Translations under genes and position numbers: made by a program | Source of the DNA: Magnetospirillum sp. | GTDB lineage: Bacteria; Pseudomonadota; Alphaproteobacteria; CACIAM-22H2 | Direction: 5' to 3' | Assembly (NCBI GenBank): GCA_027532905.1 | Contig: JAPZUA010000002.1 | Coordinates: forward strand, 248,001 to 312,000 | DNA length: 64,000 bases | Notes under the pieces: model-generated | Told to the model about the DNA's origin: nothing | The model's input: only the letters and a program-made list of their open reading frames with translations | The model's database searches: none | Shown: positions 1 through 64,000 of the stretch, in pieces | Position numbering within the stretch: the first letter of the stretch is position 1 | Layout: each line of letters opens with the position of its first letter

Positions 1-1735
1 TACGGGCGATTCTGCCTCGCAGGGTCCATACATTGATGGGCTCCTCTTGGAGATACAGTACTGCGGAAGAATCTTCGGCATGAGCTCCGTGGCCGTCGAA
101 CATGACAACTTGGCCATCGAACGCATTTATGGCGGCAACAAACTCCATTTCATTGGCCACTTCGACGAAATCTATACGTATCGTGTCTCTCCATGCCTGA
201 CTGAAAGACTCGAGTGCGACCTCGAACACTCGCTTAATTGGATCGTCACGTTTAAGGGCGCCTATAATCAAGATGTGATGGAGGTCGGCGGGTGTGAGTC
301 TTAAGTGAGCGCGCGGCCCAACTGTTTCGATAAAAAGATTTCCTGGCGTTACAGGGATGCGGCAGACGTCTTTACGAATCAGGAGTGGCAGGCCGTCGAC
401 ATCAAGCCATTCGAGGTGAGCATCGGCTACGATCCGCACTCCAGTTTCGGATCGGCGGACAAGATCGACAAATTCAGGTGGAACAGCATCGGCGAGTCGC
501 TTCTGCACTGCGCGGAAGCCCAGCAACCGCTTACGGGACCTTGCTTCGCGCGCGCGATGCTGCTGCGCGAAGCTGCGAACCTGACCAGCACTCCGGTTGA
601 TATCGTTAGGTAGGCGAACGACCGCCGAAAAGTCCGACACTGCAAGAGCGCTAACTGCTTCGGTTCCAAGCTGAAGCTCTTGCGAGCGGATCAGCAGTAG
701 CGGATGCGGGCGCGGCGGCACCTTAGGTCCATCTTCCTTGTCTTGCGGGCCTAAACTAAATACTGCTTTGATTTGCGATTTGTTCTTGAATTCAAAGCCG
801 TAACCCTCCTGCCGGCGCAATGCCTCGAGTGTTTGTTCGAAGCCTTTTCTTTCGACCTGGTTGAGCTTTGCAGGCAGGGGCATTTGGAAGATGTGCGGGT
901 AGATCGACGGCGCAAAAAGGTTCAGGTCGATCGTTTGTCGGAACGTTCGGAAGATGTCGCGGTTGCCAACCGCTCGGCGTTCTTCAAGGACGCTGTTTGC
1001 GGTTTGAACGATTTGATCTATGTAGGGTTGTTTGCCTCGGTTGATATTCTCGAATGGGCCGTAGACCAATTCGCAATATCCTGCCGAAGCGAGGACCGAA
1101 ACGTTTGGAGCAACGCTGTTATGTCCGCCAACTTGGTACCCAATCTTGCGGTCCGTGGGTTCAATCCACGAACTCAACATTGCTTTTACAGTCTCAATAT
1201 CTTTCGGAGTGATGGTTTCGGGAAGCTTATCGCAGCGGGTTAAGAATACTTTTCGCAATGTTTCCGGGTTTAGATCCTTCATACAAATCTCGCCGTCCCG
1301 CTCGGCAACTATGACCGGAGGGACTCTGCACGACGCGGACCACTCGAAGTATTCTTTTGCATCTTCTTCGGGGCTTACTAGGATCACGTTGAATGGCACC
1401 ATCGGAGGCGGTTGCAACGAGCGAACTGCCCGGGGCGACTGACAGTACCAATTCACAGGATTGATCCCTGCGATTCGTCGGGTTCGCAGTGTTTTTTGAC
1501 CATTCTTTGTGAGATCATAAATCGTAGAAGGAAGCATCGAAGCAACGCGTAACCTCCCGTTATGACGACAAAGACTTGGCGCAAAACCTTGAGTAACCGA
1601 TGCTTCCTCGGGTGCGCTATCGGATACAGTGATGACAAAATAAATTCGAAGATCAAGCAGATATGTTTCGCCGTCAGGCGGCACGACATCTGCTTTCAGG
1701 CCCGGTGGCACGAATGCGGTTTGTTTTTCGGTCAT
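1..1735 (-). CDS. CHAT-domain-like protein, 3' end beyond window
   Basis: A reading frame on the minus strand opens with ATG at 1735-1733 and stays open for 578 codons to the window edge, so the carboxyl end is missing. The amino-terminal 500 residues match nothing I recognise. From about residue 500 the chain reads like a CHAT (caspase-like) peptidase: a hydrophobic strand followed by FDGHG, with the putative catalytic His at residue 549 (bases 89-91), then VWTLRGRIAR just before the edge. In this family a Ser-Ala-Cys-Asp segment with the catalytic Cys follows shortly; it would lie outside. CHAT proteins are proteases, often in defence or cell-death systems. GC is visibly lower than in all genes to the right and codon use is less biased, suggesting transfer. 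No good ribosome site precedes the ATG. The frame is certain; the family call rests on one motif region. Confidence 0.72.
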   Translation of the reverse strand, partial: MTEKQTAFVPPGLKADVVPPDGETYLLDLRIYFVITVSDSAPEEASVTQGFAPSLCRHNGRLRVASMLPSTIYDLTKNGQKTLRTRRIAGINPVNWYCQSPRAVRSLQPPPMVPFNVILVSPEEDAKEYFEWSASCRVPPVIVAERDGEICMKDLNPETLRKVFLTRCDKLPETITPKDIETVKAMLSSWIEPTDRKIGYQVGGHNSVAPNVSVLASAGYCELVYGPFENINRGKQPYIDQIVQTANSVLEERRAVGNRDIFRTFRQTIDLNLFAPSIYPHIFQMPLPAKLNQVERKGFEQTLEALRRQEGYGFEFKNKSQIKAVFSLGPQDKEDGPKVPPRPHPLLLIRSQELQLGTEAVSALAVSDFSAVVRLPNDINRSAGQVRSFAQQHRAREARSRKRLLGFRAVQKRLADAVPPEFVDLVRRSETGVRIVADAHLEWLDVDGLPLLIRKDVCRIPVTPGNLFIETVGPRAHLRLTPADLHHILIIGALKRDDPIKRVFEVALESFSQAWRDTIRIDFVEVANEMEFVAAINAFDGQVVMFDGHGAHAEDSSAVLYLQEEPINVWTLRGRIAR

Positions 1736-1896
1736 TGACTTTGAACTGGCCAAAATATTTGTCTATAAACTTTAGGTTATCAACTTTCTTGAAACACTGC
1801 ACGTAGTTTCTGACAAGCTGCCGCAGGCGGGATATTTGAGCTCTCGGAACAGAATATTGGATTACATTAGTTCGGCCTTATTTGTGTCAGCCGCCC
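1736..1896. other. AT-rich gap at the edge of the low-GC segment
   Basis: This 161-base gap separates the low-GC CHAT-like gene from mepA, both read leftward. It is rich in A and T, and presumably holds the promoter of the CHAT-like gene. On the minus strand a TTGATA hexamer lies upstream of AT-rich sequence, but no convincing -10 at the right spacing was found. No repeat, tRNA or integrase remnant is visible. Confidence 0.4.
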
Positions 1897-2760
1897 TCAC
1901 GGTGCAGCCAACACCGCCGCACATTGTGCCGGGAGTTTCGGGCGCGGCGGGGCGGACTGGCGCGGGCGGGGCGTTGCCGGGGCCGCCGTCGCCGCCTTAC
2001 GGCGTTCTTCGGCGTCGGCGAACCACCAGTCGAGTGTGGCGTCGCAACCGTCGCCTTGTGGGATGGCGGCTTGGGGTTGGCAATTCGGGCTGCCGGTGGG
2101 GCAGGCGAGGCGCACGTGGAAATGTTCGTTGTGGCCTACCCACGGGCGCAGTTTGCGCAGCCAGCCGCGTTCGGCCGGGGGCAGGGTTTCGCACAGGTGC
2201 TTTTTGATCGCGTAATGCACGAGTACGCGGTCCACGTTGGCGGGGGCTGCCGCCATCTGCAGCAGGCGCACATGTTCGGGGCGGAATTGGGCGGGCTCGA
2301 TGCGTTTCTCGTCGGCCGTGACCAAGCGCACGATCTCGATGATTTCGCGTTGGCTCGCCGGCAACTGCGGTTTCGGATTCAGGTTGAACCAAATATCGAC
2401 GTCGGTGCCGTTCTGGTGCGAGGCGTGGCCGTCGCGCATCGGGCCGCCGCGCGGCTGCGACAGGTCGCCGACATAAAACGGTGCGAGCCCGGCAGCCTGG
2501 GCGCGCGCACCGAGATCGCGAACGTAAGAAACGGTCTGCGGATGGCTCCAATTGCGGTTGCGCGACAGGCGCACGGCTTGATAGCCCGGCCCGTCTGGCG
2601 GCAAGGCTTGCGCACCCGCAATGCAGCCATTGGCAGGGCCGCCGAAAATCTCGGTGGGTCCGCGCGTCGGCAATTTGGGCTCGTGCCATTCTTTGGCCGC
2701 CAGCGGGGCCGCCCAGGCGAGGGCCGCCAGAAATGCGGCGAGGCGAAAGCTAGGCCGCAT
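1897..2760 (-). CDS. mepA: MepA, penicillin-insensitive murein endopeptidase
   Basis: MepA is a periplasmic zinc metallopeptidase (LAS group, peptidase family M74) that cuts D-Ala-meso-DAP cross-links in peptidoglycan. The 287-residue product starts with a signal peptide (about residues 1-22, ending PLAAKE). Zinc-site motifs are present: SHQNGTDVDIW with His115 and Asp122, and GHNEHFHVRL with the HxH near residues 213-215. The tail is Pro- and Ala-rich. The ATG at 2760 was chosen because the signal peptide begins there; upstream in-frame codons only read through the 3' end of the ABC-F gene. The start codon lies inside the last codons of that gene (11-base overlap), so translation is probably coupled. 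Confidence 0.92.
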   Translation of the reverse strand: MRPSFRLAAFLAALAWAAPLAAKEWHEPKLPTRGPTEIFGGPANGCIAGAQALPPDGPGYQAVRLSRNRNWSHPQTVSYVRDLGARAQAAGLAPFYVGDLSQPRGGPMRDGHASHQNGTDVDIWFNLNPKPQLPASQREIIEIVRLVTADEKRIEPAQFRPEHVRLLQMAAAPANVDRVLVHYAIKKHLCETLPPAERGWLRKLRPWVGHNEHFHVRLACPTGSPNCQPQAAIPQGDGCDATLDWWFADAEERRKAATAAPATPRPRQSAPPRPKLPAQCAAVLAAP

Positions 2761-4609
2761 CCGCCTGTTCCAACGCTTCGGCTGCAAGCATCCAGCGCGC
2801 TTCGGCGGCTTCGAGGATGGAAGCATGCGCCTTCTGGCGCTTGGCAAGCTCGGCGGCTTTGCGCGGATCGTTGTAGGTGGCGGGCAAGGTTGCTTCGCGC
2901 TCGAGCTTTTTGCTTTCTTCGGTCGCACGCGCGAGGGCGTCTTCGGCCGCCTTCAGCTCTTTTTTGAGGGCGGCGAGATTCTCAGGCGGCGCTTTGGCGG
3001 CGGGTGCGGCGGCCTTTGGCTTTTCGGCCGCTTGGCGTTGCGCGCGCCGTTCGGCCAACGCGAGCGACCGGTATTCGTCGAGATCGCCCTCGAACGGTGT
3101 CACCTTGCCGTTGGCGACGAGCCACAGCCGGTCGCAGGTGAGTTCGAGCAGGCTCCAATCGTGCGTGACGAGAATGACTGTGCCCGCGAATTCGTTGATC
3201 GCCGTCACAAGCCGCTCGCGGCTCGCCATGTCGAGATGGTTCGTGGGCTCGTCGAGGATCAGCAATTGGGGCGCGTGCGCGGTCGCAAGCGCAAACGCCA
3301 GGCGCGCTTTTTCCCCGCCCGACAGCACGTCGGCTTTCACGTCGGCCTTGTTGCCCGAAAAGCCGAAGCGGCCGAGGCGCGCGCGCAGCGCTTCGGGCTT
3401 GGCGGTCGGCATGGCGTCGCCGAGCAGCTGGAAGGGCGAGCGGTTCGGGTCGATGTCTTCGATCTGGTGCTGCGCGAAAAACCCGGTCTGGAGTTTGCTG
3501 GCACGCGTGGTGCCGCCGGTCATCGGCTGCAGGCGGCCCGCGAACAATTTCGCGAGCGTGGATTTGCCGTTGCCGTTGGCCCCCAACAGGCCGATGCGGT
3601 CTTCGGGATCGAGCCGCAGATCCACGTTGGTGAGCACGGGCTTGCCCGGCGTGTAGCCAACCGATGCGCGGTCGAAGGTGACCAGCGGCGGTTTCGGCAG
3701 TTCGACCTCGGGGAATTCGAAGCGCACGGCGTCTTCGTCTTTCTCGACGAAGACGGGCGTGAGCTTTGCCAACGCCTTGAGGCGCGACTGCGCTTGGCGC
3801 GCTTTGGACGCCTTGGCGCGGAAGCGATCGACGAAGGCTTGCATGTGCTTGCGCTGGGCATCGACCTTGGAAGCCATCGCGGCCTGGAGGGCGAGGCGCT
3901 CCTGGCGCAGCACTTCGAAACGGTCGTAGTCGCCCGTGTAGAGCGTCATCTTGCGGCTGTCGAGATGCAGGATGTGCGTGCACACGGCGTTGAGCAGGCG
4001 GCGGTCGTGGCTCACGACCATCAGCGTGCCGGGCCAGCGCTGCAGATAGTCTTCGAGCCACAAGGCGCTCTCGAGATCGAGATGGTTCGTGGGCTCGTCG
4101 AGCAGCAGAATATCGGGGCGCGCGAACAGCACGGCGGCAAGGGCCACGCGCATGCGCCAGCCGCCCGAAAATTCGGAGAGCGCGCGGTCCTGCATTGCCG
4201 CATCGAAGCCGAGGCCCGCGAGGATCGAGGCCGCGCGGGGCACGGCCGTGTAGGCGTCGATCTCGGCCAGCCGCATATGGATGTCGGCAATACGTTCGCC
4301 GTCTTCGGTGGTCTCTTCCTCGGCGAGCAGCGAGGCGCGCTCTTCGTCGGCCGCGAGCACGGCTTCGAGCGGGGTCGTGGTGCCGCCGGGGGCTTCCTGT
4401 GCGACAAAGCCCACGCGCGCGCGTTTGGGCATCGAGATGCTGCCGCGATCGGGTGCGATCCGGCCCAGAATCGCGTCGAGCAGCGTGGATTTGCCGGCCC
4501 CGTTGCGGCCGATGAGGCCCACACGGCGGCCTTCGGGCACAAGGGCGCTGGCGTCTTCGAGGAGCGTGAGGCCGCCGATGCGCAGCGTGAGGTTTTCGAT
4601 CGCGATCAT
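2750..4609 (-). CDS. ABC-F family ATPase (Uup/YheS type)
   Basis: This 619-residue soluble protein has two ABC ATPase domains and no membrane segment, as in the ABC-F family that acts on ribosomes. The first domain has Walker A GRNGAGKS (about residues 34-41) and LLLDEPTNHLDL; the second has GANGNGKS, an LSGGEKARL signature and LILDEPTNHLDM. A charged interdomain linker and a carboxyl-terminal coiled coil of about 60 residues (Lys/Glu/Ala-rich) are visible. The ATG at 4609 follows a good AGAGGGAAG ribosome site. It is transcribed away from the inositol-monophosphatase-like gene across 42 bases and is followed by mepA with overlap. Which ABC-F subgroup it belongs to cannot be settled by eye. 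Confidence 0.93.
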   Translation of the reverse strand: MIAIENLTLRIGGLTLLEDASALVPEGRRVGLIGRNGAGKSTLLDAILGRIAPDRGSISMPKRARVGFVAQEAPGGTTTPLEAVLAADEERASLLAEEETTEDGERIADIHMRLAEIDAYTAVPRAASILAGLGFDAAMQDRALSEFSGGWRMRVALAAVLFARPDILLLDEPTNHLDLESALWLEDYLQRWPGTLMVVSHDRRLLNAVCTHILHLDSRKMTLYTGDYDRFEVLRQERLALQAAMASKVDAQRKHMQAFVDRFRAKASKARQAQSRLKALAKLTPVFVEKDEDAVRFEFPEVELPKPPLVTFDRASVGYTPGKPVLTNVDLRLDPEDRIGLLGANGNGKSTLAKLFAGRLQPMTGGTTRASKLQTGFFAQHQIEDIDPNRSPFQLLGDAMPTAKPEALRARLGRFGFSGNKADVKADVLSGGEKARLAFALATAHAPQLLILDEPTNHLDMASRERLVTAINEFAGTVILVTHDWSLLELTCDRLWLVANGKVTPFEGDLDEYRSLALAERRAQRQAAEKPKAAAPAAKAPPENLAALKKELKAAEDALARATEESKKLEREATLPATYNDPRKAAELAKRQKAHASILEAAEARWMLAAEALEQADAA

Positions 4610-4651
4610 GGGGCTTCCCTCTAGCAGATCGGGCGCGTAACGTCGCGTGCC

Positions 4652-5464
4652 ATGACGCAAAAAATCGATGAGGCGGGGCTCGCCGCCCGCTACCACGCAA
4701 TGGTCGGCATCGCCCGCGCGGCGGGCGATCTGCAGCGCCGCTATTTCGCCGACCGCGCGACGCTCGCCACGAGCTTCAAAGGCCCGCAAGACTATCTGAC
4801 CGTGGCCGACGGGGCCGTCGAGCGGCTGGTCGTGGCCTCCTTGCAAGGTGCTTTCCCCGGCGACGGCGTTTTGGGCGAGGAAGGCGGGGGCAGTCACGAT
4901 CCGTCGGCCCTCTGGGTCATCGATCCCATCGACGGCACGGCGAATTTCGCCAACGGAATCGCGCATTTCTGCATTTCGATCGCGTTCGTGGCGCAAGGCC
5001 GCGAGGAGATGGGGGCCATCTACGATCCCATAAGGGGCGACATGTTTTTGGCGCGCCGCGGCTTCGGTGCCACCTGCAACGGCCGGCCGATGAAGACGAC
5101 GAAGATCGACGATCCCGCGCGCGCGCAGATCGAGCTTGGCTGGTCGAACCGGCGGCCGATGGCGGCTTATACGGCGGCCCTCGAAAAACTCGTAGCGGCC
5201 GGTGCGTCGTTTCGCCGCGCAGGCTCGGGCGCTTTGGGTCTCGCTTACGTGGCCGACGGCCGCAGCGACGGCTATGCGGAACTGCACATCAATTCGTGGG
5301 ATTGCCTTGCGGGCCTGCTGATGGTGCGCGAGGCGGGCGGGCGCACGAACGATTTTCTCGGCATGGGCGGGCTGATCGAGGGGGCACCCGTGCTCGCGGC
5401 CGGGCCCGGCCTTTACGATGCGATCGGGCGCCTCGTCGGCCTCGACGACGTTCCGTCGCTCTAG
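4652..5464 (+). CDS. Inositol monophosphatase family protein (SuhB/HisN-like)
   Basis: A 270-residue member of the Mg-dependent, Li-sensitive sugar phosphatase family. Metal-binding motifs are intact: GEEGG near residue 76, DPIDGTANF near residue 91 and WDCLAG near residue 211. The family includes inositol-1-phosphatase (SuhB), histidinol phosphatase (HisN) and related enzymes, which cannot be told apart from the motifs alone. It is divergent from the ABC-F gene and followed after 6 bases by the AtuA-type gene, which may be co-transcribed. Confidence 0.88.
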   Translation: MTQKIDEAGLAARYHAMVGIARAAGDLQRRYFADRATLATSFKGPQDYLTVADGAVERLVVASLQGAFPGDGVLGEEGGGSHDPSALWVIDPIDGTANFANGIAHFCISIAFVAQGREEMGAIYDPIRGDMFLARRGFGATCNGRPMKTTKIDDPARAQIELGWSNRRPMAAYTAALEKLVAAGASFRRAGSGALGLAYVADGRSDGYAELHINSWDCLAGLLMVREAGGRTNDFLGMGGLIEGAPVLAAGPGLYDAIGRLVGLDDVPSL

Positions 5465-5470
5465 TCTTCG

Positions 5471-6721
5471 ATGCTGCGCATCGGACATGCCGGGCACGGC
5501 GAACGGCCGCTCGAAACCGCTGCCTTGCTCGACCGCTTGGCCGAGGCCGAGGGCACAAACGTGCTCGTGCTGCAGCTCGATGCAGGCGACGTCGAGCGCG
5601 CCCTTGGCGATCTTCTCGTGCCGCTCCTGTCCAAGCGCGTGCGGCTCGTCGTCGAAGTGCCGGACGGCGATCCGATCGCCGTCGCAAATGCGCTGACGGG
5701 GCTTGCCGCACGGCTCGGCAAACGGCGGCCGCGCGTGGGCGTGCTCGAGGGCCACAATCTGTTGGCCACGCAATTGCCGGCGGTCCTCGTGGCTTTGCGC
5801 TGCGACCCGCCGCCGCCGCCGGGTTTTGCGCTGGCGACGGCTGAAGTCGAGCTTGGCAGCGAACCGCTGTTGGGGCTCATCGCCAAAGGATCCGAGATTT
5901 TGGTGACGGGCACGGTCGCGGCCTCGTGCGTCGCGATCGCGTTTGCGCGCCATGTGCATCGTTGGCAGGCCGGCGATTTCGACCGGCTCGCGGCGGCGGC
6001 TTGCGTCGGGCGCATTTTGCGCAGCGGTGCGGCCGCCGTGGGCGGCGATCTCGACGAGACGGTGCCGCTTTCGGGCCTGCCATATGCCGACATCGCACCC
6101 GACGGGGGCGTGCGCTTCATTGCGACGCATGCGGGGCCCGTGCGCGTGGCGGGGCTCGCGTTGGCGTTGCTCGACGGGCTTGCGGCACCCGCGCAATGGA
6201 TCGAGCCCGACGTGACGGTCGATCTCGGCAATGCCGTTCTGCACGGGCCGCAGCTCGAAGGTGTCGTGGGCGGGCCTGCGGCCAATTGGGTTGCGGGGCG
6301 CTTCGTGTTCGAAGGCGGCTTCGAGGGGGCGGCCGAGATCGCCTATGGCGGCGGTGGGGCGGCCGCACGCGGGCTTGCGGCGGCGCGCGAACTCGAAACG
6401 CGGCTCGCCGCGTTGCCGGGCGATGCGCGCGCGCGCGTCGAGATCGTCGGCTTCGATGCAGCGGCCAAAGCGGCGGGCGAGCAGGTGCGCGATTTGGCCG
6501 TCGCACCGGGCCGCGACGTGCGCGTGCGGCTTGCGGTGCGCGGCGAAACGGGGGCTCAAGTGCAGGCAGCCCTTGCCGAGGCACGCGGCCTCGTGCGCTT
6601 CGGGCCGGCCGGCGGGGCATTGCTCTATGCGACGGCGGCGCGCGAGCGCCGCGTTTGCGCCGCGCGCGTCGACAAGATTTTTGTGGCCCCGCGCGCAACC
6701 CAGATGACGGGGGATCTGTGA
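5471..6721 (+). CDS. AtuA-type DUF1446 protein, large part
   Basis: The 416-residue product resembles the DUF1446 domain of AtuA proteins, which are linked to acyclic terpene and branched-chain acyl-CoA breakdown. It opens with LRIGHAGHGERPLETAALL and shows the Gly-rich segments of the family (VEGHN, VGGPAANW). In typical AtuA proteins a small ferredoxin-fold domain follows in the same chain; here it is encoded by the next gene, joined by a GTGA overlap. The substrate is unknown. The call rests mainly on the recognisable partner domain, so it is less certain than that of the neighbour. Confidence 0.62.
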   Translation: MLRIGHAGHGERPLETAALLDRLAEAEGTNVLVLQLDAGDVERALGDLLVPLLSKRVRLVVEVPDGDPIAVANALTGLAARLGKRRPRVGVLEGHNLLATQLPAVLVALRCDPPPPPGFALATAEVELGSEPLLGLIAKGSEILVTGTVAASCVAIAFARHVHRWQAGDFDRLAAAACVGRILRSGAAAVGGDLDETVPLSGLPYADIAPDGGVRFIATHAGPVRVAGLALALLDGLAAPAQWIEPDVTVDLGNAVLHGPQLEGVVGGPAANWVAGRFVFEGGFEGAAEIAYGGGGAAARGLAAARELETRLAALPGDARARVEIVGFDAAAKAAGEQVRDLAVAPGRDVRVRLAVRGETGAQVQAALAEARGLVRFGPAGGALLYATAARERRVCAARVDKIFVAPRATQMTGDL

Positions 6722-7056
6722 GCCTTACGGTTACGCACCCGGTTCCGTTGCGCGAATTCTGCCATGCGCGTGCGCATGTCGCAGGCAGTGCCTTGGTGAT
6801 CGTGCTCGCTTTGCGCGATCCGCAGGATTGGCGCCTCGTGCGCGAAGGGGCCAGCCTTGCGCGCGTGCGCGCGTGGCTCGGCGCCTTGCGCGCAGGCAAT
6901 GTGCGGCGCCTCGAACTGCCGGGGCTGGCAGCATTGCACTTCCTGTTCGAGGCTGCCGCCGGGGCCGGGCGCGGCCACGATCTGTCGGCCGATCCGACGG
7001 GGCGCGCCTTCGCCCAGCGTTTGCTCGACATGCCGGTGCCGGTTGCGCCAAACTAG
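6718..7056 (+). CDS. AtuA-like ferredoxin-fold domain protein
   Basis: This 112-residue protein matches the carboxyl-terminal ferredoxin-fold domain of AtuA proteins: it opens VPLREFCHARAHVAG where the family has a RxGDKG-like segment, continues with a conserved VIVLALRDP strand and ends with ELPGLAALHF and QRLLDMPVPV. The start is the GTG at 6718, overlapping the TGA of the preceding gene. It probably pairs with that protein to rebuild the usual two-domain unit. Here the RSGDKGD-like loop reads CHARAHVAG, so its charged residues have changed, which could mean altered activity. Confidence 0.75.
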   Translation: MSLTVTHPVPLREFCHARAHVAGSALVIVLALRDPQDWRLVREGASLARVRAWLGALRAGNVRRLELPGLAALHFLFEAAAGAGRGHDLSADPTGRAFAQRLLDMPVPVAPN

Positions 7057-7086
7057 GCTTTCTTGTTCCACCCCCCGGAGTTGCCG

Positions 7087-7416
7087 ATGCCCGAAGATAT
7101 TGTCCGCGAAGTCGATCCGCTCGAAGCCAAAAGACAGATCGATGCGGGGGCGGCCGTGCTGATCGACGTGCGCGAAGCCGAAGAATACGCGGCAGCACGC
7201 ATCGACGGTTCGGCGCTCTTTCCGCTGTCGGCGTTCGATCCCAATGCGCACGCGTCGCTGAAGGGCAAGCAGGTGATCGTGCATTGCCTGATGGGCGGGC
7301 GCTCGATGCGCGCGGCCCAAGCACTCGCCCCCGTGCTGGGAGCTGCAAACGTGCGCTCGATGGCGGGCGGGCTCAATGCGTGGCAGGCCATGGGCCTGCC
7401 GGTCAAGAACGGCTGA
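7087..7416 (+). CDS. Single-domain rhodanese-like protein
   Basis: A 109-residue cytoplasmic rhodanese domain, expected to carry sulfur as a persulfide. The active-site loop is HCLMGGRS with Cys67, and the DVREAEEY and GGLNAW motifs are in place. The ATG at 7087 was chosen because GGAG stands seven bases upstream; an in-frame TTG further up has no ribosome site. It sits between the AtuA-type pair and the DedA gene, all on one strand with short gaps. The sulfur acceptor is unknown. Confidence 0.9.
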   Translation: MPEDIVREVDPLEAKRQIDAGAAVLIDVREAEEYAAARIDGSALFPLSAFDPNAHASLKGKQVIVHCLMGGRSMRAAQALAPVLGAANVRSMAGGLNAWQAMGLPVKNG

Positions 7417-7425
7417 GGCATCCCC

Positions 7426-7995
7426 TTGGATCTCGCACAAATCCTCGACCTGATCCGTAATCAGGGCGACGCGGCCTACGCGCTTATCGTCTCGGGCTCG
7501 GCGTGGAACTCGCTGCTGCTGCCGCTGTTTGCGGGCTATGCGGTGAAGCTCGATGCGCTCGCCTACATACCCACCGTCGTTGCCGTGTGGGCGGGCGGGT
7601 TCCTGGGCGACGAATTGCGCTTCTGGCTCGCCCGCCGCTACGGCAGTGCTTTGTTCGAGCAGATGCCGCGCATCCGCGTCGGCGTCGAGCGTGCCGCGCG
7701 CGTGATCGATCGCCACGGCGATTGGCTCATTTTCGTCTATCGCTATCCGCACGGCATTCGCGGGCTTGCGGCGTTTGCGTTCGGGCTGTCGCAGATGGCG
7801 CGGCTGCGCTTCACGATCCTCAATTTTCTGTCGGCGGGCGTGTGGGCCAATACCGTGGTCGGAACGGGCTACGCGTTCGGCCATCTTTCCGACAAAGCTT
7901 TGGGCGAGGTTGCAACACAAGCGGCCTTGGGCCTGCTCGTGGCGTTCCTCGTGCTCGCGTGGCTCCTGTCCAAGCGGCTCGAGAAAAGCCTGTAG
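7426..7995 (+). CDS. DedA family inner-membrane protein
   Basis: The 189-residue product has a VTT/DedA-type layout: hydrophobic segments near the start, GGFLGDELRFWLARRYG (family loop), a FVYRYPHGIRG segment close to the FxRxxPxxR motif of the family, and hydrophobic segments toward the carboxyl end. DedA proteins are thought to flip phospholipids or undecaprenyl phosphate. The start is TTG at 7426, with GAGG eight bases upstream. It follows the rhodanese gene by nine bases. The family is clear; the transported lipid is not. Confidence 0.85.
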   Translation: MDLAQILDLIRNQGDAAYALIVSGSAWNSLLLPLFAGYAVKLDALAYIPTVVAVWAGGFLGDELRFWLARRYGSALFEQMPRIRVGVERAARVIDRHGDWLIFVYRYPHGIRGLAAFAFGLSQMARLRFTILNFLSAGVWANTVVGTGYAFGHLSDKALGEVATQAALGLLVAFLVLAWLLSKRLEKSL

Positions 7996-8072
7996 CGGCG
8001 GCATTGTCGGTTGGCGGCACGCCGCCGCTCGCCTAAGATCGAAATGCGTTAAAGCAACCTTGGTGGATTCGC

Positions 8073-8873
8073 GTGCTCAGAACGACCAAACGCCCGCTTG
8101 CCTTCGTGCTTACGGCCGCCAACCACGGCTCGATGCTCGTGAACCGCAACGATTCGTACACGAACGCGGTCGAGACGATCGGCGTGGGCTACAATATCTT
8201 TCTGAACTCTTCCTGCGGCCAGGAAGAGATCGACGCGGCGTTGCAGCTGCTCGATTCGCGCCGCAAGCATTACGGCGACGGCGTGTTCGCCCTCGATTGC
8301 GGTGCGAATATCGGCGTGCACATCGTCGAATGGGCGCGCCACATGCACGGCTGGGGCGAAGCGCTCGCCTTCGAAGCGCAGGAGCGGATTTTCTACGCGC
8401 TCGCGGGCAATCTCACGCTCAACAACTGCTTCAATGCGCGCGCATTGTGGGCGGCCGTGGGTGCGCATGCGGGCGAAATCCGCGTGCCGGAGCCCGATTA
8501 TCTTGCGGCCGGCAGCTTCGGCAGCCTGGAAATCCGCAAGACCGAGAAGACCGAATTCATCGGCCAAGCGATCGACTACAGCGATGCGCAAACGCGGCCC
8601 GTGCGCATGCTCGCGATCGACGATCTCGATCTGCCGCGCCTCGACCTCATCAAGATCGACATCGAGGGCATGGAGCTCGAAGCGCTCGCCGGTGCCCGCA
8701 AGACGATCGCGCGCCACAAGCCGCAGATGCTGATCGAGCGCATCAAGACCGACCAGCTCGCACTCAATGCGGTCCTGCTCGAGCACGGCTATAAGCTGTT
8801 CGCCTTCGGCGTCAATCTACTGGCGATCCACGAATCCGACCCGTTCGCGACCCAAGTCGTGATCAACCGCTGA
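8073..8873 (+). CDS. FkbM family methyltransferase, copy 1
   Basis: A 266-residue SAM-dependent methyltransferase of the FkbM type. The SAM site appears as FALDCGANIGVHIVEWA near residues 71-87; AFEAQE and DLIKIDIEGMELEALAGA are further family motifs. FkbM enzymes O-methylate sugars or polyketides. It starts with GTG and lacks any neighbouring glycan genes that would show its substrate. The next gene is a close paralogue of the same length on the same strand, 17 bases away. Confidence 0.88.
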   Translation: MLRTTKRPLAFVLTAANHGSMLVNRNDSYTNAVETIGVGYNIFLNSSCGQEEIDAALQLLDSRRKHYGDGVFALDCGANIGVHIVEWARHMHGWGEALAFEAQERIFYALAGNLTLNNCFNARALWAAVGAHAGEIRVPEPDYLAAGSFGSLEIRKTEKTEFIGQAIDYSDAQTRPVRMLAIDDLDLPRLDLIKIDIEGMELEALAGARKTIARHKPQMLIERIKTDQLALNAVLLEHGYKLFAFGVNLLAIHESDPFATQVVINR

Positions 8874-8890
8874 CCGCACCGGAGACCGGC

Positions 8891-9691
8891 GTGCTCAAAA
8901 CCACCAAACGCCCCGTGGCCTTCGTGCTGGTTGCGACGAACCATGGCACGATGATGGTCAACCGCAACGACCACCACACCGACGCCTTCGCGACCTTCGG
9001 CGTCGGCCACGAAATCTTCCACACGTCGGGCTGCGGGCAGGAAGAGATCGACGTGGCCTTGCAGCTGCTCGACGCGCGCAAGGAGTATTTCGGCGCCGGC
9101 GTCGTCGCCCTCGATTGCGGGGCCAATATCGGCGTGCATACGATCGAGTGGGCCAAGCACATGCATGGCTGGGGCACGGTCACGGCTTTCGAAGCGCAGG
9201 AGAAGATCTACTACGCGCTCGCCGGCAACATCGCCATGAACAACTGCTTCAACGCGCGCGCCGTGTGGACCGCCATCGGTGCCGCCGATGGCACGATTCG
9301 CGTGCCCGTGCCCGACTATTTGAAGCCGTCGAGCTTCGGCAGCCTCGAGATCCGCAAGACCGAGAAGACCGAATTCATCGGCCAGGACGTCGACTACAGT
9401 GCCGCCAAAACCGTCGAAACCACGATGCGCGCGATCGACAGTTTTGCGCTGCCGCGCCTCGATTTCATCAAGATCGACATCGAGGGCATGGAGATGGAGG
9501 CGCTGGCGGGTGCCCGCAACACGATCGCGGCGCACAAGCCGATGATGCTGATCGAAGGCATCAAGACGGACCTGGGCGCTCTCACCACGTATCTGAACGA
9601 GATGGGCTACCGCTATTTCACCTTCGGCATCAATGTGATTGCGATCCACACGAGCGACCCCTATTCGGCGCGCGTGATCACGAAGAAATAG
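8891..9691 (+). CDS. FkbM family methyltransferase, copy 2
   Basis: This 266-residue protein is a tandem paralogue of the upstream FkbM protein; about two thirds of the positions agree by eye, with the block EIRKTEKTEFIGQ unchanged. SAM motif VALDCGANIGVHTIEWA and DFIKIDIEGMEMEALAGA are present. It starts with GTG after GGAGA. Both copies keep all motifs, so both are probably active, perhaps on different positions of the same acceptor. No substrate can be read from the context. Confidence 0.88.
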   Translation: MLKTTKRPVAFVLVATNHGTMMVNRNDHHTDAFATFGVGHEIFHTSGCGQEEIDVALQLLDARKEYFGAGVVALDCGANIGVHTIEWAKHMHGWGTVTAFEAQEKIYYALAGNIAMNNCFNARAVWTAIGAADGTIRVPVPDYLKPSSFGSLEIRKTEKTEFIGQDVDYSAAKTVETTMRAIDSFALPRLDFIKIDIEGMEMEALAGARNTIAAHKPMMLIEGIKTDLGALTTYLNEMGYRYFTFGINVIAIHTSDPYSARVITKK

Positions 9692-9697
9692 CGGCCC

Positions 9698-10312
9698 TCA
9701 AGGGAACCGCGCGAGCGCGTAGGCGCACATCGTTTGGTAGAGGGCGCGCAGGAACGCCGTGTTCGCTTCGGTTTTGGCAAGCGCGCTGCCGGCCGTGACC
9801 GCCTCGTGCACCGCCACAAGCTCGGCCGACGGAATCTGCGGCGGCTTGCCGTCGGGCCAGGTCGCGCGGGCGGGCACGGCGCGCACAAAAGCAAGCAGCA
9901 GGCGCAGGCGCTGGGAAAGCTCGGGGCTCGCCTCCGCCAGATGGGTGTCGAGCTGATTGGGCGAGATCGCGACGCAATTCGCCGTTGCGAGCGCCACGGC
10001 CGAGGCCGTGCGCGGCAGCCCGTCGATCAGCGCAAGTTCGCCGAACATGGCCCCGGCACCGATCTGCGCGATTTCGATTTCCGTCTCAAGCCCTTTGCCA
10101 GCGCGTCGCTGGCGGATCGCCACGCGCCCGCTTTCGACGACGAAGGCAAGGTCGCCCGGATCGCCTTGCGCGAAGATCCGCACGCCGGGTGCGAAACGGA
10201 AGCGCTGCAGCCGCGGCCCTGTGGTGACGGTGGTTTCGCGCAATTGCCCGTCCACGCCTTTGAGGGCGAGGGTCTGTTTGCGCTCGAACCGGATATTGGC
10301 GTCTTCGGCCAC
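9698..10312 (-). CDS. Cyclic-nucleotide-binding domain protein
   Basis: The 204-residue product carries one cyclic-nucleotide-binding domain in its middle: FAPGVRIFAQGDPGDLAFVVESG, then GAMFGELALIDGLPRTASAVA, the phosphate-binding cassette with the Glu and Arg that contact cAMP in CAP-like proteins. There is no helix-turn-helix after it; the tail is an Ala-rich helical region with an AFLRALYQTM segment. It may be a stand-alone sensor. The GTG at 10312 was chosen (AAGGAAG 12 bases upstream); a longer reading would run antisense-like through the preceding gene. It lies 17 bases after the pentapeptide-repeat gene on the same strand. Confidence 0.78.
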   Translation of the reverse strand: MAEDANIRFERKQTLALKGVDGQLRETTVTTGPRLQRFRFAPGVRIFAQGDPGDLAFVVESGRVAIRQRRAGKGLETEIEIAQIGAGAMFGELALIDGLPRTASAVALATANCVAISPNQLDTHLAEASPELSQRLRLLLAFVRAVPARATWPDGKPPQIPSAELVAVHEAVTAGSALAKTEANTAFLRALYQTMCAYALARFP

Positions 10313-10329
10313 GGGGGGCGCTCGCTTCC

Positions 10330-11655
10330 TTAAAGCGCGTTCTCGAGGCCGGCGGTGCCGCGCGTATCGGCCCCCGTCAGCACGGCCCCGCGCAGATCGG
10401 CCCCCGAAAAATCGCAATCGAGCAGGATCGCGTCGGTAAGGTTCGCTTCGCGCAGATCGGCGCGGCGCAGAACCGAACCCGTCAGATCGGCTTTCGACAG
10501 ATTGGCGCCGCGCAGATCGGCCCCGCTCAAATTGGCCTCTTTCATCTTTGTGTTCCACACACGCTGATTGAGCGTGTCGACCGGCATGGGTGCAAGGTCC
10601 GCGTCGCGCAGCTTGGCGCCCGTCAAGGTCGCCTTGTCGAGCTTGGAGCCCTGGAGCTTCGCCCCCGAAAGATCGCAGCCCGCCATGAAGGCCGACGAAA
10701 AATCTGCGACCTGAAAATAGCTGCCCGCGAGCTTGGCATTGCGAAGAATGCAGAGCGCCAAGCGCCCGGCCGAAAGATTGACGCCGGGCGCGTCGAGATC
10801 GGCCAGATTGACGCGCTCGAAGTCGGCCTGGTGGCCGGTGCGCCCCTCGGTCTTGAGCCAGTCGAGATGGTCGATGAAAATCTGCTGCACGGATTTTTCG
10901 AGCTTGTCGATCGACACCGGCAGCACGGCCTTCGACGTGTCGACGCGCGCCAGATCCTGCGTGCCGAAATTGGACGCGGTGAGGTCGGCCCCGTCGAGAT
11001 TGGTATTGTCGAGCAGAGCGCCCGCAAGCGTGGCGCCGTGCAGGATGCAGTTCGACAGATTGGCGTTGGTGAGGTCGGCCCCGGTGAGCACCACGCCGCT
11101 CAAGTCCGAGTTCGAGAGATCGGCCTGGCGCAGGATCGCACCGCGCATGATGCAGCCCGTAAGGTCGGTGCGCGGCCCGAACACGCGGCTCATCTTCGCG
11201 TTCGTCATGTCGGCATGCGCGAATTTGGCGTCGGTCAGCACGGCCCCTTGCGGCTGGTTATTGTGGTAGCTGAAGTTGCCGTCCTTGTCGCGCACGATGA
11301 TGAAGCCGTCGCGGATGTCGGCGGCGGTGAGGTTCGCGCGCTCGAGATTGGCGCGCTTGAGCTGCACGCCGCGGAGATCGGCTTTCGACAAGTCTGTGTC
11401 CGACATGTCGCAGCCCGTGAGATCGGCGCCGAACAGATTGGCGCGCGTCATCTTGGCGTGCGCGAAGGTCGACTCGCACAGGAACGCGCCGACGAGTTCA
11501 GCCTCGCTTAGATCGCGATTGCGGAAATCCATGCGCTCGGCAACCTTGAACGACAGCGCCAGACGCACGCCGCCGGTCTTGCCCTTGGCCATCTTTTCGT
11601 GGAGGGCGACGGCGGTGTTGATGTCGTGTTGGCTTACTTTGGTGGGGGGCGGCAT
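10330..11655 (-). CDS. Pentapeptide-repeat protein
   Basis: From about residue 55 to the end the 441-residue protein is built of A(D/N)LxX repeats (for example DLTGCDMSDTDLSKADLRG), which fold into a right-handed quadrilateral beta helix. The repeats are broken by one non-repeat insert near residues 245-290 (ending LDWLKTEGRTGHQ), giving two repeat blocks. The first 50 residues (VSQHDINTAVALHEKMAKG) look helical. There is no signal peptide, so it is probably cytoplasmic. The ATG at 11655 starts the plausible protein; longer upstream reading is out of character. It is followed by the cyclic-nucleotide-binding gene, with which it may work. Function unknown. Confidence 0.85.
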   Translation of the reverse strand: MPPPTKVSQHDINTAVALHEKMAKGKTGGVRLALSFKVAERMDFRNRDLSEAELVGAFLCESTFAHAKMTRANLFGADLTGCDMSDTDLSKADLRGVQLKRANLERANLTAADIRDGFIIVRDKDGNFSYHNNQPQGAVLTDAKFAHADMTNAKMSRVFGPRTDLTGCIMRGAILRQADLSNSDLSGVVLTGADLTNANLSNCILHGATLAGALLDNTNLDGADLTASNFGTQDLARVDTSKAVLPVSIDKLEKSVQQIFIDHLDWLKTEGRTGHQADFERVNLADLDAPGVNLSAGRLALCILRNAKLAGSYFQVADFSSAFMAGCDLSGAKLQGSKLDKATLTGAKLRDADLAPMPVDTLNQRVWNTKMKEANLSGADLRGANLSKADLTGSVLRRADLREANLTDAILLDCDFSGADLRGAVLTGADTRGTAGLENAL

Positions 11656-11742
11656 CGTTGGCTTGCTCGCTTTCTGCGGAAGGCGCAATAATGCGCGCAA
11701 AAGACGTGAACGAACAAGCCCGCATGCGACGGAACCGCCCCG

Positions 11743-11862
11743 ATGCGCCATCTCAAGGTCTTCGCCCTCGCGGCGTTTTTCGGGCTGTGCGCCTATGCGG
11801 TCGTGCGCGGGCTCGTCTATGTGAGCGCCAAGACCGGATTGCTCGCCTGGCTGGCGTCGTAG
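11743..11862 (+). CDS. Possible 39-residue membrane protein
   Basis: A short frame encodes 39 residues with one strongly hydrophobic segment (FALAAFFGLCAYAVVRGLVYV) and a positively charged start (MRHLK). It ends 10 bases before the acyl-CoA ligase gene on the same strand. Only a weak ribosome site (GGA) is present. The membrane-like composition and position support it; its length and lack of a recognised family argue caution. Confidence 0.38.
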   Translation: MRHLKVFALAAFFGLCAYAVVRGLVYVSAKTGLLAWLAS

Positions 11863-11872
11863 CGGTGACAAG

Positions 11873-13363
11873 ATGAACCTCGCTGCCCATCTCGTGCGCA
11901 ATGCCACACGCATCCCCGATCGCCCGGCCTTGGCGCTGGGCACGCAAACGGTCGCGACCTGGGCGCAGATGGCGGCTCGAGTTGCTTCGCTCGCCGGCGG
12001 TTTGCGCGCGGCTGGCCTTGAAGCGGGCGCGCGCGTTGCGATCGTGGCCGAAAACACGCCGGATTATGCGCTCGCCTTCTATGCGATCTGGCATGCGGGC
12101 CTGGCGGCCGTACCGCTCAATAGCAAGCTGCACGCAAAAGAACTCGCCTATTGCTTCGACCATTCCGAGGCGGCGTTGGTACTGCATTCGAAGGACATGG
12201 CAGCGACTGTTGCCGATGCGCACCCACGCTCAAAAACCATGCAGATGGGCGGTGCCGATTGGCAAGCGCTTGCGGCAAGTCCGCCGATCGCGATGGCCGA
12301 TGCGGCGGCAGACGATATGGCTTGGCTCTTCTACACGAGCGGAACCACCGGCAAGCCCAAGGGGGCCATGCTCACGCACGGCAATCTGCTGGCGATGGCG
12401 CTTAGCTATTTTGTGGATATCGATCCGCCCAGCCCCGGCGGTGCGATTCTGCATGCGGCACCCATGTCGCACGGCTCGGGCCTCTACATGCTGCCGATGG
12501 TGCTTATCGGCAATACGCAAGTGATTCCCGCAAGCGGCCATTTCGATCCGGCCGAGATTGCGGGCCTGTTCCAGCATTGGCCGGACGTGACGATGTTTGC
12601 GGCCCCCACGATGGTCAAGCGCTTGGTCACGCACGAAGGTGCGCGCGATCCGGGCAATCTGCGCACCATCGTGTGGGGCGGGGCGCCGATGTATGTGGCC
12701 GATCTCGAGTTCGCGATCCAGCGCTACGGCTATCGCTTCGCGCAGCTCTACGGCCAGGGCGAATCGCCGATGTGTATCTCAGGCCTCACGCGTGCGGCGA
12801 TCGAAGCGGCGCACAAAGCGGGCGATGTGGGGCTGCTGGCGTCGGCGGGCACGGCGCAATCGGTCGTCGAGATTCGCATTGCAGATGAAGGCGAGATTTG
12901 CGTACGCGGCCAAAGCGTGATGAAGGGCTATTGGCGCGATGGGGCCGCAACCGCGCGCGCGTTGCGCGACGGTTGGCTGCACACGGGCGACATCGGCGAA
13001 ATCGACGCGCGCGGCGTGCTCACGCTCAAGGACCGCTCGAAGGATCTCATCATCTCGGGCGGCTCCAACATCTATCCGCGCGAGGTCGAAGAGGTGCTCC
13101 AGGCGCATCCGGCCGTGGCCGAAGTGTCGGTCGTGGGTGCCCCCGATGCCGAGTGGGGCGAGCAGGTCGTGGCGTATGTGGTGCTGTGCCCCGGCGTTTC
13201 GGCGACACAAGCCGAGCTCGATGCTTTGTGCTTGGCGCAGATCGCGCGCTTCAAGCGGCCCAAGCGCTATCGGTTCGTGGCTGCTTTGCCGAAAAACGCC
13301 TACGGCAAGATTCTGAAGACCGAGTTGCGCAAGCAGGAGCAAGCAAATGCCGAAGCGCCTTGA
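11873..13363 (+). CDS. AMP-forming acyl-CoA ligase
   Basis: A 496-residue member of the ANL adenylate-forming family, expected to activate a carboxylic acid through an acyl-AMP to acyl-CoA. Motifs are complete: FYTSGTTGKPKGAMLTHGN near residues 155-173, YGQGESPM, GWLHTGDIG, DRSKDLIISGGSNIYP and the catalytic Lys near PKNAYGKILKTELR. The acid is unknown. Its last 17 bases overlap the start of an SDR gene, so the two are likely translated together and may act in one pathway, for instance of an aromatic or fatty acid. Confidence 0.92.
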   Translation: MNLAAHLVRNATRIPDRPALALGTQTVATWAQMAARVASLAGGLRAAGLEAGARVAIVAENTPDYALAFYAIWHAGLAAVPLNSKLHAKELAYCFDHSEAALVLHSKDMAATVADAHPRSKTMQMGGADWQALAASPPIAMADAAADDMAWLFYTSGTTGKPKGAMLTHGNLLAMALSYFVDIDPPSPGGAILHAAPMSHGSGLYMLPMVLIGNTQVIPASGHFDPAEIAGLFQHWPDVTMFAAPTMVKRLVTHEGARDPGNLRTIVWGGAPMYVADLEFAIQRYGYRFAQLYGQGESPMCISGLTRAAIEAAHKAGDVGLLASAGTAQSVVEIRIADEGEICVRGQSVMKGYWRDGAATARALRDGWLHTGDIGEIDARGVLTLKDRSKDLIISGGSNIYPREVEEVLQAHPAVAEVSVVGAPDAEWGEQVVAYVVLCPGVSATQAELDALCLAQIARFKRPKRYRFVAALPKNAYGKILKTELRKQEQANAEAP

Positions 13364-14159
13364 AGGCAAGACCGCGATCGTCACCGGGGCGGGCACCTCC
13401 GGCCCCGGCTGGGGCAACGGCAAGGCGGCGGCGGTCTTGTTCGCGCGCGAAGGTGCGAAAGTCTGCTGCGTCGACGTCAATGCGGATGCGGGCGCGGCGA
13501 CGGCATCGCTGATCCGCGAAGAAGGCGGGCAGGCGATTTCGGTCGCGTGCGACGTGTCGAAGAGTGCGGCTGTGGCCGACATGGTCGCGCAATGCCGGGC
13601 TTCGTTCGGCTCGATCGACATTCTGCACAACAATGTCGGCATCCTTGCGCATGGCGGGCCGGTCGAACTCGCCGAGGAAGATTGGGACCGCGTGCTGCGC
13701 GTCAATCTCAAATCGATGTATCTGACCGCCAAGCACGTGCTGCCGGTGTTCCTCGAACAGTTTGCAGCGACCGGCAAGGGCGGGGCCATCGTCAACATCG
13801 CGTCGATCGCAGGGATCCGCTATCTCGGCATTCCCTACATCGCCTACAGCACCACGAAGGGTGCCATCGTGCCGTTCACGCAGAGCTTGGCCGTGCAGTA
13901 CGCGGCCAAGGGCATTCGCGCCAACTGCATCCTGCCGGGCCTCATGAACACGCCGATGATCGTCGAGCCGTTGCGCGCGGCCTATGGCGGGGACGTGGCG
14001 CACATGATCGCGGTGCGCGACGCGCAATGCCCCACCGGCAAGATGGGCGACGCATGGGACGTGGCCTATGCGGCCCTGTTCCTGGCGTCGGACGAAGCCA
14101 AATACGTGACCGGCGTTGCCCTGCCGGTCGATGGCGGCATTACGCTCAAAGTGTCTTGA
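13347..14159 (+). CDS. Short-chain dehydrogenase/reductase (SDR)
   Basis: A 270-residue classical SDR. It has a variant NAD(P) loop (VTGAGTSGPGWGNGKA, longer than the usual TGxxxGIG), an NNVGIL segment, Ser in NIASIAGI, and the YSTTK catalytic pair near residues 168-172. It overlaps the acyl-CoA ligase gene by 17 bases. Substrate unknown; an oxidoreductase acting on a hydroxy- or keto-acyl compound would fit the neighbour. Its 3' end overlaps the convergent membrane-protein gene by 14 bases. Confidence 0.92.
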   Translation: MPKRLEGKTAIVTGAGTSGPGWGNGKAAAVLFAREGAKVCCVDVNADAGAATASLIREEGGQAISVACDVSKSAAVADMVAQCRASFGSIDILHNNVGILAHGGPVELAEEDWDRVLRVNLKSMYLTAKHVLPVFLEQFAATGKGGAIVNIASIAGIRYLGIPYIAYSTTKGAIVPFTQSLAVQYAAKGIRANCILPGLMNTPMIVEPLRAAYGGDVAHMIAVRDAQCPTGKMGDAWDVAYAALFLASDEAKYVTGVALPVDGGITLKVS

Positions 14160-15213
14160 GATCGGGCGGCGTTTTGGGGGCGAAGAAGCGCCGGTAGATC
14201 AAGGGTGCGAACGTGACCACGATCACGATCCGGTAGAGATGGTGGCCGGCGACGACGGCCGGATCGATGCCCAGTGCCAGCGCCACAAGGCTCATCTCGG
14301 CAAAGCCGCCGGGGGCAAAAGCGAGCACGAGGCCCGGCAGCGTCTGGCCGGTGACTTGCGCCAGCACGGCCGAAAACGCGATCGTGAGTGCGAGCATCAA
14401 AGCACCCGCCGCCATCGCATGCAGAACCGTGACGCCGATCACGCGCAGTTTCATGCCCGCAAAACGCTGGCCGATTGCGGCCCCCAGCACGATCTGCGCT
14501 GCCGCCGTCACCACATAGGGCGGCTGCGTGTCGGTGATGCCGGCAAGATGCACCGCGGCCGAGCAGACCATCGGCCCCAGCATGTTCGCCGCCGGCAAGC
14601 GCAGGCGTTTGGCCACGACCGCACCGCCGACAGCGCAGGTGCCGAGGATCAGATAGTCGATCGCCGAAATGTCGAAGATGCCGACCAGCGCTTGCGTCGG
14701 CGCACTGCCGAGCGCGCCGTCGAGCCGGAACCAGATCGGCAAGACCAGCACCACAAGCATGATGCGCGCGGTGTGGCTGAGTGCCAGCGTCTGCAGATGG
14801 CCGCCATATTGCGATCCCACCATCGTCATTTCGGCAAGTCCGCCGGGCGTGGCCGCGAAAAACGCCGTGGTGGGATCGTAGTGCGCCACGCGGCGCATGT
14901 AGAAATAGGCCACACCGCCGGCAAGCACGGCCCACACGGCAAGGGCCGCCATCGTGACGATCCATTCCGGCATGCGCGCGAGGATCGCGGGCGTGAAGCC
15001 CGCCCCGAGCAGCACGCCCAGCACGGTCAAAAACCAGTCGCGCACGCGCCGGGGCATCGCGACTTTGGCCCCCGACACGGCCGCAACCGTGGTGAAGCAC
15101 ATGGCACCCAGCATCCACGGCAGCGGAATGCTGAGCGCCTTGAACACCGCCCCGCCCACCGTGCCCAGCACGACCGCCGTCGCGAGGGCTCGCCAATCGA
15201 CTTGAAGCGTCAC
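14146..15213 (-). CDS. AbrB-type (AimA/AbrB duplication) membrane protein
   Basis: The 355-residue protein has about ten hydrophobic segments and two repeats of the same fold, each with the signature TPGGLAEMT / APGGFAEMS (near residues 110 and 290). This is the AbrB duplication family of inner-membrane proteins, linked to ammonia-oxygenase-like regulators in name only; transport activity is likely but unproven. The GTG at 15213 overlaps the TGA of the upstream deacylase gene (GTGA), so the two form an operon. Confidence 0.84.
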   Translation of the reverse strand: MTLQVDWRALATAVVLGTVGGAVFKALSIPLPWMLGAMCFTTVAAVSGAKVAMPRRVRDWFLTVLGVLLGAGFTPAILARMPEWIVTMAALAVWAVLAGGVAYFYMRRVAHYDPTTAFFAATPGGLAEMTMVGSQYGGHLQTLALSHTARIMLVVLVLPIWFRLDGALGSAPTQALVGIFDISAIDYLILGTCAVGGAVVAKRLRLPAANMLGPMVCSAAVHLAGITDTQPPYVVTAAAQIVLGAAIGQRFAGMKLRVIGVTVLHAMAAGALMLALTIAFSAVLAQVTGQTLPGLVLAFAPGGFAEMSLVALALGIDPAVVAGHHLYRIVIVVTFAPLIYRRFFAPKTPPDLKTL

Positions 15214-16163
15214 GCGATTTCGCGGCCGAGCCGCACCGCCGTCTGGCCGCGGCCCAAGCGGCGCGTGGGCATGATCAAAACGCAATTGTCGTAAGGTGCG
15301 AGCACGGGCGTGCCGCCGTCGTCGGCAATCGGATCGCCTTTGCGCGCGATTTTCTCAAGGCCCTTGAACGGGCTCGCGAAGCGGAATGCGTCGGTCTTGA
15401 TCGTCACGGCCTCGGTCACTTCGATGAGGCGCTGTGCGGGTGCGGCTGCGGCCGGCAGATGCTTGGCCGCCCAGTCCGCATTTGCGGCCCCCGTCGCCGC
15501 CAGGAAGCGTACGAGGCAGGTACGCGCCATATCGGCAGAGGCTTTCTCCCAATGCTGGCCGCACTCGATGAGCAGCGCGTTTTTCGCACTCGCCGGATTG
15601 CCGAAATCGCCGTAGTCGCGCATGCGCTTGCCCGCCGCGTGGCCTTCGTCGCTGACGACGATCTCGGGCACGCCGATCGCGCGCGCGAAGCGGCGCCCTT
15701 TGTCGAGCGGCCCGCACAGCATCAAAGCGGGGGTGGCGTGCTGCATCGAATGGATGTCGAGCAGGAGATCGGCCGAGGCCACGAGCGGGCGGATCTGGCG
15801 CGCGCGCGCAAGCTCCTGCGACTGGCGCGGGCCGTCGAGCGTGGACTCGTTCCAGACGCGGTTGAAATCTTCGTTGAGGAAGCGACTTGCCTGCGGGTTC
15901 TGCGGATCGAAGCTCCGGTAGGCGGCGACGTTGCAGAACAGCAAGGTGAGCTTGCCCTGCACGGGGCGGAAATTCTGCTTGAACAGCCAGTCGAGGGCGA
16001 TCGCGCCGCAAATTTCGTTGCCGTGCACGAGGGCCGTCACCAGCACATGCGGGCCACTGCGTCCGCTGTCGAAGCTCGTGGCGTAGTCGATGCCGACATT
16101 GCCTTTGGCGTAGGCCGAAATGTCGGGTGCGGTGAGTTCGATCGGATAGGCTTCGTTGTCCAT
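15210..16163 (-). CDS. Succinylglutamate desuccinylase/aspartoacylase family protein
   Basis: A 317-residue zinc deacylase of the AstE/AspA type within the M14 fold. Visible ligands are VHGNE near residue 48, LLDIHS near residue 141 and an Glu in LLIECGQHWE near residue 209. The family removes acyl groups from amino acids. It overlaps the AbrB-type gene by four bases. The combination with a transporter suggests use of an acylated amino acid, but this is inference. Confidence 0.86.
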   Translation of the reverse strand: MDNEAYPIELTAPDISAYAKGNVGIDYATSFDSGRSGPHVLVTALVHGNEICGAIALDWLFKQNFRPVQGKLTLLFCNVAAYRSFDPQNPQASRFLNEDFNRVWNESTLDGPRQSQELARARQIRPLVASADLLLDIHSMQHATPALMLCGPLDKGRRFARAIGVPEIVVSDEGHAAGKRMRDYGDFGNPASAKNALLIECGQHWEKASADMARTCLVRFLAATGAANADWAAKHLPAAAAPAQRLIEVTEAVTIKTDAFRFASPFKGLEKIARKGDPIADDGGTPVLAPYDNCVLIMPTRRLGRGQTAVRLGREIA

Positions 16164-16198
16164 AGCTAGTCCCCCGTACGCGCGAGTTTAAGCGGCCC

Positions 16199-16804
16199 CT
16201 AGAGAAAACCCAAGTTTTCGAGGTCGCGGTGCAACGCAGGCGGCGCCGCAAAATGGTGGGCGGTGAAACCGAGCTTGCGCGCACTCGCGATATTGGCCGC
16301 ACTGTCGTCGATGAAAAAGCACGCGTGCGCGGGCTTGCCGACGACCTTCAGCAGATGATGGAAAATCGCGGGATCGGGTTTCACGAGGCCGAGCTCGCCC
16401 GACACCACGATGTCGCGGAACAGTTCGAGAAACGGGAAGTTCGGACGCGCCATCGCGAAGGTTTCGGCCGACCAGTTGGTGAGCGCATAGAGCGGTATGC
16501 CTTTGGAATGCAGCGCCTCGAGCAGCATGACCGTGCCCGCGATCGGCCCCGACAGCATTTCCATGAAGCGCCCGTAATAGGCGCGGATGAGGTCGGCGCG
16601 ATCGGGGAAGCGTGCGAGGAGTTCGGCTTCGGCCTCGCGGATCGGCCGGCCGGCATCCTGCTGGACGTTCCATTCATGCGTGCACACTTCGGCGAGGAAC
16701 GCTTCCATCGCCGCTTCGTCAGCGAAGAGCTTGCGGTAGAGATTGCGCGGGTCCCAGCCGATCAGCACGTTGCCGAGATCGAATACGACGGTATCGGGTT
16801 TCAT
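16199..16804 (-). CDS. HAD-like hydrolase (IA subfamily)
   Basis: A 201-residue haloacid dehalogenase-type phosphatase. Motif I is VFDLGNVLIGWDP near residues 7-19, where the second Asp of DxD is Asn-Val, as in the YihX group; motif II is LTNWS, motif III has Lys at GLVKPDP and motif IV is FIDDS. YihX-like enzymes act on sugar phosphates. The ATG at 16804 overlaps the TGA of the deacylase gene upstream (ATGA), implying coupling. Confidence 0.88.
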   Translation of the reverse strand: MKPDTVVFDLGNVLIGWDPRNLYRKLFADEAAMEAFLAEVCTHEWNVQQDAGRPIREAEAELLARFPDRADLIRAYYGRFMEMLSGPIAGTVMLLEALHSKGIPLYALTNWSAETFAMARPNFPFLELFRDIVVSGELGLVKPDPAIFHHLLKVVGKPAHACFFIDDSAANIASARKLGFTAHHFAAPPALHRDLENLGFL

Positions 16805-17985
16805 GGCCGGCTTTCGAAACGCTCGACCAGGCGGCGCAGGAACTGTTCGCAAAGTGCGATCTGTTCGAGGGCCACGAACTCGTCGGGCTTGTGCGCCTGG
16901 TCGATGTCGCCGGGGCCACAGATCACGGTCGGGATGCCGCGCGCTTCGAACAGGCCCGCCTCGGTGCCGAATGCAACTTTGGCCGTGGCGTTGCCGCCCG
17001 AGGCCGCTTTGGCCGCCTGCACGACGTCGCTGTCCTCGTCGCCGCCGAGACCCGGGAAGCTCGAGATTTCCTCGAATGAGAAGCCCGTGTCGGCATTGAC
17101 GGCGCGCATCTTGGGCTCGAGCTCGCGCCGCACGAAGGCTTCGAATTCGGCGAACAGCGTGCGCGGATCGTGGACCGGCAGATGGCGGAACTCGAAATCG
17201 AACTGGCAGTCCTTCGGCACGATATTGAGCGCCGTGCCGCCGCGGATCGTGCCGACATGCACGGTCGTGAACGGAATGTCGAATTCGCGGTCGAACGGGC
17301 CGTCGGCGGCGAGCTTGTCGCCCATGCGCACGAGCTCGGCGATCGCGCGCGCGGCATACTGGATCGCGTTCACGCCGCGCGGGGCAAGTGAGGAATGGCA
17401 TTCGAAGCCGCGCACATGTGCGCGCACCGAGATCTTGCCCTTGTGCGCGCGGATCACCTTCATGCTGGTGGGCTCGCCCACGACGCAGCCCATCGGCTTG
17501 ATCCCGCGCGCCTCGAGATCGTCGAGCAGGCGTCGCACGCCCAGGCACCCGACCTCCTCGTCGTAGGAGAACGCAAAATGGATCGGCGTCTTGAGCTTGG
17601 CTTGCTGGAAATGCGGGGCGAGGGCCAAGCACACGCCGACGAAGCTCTTCATGTCGGTGGTGCCGCGGCCGTAAAGTTTGCCGTCTTTGACCGAAGGTTC
17701 GAAGGGGGCGACCGTCCATTCCTGGCCGTCGATGGGCACGACGTCCGTATGGCCCGAGAGGACCAAGCCAGGCCGGTCGGCCGGGCCGATCGTCGCCCAC
17801 AAATTGGCCTTTTTGCCTGTCGCGTCGAACACGAGATGGCTTTCGATGCCGAGCTTGGAAAGATAGCCGCGCACCCAGTCGATCAAAGCGAGATTGCTGT
17901 CGCGGCTGGTCGTGTCGAAGGCGACGAGGCGTTTGACGATCTCGAGCGTGGCGGGCTGGGGCAGGGTGGTTTGGGTGTCCGACAT
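16801..17985 (-). CDS. argE: ArgE/DapE-type acetylornithine deacetylase
   Basis: A 394-residue M20-family zinc peptidase. The metal and catalytic motifs are SGHTDVVPIDG (His/Asp), GRGTTDMKSF (bridging Asp), SYDEEVGCLG (catalytic and ligand Glu), VGEPT and a late HKPDEF. The best match in my reading is ArgE, which makes ornithine from N-acetylornithine, but other acyl-amino-acid deacylases look similar. It runs leftward, diverging from the peptide-binding protein gene across 206 bases in which I see no certain promoter. Confidence 0.85.
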   Translation of the reverse strand: MSDTQTTLPQPATLEIVKRLVAFDTTSRDSNLALIDWVRGYLSKLGIESHLVFDATGKKANLWATIGPADRPGLVLSGHTDVVPIDGQEWTVAPFEPSVKDGKLYGRGTTDMKSFVGVCLALAPHFQQAKLKTPIHFAFSYDEEVGCLGVRRLLDDLEARGIKPMGCVVGEPTSMKVIRAHKGKISVRAHVRGFECHSSLAPRGVNAIQYAARAIAELVRMGDKLAADGPFDREFDIPFTTVHVGTIRGGTALNIVPKDCQFDFEFRHLPVHDPRTLFAEFEAFVRRELEPKMRAVNADTGFSFEEISSFPGLGGDEDSDVVQAAKAASGGNATAKVAFGTEAGLFEARGIPTVICGPGDIDQAHKPDEFVALEQIALCEQFLRRLVERFESRP

Positions 17986-18191
17986 GGTATTCGACCGGGC
18001 TCCAGGGGCAAATGCGGTCTTTCACCTGACACAGCCGTCGTCCCGCGACCAGCCGAAAAATTCGATGGCGGTATCGCGCGGTACGACGGGCGAAGACGGC
18101 GCTTGCCCCCGAGACTTGCCCGAGACTTGCAAGCCTTCTGGCGATCTGCAAACCTGTCCGGTGCGCGAAACAAAGCGCCAAAGGGAGTGAG

Positions 18192-19790
18192 ATGCGCGTC
18201 GTCCTGTGCCGCCCGATGATCGGAATTGCCGTCGCCACGTTTGCGGCGGTCGCGATGGCTTTCCTGCCGGCGGCGGGGCAGGCCCAGGATTTGACCGTGG
18301 GCCTCGGCGGCAACGTCACTTCGATCGACCCGCATTTCCACAATTTGTCGCCAAACAACGGCGTTGCCGCCCATATCTTCGACCGGCTCGTGCACCAGGA
18401 CCCGCAGCAGCGCCTGGTCCCCGGCCTTGCGACCGAATGGACCGTGCTCGACGACACGACGTGGGAATTCAAGCTGCGCCAGAACGTGCGCTTCCACGAC
18501 GGCACGCCGTTCGACGCCGAAGACGTCGTCGCCTCTTTGAAGCGCGTCGCTTGGGTGCCCAATTCGCCGTCGTCGTTTCTGATCTCGACGCGTGCCATCG
18601 CCGAGACGATCGTCGTGGACAGCCACACGATCCGCTTCCGCACGGCACGGCCCGCACCGTTGCTGCCGATCGATCTTTCGAGCGTGAATATCGTCAGCAA
18701 GCGGCACGTCGAAAGCCCGACTGGCGACTTCAACCAAGGGCGTGCCGCCGTGGGCACGGGACCGTTCCGCTTCGTCGATTTCGCGCCCGGCGATCGTGTC
18801 GTGCTTGCGCGCAACGACAATTACTGGGGCCCGAAGCCGCACTGGGCGCGCGTGACGTTGCGCATCGTCGCCAATCCGTCGGCGCGCACGGCGGCGCTGC
18901 TGGCGGGCGACGTGCAGATCATCGACCAGGTGCTGACCGCCGATCTGCCGCGCTTGCGCGGCAATCCGCAGATCGCCCTTGCGCGCGTGACCTCGAACCG
19001 TCTCATCTTCCTCGCCCTCGACCAGAGCCGCGACCAGTCGCCCTTCATCACCGACAAGCAGGGCGCTTTGCTGCCCAACAACCCGCTCAAGAATCGGCGC
19101 GTGCGCCAGGCTTTGTCGCGCGCGATCAACCGGGCCGGCATCGTGCAGCGCGTGTTCGACGGCGAAGCGATCCCGGCGGGCGGCTTGCTGCCCGAGGGAT
19201 TCTTCGGCGTGTCGGACAAGCTCAAGCCCGACGCGTTCGATCCGGAAGCGGCCCGCCGTCTGCTCGCCGAAGCCGGATATCCCAACGGCTTTGCCATGAC
19301 GATCCATGGCCCCAACGACCGCTATCCCGAAGACGAAAAGGTGCTGCAGGCGATCGGGCCCATGTTCTCGCGCGTCGGCATCGATACGCGCGTGGTCACG
19401 CAGCCTTGGGCGACCTATGCGAGCGTGTCGAGCGCACCCACCTACGCCTACAGCATCATGCTGTTCGGCTGGGGGGCGGCGACCGGCGAGGTCTCCTCGC
19501 CGCTGCGCTCGCTGCTCGCAACGCCCAATCGCGATCTCGGCACGGGGGCGTCCAATCGCGGCCGCTATTCGAACCCGCAGGTGGACGAGCTTCTGGCGCG
19601 CGCAATGGCGACGGTTGCAGACCCCGCGCGCGCCAAGCTGCTCGCCGAAGCCTCCGAAGCGGCGTTGGCCGACCAGGGGCTGATCCCGCTCTATTACCAG
19701 ATCAATCTCTGGGGCATGCGCAAAGGGATCGGCTACGAGCCGCGCGCGGACGAAACCACGCTGGCGCAATTCGTGCGCCCCGCCAACTGA
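18192..19790 (+). CDS. Peptide ABC transporter binding protein (SBP family 5), copy 1
   Basis: A 532-residue periplasmic binding protein of the DppA/OppA family, with a signal peptide of about 31 residues (cut near GQAQ/DL). Family marks include TSIDPHFHN, DGTPFDAEDVVAS, TGPFRF and LIPLYYQINLWG. The ATG follows GGGAGTG. It is a paralogue of the second binding protein 1 kb downstream, with long identical blocks. A LysR gene lies between. It probably supplies the permease-ATPase set further right. Confidence 0.93.
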   Translation: MRVVLCRPMIGIAVATFAAVAMAFLPAAGQAQDLTVGLGGNVTSIDPHFHNLSPNNGVAAHIFDRLVHQDPQQRLVPGLATEWTVLDDTTWEFKLRQNVRFHDGTPFDAEDVVASLKRVAWVPNSPSSFLISTRAIAETIVVDSHTIRFRTARPAPLLPIDLSSVNIVSKRHVESPTGDFNQGRAAVGTGPFRFVDFAPGDRVVLARNDNYWGPKPHWARVTLRIVANPSARTAALLAGDVQIIDQVLTADLPRLRGNPQIALARVTSNRLIFLALDQSRDQSPFITDKQGALLPNNPLKNRRVRQALSRAINRAGIVQRVFDGEAIPAGGLLPEGFFGVSDKLKPDAFDPEAARRLLAEAGYPNGFAMTIHGPNDRYPEDEKVLQAIGPMFSRVGIDTRVVTQPWATYASVSSAPTYAYSIMLFGWGAATGEVSSPLRSLLATPNRDLGTGASNRGRYSNPQVDELLARAMATVADPARAKLLAEASEAALADQGLIPLYYQINLWGMRKGIGYEPRADETTLAQFVRPAN

Positions 19791-19817
19791 GGCGGCCCGT
19801 AAATTGGCACGCTTCAC

Positions 19818-20726
19818 TTGAATCTCCGGGCGTTGCGCGTGCTGCGGGCAGTTGCGGCCAGCGGCAGCCAAGCGGCTGCCAGCCGCACGCTGAATGTGGC
19901 CCCCTCGGCCATCAGCCGAACGATCGTGGAGCTTGAAGCCGAGTTGGGCTTTGCGCTGTTCCGGCGCGACAAAGGCCGCTTGATCCCGACCCAGACCGGA
20001 CGCGCTTTTGCGCTTGAGGTCGAGCGCGTTTTCCGCGACGTCGACATGCTGGCCGATACAGCACGGGCCTTGCGCGCGGCCGGCGGCGATCGCTTGCGCG
20101 CCATCGTCCCGCCGAGCCTGTCGCATCGGTTTTTGCCCGAAACGTTGCGGCGTTTCGTGGCAGCACATCCCGAAACGCGGCTCGATATCGATTACGGTCC
20201 GGCCGCCGCAGGCATGGCCGCCTTGGCGCAAGCGCGCGCGGACATTGCCGTGCTGTCGCTGCCGATCGATACGGCCGGGTTCGAGGTTGTACCTCTTATC
20301 GACGTGGAAACAGTTTGCCTCGTGCCGGCCGACCATAAGCTTGCGGCCAAAGCCGCGATTTCGCCCGCCGATCTCGACCGGCAGAAGGTGGTGCTGATCG
20401 ACCGCCGCTTTGCCTTGCGCGAAAAGCTCGACGATTTGTTCAGGCGGGCAGGGGCCATCCCCGATATCCGCGTGGAAACCTCGTCGGGTGCTGCCGCAGC
20501 GGGCTGCGCGCAGGCCGGGATCGGCATTGCCGTGGTGAGCCGCCTCATCGCGGGCCAAGCCGAGGGCGATCCGCAAATCGTGGTGCGCCCCTTCCGCCCG
20601 ACGGTTTGGCAGAAATTTGCGGCGGCGATCGGTCCTGGTGTCGAGGGTCCGGCGGTCGAGGGGTTCGTGAAGGCGCTCAAAGCCACGTCCGCCGACTATC
20701 GGCGCAAGGCTTCCCGAACACGGTGA
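19818..20726 (+). CDS. LysR family transcriptional regulator
   Basis: A 302-residue LysR-type regulator: amino-terminal winged helix-turn-helix (LRVLRAVAASGSQAAASRTL, then NVAPSAISRTIVELEAELG), linker helix and a two-lobed effector domain. The start is TTG at 19818, only 27 bases after the first binding-protein gene. It lies inside the transporter cluster and probably controls it; the effector may be a peptide or an amino acid. No inverted T-N11-A site could be assigned with confidence. Confidence 0.9.
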   Translation: MNLRALRVLRAVAASGSQAAASRTLNVAPSAISRTIVELEAELGFALFRRDKGRLIPTQTGRAFALEVERVFRDVDMLADTARALRAAGGDRLRAIVPPSLSHRFLPETLRRFVAAHPETRLDIDYGPAAAGMAALAQARADIAVLSLPIDTAGFEVVPLIDVETVCLVPADHKLAAKAAISPADLDRQKVVLIDRRFALREKLDDLFRRAGAIPDIRVETSSGAAAAGCAQAGIGIAVVSRLIAGQAEGDPQIVVRPFRPTVWQKFAAAIGPGVEGPAVEGFVKALKATSADYRRKASRTR

Positions 20727-20802
20727 CGCAATACGAGCACCCCGTCGCGAAATTCGATGCGACAAACGCTTGGCCTTCGTCTAAATGTATGGCCATGCGT
20801 CA

Positions 20803-20830
20803 GACGCCCGCCATAGGGCGCGTCGTTTTT
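20803..20830 (+). terminator. Possible terminator or attenuator before binding protein 2
   Basis: GACGC at 20803-20807 pairs with GCGTC at 20820-20824; two further pairs form across a one-base bulge, and the stem is followed by G and a run of five T (20826-20830). It lies between the LysR gene and the second binding-protein gene, 25 bases before the latter's start, so it could end the LysR transcript or act as a leader hairpin. Confidence 0.35.
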
Positions 20831-20854
20831 CCAGTCTGGACCGGGAGACTTCGA

Positions 20855-22441
20855 ATGCAAAAAGCCACGCTTAAGGCCTTCGCCTTTGCCGCCGCATTGG
20901 CGGTCGCAACACCCTTCGCGGGCCTGCCCGTACCGGCGGCAGCGCAGACGCTGACTGTCGGTGTTGGCGGCAACATCACCTCGATGGACCCGCATTTCCA
21001 CAATCTTGGGCCCAACAACAATATCGCCCAGTATTTCTTCGACCGTCTCGTGCATTTCGACGCGCAGCAGAAGCCGATCCCGGGCCTCGCCGAAAGCTGG
21101 CGCTCGATCGACGACAATACGTGGGAGTTCAAGCTGCGCCGCGGCGTGAAGTTCCACGACGGCAGCGATTTCGACGCGCAAGACGTGGTCGCGACCTTCA
21201 AGCGCGTGCCGTGGGTGCCCAATTCGCCGTCCTCGTTCGTGGCCTTCGTGCTCGGCCTCGAAACCACGGTCGTCGACTCGCACACGCTGCGCTTTCGCAC
21301 GCCCGCCCCGCGGCCGTTGATGCCGATCGATTTTGCGGTCGTTAACATCGTCAACCGCAAGAACGCCGAATCGCCGACGGCCGATTTCAATTCGGGTGCC
21401 GCCATGAACGGCACGGGCCCGTTCCGCTTTGGCCAGTTCGCGCCCGGCGACCGCGTGGCGATGACGCGCAACGACGCCTATTGGGGCGAGAAGTCGCATT
21501 GGGCGAGTGTCACCACGCGCATCATCACCAACCCGTCGGCGCGCACGGCAGCCCTGCTTGCGGGCGACGTGCAGATCATCGACCAGGTGCAGACGGCCGA
21601 TCTGCCGCGCCTCAAGCAGAACACGAATCTGCGGCTCGAGCGCGTGATCGGCAACCGCCTCATCTATCTGCATCTCGACCACAACCGCGACCAGACGCCG
21701 TTCCTTTTCGACAAGGCGAGCGGCCAGCCGCTGCCGACCAATCCGCTCAAGGACGTGCGCGTGCGCCAGGCGCTGTCGAAGTCGATCAACCGCCAAGCGC
21801 TCGCCGAGCGCATCTTCGACGGCGAAGCGATCCCGGCCGGCGGCTTGCTGCCCGACGGCTTCTACGGCGCATCGCCGAAGCTGAAGCCCGAAGCGCAGGA
21901 TCTGGCCGGTGCCCAGCGTCTCTTGCGCGAAGCGGGCTTCCCCAACGGCCTGAAGATGACGCTGCACGGGCCCAACGACCGCTATCCGGAAGACGACAAG
22001 GTGCTGCAGGCGCTCGGGCCCATGTTCACGCGCGCAGGCATCGAAACCTCGGTCGTGCCGATGCCGTGGGCGACCTACGCCTCGCAGTCGAGCGCGCCGA
22101 CCTTCGCCTTCTCGGTGATGCTGGTGGGCTGGGGCTCGGACACGGGCGAAACCTCGTCGCCGCTGCGTGCGCTTCTTGCCACGCGTTCGCCGGGCTTCGG
22201 GGCGTCCAACCGCGGCCGCTACTCGAACCCGACGATGGACGCGTTGCTCAACCGCGCCTTGCAGACCGTCGATCCGGTCGCACGCGAGAAGATCCTGTTC
22301 GAGGCCTCGGAACTTGCCGTCGGCGACGTCGGCATCATTCCGCTCTACTACCAGGTCAACCTCTGGGGTCTGCGCGCGAACCTGACCTATCAGGCGCGCA
22401 CCGACGAATACACGCTGGCGCATCTCGTCAAGCCGCGTTGA
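20855..22441 (+). CDS. Peptide ABC transporter binding protein (SBP family 5), copy 2
   Basis: A 528-residue periplasmic binding protein closely related to copy 1: both have TSMDPHFHN/TSIDPHFHN, WVPNSPSSF, NPSARTAALLAGDVQ and HGPNDRYPED. The signal peptide spans about 30 residues and ends PAAAQT. The ATG at 20855 was taken because GGGAGAC stands upstream and the signal peptide starts there; a frame reaching further upstream overlaps the LysR gene. It is separated from the permease genes by a strong stem-loop. Confidence 0.94.
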   Translation: MQKATLKAFAFAAALAVATPFAGLPVPAAAQTLTVGVGGNITSMDPHFHNLGPNNNIAQYFFDRLVHFDAQQKPIPGLAESWRSIDDNTWEFKLRRGVKFHDGSDFDAQDVVATFKRVPWVPNSPSSFVAFVLGLETTVVDSHTLRFRTPAPRPLMPIDFAVVNIVNRKNAESPTADFNSGAAMNGTGPFRFGQFAPGDRVAMTRNDAYWGEKSHWASVTTRIITNPSARTAALLAGDVQIIDQVQTADLPRLKQNTNLRLERVIGNRLIYLHLDHNRDQTPFLFDKASGQPLPTNPLKDVRVRQALSKSINRQALAERIFDGEAIPAGGLLPDGFYGASPKLKPEAQDLAGAQRLLREAGFPNGLKMTLHGPNDRYPEDDKVLQALGPMFTRAGIETSVVPMPWATYASQSSAPTFAFSVMLVGWGSDTGETSSPLRALLATRSPGFGASNRGRYSNPTMDALLNRALQTVDPVAREKILFEASELAVGDVGIIPLYYQVNLWGLRANLTYQARTDEYTLAHLVKPR

Positions 22442-22453
22442 GACAAGGCTCTA

Positions 22454-22491
22454 GCGGCGCGAATATCCGGGCGACCGGCTATTCGCGCCGC
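22454..22491 (+). repeat. 12-bp stem-loop between binding protein and permease genes
   Basis: GCGGCGCGAATA at 22454-22465 pairs perfectly with TATTCGCGCCGC at 22480-22491. The loop holds an inner CCGG-GCGA-CCGG hairpin with a GNRA tetraloop. No T-run follows. Such hairpins after binding-protein genes protect the upstream mRNA and keep the binding protein in excess over the permease. Confidence 0.7.
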
Positions 22492-22508
22492 CGCGGTCCT
22501 TCCAAGCC

Positions 22509-23486
22509 ATGAGCGTTTTCATCATCCGCCGACTGTCGCAGAGCGCGCTTGTTCTGCTGATCATGTCGTTGCTGGTCTTCTTCGGCGTGTTCGCGATCGG
22601 GGATCCGATCGAGATTTTCATCGCCGCCGACGCGGACCAAGCCGAGCGCGAACGCGCCATCGCCGCCCTCGGTCTCGACAAGCCGATTTGGCTGCAATAT
22701 TTCTTTTTCCTGTCGAACGCGCTTGCCGGCGATCTCGGCCGCTCGTTCGTGTTCAACATTCCCGCGATCGACCTCATTCTGCTGCGCCTGCCGGCCACGC
22801 TTGAACTCGCCTTCTGTGCGGTGTTCCTGTCGGTCGCGTTCGGCATTCCGCTCGGCATGTATGCCGGATACCGGCCGGAATCGCGCGCGGCCAAGACGAT
22901 CATGGCGACCTCGATCGCGGGCTTCAGCCTGCCCACCTTCTGGGTCGGGCTTATGATGATCCTCGTCTTCGCGGTCGAACTCGGCTGGCTGCCGGCGAGC
23001 GGGCGCGGCGAGCTCGGCTCGTTCCTGGGCATCCAGTCGAGCCTGTTCACGCTCAACGGGCTTGCGCATCTGGCGTTGCCCGCCCTCAATCTCGCCCTCT
23101 TCAACATCTCGCTCGTCATTCGCCTCACGCGGGCCGGCATGCGCGAGAACATGCCGATGGACTACGTCAAATTCGCACGCGCCAAGGGGCTCACGCAGCG
23201 CCGCGTGGTGTTCGTGCATGTGATGAAAAACATCATGATCCCTGTCGTGACCGTGATCGGGCTCGAAATCGGCCAGGTCATCGCGTTTGCGGTCGTTACC
23301 GAGACGATCTTCGCGTGGCCCGGCATGGGCAAGCTCATCATCGACAGCATCAACAATCTCGACCGGCCGGTGATCGTCGCTTATCTGCTGATCATCGTGC
23401 TCATGTTCATCATGATCAATCTCGTGGTGGACGTGCTCTATTCGGTGCTCGATCCGCGCGTGCGGCTCAGCGATACGGGCAAATAG
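22509..23486 (+). CDS. Peptide ABC transporter permease (DppB/OppB-like)
   Basis: A 325-residue inner-membrane permease with six hydrophobic segments. The amino end (MSVFIIRRLSQSALVLLIM) and the EAA-type loop (YVKFARAKGLTQRRVVFVHVMKN) that contacts the ATPases are typical of DppB. It is the first of four genes for the membrane complex, followed after one base by the second permease. Confidence 0.94.
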   Translation: MSVFIIRRLSQSALVLLIMSLLVFFGVFAIGDPIEIFIAADADQAERERAIAALGLDKPIWLQYFFFLSNALAGDLGRSFVFNIPAIDLILLRLPATLELAFCAVFLSVAFGIPLGMYAGYRPESRAAKTIMATSIAGFSLPTFWVGLMMILVFAVELGWLPASGRGELGSFLGIQSSLFTLNGLAHLALPALNLALFNISLVIRLTRAGMRENMPMDYVKFARAKGLTQRRVVFVHVMKNIMIPVVTVIGLEIGQVIAFAVVTETIFAWPGMGKLIIDSINNLDRPVIVAYLLIIVLMFIMINLVVDVLYSVLDPRVRLSDTGK

Positions 23487-23487
23487 C

Positions 23488-24369
23488 ATGGCCGATCTCG
23501 ACACACCCTTCCGGCGCTTCGTCGCCGATTTCCGCGAAGACAAAGTCGCCGTGGGCGCGGGCGTGCTGTTCGTTGCGATCTTCGCGGCCGCGATGGCGTG
23601 CGCTTATATCAGCCCGCAGAACCCCTACGATCTGCGCCAGCTCGACATCATGGACGGCAAAATGCCGCCCGGAAAAGCGTCGATGGACGGGCTTGTTTTC
23701 TGGCTCGGCTCCGACGGCCAGGGCCGCGACATGGTCTCGGCCATTCTCTACGGCCTTCGCACCTCGTTCCTGGTCGCGGTCACATCGGGCTTCATCGCCG
23801 CTGCCGTCGGTACGGCTGTCGGGCTTGCGGCCGCCTATTACGGCGGCTTGGTCGATACGCTCTTGATGCGCACGGTCGACATCAAACTCTCGTTCCCGGC
23901 AATTTTGATCGCCCTCGTGCTGCTGGCCGTGTTCGGGCAGGGGACGGGCAAAATCGTGATCGCCCTCGTGGTGATCCAGTGGGCCTATTATGCGCGCACG
24001 GTGCGCGCCTCGGCGCTGGTCGAGCGGCGCAAGGAATACGTGGAAGCCGCTCAGTGCCTCGCACTGCCGCAGCGGCGCATCCTGTTTCGCCATATTTTGC
24101 CCAACTGCCTGCCGCCGTTGATCGTGGTCGGCACCATCCAGATCGCCAATTCGATTGCCCTGGAAGCGACCTTGTCGTTCCTGGGCGTGGGCTTGCCGAT
24201 TACCGAGCCTTCGCTTGGCCTGCTCATTGCAAACGGTTTTGAGTACATTCTGTCGGGCGTGTACTGGATCAGCTTCTTCCCTGGCGTCGCCTTGCTGGTC
24301 ACCATCGTGTCGATCAACCTCGTCGGCGACCGTCTGCGCGACGTTCTCAACCCGCGGCTCCAGAAATGA
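23488..24369 (+). CDS. Peptide ABC transporter permease (DppC/OppC-like)
   Basis: A 293-residue partner permease of the DppC type. The amino-terminal cytoplasmic stretch, GSDGQGRDMVSAILYGLRTS and the loop YVEAAQCLALPQRRILFRHILPN are characteristic. It overlaps the next ATPase gene by four bases (ATGA), so the subunits are made together. Confidence 0.94.
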   Translation: MADLDTPFRRFVADFREDKVAVGAGVLFVAIFAAAMACAYISPQNPYDLRQLDIMDGKMPPGKASMDGLVFWLGSDGQGRDMVSAILYGLRTSFLVAVTSGFIAAAVGTAVGLAAAYYGGLVDTLLMRTVDIKLSFPAILIALVLLAVFGQGTGKIVIALVVIQWAYYARTVRASALVERRKEYVEAAQCLALPQRRILFRHILPNCLPPLIVVGTIQIANSIALEATLSFLGVGLPITEPSLGLLIANGFEYILSGVYWISFFPGVALLVTIVSINLVGDRLRDVLNPRLQK

Positions 24370-25339
24370 CGAACGAAGCAACATTGCGCGTCGAGAATCT
24401 GCAGACGCATTTCGACACCAAAGCCGGCACCGTGCGCGCCGTCGACGGCGTGTCGTTCGATGTGCGCCAGGGCCAGATTCTGGGCCTCGTGGGCGAGTCC
24501 GGCTCGGGCAAGTCGGTCACCGGCTTCTCGATCATGGGGCTCGTCGATCCGCCGGGCCGCATTGCGGGCGGGCGCGTGCTGTTCCAGGGCCGCGACATCG
24601 CCAAGATGGGCGAGGAGGAGCTGCGCCAATTGCGCGGCAACCGCATCGCGATGATCTTCCAGGACCCGATGATGACGCTCAATCCGGTCCTCAAAGTGGA
24701 AACCCAGATGATCGAAGCCGTGCAGGCGCACGGCAACGTGGACCGCAAAACCGCCTGGACGCGCGCGCGCGATGCGCTCGGCCAAGTCGGTATCCCGAGC
24801 CCCGAAGAGCGGCTCAATTCGTATCCGCACCAGTTTTCGGGCGGCATGCGCCAGCGTGTCGCGATCGCGATCGCGCTTCTGAACAAGCCCGATCTCATCG
24901 TCGCCGACGAGCCGACCACGGCCCTCGACGTGACGATCCAGGGCCAGATCCTCTACGAGGTGCAGAAGCTCGCGCGCGAAACGCGCACGGCGCTCATCTG
25001 GATCACGCACGATCTGTCGGTCGTGGCCTCGCTCGCCGACGAGATTTGCGTGATGTATGCGGGCCGCATCGTCGAGCGCGGCTCTGTCGACCAGGTGCTT
25101 GATGCGCCCGCACATCCCTACACGGCCGGTCTCATCGGTTCGGTGCCGAGCCGCAACGTCAAAGGCACTAAGCTTGTGCAGATACCGGGCGTGATGCCGT
25201 CGATGCTGAACCTGCCCTCGGGCTGCGCGTTCCGCCTGCGCTGCACGCATGCCGACGCGACATGCGAAGCGTCGGCCCCCCCGGCATCGGGCGGCTTGCG
25301 CCAAGTGCGCTGCTTCCATCCGCTGACCGAGGTGGCGTG

Positions 25340-25340
<1 letters not shown>
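24366..25340 (+). CDS. Peptide ABC transporter ATPase (DppD/OppD-like)
   Basis: A 324-residue ABC ATPase: Walker A GESGSGKS near residue 45, signature QFSGGMRQR, Walker B LIVADEPTTALD and the switch His in WITHD. The carboxyl region carries the Cys-rich FRLRCTHADATC segment of the oligopeptide-transporter ATPases. Its TGA overlaps the ATG of the second ATPase gene. Confidence 0.95.
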
Positions 25341-26338
<998 letters not shown>

Positions 26339-26352
26339 AAGGATTTCATGCG

Positions 26353-27138
26353 ATGGCACATCGTCTGTCGTCGCTGAAACCGGGCAAGCGTTTTCCCGAC
26401 CGTGCTGCGTACGAAGCCGAGTTGGCCGTGCTGCAAGCGCGCATGTTGGCACTCCAGCAGACCTACTGGCACGAAAAGCGGCGCGGCATCGTCGTGTTCG
26501 AGGGCTGGGATGCGGCCGGCAAGGGCGGGGCGATCCGCCGCATGGTGCAGATGCTCGATCCGCGCGGCGTCTATGTGTGGCCCATTGCCGCCCCGCAAGA
26601 AGACGAGCAGGCGCGCCACTATCTTTACCGCTTCTGGCAGAGGCTGCCGCTGCCCGGATCGCTCGCCGTGTTCGACCGCTCCTGGTACGGGCGCGTGCTG
26701 GTCGAGCGCGTGGACAAGCTCTGCGCGCCCAAAGACTGGAAGCGCGCCTATCGCGAGATCGTCGAGTTCGAACGCCAGCTCGCAGCGGACGGCGTGCGCA
26801 TCGCCAAAGTGTTTCTGCACATCACGCCGAAGGTCCAGCTCAAGCGCTTCGCCGATCGGCTCGAAGACCCAACCAAGCGCTGGAAGCTGACCCAGGCCGA
26901 TCTCGACGCCTATCGGCAGCGCGACGCCTACGCGCACGCAGCCGACGAAATGTTCGAGCGCACGGACTGGAAGCACGCGCGCTGGCGCCTCGTGCAGGCC
27001 GACAGCAAATGGCGCGCACGCGTCGATGCGATTTCGCACGTGCTCGACGTGCTCGGCAAAGGCATCGACACGCGCCCGCCGCCGATCGATCCGAAGTTCC
27101 TTGCGGCCGCGCGCAAGATGCTGAAGGCGAGCGTCTAG
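26353..27138 (+). CDS. ppk2: Polyphosphate kinase 2 family protein
   Basis: A 261-residue PPK2-type kinase, which moves phosphate between polyphosphate and nucleotides. The Walker A-like GWDAAGKGGAIRRM lies at residues 51-64 and the lid/Walker B region reads FDRSWYGRVLVERV. Length fits a one-domain PPK2. The ATG at 26353 has AAAGGA ten bases upstream. It follows the transporter operon by 14 bases but is probably functionally separate. Whether it is class I, II or III cannot be said. Confidence 0.9.
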   Translation: MAHRLSSLKPGKRFPDRAAYEAELAVLQARMLALQQTYWHEKRRGIVVFEGWDAAGKGGAIRRMVQMLDPRGVYVWPIAAPQEDEQARHYLYRFWQRLPLPGSLAVFDRSWYGRVLVERVDKLCAPKDWKRAYREIVEFERQLAADGVRIAKVFLHITPKVQLKRFADRLEDPTKRWKLTQADLDAYRQRDAYAHAADEMFERTDWKHARWRLVQADSKWRARVDAISHVLDVLGKGIDTRPPPIDPKFLAAARKMLKASV

Positions 27139-27803
27139 GCTTTTCGCGCGACGAAACTCGAGAGCACGCGTTTGCCGCGATGTTTGGCAAGCTTCGGCAC
27201 AAGCACGATATGGTCGTCGGCGGCCCATTCGACGATCTCGCAAGGTGCAAACCCGGCGGCTGCAAGGGCCGCACGGAACTCGACGACGTCGTGGCGGAAG
27301 CTCGGCAGGCGATGGATCTTCCCGTCTTTCTCGAAATGCGCCCCCGTGCCCGCCGCCGCCAAATCCGCATGCATTTCGGCCACGAACAGCACGCCGCCGC
27401 TTTTGAGCAGCGTTGCCGCCTGCGCCACGATCGGCGTGACGGTTTGGAAATGTTCGAGAACCAGCGAGATGCAGGCAACGTCGAAAGGTGCGCCCGGCAA
27501 ACGCGGCCAGGCGCCGGCCAAATCGGCTTCGACGAGGGTTGCGGCTCCGGCGAGCCGGACCTGCGCCTGGGCCAGCATGCCGCTCGAGCCGTCGATGCCG
27601 ACGAGCAGGGAAGCGCCGCCTTCGCGCGCGAGCCCGAGATTGCGCCCGGTGCCGCAGCCGATATCGAGGAACGCGGCCCCCTTAAGCCGCAGCTTCGCTT
27701 GCGCGAAGGCGAGGGCGGCCAGCGCCACCATCGGATTGTCGAAACGGTCGTAGTCGCTGGCCCAGCTGTCGTAGCCCGCGCGCACGTCGACGGTGTCGGT
27801 CAC
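27135..27803 (-). CDS. Class I SAM-dependent methyltransferase
   Basis: A 222-residue methyltransferase: motif [14 protein letters not shown] near residues 45-57, [13 protein letters not shown], and ISLVLEHF post-motif. This type covers ubiquinone-like, small-molecule and protein methyltransferases, so the acceptor is unknown. The start overlaps the stop of the upstream NAD kinase gene (ATGA). Its 3' end overlaps the convergent PPK2 gene by four bases. Confidence 0.85.
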
Positions 27804-28573
27804 GGCGCGAATTGTTCTTTCAGCACGCGTTCTTCGAACGAGTGCTCGGGGTCGAACAGCAGCGTGAGGCGCTTGGTGCGGTCTTCGGCGACTTCGACAT
27901 GGATTACGTCGCGGATTTCGGTGTGGTCGGCGGTCGCACTGACCGGGCGCTTGTCGGCTTCGAGCACGTCGAACGTGACCTTGGCGCGTGCGGGCAGCAA
28001 AGCGCCGCGCCAGCGCCGCGGGCGAAACGCCGTGATCGGCGTGAGTGCGAGCAACTCGGCGCCCATCGGCACAATGGGGCCATGGGCCGAAAGATTGTAG
28101 GCGGTCGATCCGGCGGGCGTGGAGACGAGCACGCCGTCGGCGATGAGTTCTTCGAGCCGCACCACGCCGTCGATCGACACGCGGATTTTGGCCGCCTGGC
28201 GCAATTGGCGCAGCAAGCTCACTTCGTTGATCGCGACGGCGGTTTCGGTTTTGCCGTTCTTGCAGCGCACGGTCATGCGCAACGGGTGCAAGGTCACGCG
28301 ATGCGCGGCTTTGAGGCGGGCGATGAGCCCCAGCGGTCGGAAATCGTTCATCAGGAACCCGACCGAGCCGCGATGCATGCCGAAGACGGGCACGCCGCGC
28401 GCCAGCGACCGGTGCAGCGTTTGCAGCACAAAGCCGTCGCCGCCCAGCGCCACGACGAGGTCGGCCTTGTCGAACGGCACGTTCGCGTAGCGTTTTTTGA
28501 GGCGCGCGAGCGCTTCGGCCGCCTGCGGCGTATCGGCGGCAACAAACGCAATTTTGGACGGCGTGTCGGACAT
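27800..28573 (-). CDS. nadK: NAD kinase
   Basis: A 257-residue NAD kinase, making NADP from NAD and ATP or polyphosphate. The GGDG motif is at residues 44-47 (VVALGGDGF), followed by [22 protein letters not shown] and [15 protein letters not shown]. The ATG at 28573 gives the usual length. Its stop overlaps the methyltransferase start. The nearby PPK2 could share polyphosphate use, but nothing in the sequence links them. Confidence 0.94.
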
Positions 28574-28625
28574 GGGCGAGATGTTTACGCCAGCCGCCCG
28601 TGCCGTTCCAGGGGCTTGTCGGGGA

Positions 28626-29663
28626 CTAGCCGCCGGTGACCGACATATGGCGGGCGACGGCGGGCGCCTTGTGGCGCCGGTCGATGACAAAATCGTGGCC
28701 TTTGGGCTTGCGCGCGATCGCATTGCGGATCGCCGTGTCGAGGGCGGCGTCGTCCGCCGACGCACGCAAGGGCGTGCGCAGATCGGCCGCGTCGTCTTGG
28801 CCCAGGCACATATAGAGCGTGCCGGTGCAAGTGAGCCGCACGCGGTTGCAGCTTTCGCAGAAATTGTGCGTGAGCGGCGTGATGAAGCCCAAACGCCGGC
28901 CGGTTTCGCGCACCGTGAAATAGCGCGCAGGCCCGCCGGTGCGGTAGTCGGTCTCGTCGAGCGTCCAGTTCTTGGCAAGCGACGCGCGCACGAGCGACAG
29001 CGGCAGATATTGGTCGAGGCGCGCTTCGCCGCCGATGTCGCCCATCGGCATCACTTCGATGAAGACGAGATCGAAACCCTCTTCGCCCGACCAGGCGACG
29101 AGACGGTCGAATTCGTCGTCGTTGCCGCCTTTGAGGGCGACCGCGTTGATCTTGACGGCGAGCCCCGCCTGTTTGGCGGCCTTGAGGCCGTCCAGCACCT
29201 GGTCGAGCTTGCCCCAGCGCGTGAGGGCGGTGAATTTGGCCGGGTCCAGCGTGTCGAGCGACACGTTGATGCGGCGCACGCCGGCGTCGCGGAGCTCGTG
29301 CGCATACTTCGCGAGCTGCGAGCCGTTGGTGGTGAGGGTGAGTTCGTCGAGTGCTCCCGCCTCGATATGGCGGCCGAGATTGCGCACGAGGCTCATCACG
29401 TTGCGCCGCACGAGCGGCTCGCCGCCAGTGAGGCGTAGCTTGCGCACACCCAGGCGCACGAACGCCGAGCACAGCCGGTCGAGTTCCTCGAGCGACAGGA
29501 TCTCGGCCTTGGGCAGGAACGTCATGTTTTCGGACATGCAATAGACGCAGCGAAAATCGCAGCGATCCGTGACCGACACGCGCAGATACGAGATCGCGCG
29601 CGCAAACGGATCGACGAGTTTTTCGGCTCCAGGTGCGGCCGGGGGGGCGAGGCCAGTATCCAT
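28626..29663 (-). CDS. moaA: GTP 3',8-cyclase MoaA
   Basis: MoaA is the radical SAM enzyme that starts molybdopterin synthesis from GTP. The 345-residue product has the radical SAM cluster motif C35-x3-C39-x2-C42 (CDFRCVYC), [10 protein letters not shown], and the second carboxyl-terminal cluster in [15 protein letters not shown]. The ATG at 29663 gives the family length. It lies downstream of the multi-cluster ferredoxin gene on the same strand, so molybdenum-cofactor supply is tied to the formate dehydrogenase island. The final MoaA Gly-Gly tail is present (SVTGG). Confidence 0.95.
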
Positions 29664-29727
29664 CGAAATTCCGAATCCTTGCGTTATGTCCGGCGGAATA
29701 TAGCGCCTGTCCGCCGACTTGTCGCGT

Positions 29728-31794
29728 TTAGCGCTTGGGCGTGGTCTGCTGCTCGGCCGCGCGCTTGGCGCGCTCGTTTTCGCGCAGATCGTCTTCGGTC
29801 GTGCGCGTGAGCGGGCGCGGCGGGCCCGCAAACGGATCGATCGCGGCTTCGGCCTGGCGGATCAGGCGGCAGTCCTCGCACATGCGGATGCGCTCGACCA
29901 CTTCGGGCTTCTGGAACATCCAATGTTTGTCGGCGAGTTTGGCCGTGACGTTTTCGATCGCCGACAGCGTGCCGAAGGGCTTGCCGCAACGCACGCAGCA
30001 GGCGGGCTCTTCTTCTTTGACGAGGGCAGGCGACTTTGCGACCGAGGTGAAATCGAGCTGCGGCTTCAGCTGAATGACCTTCTCGGGGCATGTCGCCTTG
30101 CACAGGCCGCACTGCACGCAAGCTTCCTGGATGAAGCGCAGCTGCGGCATGTCGGGATTGTCGATGAGCGCACCTGTCGGGCACGTGCCCACGCACGAGA
30201 GGCACAACGTGCAGCCGGCCGTGTCGATCGCGAGCGTGCCGAAGGGCGAGCCTGCGGCCAGCGGCAGCACATCGACGGGGGCAGGCGCCACCTCGTGCAG
30301 ATGGCGCAAGGCGAGCAAGGTCACTTCGCGCTTACCGCCCGTGGGCAGGAAGCCGCCTTGCTTGGGTGCGGCCGCAACCTTTGTGCCGTAGAGCAAAGCT
30401 TCGACCGTTTCGGGATCGGCATCGTCGATGATCGCAACGCGCCCTTCGCCGAAGCCGAGGCCCGACATGGCCGTCTCGGCAAGGCCGATTTGGCCTGCGA
30501 GGCCCGCAAGCTCGTCGCGCTTTTCGGGATCGACGAGCAGGCGCACTTGGGCGGCCCCGAAGGCCAATGCGCAGGCCATAAAGTCGAAACCTACTTGCGT
30601 GATTTCGTTGACCGCAAACGGCAGCACATGGGCGGGCAGGCCGCGGCCGTGGCGCGCGATCATGTCGATCACTTCTTCGCCGTGCTTGCCGTCATGCACG
30701 AGCAGCACCGCACGACTGCCGCCAGCACGCCCATAGGCCACGAGCAGCGTGCGCAACCGATCGAGCACCGTGTCTTTTTCCGGCAGCGCGTAGGTCGCAG
30801 CCCCCGTCGGGCACACGGACGCACAACTGCCGCAGCCCGCGCACACATACGGATCGATGTCGACATGGTCGCCCGCCGAGGCGATGGCACCGGTCGGGCA
30901 CACATCGAGGCAGCGATTGCAGCCTTTCTTGGTGTTGCGGCTATGCGTGCAGATATCGGCCTGGTAGGCGATGTAGCGCGGCTTCTCGAACTCGCCGATC
31001 ATGTCGGACGCGGCGTAGATTGCGCGCTCGACGGCGGCGGGGTCCTTGGGATCGGCGCGGAAATAGCCGTCGCGCTTTTCGTGCGCCTGGAACAAAGGCG
31101 TTCCGCCGGTGAGGTCGAGGATGATGTCGCATTTGGACGACGCCCCGTCGCGCGCGCGTTCGAAACCGAGTTGGCCGCGCGAAGCGGGCAGGGCCGGCGC
31201 ATAGTCGTCGACGGTGATTTCGAAAGCGCCCAGATGGCCCTTGGCGCGCGCGATGGTGCCGCGGAAGATCGGCACGTCGGTCAGGCGCGGCGGTGCCACG
31301 GAGGCGGGCTTGGTCAGCAGCACCGTGCAGTCGAGGCGGGCACCCAAGCGCTTGGCCGCCGCGATCGCGGTCTCGTCGCGCCCGTAGACGAGGGCGATCC
31401 CTTGCGAGCGCATCGACACGCTTGCAGTGGGCGGCACGTCGATCGCGGCTTCGGCCAGCAATGCCGCGATCTTCGGCATGGCCTTGTCGGCTTCCTCCGA
31501 CCAGCCCGCGCGCTCGCGGATATTGACGAAGCGAATATTGTTGTCGAGCCCGAGCTCGGCGCGCGTCTCGGCGAAGAAGGGGGCTTCCTGTGTGCACGCG
31601 ACCACGAGCTCGCGGCCCTTCTTGAGGGCGGCTTCGAAATTGCCGATCTGCGCGCGGCACAACAGCGTACCGGGGGCGACTTCGCCGACGTCGTTGCCGA
31701 CGGCCGCCGTGCAGGCTTTGCGCAGGGCCTTGCCGTCGAGCGGCATGGTGCCCGTGCAGTCGCAGACCAGAACCGTTTTGCCGTCGATTTCCAT
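29728..31794 (-). CDS. Multi-cluster 4Fe-4S protein of formate dehydrogenase island
   Basis: A 688-residue soluble protein. Two ferredoxin-like cluster pairs are visible: [13 protein letters not shown] and [14 protein letters not shown] near residues 290-330, and [14 protein letters not shown] and [14 protein letters not shown] near residues 528-571. A further CCVRCG and a final CEDC are present, plus early VLVCDCTGT. Proteins like this sit beside formate dehydrogenase genes and may pass electrons or aid assembly; the exact role is unknown. The ATG at 31794 was chosen over a codon 14 residues upstream. It diverges from fdhD across 121 bases. Confidence 0.82.
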
Positions 31795-31915
31795 GGGTGC
31801 TTTCGGGGGGCGGAATCCTCGGCCGTTATGTGGCAAAGCCGGGCGGTACGATCAAGGCGTTTCTTTGGCAACGCACCCCTTGAACCGCCGCACATTGGGG
31901 GCCATTCTCGCGCGC
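31795..31915. promoter_or_regulatory. Divergent promoter region of the formate dehydrogenase island
   Basis: These 121 bases lie between the leftward ferredoxin-like gene and the rightward fdhD gene and must hold the promoters of both arms. I see no clear -35/-10 pair and no inverted repeat long enough to call an operator. Confidence 0.4.
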
Positions 31916-32791
31916 ATGGCAAACGAATTCCTGCTTATGCCCGATCCCGCCGATGCGCGGCTCGTGGCGCGCGTCTCCGGCATCGACCAGACGGGGGCGG
32001 CCGTCGAAACCTCGGTCGTCGCCGAAAAGCCGCTCACGCTCTATTTGAATGCGCGCGAGATCGTCACGATGATGACGATCGGCGACTATCCCGAATATCT
32101 CGCCCTTGGCTATCTCCTGAACCAGAACATGCTGCCCGCCGACGCGCGCGTGACGGGTGTCGAGTTCGATGCCGAGCTCGACGTGGTCGTGGTGCGCACG
32201 GATCGCGAGACCGACTTCGAAGACAAGCTGCGCAAGAAGACGCTGACCTCGGGCTGCGCGCAAGGGACCGCATTCGGCGATCTCATGGAAAAATTCGACA
32301 ATGTCGCCCTCGACAAAGCGGCACGGCTCAAGACCTCGCAGCTCTACCGCCTGTTGCGCACGATCAACACCGCTCCCTCGCTCTATCTTGAAGCAGGGGC
32401 GATACATGGCTGCGTGCTGTGTGCGGCCGACCGCGCCCTTGTCTATATGGAGGATGTCGGGCGCCACAATGCGGTCGACAAGATCGCGGGCTACATGTAT
32501 CGCCACGACCTTGCGCCGCACGACAAGATTTTCTACACGACCGGCCGTCTGACGTCGGAAATGGTGATCAAGACCGTGCAGATGGGGATTCCGATTTTGG
32601 TGTCGCGTTCGGGCTTCACGGCCTGGGGGGTCGAGCTTGCGCGCAAAGCCGGGCTCACATTGATCGGCCGCGCGCGCGGCAGCCGTTTTGTCGTGCTGGC
32701 GGCGCCCGAGCGCATCGTGTTCGACGCCAGTGCGCGCGAAGCGGCCGAAGAAGACGCCAAGCTGCGTCGCAAGGGCTCGGAAGATGGCTGA
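31916..32791 (+). CDS. fdhD: FdhD, sulfur carrier for formate dehydrogenase
   Basis: FdhD passes sulfur from a cysteine desulfurase to the molybdenum cofactor of formate dehydrogenase. The 291-residue product has LTSGCAQGTAF near residue 114 and the family motif EDVGRHNAVDKIAG near residue 180. The E. coli protein has a CxxC at the first site; here only one Cys (Cys114) remains there, while a separate GCVLC occurs near residue 166. The ATG at 31916 was taken by homology of the first residues. Its end overlaps mobA by eight bases. Confidence 0.94.
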   Translation: MANEFLLMPDPADARLVARVSGIDQTGAAVETSVVAEKPLTLYLNAREIVTMMTIGDYPEYLALGYLLNQNMLPADARVTGVEFDAELDVVVVRTDRETDFEDKLRKKTLTSGCAQGTAFGDLMEKFDNVALDKAARLKTSQLYRLLRTINTAPSLYLEAGAIHGCVLCAADRALVYMEDVGRHNAVDKIAGYMYRHDLAPHDKIFYTTGRLTSEMVIKTVQMGIPILVSRSGFTAWGVELARKAGLTLIGRARGSRFVVLAAPERIVFDASAREAAEEDAKLRRKGSEDG

Positions 32792-33404
32792 GGCGATCGC
32801 GGGCGTGGTGTTGGCGGGCGGCCAGTCGACGCGCATGGGCGGGGGCGACAAATGCCTGCGCGATCTGGGCGGCCAGCCGATCCTGGCGCATATTCTGGCG
32901 CGCGCCGCACCGCAGGTTTCCGCCCTCGTGCTGAACGCCAATGGCGACGCTTCGCGTTTTTCGGCCTTTGGCCTGCCGGTCGTTGGCGACAGCGTGCCAG
33001 ATTTCGCAGGCCCGCTTGCCGGCATTCTGGCTGGGCTCGATTGGGCGGCGGTGCACGCGCCTGCGTCCCGCTATGTCGCGAGCTTTGCGGCCGACGCCCC
33101 CTTCTTGCCGCGCGATCTCGTGGCACGTTTTGCGGCGGCGGTTGCGCACGAAGGGGCGGACCTTGCATGTGCGATGTCCGGCGGCCAAGCGCATCCGGTA
33201 TTCGGCCTGTGGCGCGTCGATCTGCGCGAAGCGCTGCGCCATGCGCTTGTGACCGAAAAAATCTTCAAGGTCGATCGCTGGACGGCGCGGTATAAGGTTG
33301 CCATGGTTACGTTCGACACGAAACCCTTCGATCCGTTTTTCAACGCCAATCGGCCCGACGATCTGGCGGCCGCCCACGATCTGCTGGCGCTTGCAAACAC
33401 ATGA
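32784..33404 (+). CDS. mobA: Molybdenum cofactor guanylyltransferase MobA
   Basis: MobA joins GMP to molybdopterin, giving the bis-MGD cofactor that formate dehydrogenases need. The 206-residue protein has the nucleotide-binding LAGGQSTRMGGGDK near residues 9-22, ending with a NRPDDLAAA segment. The start overlaps the fdhD stop (ATGGCTGA), and its stop overlaps the next start, so it belongs to the fdh operon. Confidence 0.93.
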   Translation: MAEAIAGVVLAGGQSTRMGGGDKCLRDLGGQPILAHILARAAPQVSALVLNANGDASRFSAFGLPVVGDSVPDFAGPLAGILAGLDWAAVHAPASRYVASFAADAPFLPRDLVARFAAAVAHEGADLACAMSGGQAHPVFGLWRVDLREALRHALVTEKIFKVDRWTARYKVAMVTFDTKPFDPFFNANRPDDLAAAHDLLALANT

Positions 33405-33970
33405 ACACGCCCGATCCGCAAATCATTCCGCCTAAAGACGCGCAGCTTTCGATCGGCGTGCTCGTGGCCCAGTCGCCGCCGCGCACCGCGTGGGGCGAAC
33501 CGCAATGGCGGCCGCATTCGGTCGTGCTGGGCGGCGTTTCGTTGGCCCCCTGGACTGAATTGCGCCGCGAAGAAGATACGACGATCTGGTATGCGGGCGA
33601 GTTCCCGATCGCGTTGTTCGTGGCCGAGACCGTGACATATCGCATGAACCTCGCCGAGCCGGTGCCGGCCGTCTATGTCGTGCTGCGCCGCGATCCGTCG
33701 CTGCCGCCGCCCGGCATTGTCGTGCGTCACGTCACGGTCAGTCCCGGCGAGGCGGAAGCCTATTCGGTCGACGGCGAGCATATCGTCGAGAAAGTGCCGA
33801 TGCCCGAAGCGCTGATGGCGTGGCTCGGCGACTATGTACGCGCCTACCATGTCGAAGAAGTGTTCAAGAAGCGCAAGCGCACGCGCATCGATCCGAACAA
33901 AGGTTTCGCCAAGGGGGCGGAGGGCAACGAGTACGGCGCTTCCTTCGCGCAGAAGGAAAACAATGGCTGA
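33401..33970 (+). CDS. DUF3305 family protein
   Basis: A 189-residue protein of a family regularly found in formate dehydrogenase clusters. It lacks signal peptide and membrane segments. Conserved-looking blocks are IGVLVAQSP, WRPHSVVLGG, YRMNLAEPVPAVYVVLRRD and a basic FKKRKRTRIDPNKGF segment near the end. It overlaps mobA (ATGA) and the DUF3306 gene. An assembly or maturation role is inferred from context only. Confidence 0.82.
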   Translation: MNTPDPQIIPPKDAQLSIGVLVAQSPPRTAWGEPQWRPHSVVLGGVSLAPWTELRREEDTTIWYAGEFPIALFVAETVTYRMNLAEPVPAVYVVLRRDPSLPPPGIVVRHVTVSPGEAEAYSVDGEHIVEKVPMPEALMAWLGDYVRAYHVEEVFKKRKRTRIDPNKGFAKGAEGNEYGASFAQKENNG

Positions 33971-34514
33971 CGCCGAGCGCCCGCGCGAAGGTTTTGCCGG
34001 CCGCTGGTCGCGCCTCAAAGCCGAGGCGCGCGCCGTACCGCCCGCACCGGCACCTGCGGCCGAAGCCGAGCCTGTACCGGCCGCAATCGCGCTCGCGACC
34101 GAAACAACGCCGCCGGAGAAATCCGAAAAACCGGCGGAGACGGCCGTCACGCCGAAGACCGAATTGCCGCCGCTTGAGACGCTGACCAAGGATTCGGATT
34201 TTTCGCTGTTTATGAACAAGGACGTCGCCGACGACACGCGCAAGCTTGCCTTGCGCAAGCTGTGGACGATGGATCCGCATTTCGCGACGATCGACATTTC
34301 CGAATGCCATTCGATCGATTTCAATGCCGTTCCGACTTTCCCGAACGGGCTGTTGAACACAATTTATCGTGTGGGGTCGGGCATGGTTGAAGCGGTCGAG
34401 GAGATCGAACGCAAGGAAGCGGCCGACAAAATTGCCGCTGACAAGGCTGCCGCCGCACAAATCGCAACGGCACCGGCGGATTCGCAGGCCAAGGCCACCG
34501 ACGAACCGAGTTGA
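33963..34514 (+). CDS. DUF3306 family protein
   Basis: A 183-residue protein. After an amino-terminal Pro/Ala-rich stretch (residues 20-65) comes a conserved core: DFSLFMNKDVADDTRKLALRK then LWTMDPHFATID, the mark of DUF3306. The tail is a highly charged Ala-rich helix. It overlaps the DUF3305 gene by eight bases; the two families travel together in fdh clusters. Function unknown. A nested stem-loop follows the stop at once. Confidence 0.82.
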   Translation: MADAERPREGFAGRWSRLKAEARAVPPAPAPAAEAEPVPAAIALATETTPPEKSEKPAETAVTPKTELPPLETLTKDSDFSLFMNKDVADDTRKLALRKLWTMDPHFATIDISECHSIDFNAVPTFPNGLLNTIYRVGSGMVEAVEEIERKEAADKIAADKAAAAQIATAPADSQAKATDEPS

Positions 34515-34555
34515 GGGCCTTTGCTGCATTGCAGCAATTCTGCGTATCAAGGCCC
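34515..34555 (+). repeat. Nested stem-loop after the DUF3306 gene
   Basis: GGGCCTT (34515-34521) can pair with AAGGCCC (34549-34555). Inside lies a near-perfect palindrome, TTGCTGCATTGCAGCAA, at 34521-34537. There is no T-run, so it may act in RNA processing, as an attenuator, or its palindrome may be a protein-binding site. Confidence 0.55.
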
Positions 34556-34586
34556 GTCAACAAACGCTTTTGTATGCTGCACTGCA
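34522..34586. promoter_or_regulatory. Two copies of TGCTGCAYTGCA, 53 bp apart
   Basis: TGCTGCATTGCA at 34522-34533 recurs as TGCTGCACTGCA at 34575-34586. The 53-bp step is close to five helical turns, so the sites face the same side of DNA. They lie upstream of a gene with a Cro-like DNA-binding domain and may be operators for it. Confidence 0.4.
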
Positions 34587-34613
34587 CACGGTATCCGGCG
34601 ATGTTGCGGCCTC

Positions 34614-34642
34614 TTGACAGCGGTATCGTGCTGTCGCATAGG
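34614..34642 (+). promoter_or_regulatory. Possible sigma70-type promoter for the HTH-TorD/fdh operon
   Basis: A perfect TTGACA (34614-34619) is followed after 17 bases by CATAGG (34637-34642), a weak -10. A promoter here would start the HTH-TorD and formate dehydrogenase genes separately from fdhD, with a leader of about 160 bases to the GTG start. The 34515-34810 gap contains no other gene that I can support; a GGGG-CAA-CCCC mini-hairpin sits just before the start. Confidence 0.42.
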
Positions 34643-34810
34643 TTAGGTGTCTGATCGTTGAAACTACACAACAAAAACGCGTTTCGCGGTCTGCAAGTTC
34701 CGGTACCAAGAAGCAAGAACACACGCGAGAAACTGACAGTTTTCAATGCCAGTGCGTCCAGTCGAAATCGTTGCGTTTGGCGTTACAAACCGCTTTGTGG
34801 GGCAACCCCG

Positions 34811-35704
34811 GTGAGCGAGAGCCCAGCCATTGTGCGCAGCCTTGCGGCCCTTGAGCTCGCGATCGAGCGAGCGGGGGGGCAGTCGGCATTGGCGCGCGCC
34901 ATCGGCAAATCGCAGGGCCATGTGTGGCATTGGGTAAAGGTCGCCAAACGCGCGCCGGCCGAAGCCGTACTCGCCATTGAAACCGCAACCGGCGTATCGC
35001 GTTCGGAACTGCGCCCCGACGTTTATCCGTCGACAAGCATCGACGCATCCGACTTTATCGTGACGCCCGCCGCCGTCGAAGCCGAGGAAATCGAAATCGA
35101 CGAAGACGAGTTGCTGCGCGCGCAATGGTACGCGTTGCTCGGCGAATTGTTGGCGCAAGCGCCGGACGAAGCGTTCCTGGCACGCCTTGCCGCCCTCGGC
35201 GGCGACGACAGCGAGCTTGGCGGCCATGTCGCAGCTCTTGCCAAGACAGCGCAACGCACGACGGTCGAGCAGGTGCGCGAGGAATTCCACGATCTGTTCA
35301 TCGGCCTGTCGCAGGGCGAGCTTTTGCCCTACGCGTCCTACTATCTGACGGGCTTCCTGCACGAAAAGCCGCTCGCCAATTTGCGCGGCGCCATGGCCGA
35401 ACTGGGCATCGTGCGCGCGTCCAACCGCCCCGAGCCCGAGGACCACATCGCCTCTTTGTGCGAGACCATGGCCGGGCTCATCGTTGGCGCTTTCGGCAAG
35501 CCCGCGTCGCTTGCGACGCAGCGCGCGTTCTTCGCGGCGCATATTGCGCCGTGGGCAGAAAAACTCTTCGCCGATTTGGCGGCCGCCAAATCGGCCCGGC
35601 TCTACATGCCGGTCGGCCAGATCGGCCGCATCTTCATCGAGATCGAAAACGCCGCCTTCGCAATGGACGAAGGCGACCAACCGCACGAACCGAATAACGG
35701 ATAG
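34811..35704 (+). CDS. Fusion of Cro/YdaS-type HTH with TorD-family chaperone
   Basis: The 297-residue product combines two domains. Residues about 8-60 read as a Cro/YdaS-like helix-turn-helix (ALELAIERAGGQSALARAIG, then KSQGHVWHWVKVAKRAPAEAV). Residues about 100-290 read as a TorD/DmsD-type chaperone: RAQWYALLGELLAQAP, FHDLFIGLSQGELLPYASYYLTG, EDHIASLCETMAGL. TorD proteins bind the Tat signal of molybdoenzymes and hold them until cofactor is inserted; the next genes encode such an enzyme. The fused HTH suggests that chaperone occupancy may control transcription. GTG at 34811 was chosen because conserved sequence begins there; a TTG at 34658 is possible. Confidence 0.8.
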   Translation: MSESPAIVRSLAALELAIERAGGQSALARAIGKSQGHVWHWVKVAKRAPAEAVLAIETATGVSRSELRPDVYPSTSIDASDFIVTPAAVEAEEIEIDEDELLRAQWYALLGELLAQAPDEAFLARLAALGGDDSELGGHVAALAKTAQRTTVEQVREEFHDLFIGLSQGELLPYASYYLTGFLHEKPLANLRGAMAELGIVRASNRPEPEDHIASLCETMAGLIVGAFGKPASLATQRAFFAAHIAPWAEKLFADLAAAKSARLYMPVGQIGRIFIEIENAAFAMDEGDQPHEPNNG

Positions 35705-35720
35705 AGGGGCGAGGCAGACC

Positions 35721-35921
35721 ATGAGCAACAACCCAGACACCAAAGCGGCCAATCGCCGCCAGTTCTTCAAAGTCGCAGGACTTGGCGCCGTTGCGGCCGG
35801 TGCCGCAGGTGCGGGCACGATCGCGGCCCCTGCCGCCGCCAAAGCGGCCGAACCGGCGCAGGCAAGCGCCGGCTATTCGGAAACCGCGCATGTGAAGACC
35901 TATTACGCGCTCGCGAAGTAA
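35721..35921 (+). CDS. Small Tat-signal protein of formate dehydrogenase cluster
   Basis: A 66-residue protein with a twin-arginine signal, NRRQFFKVAGLGAVAAG, followed by an Ala-rich stretch with a possible cut after AKA, leaving about 27 residues (SAGYSETAHVKTYYALAK at the end). Such small Tat proteins occur right before fdh catalytic genes. It may be exported together with the enzyme or be a subunit. GAGGC precedes the ATG. 13 bases separate it from the catalytic-subunit gene. Confidence 0.8.
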   Translation: MSNNPDTKAANRRQFFKVAGLGAVAAGAAGAGTIAAPAAAKAAEPAQASAGYSETAHVKTYYALAK

Positions 35922-35934
35922 GGAGAGCCATTCG

Positions 35935-38871
35935 ATGCTGACCAAGAAATCTTCGGGCAAGGCCGTCGGCGCGCGTTTGACCGCCGCTCTTGCAGGGGCT
36001 GCCGGTGCGGCGATGGATCGTCGCGCCTTCATGCGCCGTTCGGGTCTCGTGGCGGGCGGCATTGCCGCCGCCGCCTCGCTGCAGCTCAAGACCGTCGAAG
36101 CCGCCGGTGCGGCAGCCGGTGCGCCCAAATTCGGCGTTGCCACCAAGATCGTCAAAAACATGTGCACCCACTGCTCGGTCGGTTGCACGGTGACGGCCGA
36201 AGTGCAGAACGGCGTGTGGACGGGCCAAGAGCCGTCGTTCGACTCGCCGATCAACCTGGGTGCGCATTGCGCCAAGGGTGCGGCCATCCGCGAACTCGTG
36301 CATGGCGACCGCCGTCTCAAATATCCGATGAAGCTCGTTGCCGGCAAATGGCAGCGCATGACCTGGGACCAGGCCGTTACGGAAGTGGGCGACCGCCTGC
36401 TGAAGATCCGCGAAGAGGCGGGCCCTGACTCGGTCTATTGGCTGGGTTCGGCCAAATTCACGAACGAAGCAGCATATCTCAACCGCAAATTCGCCGCCTT
36501 CTGGGGCACGAACAACATTGACCACCAGGCGCGCATTTGCCACTCGACGACGGTGGCGGGCGTTGCCCAGTCGTGGGGCTACGGTGCCCAGACCAACTCC
36601 TACAACGACATCCAGAACTCGCGCTCGATCTTCCTGATCGGCGGCAATCCGGCCGAAGCGCATCCGGTGTCGCTGTTGCACGTGCTGCGCGGCAAGGAAA
36701 ACAACCAAGCGCCGTTCATCGTGTGCGACCCGCGCTTCACGCGCACGGCCGCCCACTCGACCGAGCATGTGCGCCTGCGTCCGGGTACGGACATTCCGCT
36801 GATCTGGGGCATTCTCTGGCACGCGTTCGAAAACGGCTGGACGGACGAAGAGTTCGTCAAGCGCCGCGTCTATGGCTGGGATGACGTCAAGAAGGAAGTC
36901 GCCAAGTACAACCCCGCCGAAGTCGAGCGCATCACCGGCGTGCCGGGCACCCAGCTGCGCCGCGTGGCGCAGACGCTGTGGAACAACCGGCCCTTCACCG
37001 TGATCTGGTGCATGGGCGGCACGCAGCACACGGTGGGTTCGGCCAACGTGCGCGCCTACTGCATCCTCAACATGAACTACGGCACGATCGGCGTGGCGGG
37101 CGGCGGTACCAACATCTTCCGCGGCCACTGCAACGTGCAGGGTGCGACCGACCTCGGCCTCGATGTCTTGAACCTGCCGAACTATTACGGCCTCACCGAA
37201 CAAGCGTGGCGCCATTTTGCGCGCGGCTGGGGCGTGCCGTACGAGTACATGCTCGGCCGCTTCCGCTCGAAGGCGCTCATGGAAATGCCGGGCACACCGC
37301 AGTCGCGTTGGCATGACTTGGCACTCGAGGCCAAGGCAAACCTCACGGGCCAGCCCGACAACATCAAGGCGATGGTGTTCTGGGGCCACGGGGCCAACAC
37401 GCAGACGCGCGGTCCCGACGGCAAGAAGGCGATGGAGAAGGTCGACACGCTCGTCGTGATCGATCCGCATCCGGTCCAGATCCCGGTCATGGCGGCCGAC
37501 CGCAAGGACGGCGTCTATCTGCTGCCGGCCTGCACCTCGCTTGAAATGCGCGGCAGCCGCACGGCCTCGAACCGGTCGCTGCAGTGGGGCGAGCAGGTCG
37601 TCGATCCGATCTTCGAATCGAAGAACGACTACGAGATCATGTATCTCCTCGCCAAGAAGTTCGGTTTCGCCGAGCAGATGTTCAAGAATATCAAGGTCGA
37701 CGGCAACGTGCCGGAAGCCGAGAGCATCCTGCGCGAAATCAACCGCACTTGCTTTACGGCCGGCTATTCGGGCCAGAGCCCGGAACGCCTCAAGGCGCAC
37801 ATGGCGAACCAAGACGCGTTCGACCGGGTGAACCTCAAGGCGCTCAAGGACATCCCGGCCAAGGACGGCATGGCCGAAATCAAGAAGGGCGAGTTCTACG
37901 GTCTGCCGTGGCCGTGCTGGGGCAAGCCCGAACATCGCCACACCGGCACGCACATCCTCTACGACCAGTCGGTTCCGGTGGCTGAAGGTGGCGGCAATTT
38001 CCGCGTGCTGTTCGGCGCCGAGCGCGAGGGCGTGAGCCTGCTCGCCGACGGCCTGTTCTCGAAGGGCTCGGAGATCAAGGACGGGTACCCGGCATTTAGC
38101 TACGGCATGCTGAAGCGTCTGGGCTGGGAAGGCGAACTCACCGACGCCGAACGCGCCGAAATCCTCGAGATCGGCACGATGGTGTTCGGCGGCAACGCCG
38201 ACAACGTGCCCTGGAACTTCGACACGTCGGGCGGCCTCATGCGTGTTGCGATCGCCCACGGGTGCGACCCCAAGGGCAATGCGCGCGCGCGCGCCAACGT
38301 GTGGAACTTCCCCGATCCGGTGCCGACGCACCGCGAGCCGCTCTATTCGGCGGACCGCGAAATGGTGCGCAAGTATCCGACCTACACCGACCGCGTGCTG
38401 CACCGTCTGCCGACCCTGTTCAAGTCGATTCAGGATCGCGACGTCTCCAAGCAGTTTCCGACGATCCTCACCTCGGGCCGTCTGGTCGAGTACGAGGGCG
38501 GGGGCGACGAAACGCGTTCGAACAAGTGGCTCGCCGAACTGCAGCAGAGCATGTTCGTCGAAATCCATCCGGCCGACGCGCGCCGGATCGGCGCCAAGAA
38601 CAACGACGATGTGTGGGTGTTCGGGCCCGAGAACAACGCCAAGATCAAGGTCAAAGCGCTCGTCACTGAGCGCGTGGGCCAGGGCGTTGCCTGGATGCCC
38701 TTCCACTTCGCGGGCCATTGGATGGGCAAGGACATGCGTTCGTCCTACCCGCAAGGCACGGACCCCATCGTGCTGGGCGAAGCGGTCAACACCGTCACCA
38801 CGTACGGCTACGATCCCGTAACCCAGATGCAAGAAACCAAAACCACCTTGTGCCGCATCGAGAAGGCCTAA
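35935..38871 (+). CDS. fdhA: Formate dehydrogenase catalytic subunit (molybdopterin, Cys form)
   Basis: A 978-residue periplasmic molybdoenzyme that oxidises formate to CO2. A Tat signal is at residues 28-50 (DRRAFMRRSGLVAGG). The proximal 4Fe-4S site is Cys77, Cys80, Cys84 and Cys112. The metal ligand is Cys202 followed by His203 (HQARICHSTTVAG), in the place of selenocysteine in the E. coli enzymes. MGD-binding segments run through the chain, ending in VTTYGYDPVTQMQETK. Upstream are its chaperone and sulfuration genes, downstream the iron-sulfur and cytochrome subunits. The set resembles the membrane-bound periplasmic type (FdhABC or FdoGHI). Confidence 0.96.
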   Translation: MLTKKSSGKAVGARLTAALAGAAGAAMDRRAFMRRSGLVAGGIAAAASLQLKTVEAAGAAAGAPKFGVATKIVKNMCTHCSVGCTVTAEVQNGVWTGQEPSFDSPINLGAHCAKGAAIRELVHGDRRLKYPMKLVAGKWQRMTWDQAVTEVGDRLLKIREEAGPDSVYWLGSAKFTNEAAYLNRKFAAFWGTNNIDHQARICHSTTVAGVAQSWGYGAQTNSYNDIQNSRSIFLIGGNPAEAHPVSLLHVLRGKENNQAPFIVCDPRFTRTAAHSTEHVRLRPGTDIPLIWGILWHAFENGWTDEEFVKRRVYGWDDVKKEVAKYNPAEVERITGVPGTQLRRVAQTLWNNRPFTVIWCMGGTQHTVGSANVRAYCILNMNYGTIGVAGGGTNIFRGHCNVQGATDLGLDVLNLPNYYGLTEQAWRHFARGWGVPYEYMLGRFRSKALMEMPGTPQSRWHDLALEAKANLTGQPDNIKAMVFWGHGANTQTRGPDGKKAMEKVDTLVVIDPHPVQIPVMAADRKDGVYLLPACTSLEMRGSRTASNRSLQWGEQVVDPIFESKNDYEIMYLLAKKFGFAEQMFKNIKVDGNVPEAESILREINRTCFTAGYSGQSPERLKAHMANQDAFDRVNLKALKDIPAKDGMAEIKKGEFYGLPWPCWGKPEHRHTGTHILYDQSVPVAEGGGNFRVLFGAEREGVSLLADGLFSKGSEIKDGYPAFSYGMLKRLGWEGELTDAERAEILEIGTMVFGGNADNVPWNFDTSGGLMRVAIAHGCDPKGNARARANVWNFPDPVPTHREPLYSADREMVRKYPTYTDRVLHRLPTLFKSIQDRDVSKQFPTILTSGRLVEYEGGGDETRSNKWLAELQQSMFVEIHPADARRIGAKNNDDVWVFGPENNAKIKVKALVTERVGQGVAWMPFHFAGHWMGKDMRSSYPQGTDPIVLGEAVNTVTTYGYDPVTQMQETKTTLCRIEKA

Positions 38872-38890
38872 GGCTTAGGGAGCGACAGAC

Positions 38891-39487
38891 ATGGCTCGCA
38901 TGAAATTCCTGCTCGACGCCGAACGCTGCATCGAATGCAACGCTTGCGTCACCGCCTGCAAAAACGAACACGAAGTGCCGTGGGGCATCAACCGCCGCCG
39001 CGTCGTGACGCTCAACGACGGCAAACCCGGCGAGCGTTCGATCTCGATGGCGTGCATGCACTGCACGGACGCGCCCTGCATGGCCGTCTGCCCGGTCGAC
39101 TGCTTCTACAAGACGGCCGAAGGCGTGGTGCTGCACTCGAAGGATCTGTGCATCGGCTGCGGCTACTGCTTCTACGCCTGCCCGTTCGGCGCACCCCAGT
39201 ATCCGCAGGCCGGCAATTTCGGCACGCGCGGCAAGATGGACAAGTGCACCTTCTGTGCTGGCGGTCCCGAGGCTTCGACCACGGACGCCAGCTTCGCCAA
39301 GTACGGTCGCAACCGTCTGGCCGAAGGCAAGCTGCCGCTGTGCGCCGAAATGTGCTCGACCAAAGCGCTGCTCGGCGGTGACGGCGACGTCATCGCGGGC
39401 ATCTACCGCGAGCGTGTGGCCACGCGTGGCTACGGCTCGGGCGCTTGGGGCTGGGCCACGGCCTACGGCGATCCGTCGCGCACCTGA
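38891..39487 (+). CDS. fdhB: Formate dehydrogenase iron-sulfur subunit
   Basis: A 198-residue electron-transfer subunit with four 4Fe-4S motifs: CIECNACVTACKNEHE near residue 13, CMHCTDAPCMAVCPVDC near residue 57, CIGCGYCFYACPFGA near residue 85 and the split CTFC...CAEMC set near residues 119-156. It has no signal and would be exported with the Tat-bound catalytic subunit. It carries electrons to the cytochrome b subunit. No membrane anchor helix is seen, unlike E. coli FdnH. Confidence 0.95.
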   Translation: MARMKFLLDAERCIECNACVTACKNEHEVPWGINRRRVVTLNDGKPGERSISMACMHCTDAPCMAVCPVDCFYKTAEGVVLHSKDLCIGCGYCFYACPFGAPQYPQAGNFGTRGKMDKCTFCAGGPEASTTDASFAKYGRNRLAEGKLPLCAEMCSTKALLGGDGDVIAGIYRERVATRGYGSGAWGWATAYGDPSRT

Positions 39488-39496
39488 TCTCGAAAT

Positions 39497-39541
39497 CCGG
39501 CCGCAAGGGGCCCCCTCGAAAGAGAAGCCCCTTGCGGCCGG
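39497..39541 (+). repeat. Perfect 15-bp inverted repeat inside the fdh operon
   Basis: CCGGCCGCAAGGGGC (39497-39511) is exactly complementary to GCCCCTTGCGGCCGG (39527-39541) with a 15-base loop. It lies 10 bases after the fdhB stop and no T-run follows. It may limit read-through or protect mRNA so that the soluble subunits are made in excess over the membrane parts. Confidence 0.75.
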
Positions 39542-39570
39542 CCGCATTGCCAAGAAGGACTTGAAGCAAA

Positions 39571-39771
39571 ATGTCATCCGGTCAACGCAGCATTCTCTGG
39601 GTCGTCTTCGCGCTGTTGCTGATATCTGCCGCCGCGTTCAGCGCACGCGACCCCGGCATCCGCGAAGGTGCGCAAGGCTCGTATCTGGGGCGCAGCGTCG
39701 CTGCACCCGCCGTGCCCGCCAATGCGCGCGACATGCTCGAAAACCGCGCCAATTCCGGCCAGCGCTACTAG
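39571..39771 (+). CDS. Small membrane protein in formate dehydrogenase operon
   Basis: A 66-residue protein with one hydrophobic segment, SILWVVFALLLISAAAFSA, then a polar tail facing the periplasm if this is an anchor or uncleaved signal. It has a good ribosome site (AAGGA). It lies between the iron-sulfur and cytochrome subunit genes. It may be an extra subunit or assembly factor; similar tiny genes are known in alphaproteobacterial fdh clusters. Confidence 0.72.
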   Translation: MSSGQRSILWVVFALLLISAAAFSARDPGIREGAQGSYLGRSVAAPAVPANARDMLENRANSGQRY

Positions 39772-39794
39772 CGTCGGCAGGGGGGAGAGAAACC

Positions 39795-40901
39795 ATGAAA
39801 TCCGCCAACATTCTTCGTTCGCTCGTCGTCGGTGCCGCCCTGCTGGTTGCGGGCGTCGCATCGGCGCAAGCGCCGGCACCGGCACCTGCGGCACCCGCTG
39901 CAGCACCGCCGCCGGTCGTCTCGACGGCCGCACCGCCGGTGAGCCGCCTCGACGGCGTCAATCTGCCGCCCGCAGGCCCCGGCAGCTACCAGAGTCCGAG
40001 CATGCGCCCGGAAGCGGGGCTGATGTCGAACGATGCTGAATTGCTGCGCGCGTTGGCACCCACGCGCGGCCAGGTCACGATTCCGGACCAGAAGCTCGCC
40101 ACGCTGATCCAGCCCGCAGGCCGCGACTGGCGTGCGGCCGTCAAGGGCCCGATCCGCGTTTGGGGCTCGTGGCTGATTCTCGGCATGTGCTGCTTGTTGA
40201 TCGCGTTCTATCTGCTGCGCGGCAAGATCATGATCGACAGCGGCATGTCGGGCCGCACGGTCGAGCGCTTCAATTCGTTCGAGCGTTTCGTGCACTGGAT
40301 GACGGCGGGCGCCTTCGTGGTGCTGGCGATCACCGGCCTCAACATCACCTACGGGCGCTATCTGCTGCTGCCGCTGCTGGGCCCCGACGCGTTCACGTCC
40401 ATCTCGGTCGCGTTCAAGTATCTGCACAACTACCTCGCCTTCGGCTTCATGCTCGGCGTGGTGCTGATGTTCGTGCTGTGGGTGCGCCACAACATTCCGT
40501 CCAAGGTCGATCTGCAGTGGATCGCAGTCGGCGGCGGGCTGTTCACGAAGGGCGTGCATCCGCCGGCCGAGAAGTTCAATGCCGGCCAGAAAATCATCTT
40601 CTGGTCGGTGATCACGGGCGGCGTTGCCCTCAGCGTCTCGGGCGTGTGGCTGATGTTCCCGTTCTTCCTCGGCGACGTGGCCTCGATGCAGCTCATGCAG
40701 GTGATCCACGCCGTCGTCAGCCTCGTGCTGACGGCGATCGTGATCGCGCACATCTATATCGGCTCGCTCGGCATGGAGCAGGCGTTCGACGCGATGGGCA
40801 CGGGTCTCGTCGACGAGAACTGGGCCAAGGAGCATCACGGCCTGTGGCTTGCCAAACTCAAGGGCCAGGCCGCACCGCAATACAAGATGGGCCACGACTG
40901 A
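39795..40901 (+). CDS. fdhC: Formate dehydrogenase cytochrome b subunit
   Basis: A 368-residue membrane subunit. A signal peptide (about residues 1-24, ending VASAQ) is followed by a Pro/Ala-rich periplasmic part, then at least four membrane helices from residue 118 on. Conserved haem-region sequence includes NSFERFVHWMTAGAFVVLAITG, KYLHNYLAFGF and VIHAVVSLVLTAIVIAHIYIG, with the His residues expected for two b haems. It passes electrons to quinone. The ATG at 39795 follows GGGGGAGAGAAA. The operon ends at a strong terminator. Confidence 0.94.
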   Translation: MKSANILRSLVVGAALLVAGVASAQAPAPAPAAPAAAPPPVVSTAAPPVSRLDGVNLPPAGPGSYQSPSMRPEAGLMSNDAELLRALAPTRGQVTIPDQKLATLIQPAGRDWRAAVKGPIRVWGSWLILGMCCLLIAFYLLRGKIMIDSGMSGRTVERFNSFERFVHWMTAGAFVVLAITGLNITYGRYLLLPLLGPDAFTSISVAFKYLHNYLAFGFMLGVVLMFVLWVRHNIPSKVDLQWIAVGGGLFTKGVHPPAEKFNAGQKIIFWSVITGGVALSVSGVWLMFPFFLGDVASMQLMQVIHAVVSLVLTAIVIAHIYIGSLGMEQAFDAMGTGLVDENWAKEHHGLWLAKLKGQAAPQYKMGHD

Positions 40902-40925
40902 AGGGCCTGCATTTCGTAGACTTCC

Positions 40926-40958
40926 GGCCCGCGCCAGACCATCGGCGCGGGCCTTTTT
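40926..40958 (+). terminator. Rho-independent terminator of the fdh operon
   Basis: GGCCCGCGCC (40926-40935) pairs with GGCGCGGGCC (40944-40953), an 10-bp GC-rich stem with an eight-base loop, followed directly by TTTTTC. It lies 25 bases after the cytochrome b stop. Confidence 0.92.
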
Positions 40959-40976
40959 CTTTGGCGAGATCCGAAC

Positions 40977-41927
40977 ATGCGCATTCGTGCCTTGATTGCC
41001 GCCTTGCTGCTGGTGACGACCCCGGCCGCAGCCGAACTTGCCGGGCACGGCGCCATGGTCAATGCCGTTGCGGTGTCGGCCGACGGCAAGCAGGTGCTGA
41101 CCGGCTCGTGGGACTATTCGGTGCGGCTGTGGGATCTGCCCACGCAGCGCGAACTCAAACTGTTCGACGAGCATGTCGCATCGGTCAATGGCGTGGCGTT
41201 CGTGCCGGGCACATCGTTCGCTTTGTCGGGCAGCTGGGATGCGACTCTGAAATTGTGGGACCTCGGCAGCGGCAAGCTCGTGCGCAGTTTCGAGGGGCAC
41301 AAGGCCAACGTGGCCGCCGTCGCCGTGTCGCGCGACGGCAAACGTGCGGCATCCGCAAGCTGGGACCGCAGTATCGCGATCTGGGACATCGCAACGGGTC
41401 GGCTGCTTCGCAGCCTGAACGGCCACACGGCCAACGTGATGTCGGTCGCGTTCTTGCCCGACGGGCGCACGCTCTTGTCGGGCAGCTACGATCTCACGCT
41501 GCGCCTGTGGGACAGCGAGACGGGCCGCGAAGTTGCAATGCTCGAAGGCCACGTCAACAGCGTGAACGGTGTGGCCGTCTCGGGCGACGGCAAACTTGCT
41601 GCCTCGGCCTCGACCGACGGCACGGTGCGGCTGTGGGACTTGGACCAGCGCCAGGAGCGCCGCGTGCTCGAAGGCCATCGCGGGTTCGTCACGTCGGTTG
41701 CCTTGTCGGCCGACGGAACGCAGCTTCTGTCCGGCGGCGGCGACCGCACGATGCGGCTGTGGCGCGTAGCCGACGGGCGCGAGCAGCGCCAGTTTCTCGG
41801 CCACAAGCGGCCGGTTTGGGCGGTGGCGTTGGTGCCGGGCGGCAAGCTCGGCATTTCGGCCGGTTACGACGAGGTCGCGAAAATCTGGGACCTCGAAACC
41901 GGCAGCGAGATCGACGCGCCCCCGTGA
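40977..41927 (+). CDS. Secreted WD40 repeat protein
   Basis: A 316-residue protein. A signal peptide (residues 1-19, AAAE) is followed by seven WD40-type repeats, each with an EGHxxxVxxVAxSxDG segment and a closing LWD (for example SWDYSVRLWDL, SYDLTLRLWDS), enough for one beta propeller. It is therefore a periplasmic binding propeller with no enzyme domain. It sits between the fdh terminator and a convergent region encoding a cytochrome c; related proteins join WD40 repeats to cytochrome c in one chain, so a link is possible but unproven. Confidence 0.86.
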   Translation: MRIRALIAALLLVTTPAAAELAGHGAMVNAVAVSADGKQVLTGSWDYSVRLWDLPTQRELKLFDEHVASVNGVAFVPGTSFALSGSWDATLKLWDLGSGKLVRSFEGHKANVAAVAVSRDGKRAASASWDRSIAIWDIATGRLLRSLNGHTANVMSVAFLPDGRTLLSGSYDLTLRLWDSETGREVAMLEGHVNSVNGVAVSGDGKLAASASTDGTVRLWDLDQRQERRVLEGHRGFVTSVALSADGTQLLSGGGDRTMRLWRVADGREQRQFLGHKRPVWAVALVPGGKLGISAGYDEVAKIWDLETGSEIDAPP

Positions 41928-41930
41928 ATC

Positions 41931-41962
41931 AAAAACGGCCCGCCAAAGGCGGGCCGTTCGAA
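41931..41962. terminator. Bidirectional terminator
   Basis: CGGCCCGCC (41936-41944) pairs with GGCGGGCCG (41948-41956) around an AAA loop. On the minus strand it is followed by TTTTTG and ends the 41-residue gene; on the plus strand TTCG follows, giving weaker termination of the WD40 gene. Confidence 0.85.
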
Positions 41963-41982
41963 TCTAGCCGCAAAGCCGAAGC

Positions 41983-42108
41983 TTAGAGGCGTACGCTCGA
42001 GGCGACCGAATAGCGGTCGGCGGTCGAGGTCTGCACGCTGTCGAGCACAAAATGCGCGCCGATCGCGATGACGATGGCAGCTGCAAATCCGGCAAACATG
42101 GCTTTCAT
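41983..42108 (-). CDS. 41-residue membrane or secreted protein
   Basis: A short but convincing gene: ATG at 42108 with GGAG six bases upstream, 41 codons, TAA, then a strong terminator. The sequence starts MKAMFAGFAAAIVIAIGAHF, a hydrophobic segment, and ends with a polar stretch closing SVASSVRL. It could be a single-pass membrane protein or a tiny exported peptide. I do not recognise a named family. Confidence 0.7.
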   Translation of the reverse strand: MKAMFAGFAAAIVIAIGAHFVLDSVQTSTADRYSVASSVRL

Positions 42109-42160
42109 GTGAGACTCCGCAAACGAGGCTTTTTGTTGGGTCTGAATTTACCACAATTGC

Positions 42161-42197
42161 GCGCCTGCGCAAGCGGATACAAAGCTGACGCAGGCGC
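42161..42197 (-). terminator. Inverted repeat after the cytochrome c gene
   Basis: GCGCCTGCG (42161-42169) is complementary to CGCAGGCGC (42189-42197) with a 19-base loop, just past the cytochrome c stop. No T-run follows on the minus strand, so termination is uncertain. Confidence 0.4.
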
Positions 42198-42199
42198 CC

Positions 42200-42580
42200 C
42201 TAGGGCGCCGTCGCGCGCCGCAGGTAAGCAATCAAATCGGCGCGATCCTGGTCGATCGCAAGGCCGCCATACATCTTGGTGCCGGGCACGAAGGCTTCGG
42301 AATCCTTGAGGAAGCCGTCGAGCGTGGTTTCGTCCCATACGAGGCCGGAATTCTTGAGGGCTGCGGTGTAGCGAAAATCGCCGACCGCACCGGCCTGGCG
42401 GCCGAACAGCCCATGCAGACGCGGCCCCACGCGGTTGCGCCCACCGGCCTCGAGCGTGTGGCATGCCGCGCATTTGCGGAACACGGCCTCGCCGCGTGCT
42501 GGGTCCGCGTCGGCGAAAGCCGGGGCGGGGAGGGCCGCGGCGGCCAAGAGACCGGCAATAAGAAGCAAAACAGCGCGCAT
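42200..42580 (-). CDS. Periplasmic cytochrome c (class I)
   Basis: A 126-residue protein with a signal peptide (about residues 1-23, PAFADA) and a single haem-binding CAACH site. Length and the KMYGGLA segment with a Met ligand place it among small class I cytochromes c2. It would carry electrons in the periplasm. It overlaps nothing and is read leftward, three bases after the DUF3553 gene. Whether it takes electrons from the nearby formate dehydrogenase cannot be told. Confidence 0.93.
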   Translation of the reverse strand: MRAVLLLIAGLLAAAALPAPAFADADPARGEAVFRKCAACHTLEAGGRNRVGPRLHGLFGRQAGAVGDFRYTAALKNSGLVWDETTLDGFLKDSEAFVPGTKMYGGLAIDQDRADLIAYLRRATAP

Positions 42581-42583
42581 GGT

Positions 42584-42778
42584 CTAAAGCGTTTTGACGG
42601 CCAGTTCGGCCTGCGGATCGACGCGCACGAGCGTCACGTGCTCGGCATCGATCAGCAATTTGCCGACATGTTCGAAATTGACGGTCACGCGCATGCCGAT
42701 CGCGGATTGGACTTGGCCAATGCCCCAATCGGGGCGGTCGGGATGGCAGACATAGGTGCCGGGCGAAAGACGGGTCAT
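42584..42778 (-). CDS. DUF3553 family protein
   Basis: A 64-residue protein with the DUF3553 pattern: PGTYVCHPDRPDWGIGQVQS followed by IGMRVTVNFEHVGKLLID. The domain resembles the KOW/CarD-like small barrels and occurs alone or attached to other proteins in alphaproteobacteria; function unknown. A TATACT sits nine bases before the ATG with no Shine-Dalgarno, so the mRNA may be leaderless. It diverges from chpT. Confidence 0.8.
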   Translation of the reverse strand: MTRLSPGTYVCHPDRPDWGIGQVQSAIGMRVTVNFEHVGKLLIDAEHVTLVRVDPQAELAVKTL

Positions 42779-42856
42779 CGTTAACGAAGTATAGACCAAT
42801 TCTGCGGCATGAAGAACCCTGTACGATACCGTGTCTTTGGAAGCGGTGAAGGGACA

Positions 42857-43513
42857 ATGTCGCAGAATTTGGAATTGCGTTTGGCCGAGCTGATTGCAGC
42901 GCGCATGAGCCACGATCTTGTCGGGCCCGTCGGGGCGTCGGTCAACGGCGTCGAACTGCTTGCCGAGGATGGTGCCGGCGATCCCGACGTCGTGAGCATG
43001 ATCGGCCAGGCCGCACGCCAGGCAAGCCGCCGTCTGCAAGTGTTCCGCGCCGTCTACGGCACGCCGGGCGCTTTGCCGGCTGGTGCCCCCTTTGCTGCGG
43101 CGCACAAGCTGTTTGCGGCCTTGCTCGAGGGCGACAAGGCCGCCCTCTCGGCCTGGAATTCCGCACCCGAGCTCGAAGCCGAAGCCGGCCGCCGGGGGGC
43201 CCGCATCGCATTGCTCGCGGGCTTCGTTCTGTCGGAAGGTTTGCCGCGCGGCGGCGATCTTTATTTCGACGGCGCCATTGCCGCCGGGCGTGCAGCACTC
43301 GAATGGCGCGCGGTCGGCACGGGTGCACGCCTTTTCGAAGAGGTCGAAGCCACGCTTGCCGGCAAAGTCCCGATCGACGAATTGACGCCCAAAGCCGCAC
43401 CGGCGGCCGTTCTGCAGCGTCTTGTCGCCGAACTGGGCGGCAAAACGACATATGTTCCGGCCAAAGATGCGTTGACGTTGGCGATGGCTTTCAAAGCGCC
43501 AGGCGACGCTTGA
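42857..43513 (+). CDS. chpT: Histidine phosphotransferase ChpT
   Basis: ChpT passes phosphate from CckA to CtrA and CpdR in the alphaproteobacterial cell-cycle relay. The 218-residue product has the DHp-like helix RMSHDLVGPVGASVNGVELL with phosphorylated His19, and a degenerate ATPase-like domain after it. The ATG at 42857 was chosen because AAGGGAC precedes it; an in-frame ATG at 42809 lacks a ribosome site. Its direct substrate CtrA is encoded 3 kb to the right. Confidence 0.85.
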   Translation: MSQNLELRLAELIAARMSHDLVGPVGASVNGVELLAEDGAGDPDVVSMIGQAARQASRRLQVFRAVYGTPGALPAGAPFAAAHKLFAALLEGDKAALSAWNSAPELEAEAGRRGARIALLAGFVLSEGLPRGGDLYFDGAIAAGRAALEWRAVGTGARLFEEVEATLAGKVPIDELTPKAAPAAVLQRLVAELGGKTTYVPAKDALTLAMAFKAPGDA

Positions 43514-43634
43514 AGAGTGGCCGGGAGGTGCGCGCCCAAGAAGTGGTGTTGGCGCTGGCGCTCGGCTCGGCTATATGTGGGGGTAGTCGATCAGCCGATG
43601 CTCGGTTTGTGCGCGGCGGAGACGGAGGACGTTA

Positions 43635-44000
43635 ATGAAGTCGTTTCTGGTGGTCGACGATTCCCGGGTCATTCGGAATGTCGCGCGCCGCATCCTTGAA
43701 GCTTTCGGCTTCAAGATCGAAGAGGCCGCCGACGGCCAGCAGGCACTCGAAGCCTGCAAGCGCGCGATGCCGGACGGCATCCTGCTCGACTGGAACATGC
43801 CGGTGATGAACGGCATCGAATTTCTGCGCGCTTTGCGCGCCTCCCCCGGCGGCAACGCGCCCATCGTTCTGTTCTGCACGACCGAAACCGAGATGACGAA
43901 GATCCAGCAGGCGATCGAAGCCGGGGCCAACGAATACATCATGAAGCCGTTCGACAGCGAGATCGTCGAATCGAAGCTTACGCAAGTCGGCCTGCTCTAG
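43635..44000 (+). CDS. CheY-like single-domain response regulator
   Basis: A 121-residue receiver domain without output domain: acidic pocket VVDDS, phosphorylation at Asp52 (LLDWNMPVMNG), Thr in FCTTE and Lys in MKPFD. It starts after GGAGGAC and its stop is directly followed by the cheB start. It may be CheY for the flagellar motor or a second messenger receiver linked to ChpT. No CheA gene lies in this window. Confidence 0.92.
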   Translation: MKSFLVVDDSRVIRNVARRILEAFGFKIEEAADGQQALEACKRAMPDGILLDWNMPVMNGIEFLRALRASPGGNAPIVLFCTTETEMTKIQQAIEAGANEYIMKPFDSEIVESKLTQVGLL

Positions 44001-45194
44001 ATGGCGCTCCATTCCGAACCGCCGAAGCCGGGTGCGGGCGCGCCGTCGCAGGTTCGCGTGATGGTCGTGGACGATTCGGCCGTCATCCGCGGCCTCATCA
44101 CGCGCGCCCTCGAAGCCGATCCGGGCGTGCAGGTGGTGGCGACCGTCGGCAACGGCCAACTCGCCGTGGGCCAGCTCGGGCGCACCGACGTGGACGTGAT
44201 CGTGCTCGACATCGAAATGCCGGTTATGGACGGGCTCACGGCGATCCCGAAGCTTCTCGAAGTCGCACCCGACGTCAAAATCATCATGGCTTCGACGCTG
44301 ACCCAGCGCAACGCGCAGTCGAGCATCGAGGCGATGAACAAGGGGGCGGCCGACTACATCCCGAAGCCGTCTTCCACGGGCGAAATCCACGGCTCGACCG
44401 ATTTCAAGCGCGAACTCACCGACAAGGTCAAAGCGCTCGGCCGCGCGCGGCGCGACAAGCGCGACCGCAGCCGCGCGGCGGGCGTGCCCGAAACGCGCCC
44501 GCAGTCGACCGAGACCACGCGGGCTGCCTCGGCTGCGGGCGTGCAGTCGCCGTCGGCGCGCAGCTCGCTTCTGTCGCCGCAGACGCCGATCCAACTGCGC
44601 GCGGCCGGCCGCACGGTGCCGCAAATCGTTGCCATCGGCAGTTCGACCGGGGGTCCGCAAGCGCTGTTTGCGGTGCTGGGCGCGCTTCCCGCCGCAATGC
44701 GCCTGCCGATCGTTATCACGCAGCACATGCCGGCCACCTTCACGACCATTTTGGCCGAGCATATCCAACGCACTGCCAAGCGGCCTTGCGCCGAAGGCGT
44801 GGACGGCCAGACGCTCGAAGCGGGCCGCATCTATCTCGCGCCCGGCGACAACCACATGAAGATCGAAAGCCAAGGGACGCAGAAAATCATTCGCATCACC
44901 AAAGAGCCGCCCGAGAATTTCTGCCGCCCGGCCGTCGATCCGATGTTCCGCAGCGTGGCGGCCGCGTTCGGCCCTGCCGTGCTCGGCGTCGTGCTGACCG
45001 GCATGGGTTCGGACGGCGCCAAGGGCGGCAAGGTGCTGGTCGAGGCGGGCGGCACCGTGATTGCCCAGGACGAAGCCACGAGCGTGGTGTGGGGCATGCC
45101 GGGGGCCGCTGCCATGGCGGGCATTTGTGCGGCCGTCCTGCCGATCGAAAAGATTGCGGGCGAAATTGCCAAGATCGCGGGAGTGCGCGCGTGA
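44001..45194 (+). CDS. cheB: Chemotaxis methylesterase CheB
   Basis: A 397-residue two-domain protein: receiver with Asp70 (VLDIEMPVMDG), an 80-residue Ser/Arg-rich linker, and the esterase with the triad Ser in GSSTGGP, His in TQHMP and Asp in GMGSDGA. It removes methyl groups from chemoreceptors when phosphorylated. It follows the CheY-like gene without a gap and overlaps cheR by four bases (GTGA). Confidence 0.96.
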   Translation: MALHSEPPKPGAGAPSQVRVMVVDDSAVIRGLITRALEADPGVQVVATVGNGQLAVGQLGRTDVDVIVLDIEMPVMDGLTAIPKLLEVAPDVKIIMASTLTQRNAQSSIEAMNKGAADYIPKPSSTGEIHGSTDFKRELTDKVKALGRARRDKRDRSRAAGVPETRPQSTETTRAASAAGVQSPSARSSLLSPQTPIQLRAAGRTVPQIVAIGSSTGGPQALFAVLGALPAAMRLPIVITQHMPATFTTILAEHIQRTAKRPCAEGVDGQTLEAGRIYLAPGDNHMKIESQGTQKIIRITKEPPENFCRPAVDPMFRSVAAAFGPAVLGVVLTGMGSDGAKGGKVLVEAGGTVIAQDEATSVVWGMPGAAAMAGICAAVLPIEKIAGEIAKIAGVRA

Positions 45195-46027
45195 AACCCG
45201 ACGATTTCGCCTATTTCACCAAATACATCTACGACCAGACCGGGCTCGTGCTGGGGCCGGACAAGATGTATCTGATCGAAAGCCGTTTGGCGCCGCTCGC
45301 GCGCAAATGGAACGTCGCGACGATCGATCTGCTGGTGGGCCAGTTGCGTTCGGCGCGCGATCCGGCCCTGCAGCGCGACGTCGTCGATGCGATGATGACG
45401 AACGAGTCGTTCTTCTTCCGCGACGGCAAGCCGTTCGACCAGTTCCGCCAACTGATCTTGCCGGCATTGCTGCAGTCGCGCGCGGCCAAGAAGAGCTTCC
45501 GCATCTGGTGTGCGGCCGCATCGACCGGCCAAGAGCCCTACACGCTCGCAATGATCCTCAAAGAGGAAGCGGCCAAGCTCGCGGGCTGGCGCGTCGATAT
45601 CGTCGGCACCGACATCAGCCACGAAGCGCTCGAGCGCGCCAAGGCCGGGATCTACACGCAATTCGAAGTGCAGCGCGGCCTGCCGATCACGCTGTTGGTC
45701 AAGTATTTCAAACAGCAGGGCGACAAATGGGGCATCGCCCCGGAGATTCGCTCGGCCGTGCAGTATCGCAGCTTCAACCTGCTCAGCGAATTTGCGTCGC
45801 TGGGCTCGTTCGACGTGATCTTCTGCCGCAATGTGCTGATCTATTTCGACCAGAAGACAAAGGGTCAGATCCTCGACCGCATGGCCAAGCTGATGCCGGC
45901 CGATGGCGTGCTGTATCTGGGCGGTGCGGAGACGGTGCTGGGCGTTACGGAGCGTTTCCAGCCGATGCCGGGCCAGCGCGGCATCTACCAGGTCGTGGCG
46001 CCCGGCGGCGGCGCCAAGGTCGGGTAG
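45191..46027 (+). CDS. cheR: Chemotaxis methyltransferase CheR
   Basis: A 278-residue receptor glutamate methyltransferase using SAM. Motifs are MTNESFFFRDGKPFDQF, WCAAASTGQEPYTLAM (SAM loop), VGTDIS and FDVIFCRNVLIYFDQKTK. The GTG at 45191 overlaps the cheB stop. Its 3' end meets that of ctrA, one base apart. Receptors for it include the chemoreceptor near 59 kb. Confidence 0.95.
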   Translation: MKPDDFAYFTKYIYDQTGLVLGPDKMYLIESRLAPLARKWNVATIDLLVGQLRSARDPALQRDVVDAMMTNESFFFRDGKPFDQFRQLILPALLQSRAAKKSFRIWCAAASTGQEPYTLAMILKEEAAKLAGWRVDIVGTDISHEALERAKAGIYTQFEVQRGLPITLLVKYFKQQGDKWGIAPEIRSAVQYRSFNLLSEFASLGSFDVIFCRNVLIYFDQKTKGQILDRMAKLMPADGVLYLGGAETVLGVTERFQPMPGQRGIYQVVAPGGGAKVG

Positions 46028-46723
46028 TTAGGCGGCCTTCCCCTTGGCGGGCGGATCGCGCAGCACGTAGCCGCGGCCCCAGACCGTTTCGATGTAGTTT
46101 TCGCCGTCGCAGGCGCCCGAAAGTTTTTTGCGCAGCTTGCACACGAACACGTCGATGATCTTGAGCTCGGGCTCGTCGATGCCGCCGTAGAGATGGTTCA
46201 AGAACATCTCCTTGGTGAGCGTCGTGCCCTTGCGCAGGCTCAGCAATTCGAGGATCGCGTATTCCTTGCCCGTGAGGTGCAAGGGCCGCGTACCCGCTTC
46301 GACCGTGCGCGCCTCGAGATTGACCATGAGCTTGCCGGTTTTGATGATCGACTGCGAATGGCCCTTGGAGCGGCGCACGATCGCGTGGATGCGCGCGATC
46401 AGTTCGCGTTTGTCGAAGGGCTTGGTCAGATAGTCGTCCGCGCCGAAGCCGAGGCCTTTGATCTTGGCGTCGAGTTCGGTAAGGCCCGACAGGATCAGGA
46501 TCGGCGTTTTGATGCGACCGGCGCGGAAGCGGCGCAGTACTTCGTAGCCGTCCATGTCGGGCAGCATCAGATCGAGCAGGATGATGTCGTAATCGTAGAG
46601 TTTGCCGACCTCGAGCCCGTCTTCGCCGAGGGCACTCGTGTCGCAGACAAAACCTTCTTGCTTCAGCATCAGCTCGATCGAGCGAGACGTTGCCTGATCG
46701 TCTTCAACCAGCAGCACGCGCAT
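46028..46723 (-). CDS. ctrA: CtrA cell-cycle response regulator
   Basis: CtrA is the master regulator of the alphaproteobacterial cell cycle and flagellar genes. The 231-residue product has the receiver with Asp51 ([12 protein letters not shown]) and an OmpR-type winged helix ([19 protein letters not shown], then [18 protein letters not shown]). The receiver of typical CtrA is matched almost word for word ([19 protein letters not shown]). The ATG at 46723 follows GGGAGG. It faces fliI over a 192-base AT-rich gap. Confidence 0.96.
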
Positions 46724-46745
46724 CAGCAGGGCCTCCCGAAAATTG

Positions 46746-46779
46746 GTTAACAAGGTATCATGGGAGCTACCTTGTTAAC
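46746..46779. promoter_or_regulatory. Perfect 12-bp inverted repeat upstream of ctrA
   Basis: GTTAACAAGGTA (46746-46757) and TACCTTGTTAAC (46768-46779) form an exact inverted repeat around 10 bases. It begins 23 bases upstream of the ctrA start. Each arm opens with TTAAC, a CtrA half-site, but the TTAA-N7-TTAA spacing is not kept. It may be an operator of ctrA or fliI. Confidence 0.6.
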
Positions 46780-46915
46780 AATTCCAAACAAACCGCGTTA
46801 TTTATCAAATCTTTATGCAGAAATTTACGCAACGTTAATCAAACTTGGCTACATTCCGTGGCTCTCCGCAACCCTCGGATTTTACGCAAGCTTGTTGGGA
46901 CGGGTGACAGCTCCA
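46780..46915 (+). promoter_or_regulatory. AT-rich promoter region of fliI
   Basis: These 136 bases are markedly richer in A and T than the genes around. They should hold the fliI promoter. Some in-frame codons extend fliI upstream here, but the sequence reads poorly as protein and starts at 46916 fit the family. No clear sigma54 (GG-N10-GC) or sigma28 site could be assigned. Confidence 0.4.
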
Positions 46916-48283
46916 ATGTCCGCACATGAACTGGTTGCCGCCGTCGAGCGCATCCCAACCTATCGCTATTACGGCCGCGTTTCGGCCGTGCAAGGCATGC
47001 TGCTCGAGATCGGCGGCGTGGACGATCTGCTGGCCGTCGGTTCGCGCTGTTTTGTCGGCACGCGCGACCGCCGCCGTGTGCCCTGCGAGGTTGTGGGCTT
47101 TCGCCAGGGCCGCGCGCTTTTGATGGCGTTCGGTACGGTGGACGGCATCGGCGTGGGCAGCCGTGCGGAAATCGCCGATTCAGATCCCGTTATCTATCCG
47201 CATCGTTCGTGGCTGGGGCGCGTCGTGAATGCGCTCGGCGAACCGCTCGACGGCAAAGGGCCGCTGCCGATGGGCCCGGCCCCTTATGCGATCAAAGCCT
47301 CGCCGCCCGCCGCCCATAAGCGCCAACGCGTGCGCGGCAAGATCGATTTGGGCATCCGTGCCATCAACACGTTTCTCACCTGCTGCCGCGGCCAGCGCAT
47401 GGGCATTTTCGCAGGCTCGGGCGTAGGCAAATCCTCGGTCATGTCGATGATGACGCGCTATACGGCGGCCGATGTTGTCGTGATCGGCCTCATCGGCGAG
47501 CGCGGCCGCGAAGTGCAGGAGTTCATCCAGGACGATCTGGGGCCTGAAGGCCTCGCACGCTCGGTCGTGGTCGTGGCAACGGGCGACGAAAGCCCGCTGA
47601 TGCGCCGTCAGGCGGCTTATATGACTTTGGCGATCGCCGAATATTTCCGCGATCTTGACCGCGACGTTCTGTGCCTCATGGACTCGGTCACGCGCTTTGC
47701 GATGGCGCAGCGCGAGATCGGCCTGTCGGCGGGCGAGCCGCCGGCCTCCAAGGGCTATACGCCATCGGTGTTTGCCGAATTGCCGCGATTGCTCGAGCGC
47801 GCCGGGCCTGGAACGGGGCAGGGCAGTGTCACGGGCCTCTTCACCGTGCTCGTCGAAGGCGACGACACGAACGAGCCGATCTCGGACGCGGTGCGCGGCA
47901 TCGTCGACGGGCACATCGTGCTCGAGCGCGCGATCGGCGAACGCGGCCGCTATCCCGCCATCAATATTCTGCGTTCGGTTTCGCGAACCATGCCGGGCTG
48001 CAATACGCCGTCCGAAAACGCGCTCGTGGCGCGCGCGCGCCAGCTGATGGCGCAGTACGAAGACATGGCGGAAATGATCCGCCTGGGTGCGTATCGGCGC
48101 GGCTCGGACGCACTCGTGGACGAAGCCATCCACTACCAGCCCGAAATCGAGAATTTCCTGAAGCAGGGCAAGCGCGAGCAGGCCCTGCTGGCGCAAGGCT
48201 ATGCCGGACTTGCCGAGATTCTCGGCATGCCGGATCCCGCCGCTGCAGGCGAAAGCGCCGAAGAGCCGGCCCTTGCCGGTTGA
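46916..48283 (+). CDS. fliI: Flagellum-specific ATPase FliI
   Basis: A 455-residue F1-like ATPase that helps the flagellar type III export machine. Walker A is GSGVGKSS in [17 protein letters not shown] near residue 170, then [30 protein letters not shown] and [22 protein letters not shown], which separate FliI from F1 beta. The ATG at 46916 was chosen by the conserved start ([17 protein letters not shown]); a longer frame reads into the AT-rich gap. fliJ follows after 10 bases. Confidence 0.95.
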
Positions 48284-48293
48284 GAACCGCTAG

Positions 48294-48773
48294 ATGGCGG
48301 CCAAAACCAAGGGCCTGCGTTCGCTCATTCGGCTGGCCGAAGCCGATCTCGACGACAAGCGCCGCGTGCTCGTTGAAATCGAGCAGCAGGAAGCGACGCT
48401 GCAGGCGCGTGCCGTTGCCCTCGAAGCCGAGAAGGACCAAGAGCAGCGCCATGCGCGCGAACTCGAGGTGGGCATGTTCGCGTATGCGGGCTATGCGCGC
48501 GGCGTAATCGAGCGTCGCGCGCGCCTGGCCGCACAGATCGCGGGCATGCAACCGCAATTGGAAGAGGCGCGACAGGCCGTGTCGGACGCGTTCCAGACGC
48601 TGAAGCGCTACGAAACCGCGTTGGCGGCCCGGATCAAGGCCGACAAAGACGCGGCCGAGCGCAAAGACCAGCAGAATATGGACGAAATCAGCTTGAACGC
48701 CCATCGCCGCCGCCAGTTGGCCGAAGCCACGCCGGGGGCAACCTCAAGCGTATCGCGACAATCGCGGGCTTGA
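48294..48773 (+). CDS. fliJ: Flagellar export chaperone FliJ
   Basis: A 159-residue protein that is almost all charged coiled-coil helix (for example RLAEADLDDKRRVLVEIEQQE), as in FliJ, the stalk-like partner of FliI. The sequence is weakly conserved, so position after fliI is the main evidence. A weak GCGGGC/GCCCGC stem overlaps its stop. Confidence 0.8.
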   Translation: MAAKTKGLRSLIRLAEADLDDKRRVLVEIEQQEATLQARAVALEAEKDQEQRHARELEVGMFAYAGYARGVIERRARLAAQIAGMQPQLEEARQAVSDAFQTLKRYETALAARIKADKDAAERKDQQNMDEISLNAHRRRQLAEATPGATSSVSRQSRA

Positions 48774-48823
48774 AGCGCCCGCTTGCCCTTGCGACACTGT
48801 TCCATTGAAGTCTGGGGGGCGAA

Positions 48824-50020
48824 ATGGAACGCAAAAGCAGCTACCTGACGATCCTGATCTGCGGATCTCTGGTGCTTACCGTGATGATGGGCCTGCGCCA
48901 GACGCTCGGCTTGTTCCTCAAACCCATGACGATCGATCTCGGCGTCGGGCGCGAAGTGTTTGCGTTCGGGCTTGCGGTTTCCAACTTGCTGTGGGGGGCC
49001 GCCGGGCCGTTTGCCGGGGCGGTCGCCGACAAGTTCGGCACCGCGCGCGCGGTTTTGATCGGCGGCTTGCTCTATGCGGGCGGCTTTTGGGCGCTCTCGA
49101 ATGCGCAGGACGGCACGCTGATCCTGGTCGGCAATACGCTGCAGGGTTTGGCGATGGCCGGAGCCGGCTTCTCGATCATCCTCGGTGCCGTGGGCCGTGC
49201 GGCCCCGCCCGAAAAACGTTCGCTGGCCCTTGGCATCGTTGCGGCCGGCGGCTCGTTCGGGCAATTCGCCTGCATGCCGTACGCGCAGGTGCTGCTCGAC
49301 ATGCTGGATTGGCGCGGGGCACTGTTTGTGATCGCGCTCAGCGCTTTGGCGATCCTGCCGCTTGCCTATGGCTTGCGGGGCTTGGCAGCCCCGGCAGCCG
49401 CCCAATCGCAGCAGACATTGGGCGCAGCACTCAAAGAAGCGATGGGCCATTCGGGTTTTTGGCTGCTCACGATCGGCTTTTTCGTCTGCGGCTTCCAAGT
49501 CGTATTCGTGGGCGTGCATTTGCCCGCCTACGTCGCCGACAAGGGTCTGCCCGGTTGGGTGGGTGCTTGGTCGCTCGCCCTCGTCGGGCTCTTCAACATC
49601 GTGGGCACTTACACGGCGGGCGTGCTCGGCCAGTTGCGGCGCAAGAAATATCTGCTGGCGGGCATCTATATCGGGCGCTCGCTCGTGTTCATCGTGTTTC
49701 TGCTGACGCCGATCAGCGAAGCGAGCGTGATGATCTTCGCCTCGGCGTTGGGGCTGTTCTGGCTGTCGACCGTGCCGCTCACCTCGGGCTTGGTGGCGCA
49801 GATTTTCGGCACCACCTACATGTCCACGCTCTACGGCATCGTTTTTTTCTCGCACCAAATCGGCAGCTTTATGGGCGCTTGGCTGGGTGGTAAGGTCTAC
49901 GACATGTACGGATCCTACGACGTCGTTTGGGGGCTTTGCGTGGCGACGGGCTTCATCGCGGCCGCCTTGCATTGGCCGCTGCGCGATGCCCCTCAGCCGC
50001 GTCTGGCAGCGGCAGGCTGA
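48824..50020 (+). CDS. MFS transporter (OFA-like)
   Basis: A 398-residue inner-membrane transporter with twelve hydrophobic segments. The intracellular loop GAVADKFGTARAVLIGGLL is the MFS signature, and the fold continues through a central loop near residue 205. The pattern resembles oxalate/formate-antiporter-like MFS proteins. Substrate unknown. It runs into a tiny membrane protein gene after 9 bases. Confidence 0.87.
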   Translation: MERKSSYLTILICGSLVLTVMMGLRQTLGLFLKPMTIDLGVGREVFAFGLAVSNLLWGAAGPFAGAVADKFGTARAVLIGGLLYAGGFWALSNAQDGTLILVGNTLQGLAMAGAGFSIILGAVGRAAPPEKRSLALGIVAAGGSFGQFACMPYAQVLLDMLDWRGALFVIALSALAILPLAYGLRGLAAPAAAQSQQTLGAALKEAMGHSGFWLLTIGFFVCGFQVVFVGVHLPAYVADKGLPGWVGAWSLALVGLFNIVGTYTAGVLGQLRRKKYLLAGIYIGRSLVFIVFLLTPISEASVMIFASALGLFWLSTVPLTSGLVAQIFGTTYMSTLYGIVFFSHQIGSFMGAWLGGKVYDMYGSYDVVWGLCVATGFIAAALHWPLRDAPQPRLAAAG

Positions 50021-50029
50021 GGGCAAAAC

Positions 50030-50158
50030 ATGCGCCTCAATGCGGCACAATCCGGGCTGATGGCGGGCGGGGCTTTGCTGTTCGCAGGCGCCGTATATCT
50101 TTGGGTCGTGCGGGGGCCTGCGATCCTGCTCGATCTTGCGTTCATTGCGTGTCTTTGA
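50030..50158 (+). CDS. 42-residue membrane protein
   Basis: A short frame encodes 42 residues, nearly all hydrophobic (MAGGALLFAGAVYLWVV, then AILLDLAFIACL). GAGGG stands six bases before the ATG, and the gene fits exactly between the MFS gene and the dehydrogenase gene. It could be one or two membrane helices, perhaps linked to the transporter. No family is recognised. Confidence 0.6.
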   Translation: MRLNAAQSGLMAGGALLFAGAVYLWVVRGPAILLDLAFIACL

Positions 50159-50171
50159 AGGAGTTTTGGGT

Positions 50172-51041
50172 ATGACCAATCTGGCATTTCTGGGTTTGGG
50201 TGTGATGGGTTTCCCGATGGCAGGCCATCTGCAGAAGGCCGGCCACAGCGTGACGGTCTACAACCGCAGTGCGGCCAAAGCCGCCGCGTGGGTGGCCAAG
50301 CACGGCGGCAAGGCGGCCGCGACGCCGGCCGAAGCCGCCAAGGGGGCCGACATCGTGCTCGCTTGCGTCGGCAACGACGACGATCTGCGCTCGGTCGTGT
50401 ACGGCGACAAGGGTGCTTTTGCGGGCATGACGAAGGGTACGATTTTCGTCGACCACACGACAGCGTCGGCCCTTGTGGCGCGCGAACTCGACAAGGCGGC
50501 GACGGAAAAAGGCTTCGGCTTTCTCGATGCGCCCGTGTCGGGCGGCCAGGCGGGGGCCGAAAACGGCCAGCTCGGCATCATGGTCGGCGGCGCCGATGCG
50601 GTGTTCGCCAAGGCCGAGCCCGTGCTCAAGATCTACGCCAAGGCGCTCACCTTGATGGGCCCGGCAGGGGCCGGCCAGCTCACCAAGATGGTGAACCAGA
50701 TCTGCATTGCTGGCCTTGTGCAGGGCTTGTCCGAGGGCATGAATTTTGCGGTCCAGGCCGGGCTCGACACCGAAAAGGTGCTGTCGGTCATCACCAAGGG
50801 TGCGGCCGGTTCCTGGCAGATGGAAAACCGCGCCAAGACAATGGTGCAGGGCAAGTTCGATTTCGGCTTCGCGGTCGATTGGATGCGCAAGGACTTGGCG
50901 ATCTGCCTCGAGGAAGCCAAGACCAACAAAGCGCGCCTGCCGATGACGGCCGTGATCGACCAGTTCTATGCGGCCGTGCAGGCGCGCGGCGGCGGGCGCT
51001 GGGATACGTCGTCGCTGATCAATCTGCTCGCAAAACCTTAG
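50172..51041 (+). CDS. 3-Hydroxyisobutyrate dehydrogenase family protein
   Basis: A 289-residue NAD(P)-dependent beta-hydroxyacid dehydrogenase. It has the Rossmann motif FLGLGVMGFPMAGHL at residues 5-19, DAPVSGGQAGAENG and the catalytic Lys in GAGQLTKMVNQ. Members act on 3-hydroxyisobutyrate, tartronate semialdehyde or related acids; these cannot be separated here. The ATG at 50172 follows AAGGAG. Its end overlaps the convergent HAD gene by 23 bases. Confidence 0.92.
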   Translation: MTNLAFLGLGVMGFPMAGHLQKAGHSVTVYNRSAAKAAAWVAKHGGKAAATPAEAAKGADIVLACVGNDDDLRSVVYGDKGAFAGMTKGTIFVDHTTASALVARELDKAATEKGFGFLDAPVSGGQAGAENGQLGIMVGGADAVFAKAEPVLKIYAKALTLMGPAGAGQLTKMVNQICIAGLVQGLSEGMNFAVQAGLDTEKVLSVITKGAAGSWQMENRAKTMVQGKFDFGFAVDWMRKDLAICLEEAKTNKARLPMTAVIDQFYAAVQARGGGRWDTSSLINLLAKP

Positions 51042-51666
51042 CGAGTTCGGCCATCCGGTCGATGACCACGGCACCGGTCGCGGCAAGTTCGCCGCGATCG
51101 GTGTGGCCGGCCCCGGCATAGGCATAGGCCTTCATGCCAGCGGCCTTGGCGGCCGCGAGCCCGGCGAGCGTGTCTTCGACCACGACGCAGTCGGCCGCTG
51201 CAAAACCCATCTGCTCGGCTGCGAACAAAAACAAATCCGGGGCGGGTTTGCCGTTGGCTACCTGCGTGGCGCTGAAACAGTGCCCCTCGAAAAAGCCCAA
51301 GAGGCCGCACAATTCGAGGCTGCGCTTGATGCGCGGCGGATCGCTCGACGAGGCGAGGCAGAAGGGCAAGTCCAAGCCTTCGAGCAATTCCGGCACGCCT
51401 TCGACGGCCTGCAATTCGCCCTCGTAGGCGGCCAGAACTTTTGCGCGTTCGGTTTCGGCGAAGTCCGGCGGCAGTACGATGCCGAAGCTCTTATCAATGT
51501 CCGCGACCGCAAACGCCATGCTGCGCCCGACATAGCGGCGCGTGGTTTGTTCGAGCGTGAGAGGCACGCCGTGTTCGGCAAGGCAGGCGTGGAAGATGCG
51601 GTTGGCGATGCGTTCGGAATCGACGAGCACGCCGTCCATGTCGAACACGACGAGGCCGGGCCTCAT
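51019..51666 (-). CDS. HAD-like phosphatase (beta-phosphoglucomutase/phosphoglycolate type)
   Basis: A 215-residue HAD hydrolase with a complete motif I, VFDMDGVLVDSE, motif II CLASSS, Lys in NGKPAPD and motif IV VVVEDTLAG. The pattern matches the YcjU/YieH group acting on sugar phosphates. It overlaps the GNAT gene upstream (ATGA) and the dehydrogenase gene convergently. Confidence 0.9.
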   Translation of the reverse strand: MRPGLVVFDMDGVLVDSERIANRIFHACLAEHGVPLTLEQTTRRYVGRSMAFAVADIDKSFGIVLPPDFAETERAKVLAAYEGELQAVEGVPELLEGLDLPFCLASSSDPPRIKRSLELCGLLGFFEGHCFSATQVANGKPAPDLFLFAAEQMGFAAADCVVVEDTLAGLAAAKAAGMKAYAYAGAGHTDRGELAATGAVVIDRMAELAKVLRAD

Positions 51667-52193
51667 GCGCCGATGGCGCCGGGTTTGGCCCAAACGAAGC
51701 GCAGCACCTGATGCTCGGTGCCGTCGACCGCGCGATAGGCGTGCGGTGCGCCAGCGACCCCGCCCATGCGCCGGTAGAAGCCGACGGCATTTTCGTTGGC
51801 GAGATAGACCGTGAGATGCATGGCCGTGCCCGGGAGATTGGCCGCGACCCAGGCGCCAGCGTGCCGCAAAAGCTGGCGCCCGATGCCGCCGCGTTTGATG
51901 TCGGGCCGCACATGCAGATTGTCGAGGAGTGCGCCGTGCTCGGGCTCGGCATCGGCCATCACGCAGGCAAAGCCGAGCGCTTCGCCGTTCCGCTCGGCGA
52001 GAGAGAGAAAGCTGCGCGCCGGGTTCCAAGCCGCCATGCGCGCCTGCCAGTGCTGCGCACGCTCGACATGCGCGTTCGCGAGATAGGCCTCGCTCAGAAT
52101 ATCGCGATAGGCCGTGCGCCAGCTCGCGGTGTGGAGGCCAGCGACGGCCGGTGCGTCGGCAGGCCCAGCGCTGCGGATCGAAAGCGGGTCCAT
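51663..52193 (-). CDS. GNAT family N-acetyltransferase
   Basis: A 176-residue acetyltransferase. The acetyl-CoA site is DNLHVRPDIKRGGIGRQLL (the R/Q-x-x-G-x-G/A loop) near residues 91-109, and a later YLANENAVGFYRRMG segment is typical. Acceptor unknown. It lies one base after the transglycosylase gene on the same strand and overlaps the HAD gene. Confidence 0.9.
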   Translation of the reverse strand: MDPLSIRSAGPADAPAVAGLHTASWRTAYRDILSEAYLANAHVERAQHWQARMAAWNPARSFLSLAERNGEALGFACVMADAEPEHGALLDNLHVRPDIKRGGIGRQLLRHAGAWVAANLPGTAMHLTVYLANENAVGFYRRMGGVAGAPHAYRAVDGTEHQVLRFVWAKPGAIGA

Positions 52194-52194
52194 A

Positions 52195-54384
52195 TCAGTT
52201 GCTGCGGCGGCGCAGATCGCGTTCGATGTCGAAAGCGGTCTGGGTGGGGGCGATGTTGCGGCGATAGACCTGCAGATTTTCCATCACGCGCTGCACGTAG
52301 CCGCGCGTTTCCTCGAACGGAATCATTTCGATCCAGTCGACGACGTCGACGTCCGGCTGGCGCGGATCGCCGAAATTGCGCATCCATTCGCGCGCGCGCC
52401 CCGGCCCGGCATTGTAGGACGCGATCGCCAGCACGTAGGAGCCGCCGAAATCGTCGATGAGCGAGGCGAGATACGAGCGGCCGAGGCGGATATTGTAGGC
52501 GGGCTCGAACAGTCTTGCGTCGGTGTGGTTGCCGAGCGTGTTCTCGGCTTTGGCCACGCCGCGCGCGGTGGCGGGCATCAGCTGCATGAGGCCGCGCGCG
52601 CCCGCCGAGCTCACAACCTCGGGCTCGAATTGGCTTTCCTGGCGGATGATCGCAAAGGTCAAAGCGCGCTCGGGCCGCTCGCCCGTCATCGGCAGGACGG
52701 GCCAGCCGAGATCGTGGAGCTGCACGCCTGCGGCCTGCGCCGAGCGCTTCGAGACGACGACGGCAAGATCGTTGCGGCCAAGCTGGTGCGCGAATTCGGC
52801 GACCAGCGCATGCTGGCCGGGCGTGCGCGCCACGCTCGCCAGGCGCACGAGGAACGGCCGCACGCGCTCGGGCTTTTCGCGCGTTTCAAGCAGGATGCGG
52901 GCTGCGATCACAGCTTCGTTGCGCGCGAAGGCTTGACGGTCTTCGGCCGTGGCGAGGATGGGGCCGGGCCAGGTTGGGCGCGCGGGGCTTTTGCTGCGCG
53001 CGGCGGCGAGCTGACCGTAGTAGGTGGTATGGAACGCGGCACCACGATTGTACCAATCGTTGGCGGCGGCCATTTGGTTCTGCGCTTCGAGCGCACGGCC
53101 GATCCAATAGGCGCCGCGCGCGCGCGACACGGGGAAGCGCGCGGCTTCGTGCACGCGTTCGAAATGCGCTTGGGCGCCCTTGGCGTCGTTGAGGCGGCGC
53201 AATGCGATCCAGCCCGCAAGGAATTCGGCCTCGAGGAAATTCGCACCGTGCGAGGGCGCCATGCGGTGGTCGCGGGCGAGGCGATAGGCTTCCGCCGCAT
53301 CGCCGGCCAGGATCGAGCGGCGCGCGAGCACGGCGCGCTCGTTCCACCAAATCTCGGGCCGGCCCAGATCGCGCGGCAGATTGCGCATCGCATCGCGCGC
53401 GGCCGCTTCGCGATTGGCGCGGCGGAAGGCGCGCACGCGGTCGTAGATCAGGCCCGGATCGTTGGCGAGGCTTTCGGGCACGCGCTTGGCTTGCGCTTCC
53501 ACATTGCCGCCAGCGCGGATGCGCAATCTTGCGTCGGCCAGCGTGCGCCGCTCCGGCGGGACGAGCGGGAACACGCGCCGCGCTTCTTCGGCCTTGCCGT
53601 CCCACACGAGGCGGTCGAGCTTGGCGGCGTGGTGCTGCGGCTCCAGCATGCCGCGATAGCGCTCGAGCCAGCGCTTGTGCTGCACATCGTTGAATGTGCC
53701 CGAGACCCAATGCTCGCGGATCACGCGCAAGGCCCGCTCGCGTTCGCCCGACGCGGTCAGCGCGTCGGCAAAGCGCATCGCACCGTCGGGCGTGAGCGGA
53801 TTGCGCGTGCCGAACCAAGCCAGCACCAGCGTGTTGTTGCTGGGCCGGTCGAGCAGCGCTTCTTCGGCCCGGCGCGAGATGGTTTCGAGCGACGGCCAGT
53901 CCGGATTCTGGTCGACGAACTGGACGATGTCTTCGAACGCAATACCCGAGCGCGGCAGCTGCAATTCGAGCCAGCGAAAGAGCTTGTTGGCGACCGGATG
54001 GTCGCCGCGCGCCAGCAGCGTGCGGGCGGCTTCCCAGCGCCCGGATTCGACGGCTGCGAAGGCTTGCGTATAGAGCTCGCGCTGGCGCGCATTGAGCACG
54101 GGTGCCCCGATCGGCTGGATCGTGCGCGCGGCCGTGACGATGGGCCCGGTCGGCGGCCCGGCCGCGAGGTTTGCGACCGCTTGCGCCAGCAGCGTATCGC
54201 CGCCTTCGCCTGCATTGGCGCCGCCCGCGGCTGCGACCTGCACGGGTTCGGCCGTTTGCGCTTCCGCCACGATTGCAGCGGGGGGCACGACGGCCGCATC
54301 GCTGCGCGCACAGGCGGCGAGTGCCAGCGGCAAGCAGAGGGCGGCCAACCCAACCCTCCAGTCGAATCGAAAACGCGTATTCAT
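52195..54384 (-). CDS. Soluble lytic transglycosylase (Slt-like lipoprotein)
   Basis: A 729-residue peptidoglycan lyase. The amino end has a lipobox, LALAACARS, so the mature protein is probably an outer-membrane lipoprotein. The middle 450 residues are helical repeats (the superhelical doughnut of Slt70). The catalytic domain near residues 570-700 has the Glu in AIIRQESQFEPEVVSS, then GLMQLMPATA and AIASYNAGPGRAREW. It diverges from dapA across 147 bases. Confidence 0.93.
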   Translation of the reverse strand: MNTRFRFDWRVGLAALCLPLALAACARSDAAVVPPAAIVAEAQTAEPVQVAAAGGANAGEGGDTLLAQAVANLAAGPPTGPIVTAARTIQPIGAPVLNARQRELYTQAFAAVESGRWEAARTLLARGDHPVANKLFRWLELQLPRSGIAFEDIVQFVDQNPDWPSLETISRRAEEALLDRPSNNTLVLAWFGTRNPLTPDGAMRFADALTASGERERALRVIREHWVSGTFNDVQHKRWLERYRGMLEPQHHAAKLDRLVWDGKAEEARRVFPLVPPERRTLADARLRIRAGGNVEAQAKRVPESLANDPGLIYDRVRAFRRANREAAARDAMRNLPRDLGRPEIWWNERAVLARRSILAGDAAEAYRLARDHRMAPSHGANFLEAEFLAGWIALRRLNDAKGAQAHFERVHEAARFPVSRARGAYWIGRALEAQNQMAAANDWYNRGAAFHTTYYGQLAAARSKSPARPTWPGPILATAEDRQAFARNEAVIAARILLETREKPERVRPFLVRLASVARTPGQHALVAEFAHQLGRNDLAVVVSKRSAQAAGVQLHDLGWPVLPMTGERPERALTFAIIRQESQFEPEVVSSAGARGLMQLMPATARGVAKAENTLGNHTDARLFEPAYNIRLGRSYLASLIDDFGGSYVLAIASYNAGPGRAREWMRNFGDPRQPDVDVVDWIEMIPFEETRGYVQRVMENLQVYRRNIAPTQTAFDIERDLRRRSN

Positions 54385-54432
54385 GGCACGCAGTTAAGAC
54401 CGCGAGGCCGCCCCAGCGCAAGCCAAAGGCAT

Positions 54433-54462
54433 TTGTTGCGAAAGCGGGGCGGGAGGTCTAAT
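54433..54462 (+). promoter_or_regulatory. Possible dapA promoter
   Basis: TTGTTG (54433-54438) is followed after 18 bases by TCTAAT (54457-54462), five of six matching the -10 consensus. The pair stands 70 bases before the dapA start, between slt and dapA. Confidence 0.4.
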
Positions 54463-54473
54463 TTCGCGCTCCT

Positions 54474-54499
54474 TTTAAGGCCACCGTTTAAGGCCACCG
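54474..54499 (+). repeat. 13-bp tandem duplication in dapA leader
   Basis: TTTAAGGCCACCG is repeated exactly twice in tandem, at 54474-54486 and 54487-54499, about 33 bases upstream of the dapA start codon. It probably arose by slippage. Confidence 0.85.
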
Positions 54500-54531
54500 C
54501 CGACCTTCAAGTTTCAAGCCGGAGATCCGCC

Positions 54532-55407
54532 ATGTTCAAGGGTTCGTTCGTCGCGCTCATCACGCCGTTCCGCAACGGGCAGGTCGACGAGCCGGCGTTC
54601 CGCAAATTCGTGGCCTGGCAGGTTCGCGAGGGAACCGACGGCTTGGTGCCGTGCGGCACCACCGGCGAATCGCCGACCTTGAGCCATGAAGAGCACGAAG
54701 CCGTGATCGAGATGTGCGTGGCGGCATCCAAAGGCCGCGTGCCCGTGATGGCGGGGACGGGCTCGAACTCGACCGACGAGGCGATTAGCCTCACGCGCCA
54801 TGCCGAGCGCGTGGGCTGCGACGCCGCCCTCGTGGTGACGCCCTACTACAACAAGCCGACGCAGGAAGGCCTCTATCTGCACTACAAGGCTATCGCCAAG
54901 TCGGTGAAGATCCCGATCTTCATCTACAACATCCCGGGCCGCTGTGCGGTCGACATGTCGGTCGAAACGATGGGTCGGCTTGCGCAGATCAAAAATATCG
55001 TCGGCGTCAAAGACGCGACCGGCGATCTCACGCGCCCCGGCCTGCAGCGCTTGGCCTGCGGCCCCGATTTCTGCCAGCTCGACGGCGACGACGGCACGGC
55101 GCTGGCGTTCAACGCCACCGGCGGCGTGGGCTGCATTTCCGTGACTGGAAACATCGCCCCCAAGCTCGTGGCCAAGATGCAGGCTGCCTCGCTCAAGGGC
55201 GACGGCAAGACGGCCTTGAAGCTGCAGGACCGTTTGATGCCGCTGCACAAGGCGCTGTTCGCCGAGACGAGCCCCGGCCCCGTGAAATATGCGGCTTCGC
55301 TTCTGGGCCTGTGCAGCGACGAAGTGCGCCTGCCGCTGGGGCCGATCGCCCCTCAGACCAAAGAGCGCGTGAAGGCGGCCCTCAAGGGGGCCGGCCTGTT
55401 GAGCTGA
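54532..55407 (+). CDS. dapA: 4-Hydroxy-tetrahydrodipicolinate synthase DapA
   Basis: DapA condenses pyruvate and aspartate semialdehyde, the first step toward lysine and diaminopimelate. The 291-residue protein has the Schiff-base Lys160 (GVKDATGD), Tyr132 (IYNIPGR) and GTTGE near residue 42. The ATG at 54532 has GGAGA nine bases upstream. Its TGA is directly followed by the smpB ATG. Confidence 0.96.
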   Translation: MFKGSFVALITPFRNGQVDEPAFRKFVAWQVREGTDGLVPCGTTGESPTLSHEEHEAVIEMCVAASKGRVPVMAGTGSNSTDEAISLTRHAERVGCDAALVVTPYYNKPTQEGLYLHYKAIAKSVKIPIFIYNIPGRCAVDMSVETMGRLAQIKNIVGVKDATGDLTRPGLQRLACGPDFCQLDGDDGTALAFNATGGVGCISVTGNIAPKLVAKMQAASLKGDGKTALKLQDRLMPLHKALFAETSPGPVKYAASLLGLCSDEVRLPLGPIAPQTKERVKAALKGAGLLS

Positions 55408-55881
55408 ATGCCGGCACCCGACCAAGGCCGCAAGGTCGCCGCGACCAATCGCAAGGCGCGGCACGATTTTGCGATCGAACGCACGCTCGAGGCGGGCCTC
55501 GTGCTGACCGGCACCGAGGTCAAATCGCTGCGCGCGGCGGGCGGGATCGCGATCGGCGAGGCGCATGCGGTCGAGCGCAACGGCGAATTGTGGCTGATCG
55601 ACGCGCATATCCCCGAATATGCCGGCGGCAATCGCCAGAACCACGCGCCGCGCCGCGCACGCAAGCTGCTGGTGAGCCGGGTGGAGATGAACAAGCTCAT
55701 CGGTGCTGTGACTCGCGAGGGCATGGCGCTCGTGCCCTTGCAGCTCTATTTCAACGCGCGCGGCATCGCCAAGCTCGAGCTCGGCCTCGCCAAGGGCCGC
55801 AAGAAGGCCGACAAGCGCGAGGCGATCGCGACGCGCGACTGGAAACGCAGCCAGGCCCGGCTGCTCTCCGCACGGCGCTAG
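55408..55881 (+). CDS. smpB: SmpB, tmRNA-binding protein
   Basis: SmpB brings tmRNA to stalled ribosomes. The 157-residue product has the family marks [20 protein letters not shown] and a basic carboxyl tail ([18 protein letters not shown]) needed in the mRNA channel. It starts on the base after the dapA stop. The dapA-smpB order is common in alphaproteobacteria. Confidence 0.96.
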
Positions 55882-55907
55882 CAGCCGGGAAGGGCGGTCG
55901 GGCCGCG

Positions 55908-56447
55908 ATGCGCCAGCTGACCGATCTCTACGTGCCCAACGATGTGCGGCTGCAAACGCCGCGGCTGACCCTCGAACCGCTGCGCACGAACCACGCGTCG
56001 GCTTTTGCGGCCTTGTTGGGGCCGGATCCGGGCGCCATCGCCATGCTCTCGCACATGCCCGAGCCGCTGACGGCGAAGGCGGCTGCCGAATGGATCGAAC
56101 TGCGCACCGGCCCCGGCGGGCATGTGTTTGCGCTGTTCCTGGCCGACGGCAGCTTCATCGGCACCAGCGGCTTCGGCGGCCCGCGCGACGGGGTGCCCGG
56201 CTTCGGCTACTGGATCGGGGCCGCCTATCGTGGCCTCGGCTACGCGACTGAGGCAGGCCAGGCCTGCATCGCCCGCGCCCGCACCCTGGGGGCGCGCCAG
56301 ATGGTGGCCGAGACCTTCCCCGGCAATCGGGCGTCGGAGCGCGTGCTGGCCAAGCTCGGCTTCGTGCCGCAAGGGCCGGTCGAGCGCCATTACCCGCTGC
56401 GCGGCGGCTGGCGGCGCTTGACCTTCCACAGCCTCAAAATCGGCTGA
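55908..56447 (+). CDS. GNAT family N-acetyltransferase (RimJ-like)
   Basis: A 179-residue acetyltransferase of the RimJ/RimL pattern: TPRLTLEPL at the start, GYWIGAAYRGLGYATEA (acetyl-CoA loop) near residues 100-117 and a closing ASERVLAKLGF. Such enzymes acetylate ribosomal proteins or small molecules. It follows smpB by 26 bases and converges on a membrane-protein gene. Confidence 0.9.
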   Translation: MRQLTDLYVPNDVRLQTPRLTLEPLRTNHASAFAALLGPDPGAIAMLSHMPEPLTAKAAAEWIELRTGPGGHVFALFLADGSFIGTSGFGGPRDGVPGFGYWIGAAYRGLGYATEAGQACIARARTLGARQMVAETFPGNRASERVLAKLGFVPQGPVERHYPLRGGWRRLTFHSLKIG

Positions 56448-56458
56448 CGCTGCCTTGA

Positions 56459-56586
56459 AATAGGTGACGGCGATCGGCGACAATAGGTTACCAAAGGCGT
56501 CAGAATAGGTTGCCCTAGGTTACATTTGTATGAGAAGTGGCCTGTAAAACACTGTTTTTGAAAGATTAACTTTTGAAATAGGCGAC
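56459..56586 (+). repeat. Array of AATAGGT-type motifs
   Basis: Five related ten-base motifs lie in one direction: AATAGGTGAC (56459), AATAGGTTAC (56482), AATAGGTTGC (56504), CCTAGGTTAC (56514) and AATAGGCGAC (56577). The first three are spaced 23 and 22 bases apart. The block is AT-richer than its surroundings and lies in the convergent gap 56448-56703, so it is not an obvious promoter. Confidence 0.6.
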
Positions 56587-56703
56587 ATGTGACGAAGTTT
56601 TTTGTCGGTCCCTAAAGCAGGCATTTCAGGCCCGCAAGATTCACAATGTCAAACAGCGCACCCGCCTCGGCGGTTGCCGAAAAAAGCTAATAATCACTTT
56701 AGT

Positions 56704-57489
56704 CTAAATTTCCTTAACATTCAATGTTCGTATAAAGTTTTGATGACCGAGCACGATGGCGCCGAGTGCCGCCAACGTGGCGGCGGCGATCGGCCAATTG
56801 GGCTGGGTCACGATGTTCGTAAACGCGATCGCGACCAGCGCCCAACCGAACGCGAACACGAACCAGCCGTTGGCACGGCGCGCCAGGATCGTTGCCATGG
56901 CAAGCACGGTCGCGGGCAACAGGGTGGCAAGCGCATAGACGCTCATCGAGAGGCCGAACGGCTCGGCCGTGCTACCGCGCAGAACCGAAGTCGTGTTCAG
57001 CATGATGGCGGCCGTAAGCCAGCCGCCTTGCAACCCCAGCAAGGCGGGCAGCAGGTGCCGCAGGCGCCCCTCGAGTGCCAAGCCAGCGAGGCCGGTACGC
57101 GCCAGCGCCGAACTCGCGACCATCGTGGCCGCATACATGCCGAAGATCAGCGGCAGCAGGACGACGGAAGAGCCGAAAATCTGCGTCCACAGCATCCATA
57201 CGGTTCCGGCCGCGAACATGGCCGCCGTCGCCGCCCCGATGCGCCGATAGACCGGGTTTTCCCGCTCGCTCGGCAGTGCCTGATGCACCGCGTAGGCGAG
57301 GCCGAGGGCGAAGATCGGGAACCAGATCGAAAACGCCCAACCGGCCGGCTGCTCGGGGGCCAAGAACCCGTCGTCGACGGCGCGCCGTCCGATCGGCCCG
57401 CCAATGCCGGTGACGGCATGGAAGCCGGGGGCAGCAAACTGCGCCACGGCAAGCACAAGATTGAGAATCTGGCGAAGGCGGTCGTTCAT
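56704..57489 (-). CDS. TspO/MBR-like multi-helix membrane protein
   Basis: A 261-residue protein with about seven hydrophobic segments. The early PAGWAFSIWFPIFALGLAYAV resembles the first helix of TspO/MBR (tryptophan-rich sensory) proteins, but the chain is longer than classical five-helix TspO. Trp residues are frequent in the helices. It may bind tetrapyrroles or be a carotenoid-related membrane protein; the call is tentative. It converges on the GNAT gene over the motif array. Confidence 0.6.
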   Translation of the reverse strand: MNDRLRQILNLVLAVAQFAAPGFHAVTGIGGPIGRRAVDDGFLAPEQPAGWAFSIWFPIFALGLAYAVHQALPSERENPVYRRIGAATAAMFAAGTVWMLWTQIFGSSVVLLPLIFGMYAATMVASSALARTGLAGLALEGRLRHLLPALLGLQGGWLTAAIMLNTTSVLRGSTAEPFGLSMSVYALATLLPATVLAMATILARRANGWFVFAFGWALVAIAFTNIVTQPNWPIAAATLAALGAIVLGHQNFIRTLNVKEI

Positions 57490-57517
57490 GGTTTTATGGT
57501 ACGCGCGCGCCTGGCTG

Positions 57518-57562
57518 TTGGATCAAGCCAGCTTGGATCAAGGCGGCTTGGATCAAGGCGGC
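57518..57562. repeat. 15-bp tandem repeat, three copies
   Basis: TTGGATCAAGCCAGC (57518-57532) is followed by two exact copies of TTGGATCAAGGCGGC (57533-57547 and 57548-57562). The last copy lies inside the lipocalin gene end and supplies its stop codon. Unit length divides by three, so gain or loss of copies would not shift the frame. Confidence 0.85.
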
Positions 57563-58140
57563 GGCACGCAAGGCAACGGCCCGTGATCCACAAGGATCAG
57601 CTCTTCAGTCGGAAAACCGAGCCCGCGCGCTTGTTCCACAAGCCGGTTGCGGATCTCGGGCGACAGATCCGGCTGGCGGGCCAGGAGCCACAGATAGCCG
57701 CGCGTGGGGCCTGAGACCAGCGCCCAGCGATAATCCGGTTTGTCGAGCGCAAGCACATGGTAGCCGCCGGCAAACGGCCAGAAGAACGTGACCGACAGGC
57801 TTGCGGTTTCGGGCGCCCCTTGGAACACGGCGCGACCCGTGGCTTCTTTCCAGCGGCAATTCTTGGCGTCGAACCCGCGATTGATTACGCCGACCGAGCC
57901 GTCGTCGTGCAGCGTGTAGGTGGCGGTCACGTTCGAAAGCCCGCGCTCGAAACTATGGTCGAGCCGCATGATCTCGAACCATTCGCCCTTGTAGCGCTGT
58001 ACGTCGAACCCTTCGACGGGTGCGACACCCTTGGGAATGCCCGTGCACGCACCTGCTGCCAACGCGAGCAGCAGCACGCCGATAACCGCGCGCATGCGCG
58101 CAGGAGCGAAGTTCAATAGACGGAGCGAAGAATATGCCAT
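57553..58140 (-). CDS. blc: Bacterial lipocalin (Blc-like lipoprotein)
   Basis: A 195-residue outer-membrane lipocalin binding fatty acids or lysophospholipids. The barrel marks are YKGEWFEIMRLDHSFERGL (the GxW motif) near residue 48, NVTATYTL, FFWPFAGGYHVLALDK and DYRWALVSGP. The signal peptide ends at a lipobox, ALAAGAC. A start at 58140 (GGTGGGG upstream) was taken; the ATG at 58095 would give a signal peptide of more usual length without a ribosome site. The stop lies within the 15-bp tandem repeat. Confidence 0.88.
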   Translation of the reverse strand: MAYSSLRLLNFAPARMRAVIGVLLLALAAGACTGIPKGVAPVEGFDVQRYKGEWFEIMRLDHSFERGLSNVTATYTLHDDGSVGVINRGFDAKNCRWKEATGRAVFQGAPETASLSVTFFWPFAGGYHVLALDKPDYRWALVSGPTRGYLWLLARQPDLSPEIRNRLVEQARGLGFPTEELILVDHGPLPCVPPP

Positions 58141-58207
58141 GCCCCCACCATACGCAGGTTTACTAGGTGCGGAGCAAGGGCGCAGAAGCAATGCGTGCTT
58201 TGCCGCT

Positions 58208-60178
58208 TTATGCCGCCTTTACTTTTTCAAGGAACGCGTGGATCTCCGACGCCAGATCGGCGGTCTGCACGCCGACGTCCTTGGACGCGGACAGGACATC
58301 CGTGGAACTCGTGCCGGTGCGTTCGGCCGCTTGCCTGACCCCGGTGATCGAGCGGTTGGTCTCTTCGACGCCCGCGGCGGCCTGCGCCACGTTGCGCCCG
58401 ATTTCCTTCGTGGCGGCGGTTTGCTCCTCGATAGCGGCCGACACGGCTGCCGTCATCTGCGATATGGTCAGCACGGATTCGCCGATCCTCGACATGGCTT
58501 CGACGACGCCGTCGGTCTGTGATTGGATCTCTTGGACCTGCTCCGCGATGTCGCTCGTCGCTTTGGCGGTCTGCGAGGCAAGCTGTTTGACCTCGCTCGC
58601 GACGACGGCAAAGCCTTTGCCGGCCTCGCCCGCGCGCGCAGCCTCGATCGTGGCGTTGAGTGCGAGCAGATTGGTCTGCGATGCGATCGCGTTGATCAAG
58701 GTCACCACACTGTCGATCTTCCGGGCGACCTCGCTGAGCTTGCGGACCTTCTCCTCGCTCTGCTTGGCAAGATCGGCGGTTTGGTCCGCACTTTGGCTGG
58801 ACGCCACGATCTGGCGCGAAATTTCGCCGATCGACGCGGTCAGTTGTTCGGCTGCAGCCGTGACCGTTTGGACATTGGTCGAGGCTTCGTTCGCGCCCGA
58901 CGCGGCACTCACCGAAAGATCGAGTGCGGTCGCGGAAATGCGCGTGAGTTCGTCGGATGTCGTGCGCAGGCCGTCGACAGACGCGCCCGTCGCGTCGACG
59001 AGGCTTGCGACTTTCTTGCTGAAGAAGTCGGTCGCTTCGGCGATCTTCTTCGTGCGCGCAAGCTCCGCCGCCTGCCGTTCGTCGGCGGCTGCTTCGAGTG
59101 CGCGCTGCTTCACGAGATTGTCGCGGAACACGAGCAGGGAGCGCGCCATGTCGGCGATTTCGTCCTTGCCATTTGTATCGACCGAAAGGTCGGTCTCGCC
59201 CGTCCCAAGGCGGCCCATCTCGGTCGAAATAGAAACCATCGATTTCGTGATGGCGGTCGCGATCGCAATGGTCAGCAGCACGACGAGGGCCGAGATTGCG
59301 GCAACCGTGCCGAAGACCACATTGCGCAGTACCGCCAGCCTTTGGTCGATGCGTGCCTCGAATGCCAGATGCGCGCGCTCTTCGGCGGCGCCCGCCGCGT
59401 TTATGATCGGCTCGATAGCGGCATAGGCGCTGCTCAAGGCGGACACTTGCGCATTTTTCTGGGCAGTGCCGGCGACGAGCGATTTGAAACTTGCGCCATA
59501 GCTATCGACAAGGCCGGTCAGCGCTTGGGTCTGCGCGGCCGTAAGGCCAGACTGGGCCAGAAGGGTCAAGAGGCTCGCCGTGTTGCGCGCATGCGTATCG
59601 GCTTCGGCCTGGGTTTCGCGAAGCTGGAAATCCTTTTCGTTGCGCCGCAGCTGCAGGACCCCGACTGTGATCCTGTCGGCTTCCAGTTTGAGAAGCTCGG
59701 CTTCCGCGGCGCGCACGGCTGTTCGCATGCGCCCCTGCAGGCCGTCGTTCTCCGTTACGCCGATTTCGCGCACCGTGCGCACGAGGACCGCGAAGGCCTC
59801 GTTGTAGGCTGCAAGCCCGGCTTCGATTTTGCGGTATTCTTCGGCGAGTTCTGGGGCTGCACCGACGCGGATTTCGGCCAACGTCTTTTGGATCTTGGCC
59901 ATCGTCGTCGCGTGCGCATCGACGGATGCCGCAGTGCGGCGCAACAGGAAGTCCTTTTCGTGCCGTCGCGCTTGGAGAAGCTCCAGCGCAAAATCGGCGA
60001 GATTGTCGGCTCGCTTGTCCGCCGTCTGCCGCAGTTCGCGCGCCGAGCTGAGTTCGCTGTCTTGGTAGACAAGCACGCCGCAGACGAACAGGAAGCCGAC
60101 GACGGCAAGTCCGCCGAGTAGGCCGAGCTTCGCGCCGACGCGAAGATTGCCGAGGAACCGCGAAACAAAGTTGCTCAA
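58208..60178 (-). CDS. Methyl-accepting chemotaxis protein with HBM sensor domain
   Basis: A 656-residue chemoreceptor. TM1 lies near residues 17-37 and TM2 near residues 290-312. The periplasmic part has two like motifs, LLQARRHEKDFLLR (67-80) and VLQLRRNEKDFQLR (174-187), the mark of the helical bimodular (HBM) domain. HAMP follows, then the signalling hairpin (INAIASQTNLLALNATIEAA near residues 500-530). The start is TTG, with GGGGAG upstream. HBM receptors sense organic acids or other small ligands. It would be modified by CheB and CheR. Confidence 0.94.
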   Translation of the reverse strand: MSNFVSRFLGNLRVGAKLGLLGGLAVVGFLFVCGVLVYQDSELSSARELRQTADKRADNLADFALELLQARRHEKDFLLRRTAASVDAHATTMAKIQKTLAEIRVGAAPELAEEYRKIEAGLAAYNEAFAVLVRTVREIGVTENDGLQGRMRTAVRAAEAELLKLEADRITVGVLQLRRNEKDFQLRETQAEADTHARNTASLLTLLAQSGLTAAQTQALTGLVDSYGASFKSLVAGTAQKNAQVSALSSAYAAIEPIINAAGAAEERAHLAFEARIDQRLAVLRNVVFGTVAAISALVVLLTIAIATAITKSMVSISTEMGRLGTGETDLSVDTNGKDEIADMARSLLVFRDNLVKQRALEAAADERQAAELARTKKIAEATDFFSKKVASLVDATGASVDGLRTTSDELTRISATALDLSVSAASGANEASTNVQTVTAAAEQLTASIGEISRQIVASSQSADQTADLAKQSEEKVRKLSEVARKIDSVVTLINAIASQTNLLALNATIEAARAGEAGKGFAVVASEVKQLASQTAKATSDIAEQVQEIQSQTDGVVEAMSRIGESVLTISQMTAAVSAAIEEQTAATKEIGRNVAQAAAGVEETNRSITGVRQAAERTGTSSTDVLSASKDVGVQTADLASEIHAFLEKVKAA

Positions 60179-60243
60179 TGGACTCCCCTTTCGATAATAA
60201 TTCGTCTGGTCTATTTGAGTAGCTTCAATTTCGTTAAAAAATC

Positions 60244-60252
60244 ATTATACCA
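60244..60252 (-). promoter_or_regulatory. Extended -10 promoter of the chemoreceptor gene
   Basis: On the minus strand TGGTATAAT lies here, a perfect TATAAT with the TGn extension. No -35 hexamer at 17 bases is seen, as is allowed for extended -10 promoters. It stands about 66 bases before the TTG start of the chemoreceptor in AT-rich sequence. Confidence 0.5.
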
Positions 60253-60315
60253 ATAAACAAAATAACCAGATTTTTCGTTTTTTTGCGTTTCTGGTGCAGT
60301 CGCCTTCGCCGCGCG

Positions 60316-60981
60316 CTACAGCCTCGCCTTGAGGCCGGCGAACACGGCTTCGAACATCGCTGGCGTCAGCACGCCGGTGTTCGTGTTGTAGCGCGAGCAA
60401 TGGTAGCTGTCGGCGAGGATCAGGCCGCCGGGCAGATCGTGCCCGTGCAATTCGTGAAGGGCACCATGCGCGAATTTTGCTTGGGACGCTTTGAGGGCGA
60501 GCGTTTTCAAGACCGCATTGTGGGCGAGATGGCCCAAGGCCAGGATCGCTTTCAGCTTCGGCATTGCCGAAAACTCGCCCGCCAAAAATGGGCGGCAGGC
60601 TTTTTCCTCATCCGGCAGCGGCTTGTTGGCCGGCGGCAGGCAGCGCACGGCATTCGTGATGCGCGCATCGACCAGGGCCACATTGTCCGGCACCCACGCC
60701 GCATCTTCGCGGCCCGCAATGTAGGTGCCGGTCGCGAAGCCGAATTTCTGGAGCGTGGCGAACAAGAGATCGCCCGCAAAATCGCCCGTGAAAGGGCGGC
60801 CCGTGCGGTTGGCACCTTTGAGCCCCGGCGCGAGGCCCAAGATCAGCAGGCGTGCCGTTGCAGGGCCGAAACCGGGGACGGGCGCGTTATGCCAAGTTGG
60901 GTGCTGGGCACGTAACGCGTCGCGGAACGCCGCCAGCCTGGGGCAGAGCGGGCAGTCCCGTGACGGTTCGTTGCTGGGCAA
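60316..60981 (-). CDS. Uracil-DNA glycosylase, family 5-like
   Basis: A 221-residue enzyme removing uracil or hypoxanthine from DNA. A Cys pair near the start (CPLC) suggests the iron-sulfur cluster of family 4/5 glycosylases. Motif 1 is GLAPGLKGANRTGRPFTGD near residues 49-67, which is the family 5 form with Ala where others have Asp/Asn. Motif 2 reads SYHCSRYNTNTG, where the usual HPSxxN has Cys in place of Pro. Read leftward, 12 bases after the NYN gene. Confidence 0.85.
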   Translation of the reverse strand: MPSNEPSRDCPLCPRLAAFRDALRAQHPTWHNAPVPGFGPATARLLILGLAPGLKGANRTGRPFTGDFAGDLLFATLQKFGFATGTYIAGREDAAWVPDNVALVDARITNAVRCLPPANKPLPDEEKACRPFLAGEFSAMPKLKAILALGHLAHNAVLKTLALKASQAKFAHGALHELHGHDLPGGLILADSYHCSRYNTNTGVLTPAMFEAVFAGLKARL

Positions 60982-60993
60982 GCGGCTGCCTTT

Positions 60994-61584
60994 TTATGCG
61001 GGCGGTACTTCGCTCGGCGGCAGCGTATTGGGCTGGCCGCTGGCGCCGTCGCGACCGCCGGGCCGCGAGATGTGGGCGGCGAGGTCGAACAGATCGACGA
61101 ACATGTCGGCTTGGCGGCGCAGATCGTCCGACGCCATCGGCGGCTGCGAGCGGATCGTCGAGACGACCGTCACGCGCACGCCGCGCCGCTGCACGGCTTC
61201 CACGAGGCGGCAGAAATCGCCGTCGCCCGAAAACAGCACGACATGGTCGAGCTTGTCGGCCAGATCCATCATGTCGACGGCCAGTTCGATGTCCATGCTG
61301 CCGCGGAAGCGGCGGCGGCCCGTGGCGTCGGTGAATTCCTTCATCGGCTTCGTCACCATCGTGAAGCCGTTATAGTCGAGCCAGTCGACGAGCGGGCGGA
61401 TCGGCGAGTAGTCCTGTTCTTCGGCCAGCGCCGTGTAGTAGAAGGCGCGGATGAGGCGGCCTTTGCTCTGGAACAGCTGCAGGAGCCGCCGATAGTCGAT
61501 GTCGAAATTGAGGCCGCGTGCGGCGTTGTAGAGATTGGGCCCGTCGATGAACAGCGCCAGACGTTCCTGGGGATAGAAGGCCAT
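60994..61584 (-). CDS. NYN domain protein (LabA/DUF88-like)
   Basis: A 196-residue protein of the PIN-like NYN nuclease fold. Acidic residues of the metal site are in ALFIDGPNLYNAA near residue 14, MDIELAVDMMDLAD near residue 100 and LFSGDGDFCRLVE near residue 120. Such proteins are putative RNases. The ATG at 61584 has AGGAAA upstream. The divergent folK gene lies 99 bases away. Confidence 0.87.
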   Translation of the reverse strand: MAFYPQERLALFIDGPNLYNAARGLNFDIDYRRLLQLFQSKGRLIRAFYYTALAEEQDYSPIRPLVDWLDYNGFTMVTKPMKEFTDATGRRRFRGSMDIELAVDMMDLADKLDHVVLFSGDGDFCRLVEAVQRRGVRVTVVSTIRSQPPMASDDLRRQADMFVDLFDLAAHISRPGGRDGASGQPNTLPPSEVPPA

Positions 61585-61683
61585 GCGAATTTCCTTTTGC
61601 AAAAGCGAATATGCGCGCGTTTCAAAATGCGTCGCGCGTTCTTTAGCGCCATTGGCGGGCGTGTTCAACATGGAGTTTGGCGT

Positions 61684-62190
61684 TTGATCCTCGTCGCCCT
61701 CGGCGCCAATCTGCCCGGCCCCGCAGGCTCTGCGGCTGCAACCGTGCGTGCGGCGGCGGCACGGCTCGATGCGGGTGCGACGCGCGTGGCGAGCGTCTCG
61801 CGCATCTGGGAAAGCCCGCCTTGGCCGCCGTCGGATCAGCCTTGGTACGCCAACGCCGTTGTGCGCCTCGAAACCGCGCTCGATGCGGCGGCGTTGCTCG
61901 CCCATCTGCACGCGCTCGAGATCGCGTTCGGCCGCGTGCGGGGCATGCGCAATGCCGCGCGCACGCTCGATCTCGATCTGCTCGACTACGACGGTATGCT
62001 GCGCGCCCCGCCGCAACCGGCACCCGAATTGCCCCATCCGCGCATGGCGGCACGCGCCTTCGTGCTGTTGCCGCTCGCTGAAATCGCGCCCGATTGGCGC
62101 CATCCCGGCAGCGGTGCAAGCATCGCGGATTTGATTGCGGGCTTGCCCGCCGATACGATCTGCCGCCCGCTGCCGGCACCAAGCCCTTGA
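61684..62190 (+). CDS. folK: HPPK, 6-hydroxymethyl-dihydropterin pyrophosphokinase
   Basis: FolK pyrophosphorylates the pterin precursor of folate. The 168-residue product has VALGANLPGP near the start, RIWESPP near residue 41, the substrate loop GRVRGMRNAARTLDLDLLDYDG and PHPRMAARAFVLLPLAEIAP near residues 119-138. The TTG at 61684 was chosen, with GGAG eight bases upstream; no in-frame ATG is nearby. It precedes rpoZ. Confidence 0.92.
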   Translation: MILVALGANLPGPAGSAAATVRAAAARLDAGATRVASVSRIWESPPWPPSDQPWYANAVVRLETALDAAALLAHLHALEIAFGRVRGMRNAARTLDLDLLDYDGMLRAPPQPAPELPHPRMAARAFVLLPLAEIAPDWRHPGSGASIADLIAGLPADTICRPLPAPSP

Positions 62191-62220
62191 GGGTGCTGCG
62201 GTTTTCGGCGCGAAAAGGGG

Positions 62221-62249
62221 TTGTGTTGCGCTGCAACGGCTTGTATATT
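62221..62249 (+). promoter_or_regulatory. Promoter of rpoZ
   Basis: TTGTGT (62221-62226) is separated by exactly 17 bases from TATATT (62244-62249), five of six matching -10. It ends 51 bases before the rpoZ start. A small GCGC-ATAA-GCGC hairpin lies in the leader. Confidence 0.6.
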
Positions 62250-62300
62250 CTTTGCCCCTGTTTGGCGCATAAGCGCTTTTGATTTGTGGAGTTTGCTCGC

Positions 62301-62699
62301 ATGGCTCGCGTAACCGTCGAAGATTGCGTTGTCCGCATCCCCAACCGATTCGAACTGGTGATGCTTGCGGCCCAGCGCGCGCGCGAAATCCAGGCGGGCT
62401 CGCCGCTGACGGTCGAGAAGGACAACGACAAGAACCCGGTCATCGCATTGCGCGAAATCGCCGAGAACTCGCTCGACCTCGACATTCTGCGCCAGTCGGT
62501 CGTGCAGGGTCTGCAGCGCCAGGTCGAAAGCGAAGAGCCGGAAGACGACGCGATGGAACTGCTCGCTGCCGACCGCGACATTGCGGGCGTGCCGGAAGAC
62601 GCGACGCGCGACGGTATTGAAGACGAAATGGAAATCGAAGACGCCGAGGAGAAGCTGGCAGGCGGCGCCGAAGAAGCCGATGCCGGTGCCGACGTCTAA
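62301..62699 (+). CDS. rpoZ: RNA polymerase omega subunit
   Basis: The 132-residue omega subunit: [21 protein letters not shown] at its start and the [32 protein letters not shown] core are near word-for-word family sequence. The tail is an acidic stretch of about 50 residues, longer than in E. coli. The ATG at 62301 follows GTGGAG. It sits directly before a RelA/SpoT gene, an arrangement common in alphaproteobacteria. Confidence 0.96.
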
Positions 62700-62720
62700 G
62701 CGCCTGCACACGAGGCACGC

Positions 62721-64000
62721 TTGAGCGCCGACGGCGGCGACGCAAGCCCGGCGGCCGAGGCGCCGTCGGCTGCGGCTGCCGAGGTTCTTTCCAAAGAAGC
62801 CGGGGCGAAAGAAGCAGCGCCCAAGCGCGTGCGGCCCGCGATGATGCGGGTCTTCGAACTCGTCGAGCGCGTCAAAGCCTACGATCCCGAAGCCGACGAA
62901 GACCTCATCAACCGCGCCTACGTTTATTCGATGAAGGTGCATGGGGCCCAGACGCGCGCGTCGGGCGATCCGTATTTTTCGCACCCGCTCGAAGTGGCGG
63001 GCATCCTCACGGGCTATCGGCTCGATACCGCGACGATCGTGACGGCGTTGCTGCACGACACGGTCGAAGACACGCTTGCGAGCATCGACGATATCGAGCG
63101 CGTGTTCGGGCCCGAGATCGCAAGGTTGGTCGATGGCGTTACCAAGCTCTCGCGCCTCGAGCTGCAGGCGCAGTCCGACAAGGCGAAGCAAGCCGAGAAT
63201 TTCCGCAAGCTCCTGCTCGCAATGTCGGAAGACATCCGCGTGCTGCTCGTGAAGCTCGCCGACCGGCTCCACAATATGCGCACGCTGGGATTCATCCCGA
63301 AGCCCGAGAAGCGCCAGCGCATCGCGCGCGAGACGATGGAGATCTACGCACCCCTCGCCGAGCGCATCGGCATGCGGCGCATCCAGGAAGAACTCGAAGA
63401 TTTGGCCTTCGCGCAGCTCAACACCGACGCGCGCGAGTCGATCGTGCTGCGCTTGCAAGCGCTACGCGCGCGCGGCCAGGACGTCGTCGCGCGCATCGCC
63501 GACCAGATCGTCGCGACCTTGGCCGAAGAGGGCGTCACGGCGCAGGTCTCGGGCCGCGAGAAGACGCCCTATTCGATCTGGCGCAAGACGCAGACCAAAA
63601 ACGTCGCGTTCGAACAGCTCTCCGACATCATGGCGTTTCGCGTGATCGTCGCCGACACGGCCGGATGCTACCGCGCACTCGGCGTGATCCATTCGCGCTG
63701 GCCCGTGGTGCCGGGGCGCTTCAAGGACTACATCTCGGTCCAGAAGCCCAACGGCTACCGCTCGCTGCATACCGGCATCTTCGGGCCCGAGCGCCAGCGC
63801 ATCGAAATCCAGATCCGCACGCGCGACATGCACGACGTGGCGGAATCGGGCGTGGCCGCACACTGGTCCTACAAGGACGGCCGACCCGCCGCCGCCGACG
63901 CGAAGGGGACCTATCGCTGGCTGCGCGAACTGCTCGACATTCTCGAGCACGCGTCCAACCCCGAAGAATTCCTCGAGCACACCAAGCTCGAAATGTACCA
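62721..64000 (+). CDS. RelA/SpoT bifunctional (p)ppGpp enzyme, 3' end beyond window
   Basis: About 426 codons are visible with no stop before the right edge. The hydrolase domain has YFSHPLEVA and the metal motif LLHDTVEDT near residue 115, so hydrolysis is likely intact; the synthetase domain follows (SDIMAFRVIV, PNGYRSLHTGIFG, EIQIRTRDMHDVAE). The TGS and ACT domains would lie outside. The start is TTG at 62721, with GAGG upstream; an internal ATG at 62841 begins where the conserved sequence starts and is an alternative. It controls the stringent response and lies 21 bases after rpoZ. Confidence 0.95.
   Translation, partial: MSADGGDASPAAEAPSAAAAEVLSKEAGAKEAAPKRVRPAMMRVFELVERVKAYDPEADEDLINRAYVYSMKVHGAQTRASGDPYFSHPLEVAGILTGYRLDTATIVTALLHDTVEDTLASIDDIERVFGPEIARLVDGVTKLSRLELQAQSDKAKQAENFRKLLLAMSEDIRVLLVKLADRLHNMRTLGFIPKPEKRQRIARETMEIYAPLAERIGMRRIQEELEDLAFAQLNTDARESIVLRLQALRARGQDVVARIADQIVATLAEEGVTAQVSGREKTPYSIWRKTQTKNVAFEQLSDIMAFRVIVADTAGCYRALGVIHSRWPVVPGRFKDYISVQKPNGYRSLHTGIFGPERQRIEIQIRTRDMHDVAESGVAAHWSYKDGRPAAADAKGTYRWLRELLDILEHASNPEEFLEHTKLEMY

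Follow-up and report, generated by a model that had tools for sequence, protein, structure and literature searches.

To our knowledge, it is poorly understood how the supply of an exported metalloenzyme is matched to cofactor insertion and Tat export. In the trigger enzymes and autoregulatory fusions BirA, PutA and NadR one chain acts on a substrate and represses its own genes, and in chaperone-titration circuits such as HspR-DnaK, HrcA-GroEL and the chaperone regulators of type III secretion the load on a chaperone sets transcription. Chaperones of the TorD type carry an EPxDH motif that has a role in signal-peptide binding. The YdaS protein of the E. coli prophage CP-933P binds the intergenic region of its operon in a Cro-like manner and represses both promoters; palindromes overlap the promoters within the bound region, and the study leaves the exact binding sequence open (PMC8630535). 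A survey of the NarJ family describes the FDH-linked branch with DUF3305 and DUF3306 as DmsDfdh, and the terms helix-turn-helix, HTH, fusion, DNA binding and XRE are absent from its main text (PMC4464133). Our searches of the open-access literature returned no description of a protein that combines the two domains, in line with the initial annotation of this locus, which knew of no characterised protein of this kind.

The window, by which we mean the whole stretch of 64,000 nucleotides that was analysed, contains a gene in which a YdaS-type helix-turn-helix (HTH) domain precedes a TorD domain within a formate dehydrogenase (FDH) operon. We consider it likely that the encoded protein, HTH-TorD, is a chaperone and the repressor of its own FDH operon in one chain. 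With the YdaS/Cro phage repressors (PF15943; CP-933P YdaS, 3bd1) it shares the HTH family, the fold and the LRPD motif; unlike them it is joined to a Tat chaperone, lies in a respiratory-enzyme operon and goes with dyad types of its own. With TorD, DmsD and YcdY (PF02613) it has in common the whole chaperone fold, the EPEDH sequence and an operon with a Tat-exported molybdoenzyme, but in contrast to them it has a DNA-binding head. It differs from BirA, PutA and NadR in that its second activity is that of an export chaperone and not of an enzyme. In the circuit proposed below chaperone load would set transcription as it does in chaperone titration, whereas the known circuits divide DNA binding and chaperone function between two proteins, which one chain would combine here. 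The parts are of known kinds; their combination with a predicted operator and a wide distribution is, as far as could be seen, new. The locus comprises the following features:

31613-32791, + strand: fdhD (PF02634, 250 bits; coordinates are those of the open frame)
33401-33970, + strand: DUF3305 gene (PF11749, 119.8 bits)
33957-34514, + strand: DUF3306 gene, directly upstream of a 296-bp gap (PF11748, 75 bits)
34811-35704, + strand: HTH-TorD fusion gene, 297 codons plus stop, GTG start
34823-35032, + strand: YdaS/Cro-type HTH domain, residues 5-74 (PF15943; AlphaFold2 helices; 3bd1 match)
35033-35101, + strand: flexible linker, residues 75-97 (pLDDT below 50 at 79-91; highest dN of the three parts)
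35102-35677, + strand: TorD/DmsD-type chaperone domain, residues 98-289 (PF02613; YcdY/DmsD folds)
35721-35921, + strand: small Tat-signal protein (TIGR02811, 54.1 bits, cut-off 48.45)
35935-38871, + strand: FDH alpha subunit, the probable client (PF00384, PF01568, PF04879; twin-arginine signal RRAFMRRS)
38891-39487, + strand: FDH iron-sulphur subunit (Fer4 families)
39777-40901, + strand: FDH cytochrome b subunit (cytochrome b561; PF01292)

The initial annotation had placed an HTH and a TorD domain in one chain, and both assignments are borne out by profiles and by folds. YdaS_toxin (PF15943) matches residues 15-74 with 73.4 bits (Pfam cut-off 30) and Nitrate_red_del (PF02613) residues 132-253 with 104 bits (Pfam cut-off 22.2). 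The AlphaFold2 model, for which 53 fused proteins were aligned (mean pLDDT 87.1, pTM 0.69), predicts five HTH helices over residues 5-67, disorder at 79-91 and an all-helical C-terminal domain. Superposition of residues 9-74 of the model on the Xfaso-1 Cro protein 3bd1 gives a Z score of 11.5 and 1.1 Å over 63 residues at 40% identity, and together with the predicted helices indicates the five-helix Cro/CI fold. Structure prediction, which had been suggested as a check of residues 8-60, thus finds the HTH fold there. The C-terminal part of the model superimposes on YcdY, 1s9u and DmsD 3cw0 with Z scores of 20.0, 19.9 and 18.8, respectively. Its EPEDH sequence aligns to EPEDH of DmsD, with P209, E210, D211 and H212 invariant and E208 kept in at least 90% of the 53 fusions. 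Profile, fold, the EPxDH motif and the adjacent gene for a Tat-exported molybdoenzyme all place the protein in the TorD/DmsD group.

Pairwise comparison of the window with three close relatives indicates purifying selection on the HTH (dN/dS 0.04-0.13) and on the TorD domain (0.04-0.20), with values of 0.17-0.74 for the linker. The close relatives have ATG where the gene in the window starts with GTG. Since the whole fusion is present in 7 of the 11 genomes of the genus (the window's own counted), HTH-TorD is not an accident of assembly. Nor is it a toxin-antitoxin or prophage module, for which a small stand-alone protein near a toxin, YdaT or phage genes would be expected, because it is fused to TorD and has genes of the FDH operon on both sides.

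The neighbouring genes, assigned with Pfam and NCBIfam, confirm that the fusion lies just upstream of a Tat-exported molybdoenzyme, as had been proposed from the sequence. The best NCBIfam model for the alpha subunit is Fdh-alpha (TIGR01591), whose score of 420.9 bits lies under its cut-off of 666.25. HTH-TorD is the only match to PF02613 in the whole 4.26-Mb genome assembly; if the FDH needs a TorD-type chaperone, HTH-TorD is therefore that chaperone. The fusion as such is not needed for maturation, because an unfused TorD occupies the same operon position in many relatives, with DUF3306 upstream in 36 of 40 unfused discovery loci. A different arrangement occurs in genome G571, whose first FDH-type copy has HTH-TorD with a dyad and whose second copy has a DUF3306-TorD join according to Pfam (L115:2536-3633, - strand).

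A search for the domain pair in other genomes, also suggested with the initial annotation, detected HTH-TorD across many genera. The whole fusion is found in 10 of 23 genomes of the family. In a balanced sample of 386 genomes of the class Alphaproteobacteria, 10 carry it, and 58 of the 386 match the TorD part at an E value of 7e-54 or better. Among 397 genomes drawn from the phylum there are ten with the fusion, all in the same class. It is present in 10 of the 18 genomes of family f93, in 64 of 198 sampled genomes of family f169 and in 47 of 199 sampled genomes of family f71. Bradyrhizobium sp. 184 is a fused case with the gene order of the window (DUF3305, DUF3306, TorD, Tat peptide, FDH). 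Its annotation reads "molecular chaperone TorD family protein", the only description given to the fusion in three Bradyrhizobium plasmid records. Long TorD frames that looked fused in G616, G724, G595, G680, G396, G482 and G324 were rejected, their N-termini being arginine-rich out-of-frame sequence.

The gap upstream of HTH-TorD (34515-34810), which the initial annotation had named for a DNA-binding assay, holds two copies of the dyad ACAAA-N4-TTTGT (AC dyad) and, between them, a weak promoter candidate:

34560-34573, no strand: predicted operator 1, ACAAACGCTTTTGT, exact AC dyad
34785-34798, no strand: predicted operator 2, ACAAACCGCTTTGT, exact AC dyad, 12 nt before the start codon
34614-34642, + strand: possible sigma-70-like promoter TTGACA-N17-CATAGG, weak, read by eye

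These are the only two exact AC sites in the 64-kb window, in which four sites with at most one mismatch are found against 0.45 expected. The 4.26-Mb genome contains three exact sites, the third of which lies inside an open frame. Both dyads are exact in L032 and L034; in L033 dyad 1 is exact with another spacer and dyad 2 has one mismatch. We considered DNA looping between the dyads but do not claim it, as their spacing of 225 bp in the window and L032, 226 bp in L034 and 217 bp in L033 does not keep a constant helical phase.

To compare fused with unfused genes, dyad types were first read by eye in the gaps between DUF3306 and the fusion of 24 fused discovery loci. The fusions were split by their HTH sequence into a "WHW" type (the window's genus and family f93) and the rest. 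Along with the AC dyad we used a B dyad, CATAG-N7-CTATG, and its relaxed form NATAR-N7-YTATN, and searched for them in the 300 bp before the match. From f169 the hold-out set takes the 28 best-scoring of 64 fusions, with 5 others already in the discovery set; from f71 it takes the 29 best-scoring of 47 (3 others in the discovery set) and from f93 the 8 best-scoring of 10 (the other 2 in the discovery set). The AC motif was counted on the hold-out before the discovery rows, and the relaxed B pattern was set after the hold-out rows had been seen. L052, which has no upstream DNA, was dropped from the dyad count, and L101 and L211, which have broken frames, also from the tree. Unfused controls number 59 in the fixed-motif count and 57 in the relaxed count and the tree; the zinc-ribbon fusions L069 and L070 count among them, and near-identical rows are counted separately.

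An AC dyad with at most one mismatch precedes all 17 WHW fusions (13 exact; 9 discovery, 8 hold-out), compared with none of the 59 unfused genes and 5 of the 73 fusions of the other type. Conversely, a B dyad with at most one mismatch is found before 52 of the 73 other-type fusions (15/16 discovery, 37/57 hold-out) and before 0/59 unfused genes and 0/17 WHW fusions. With up to two mismatches the B dyad precedes 68 of the 73 against 4 of the 59. Exceptions to the strict B dyad are mostly symmetric or half-changed, e.g. GATAA-N7-TTATC, CATAA-N7-TTATG, GATAG-N7-CTATC and TATAG-N7-CTATA. The relaxed form, a pattern set post hoc, is present in 73/73 other-type fusions, and under the relaxed definition either dyad occurs before all 90 fusions and 1 of 57 unfused genes. 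HTH-TorD genes thus have a palindrome upstream of their own gene, as expected for the YdaS/Cro type, and the palindrome matches the HTH type.

Autoregulation is the simplest reading, because each HTH type has its own dyad. The proposal of the initial annotation that the protein controls its own operon is well supported at the level of comparison, by the dyads of the WHW type (17 of 17, against 0 of 59 unfused) and by the covariation described below for the other type. Judged from sequence, HTH-TorD is very probably a DNA-binding autoregulator. Space for a dyad is common before unfused genes: in 24 of 40 unfused discovery loci the DUF3306 stop and the TorD match are 140 nt or more apart, a distance that includes some coding sequence and in two of them zinc-ribbon coding. 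In Bradyrhizobium sp. 184, a record that came to light once the motif was fixed, the start codon is preceded by the relaxed dyad TATAGCCTCAACCTATT, which begins 124 nt upstream of it and has two mismatches to CATAG-N7-CTATG. All 17 WHW fusions have a dyad near the start; the window shares an upstream copy with the three relatives closest to it. As the dyad lies close before the start in every one of the 17, it may have a role at the RNA level.

The gap contains other repeats as well. Inverted repeats at 34521-34537, 34574-34590 and 34616-34635 (TTGCTGC-N3-GCAGCAA, a near copy and GACAGC-N8-GCTGTC) are conserved in close relatives. TTGCTGC-N3-GCAGCAA and GACAGC-N8-GCTGTC were our first operator candidates and were dropped because the AC dyad, and not these repeats, recurs in the second WHW-type lineage. 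The TTGACA of the candidate promoter is kept in all five compared sequences; a consensus promoter scan of the window gap found no promoter. Sigma-70 promoters over B dyads, read by eye in G047, G016 and G651 as TTGNCN-N16-TATNNN, were rejected, since the -35 score around all 73 B dyads (mean 2.68) is no better than that of the control (2.60). We do not claim promoter occlusion, because the -35 score matched the control and the scan of the gap found no promoter.

TorD domains from 90 fused and 57 unfused genes, 147 in all, were placed on a maximum-likelihood tree, the bootstrap of which had not settled completely. On this tree the fusion label has to change several times. Under the relaxed definition the dyad changes with the fusion in six of six supported independent pairs; under the strict definition it does so in a mean of 5.2 of the six and never in the opposite way. 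A sign test gives P of about 0.03 (relaxed) and a median of 0.06 (strict), six pairs being the minimum for significance.

Within the 73 non-WHW fusions, protein and DNA vary together. In the recognition helix, QP is followed by alanine in 10 and by serine or threonine in 63. Base pair 5/13 departs from the usual G·C in nine of the ten rows with alanine compared with 1 of the 63 with serine or threonine (Fisher P 1e-9, kinship ignored). For each row we took the relaxed match of highest symmetry, which in a few rows is not the best CATAG match. The symmetric variants CATAA/TTATG and GATAA/TTATC occur among the 73, and the change from S/T to A in the recognition helix accompanies a change from G·C to A·T in the predicted operator. 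Such covariation is the trace expected if the HTH reads the operator directly.

The same type of HTH is also found on a second maturation factor. MobB is the GTPase of molybdopterin guanine dinucleotide synthesis, and in seven f169 genomes it is fused to a YdaS-type HTH (tblastn on all seven, Pfam on two):

L217-L223 (G844, G810, G926, G882, G834, G912, G795): HTH-MobB loci

A B-type dyad lies upstream in two of the seven, with one mismatch in G834 and exact in G795; the other five have no B-type dyad upstream. Single dyads also occur before further genes. In G306, fdhD and a transporter-like gene are divergent, and the gap separating them holds an exact AC dyad; we take the transporter-like gene to be tupB, and its product has no Pfam family. 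In G047 an exact B dyad is found 149 nt before a homologue of this gene, and in G571 one lies 108 nt before a NuoE/FdsG-like gene. Beyond the FDH gap, exact B sites show no enrichment (23, compared with 32 for the reversed pattern that served as control, 21 genomes), and we therefore rejected a wide B-type regulon; the system looks local. Extra exact AC sites number 12 against 5 for the control (13 genomes). Inspection of 15 of the 23 B sites and 6 of the 12 AC sites revealed an evident FDH-linked target in 2 of 15 and 1 of 6, respectively, the remaining inspected sites being within open frames or before genes without an evident FDH link. In three f93 genomes (L247, L248 and L250; G219, G774 and G773) ACAAA-N4-TTTGT lies 39-66 nt before a gene that, judged by eye, resembles one for a sensor kinase and may be a second target.

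Other fusions and stand-alone domains were noted in passing. In G327 a YdaS-type HTH is fused to an enzyme of the MurA/EPSP-synthase family (L128:2002-3471, - strand), with TTACTAATTTTTTAGTAA just upstream (its own shuffle P 0.19). The half-site AGTAA of TTACTAATTTTTTAGTAA also occurs in a published YdaS-region repeat (PMC8630535), which we give as no more than a lead. An unbiased palindrome scan before seven HTH-MobB, five stand-alone YdaS and one HTH-MurA genes reached a shuffle P below 0.05 in 1 of 13 (G697), so that palindromes before single genes mean little. Elsewhere in the window's genome there is a stand-alone YdaS-type HTH of 80 residues (G000:C2:149960-150175, L126). In loci L027 and L028 (G020, G038) a YdaS-type HTH reads in frame with what seem to be MoaB, where the HTH is C-terminal, and an enzyme of NAD(P)HX repair; these may be accidents of the frame.

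A different head is found on the TorD of the FDH operon in two species of genus g94:

L119:4722-6047, - strand: zinc-ribbon-TorD, in frame
L120:3592-4881, + strand: zinc-ribbon-TorD, in frame

In two genomes of the genus, G110 and G303, TorD follows a zinc ribbon of the IS1595 type, which scores 49.4 and 56.2 bits against a cut-off of 25.4, and the two proteins are 61% identical over query residues 20-440; a third genome of g94, G216, has TorD without the zinc ribbon. Selection on the zinc-ribbon part is weak (pN 0.336, pS 0.529), with start codons unsure. The zinc ribbon is a possible independent gain of a DNA-binding head, which we give as a lead.

In our model the YdaS/Cro-like HTH would bind to the two dyads (34560-34573 and 34785-34798), probably in dimeric form, and bound HTH-TorD would hold down transcription from its own operon (HTH-torD, Tat peptide, fdhA, fdhB, fdhC). 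By analogy with YdaS and Cro proteins, DNA binding with repression rather than activation is most likely. The TorD domain would do its ordinary job of binding the Tat signal and the unfinished FDH catalytic subunit. The initial annotation suggested that the chaperone could report how much unfolded enzyme or Tat signal it holds. Such a switch of DNA binding by client occupancy is plausible, the chaperone domain being conserved, but whether it operates is, in our judgement, an evenly balanced question. As the direction of such a switch we prefer titration, which is a choice: free chaperone would repress, a backlog of cofactor-free FDH or Tat signal would remove HTH-TorD from the DNA, and chaperone and operon would then rise until the backlog is cleared. 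The few extra dyads before fdhD and the transporter-like gene point to a link with cofactor supply in some genomes.

The HTH might instead keep the operon low and constant, with TorD a passenger and no sensing of the client. The dyad evidence requires DNA binding only, the long, poorly conserved linker offers no visible route for an allosteric signal, and the count of exact B dyads outside the FDH gap (23 against 32 in the control, 21 genomes) suits so plain a circuit. We nevertheless regard it as rather unlikely, considering that the fusion is found in many genera although separate HTH and TorD proteins would do, and that the HTH also sits on MobB, another molybdenum-cofactor maturation factor. 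In addition, the cytosolic domain behind the HTH head of a one-component regulator usually carries the signal. The dyads could also belong to another regulator, with the HTH vestigial or making protein contacts, and the further conserved inverted repeats in the gap would fit this. It is highly improbable, however, given that dyad type tracks HTH type, that residue and base covary, that unfused genes have no dyad even if a long gap follows DUF3306, that a dyad precedes two HTH-MobB genes and that dN/dS of the HTH is 0.04-0.13.

If the client is sensed, its effect could be opposite to titration: HTH-TorD loaded with unfinished FDH or free Tat signal would bind DNA better, and a jam in maturation or export would shut down further FDH synthesis by negative feedback. 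This requires the same parts and is logical for an operon that makes its own client; TorD-type dimers exist (1n1c is titled dimeric TorD), so that the client could alter the oligomer. Chaperone-load circuits such as HspR and HrcA work by titration, however, and we consider the reverse direction unlikely. To the same degree we doubt that the signal is the supply of cofactor or metal (Mo/W-MGD), sensed via the chaperone domain in place of client load. The seven genomes with HTH-MobB and the exact dyads by fdhD and the transporter-like gene (G306), its homologue (G047) and the NuoE/FdsG-like gene (G571) speak for such a signal, but extra sites are few, FDH-linked targets among those inspected amount to 2 of 15 (B) and 1 of 6 (AC), and the transporter-like protein belongs to no Pfam family.

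The preferred reading of HTH-TorD as chaperone and repressor in one chain would make the operon's own chaperone its repressor, the shortest possible feedback loop. With the two dyad types, natural variants of the operator are at hand together with the changes in the recognition helix that match them. In many Alphaproteobacteria one protein probably both handles FDH and sets its amount. A wider reading, which we hold tentatively and at somewhat less than even confidence, is that HTH-TorD senses client occupancy, so that the amount of unfinished or unexported FDH directly sets how strongly the FDH operon is transcribed and, in some genomes, genes for metal or cofactor supply as well, and that molybdoenzyme maturation factors have repeatedly been wired to DNA. 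Were this true, the HTH on MobB and the zinc ribbon on the g94 TorD would be further instances of such direct wiring.
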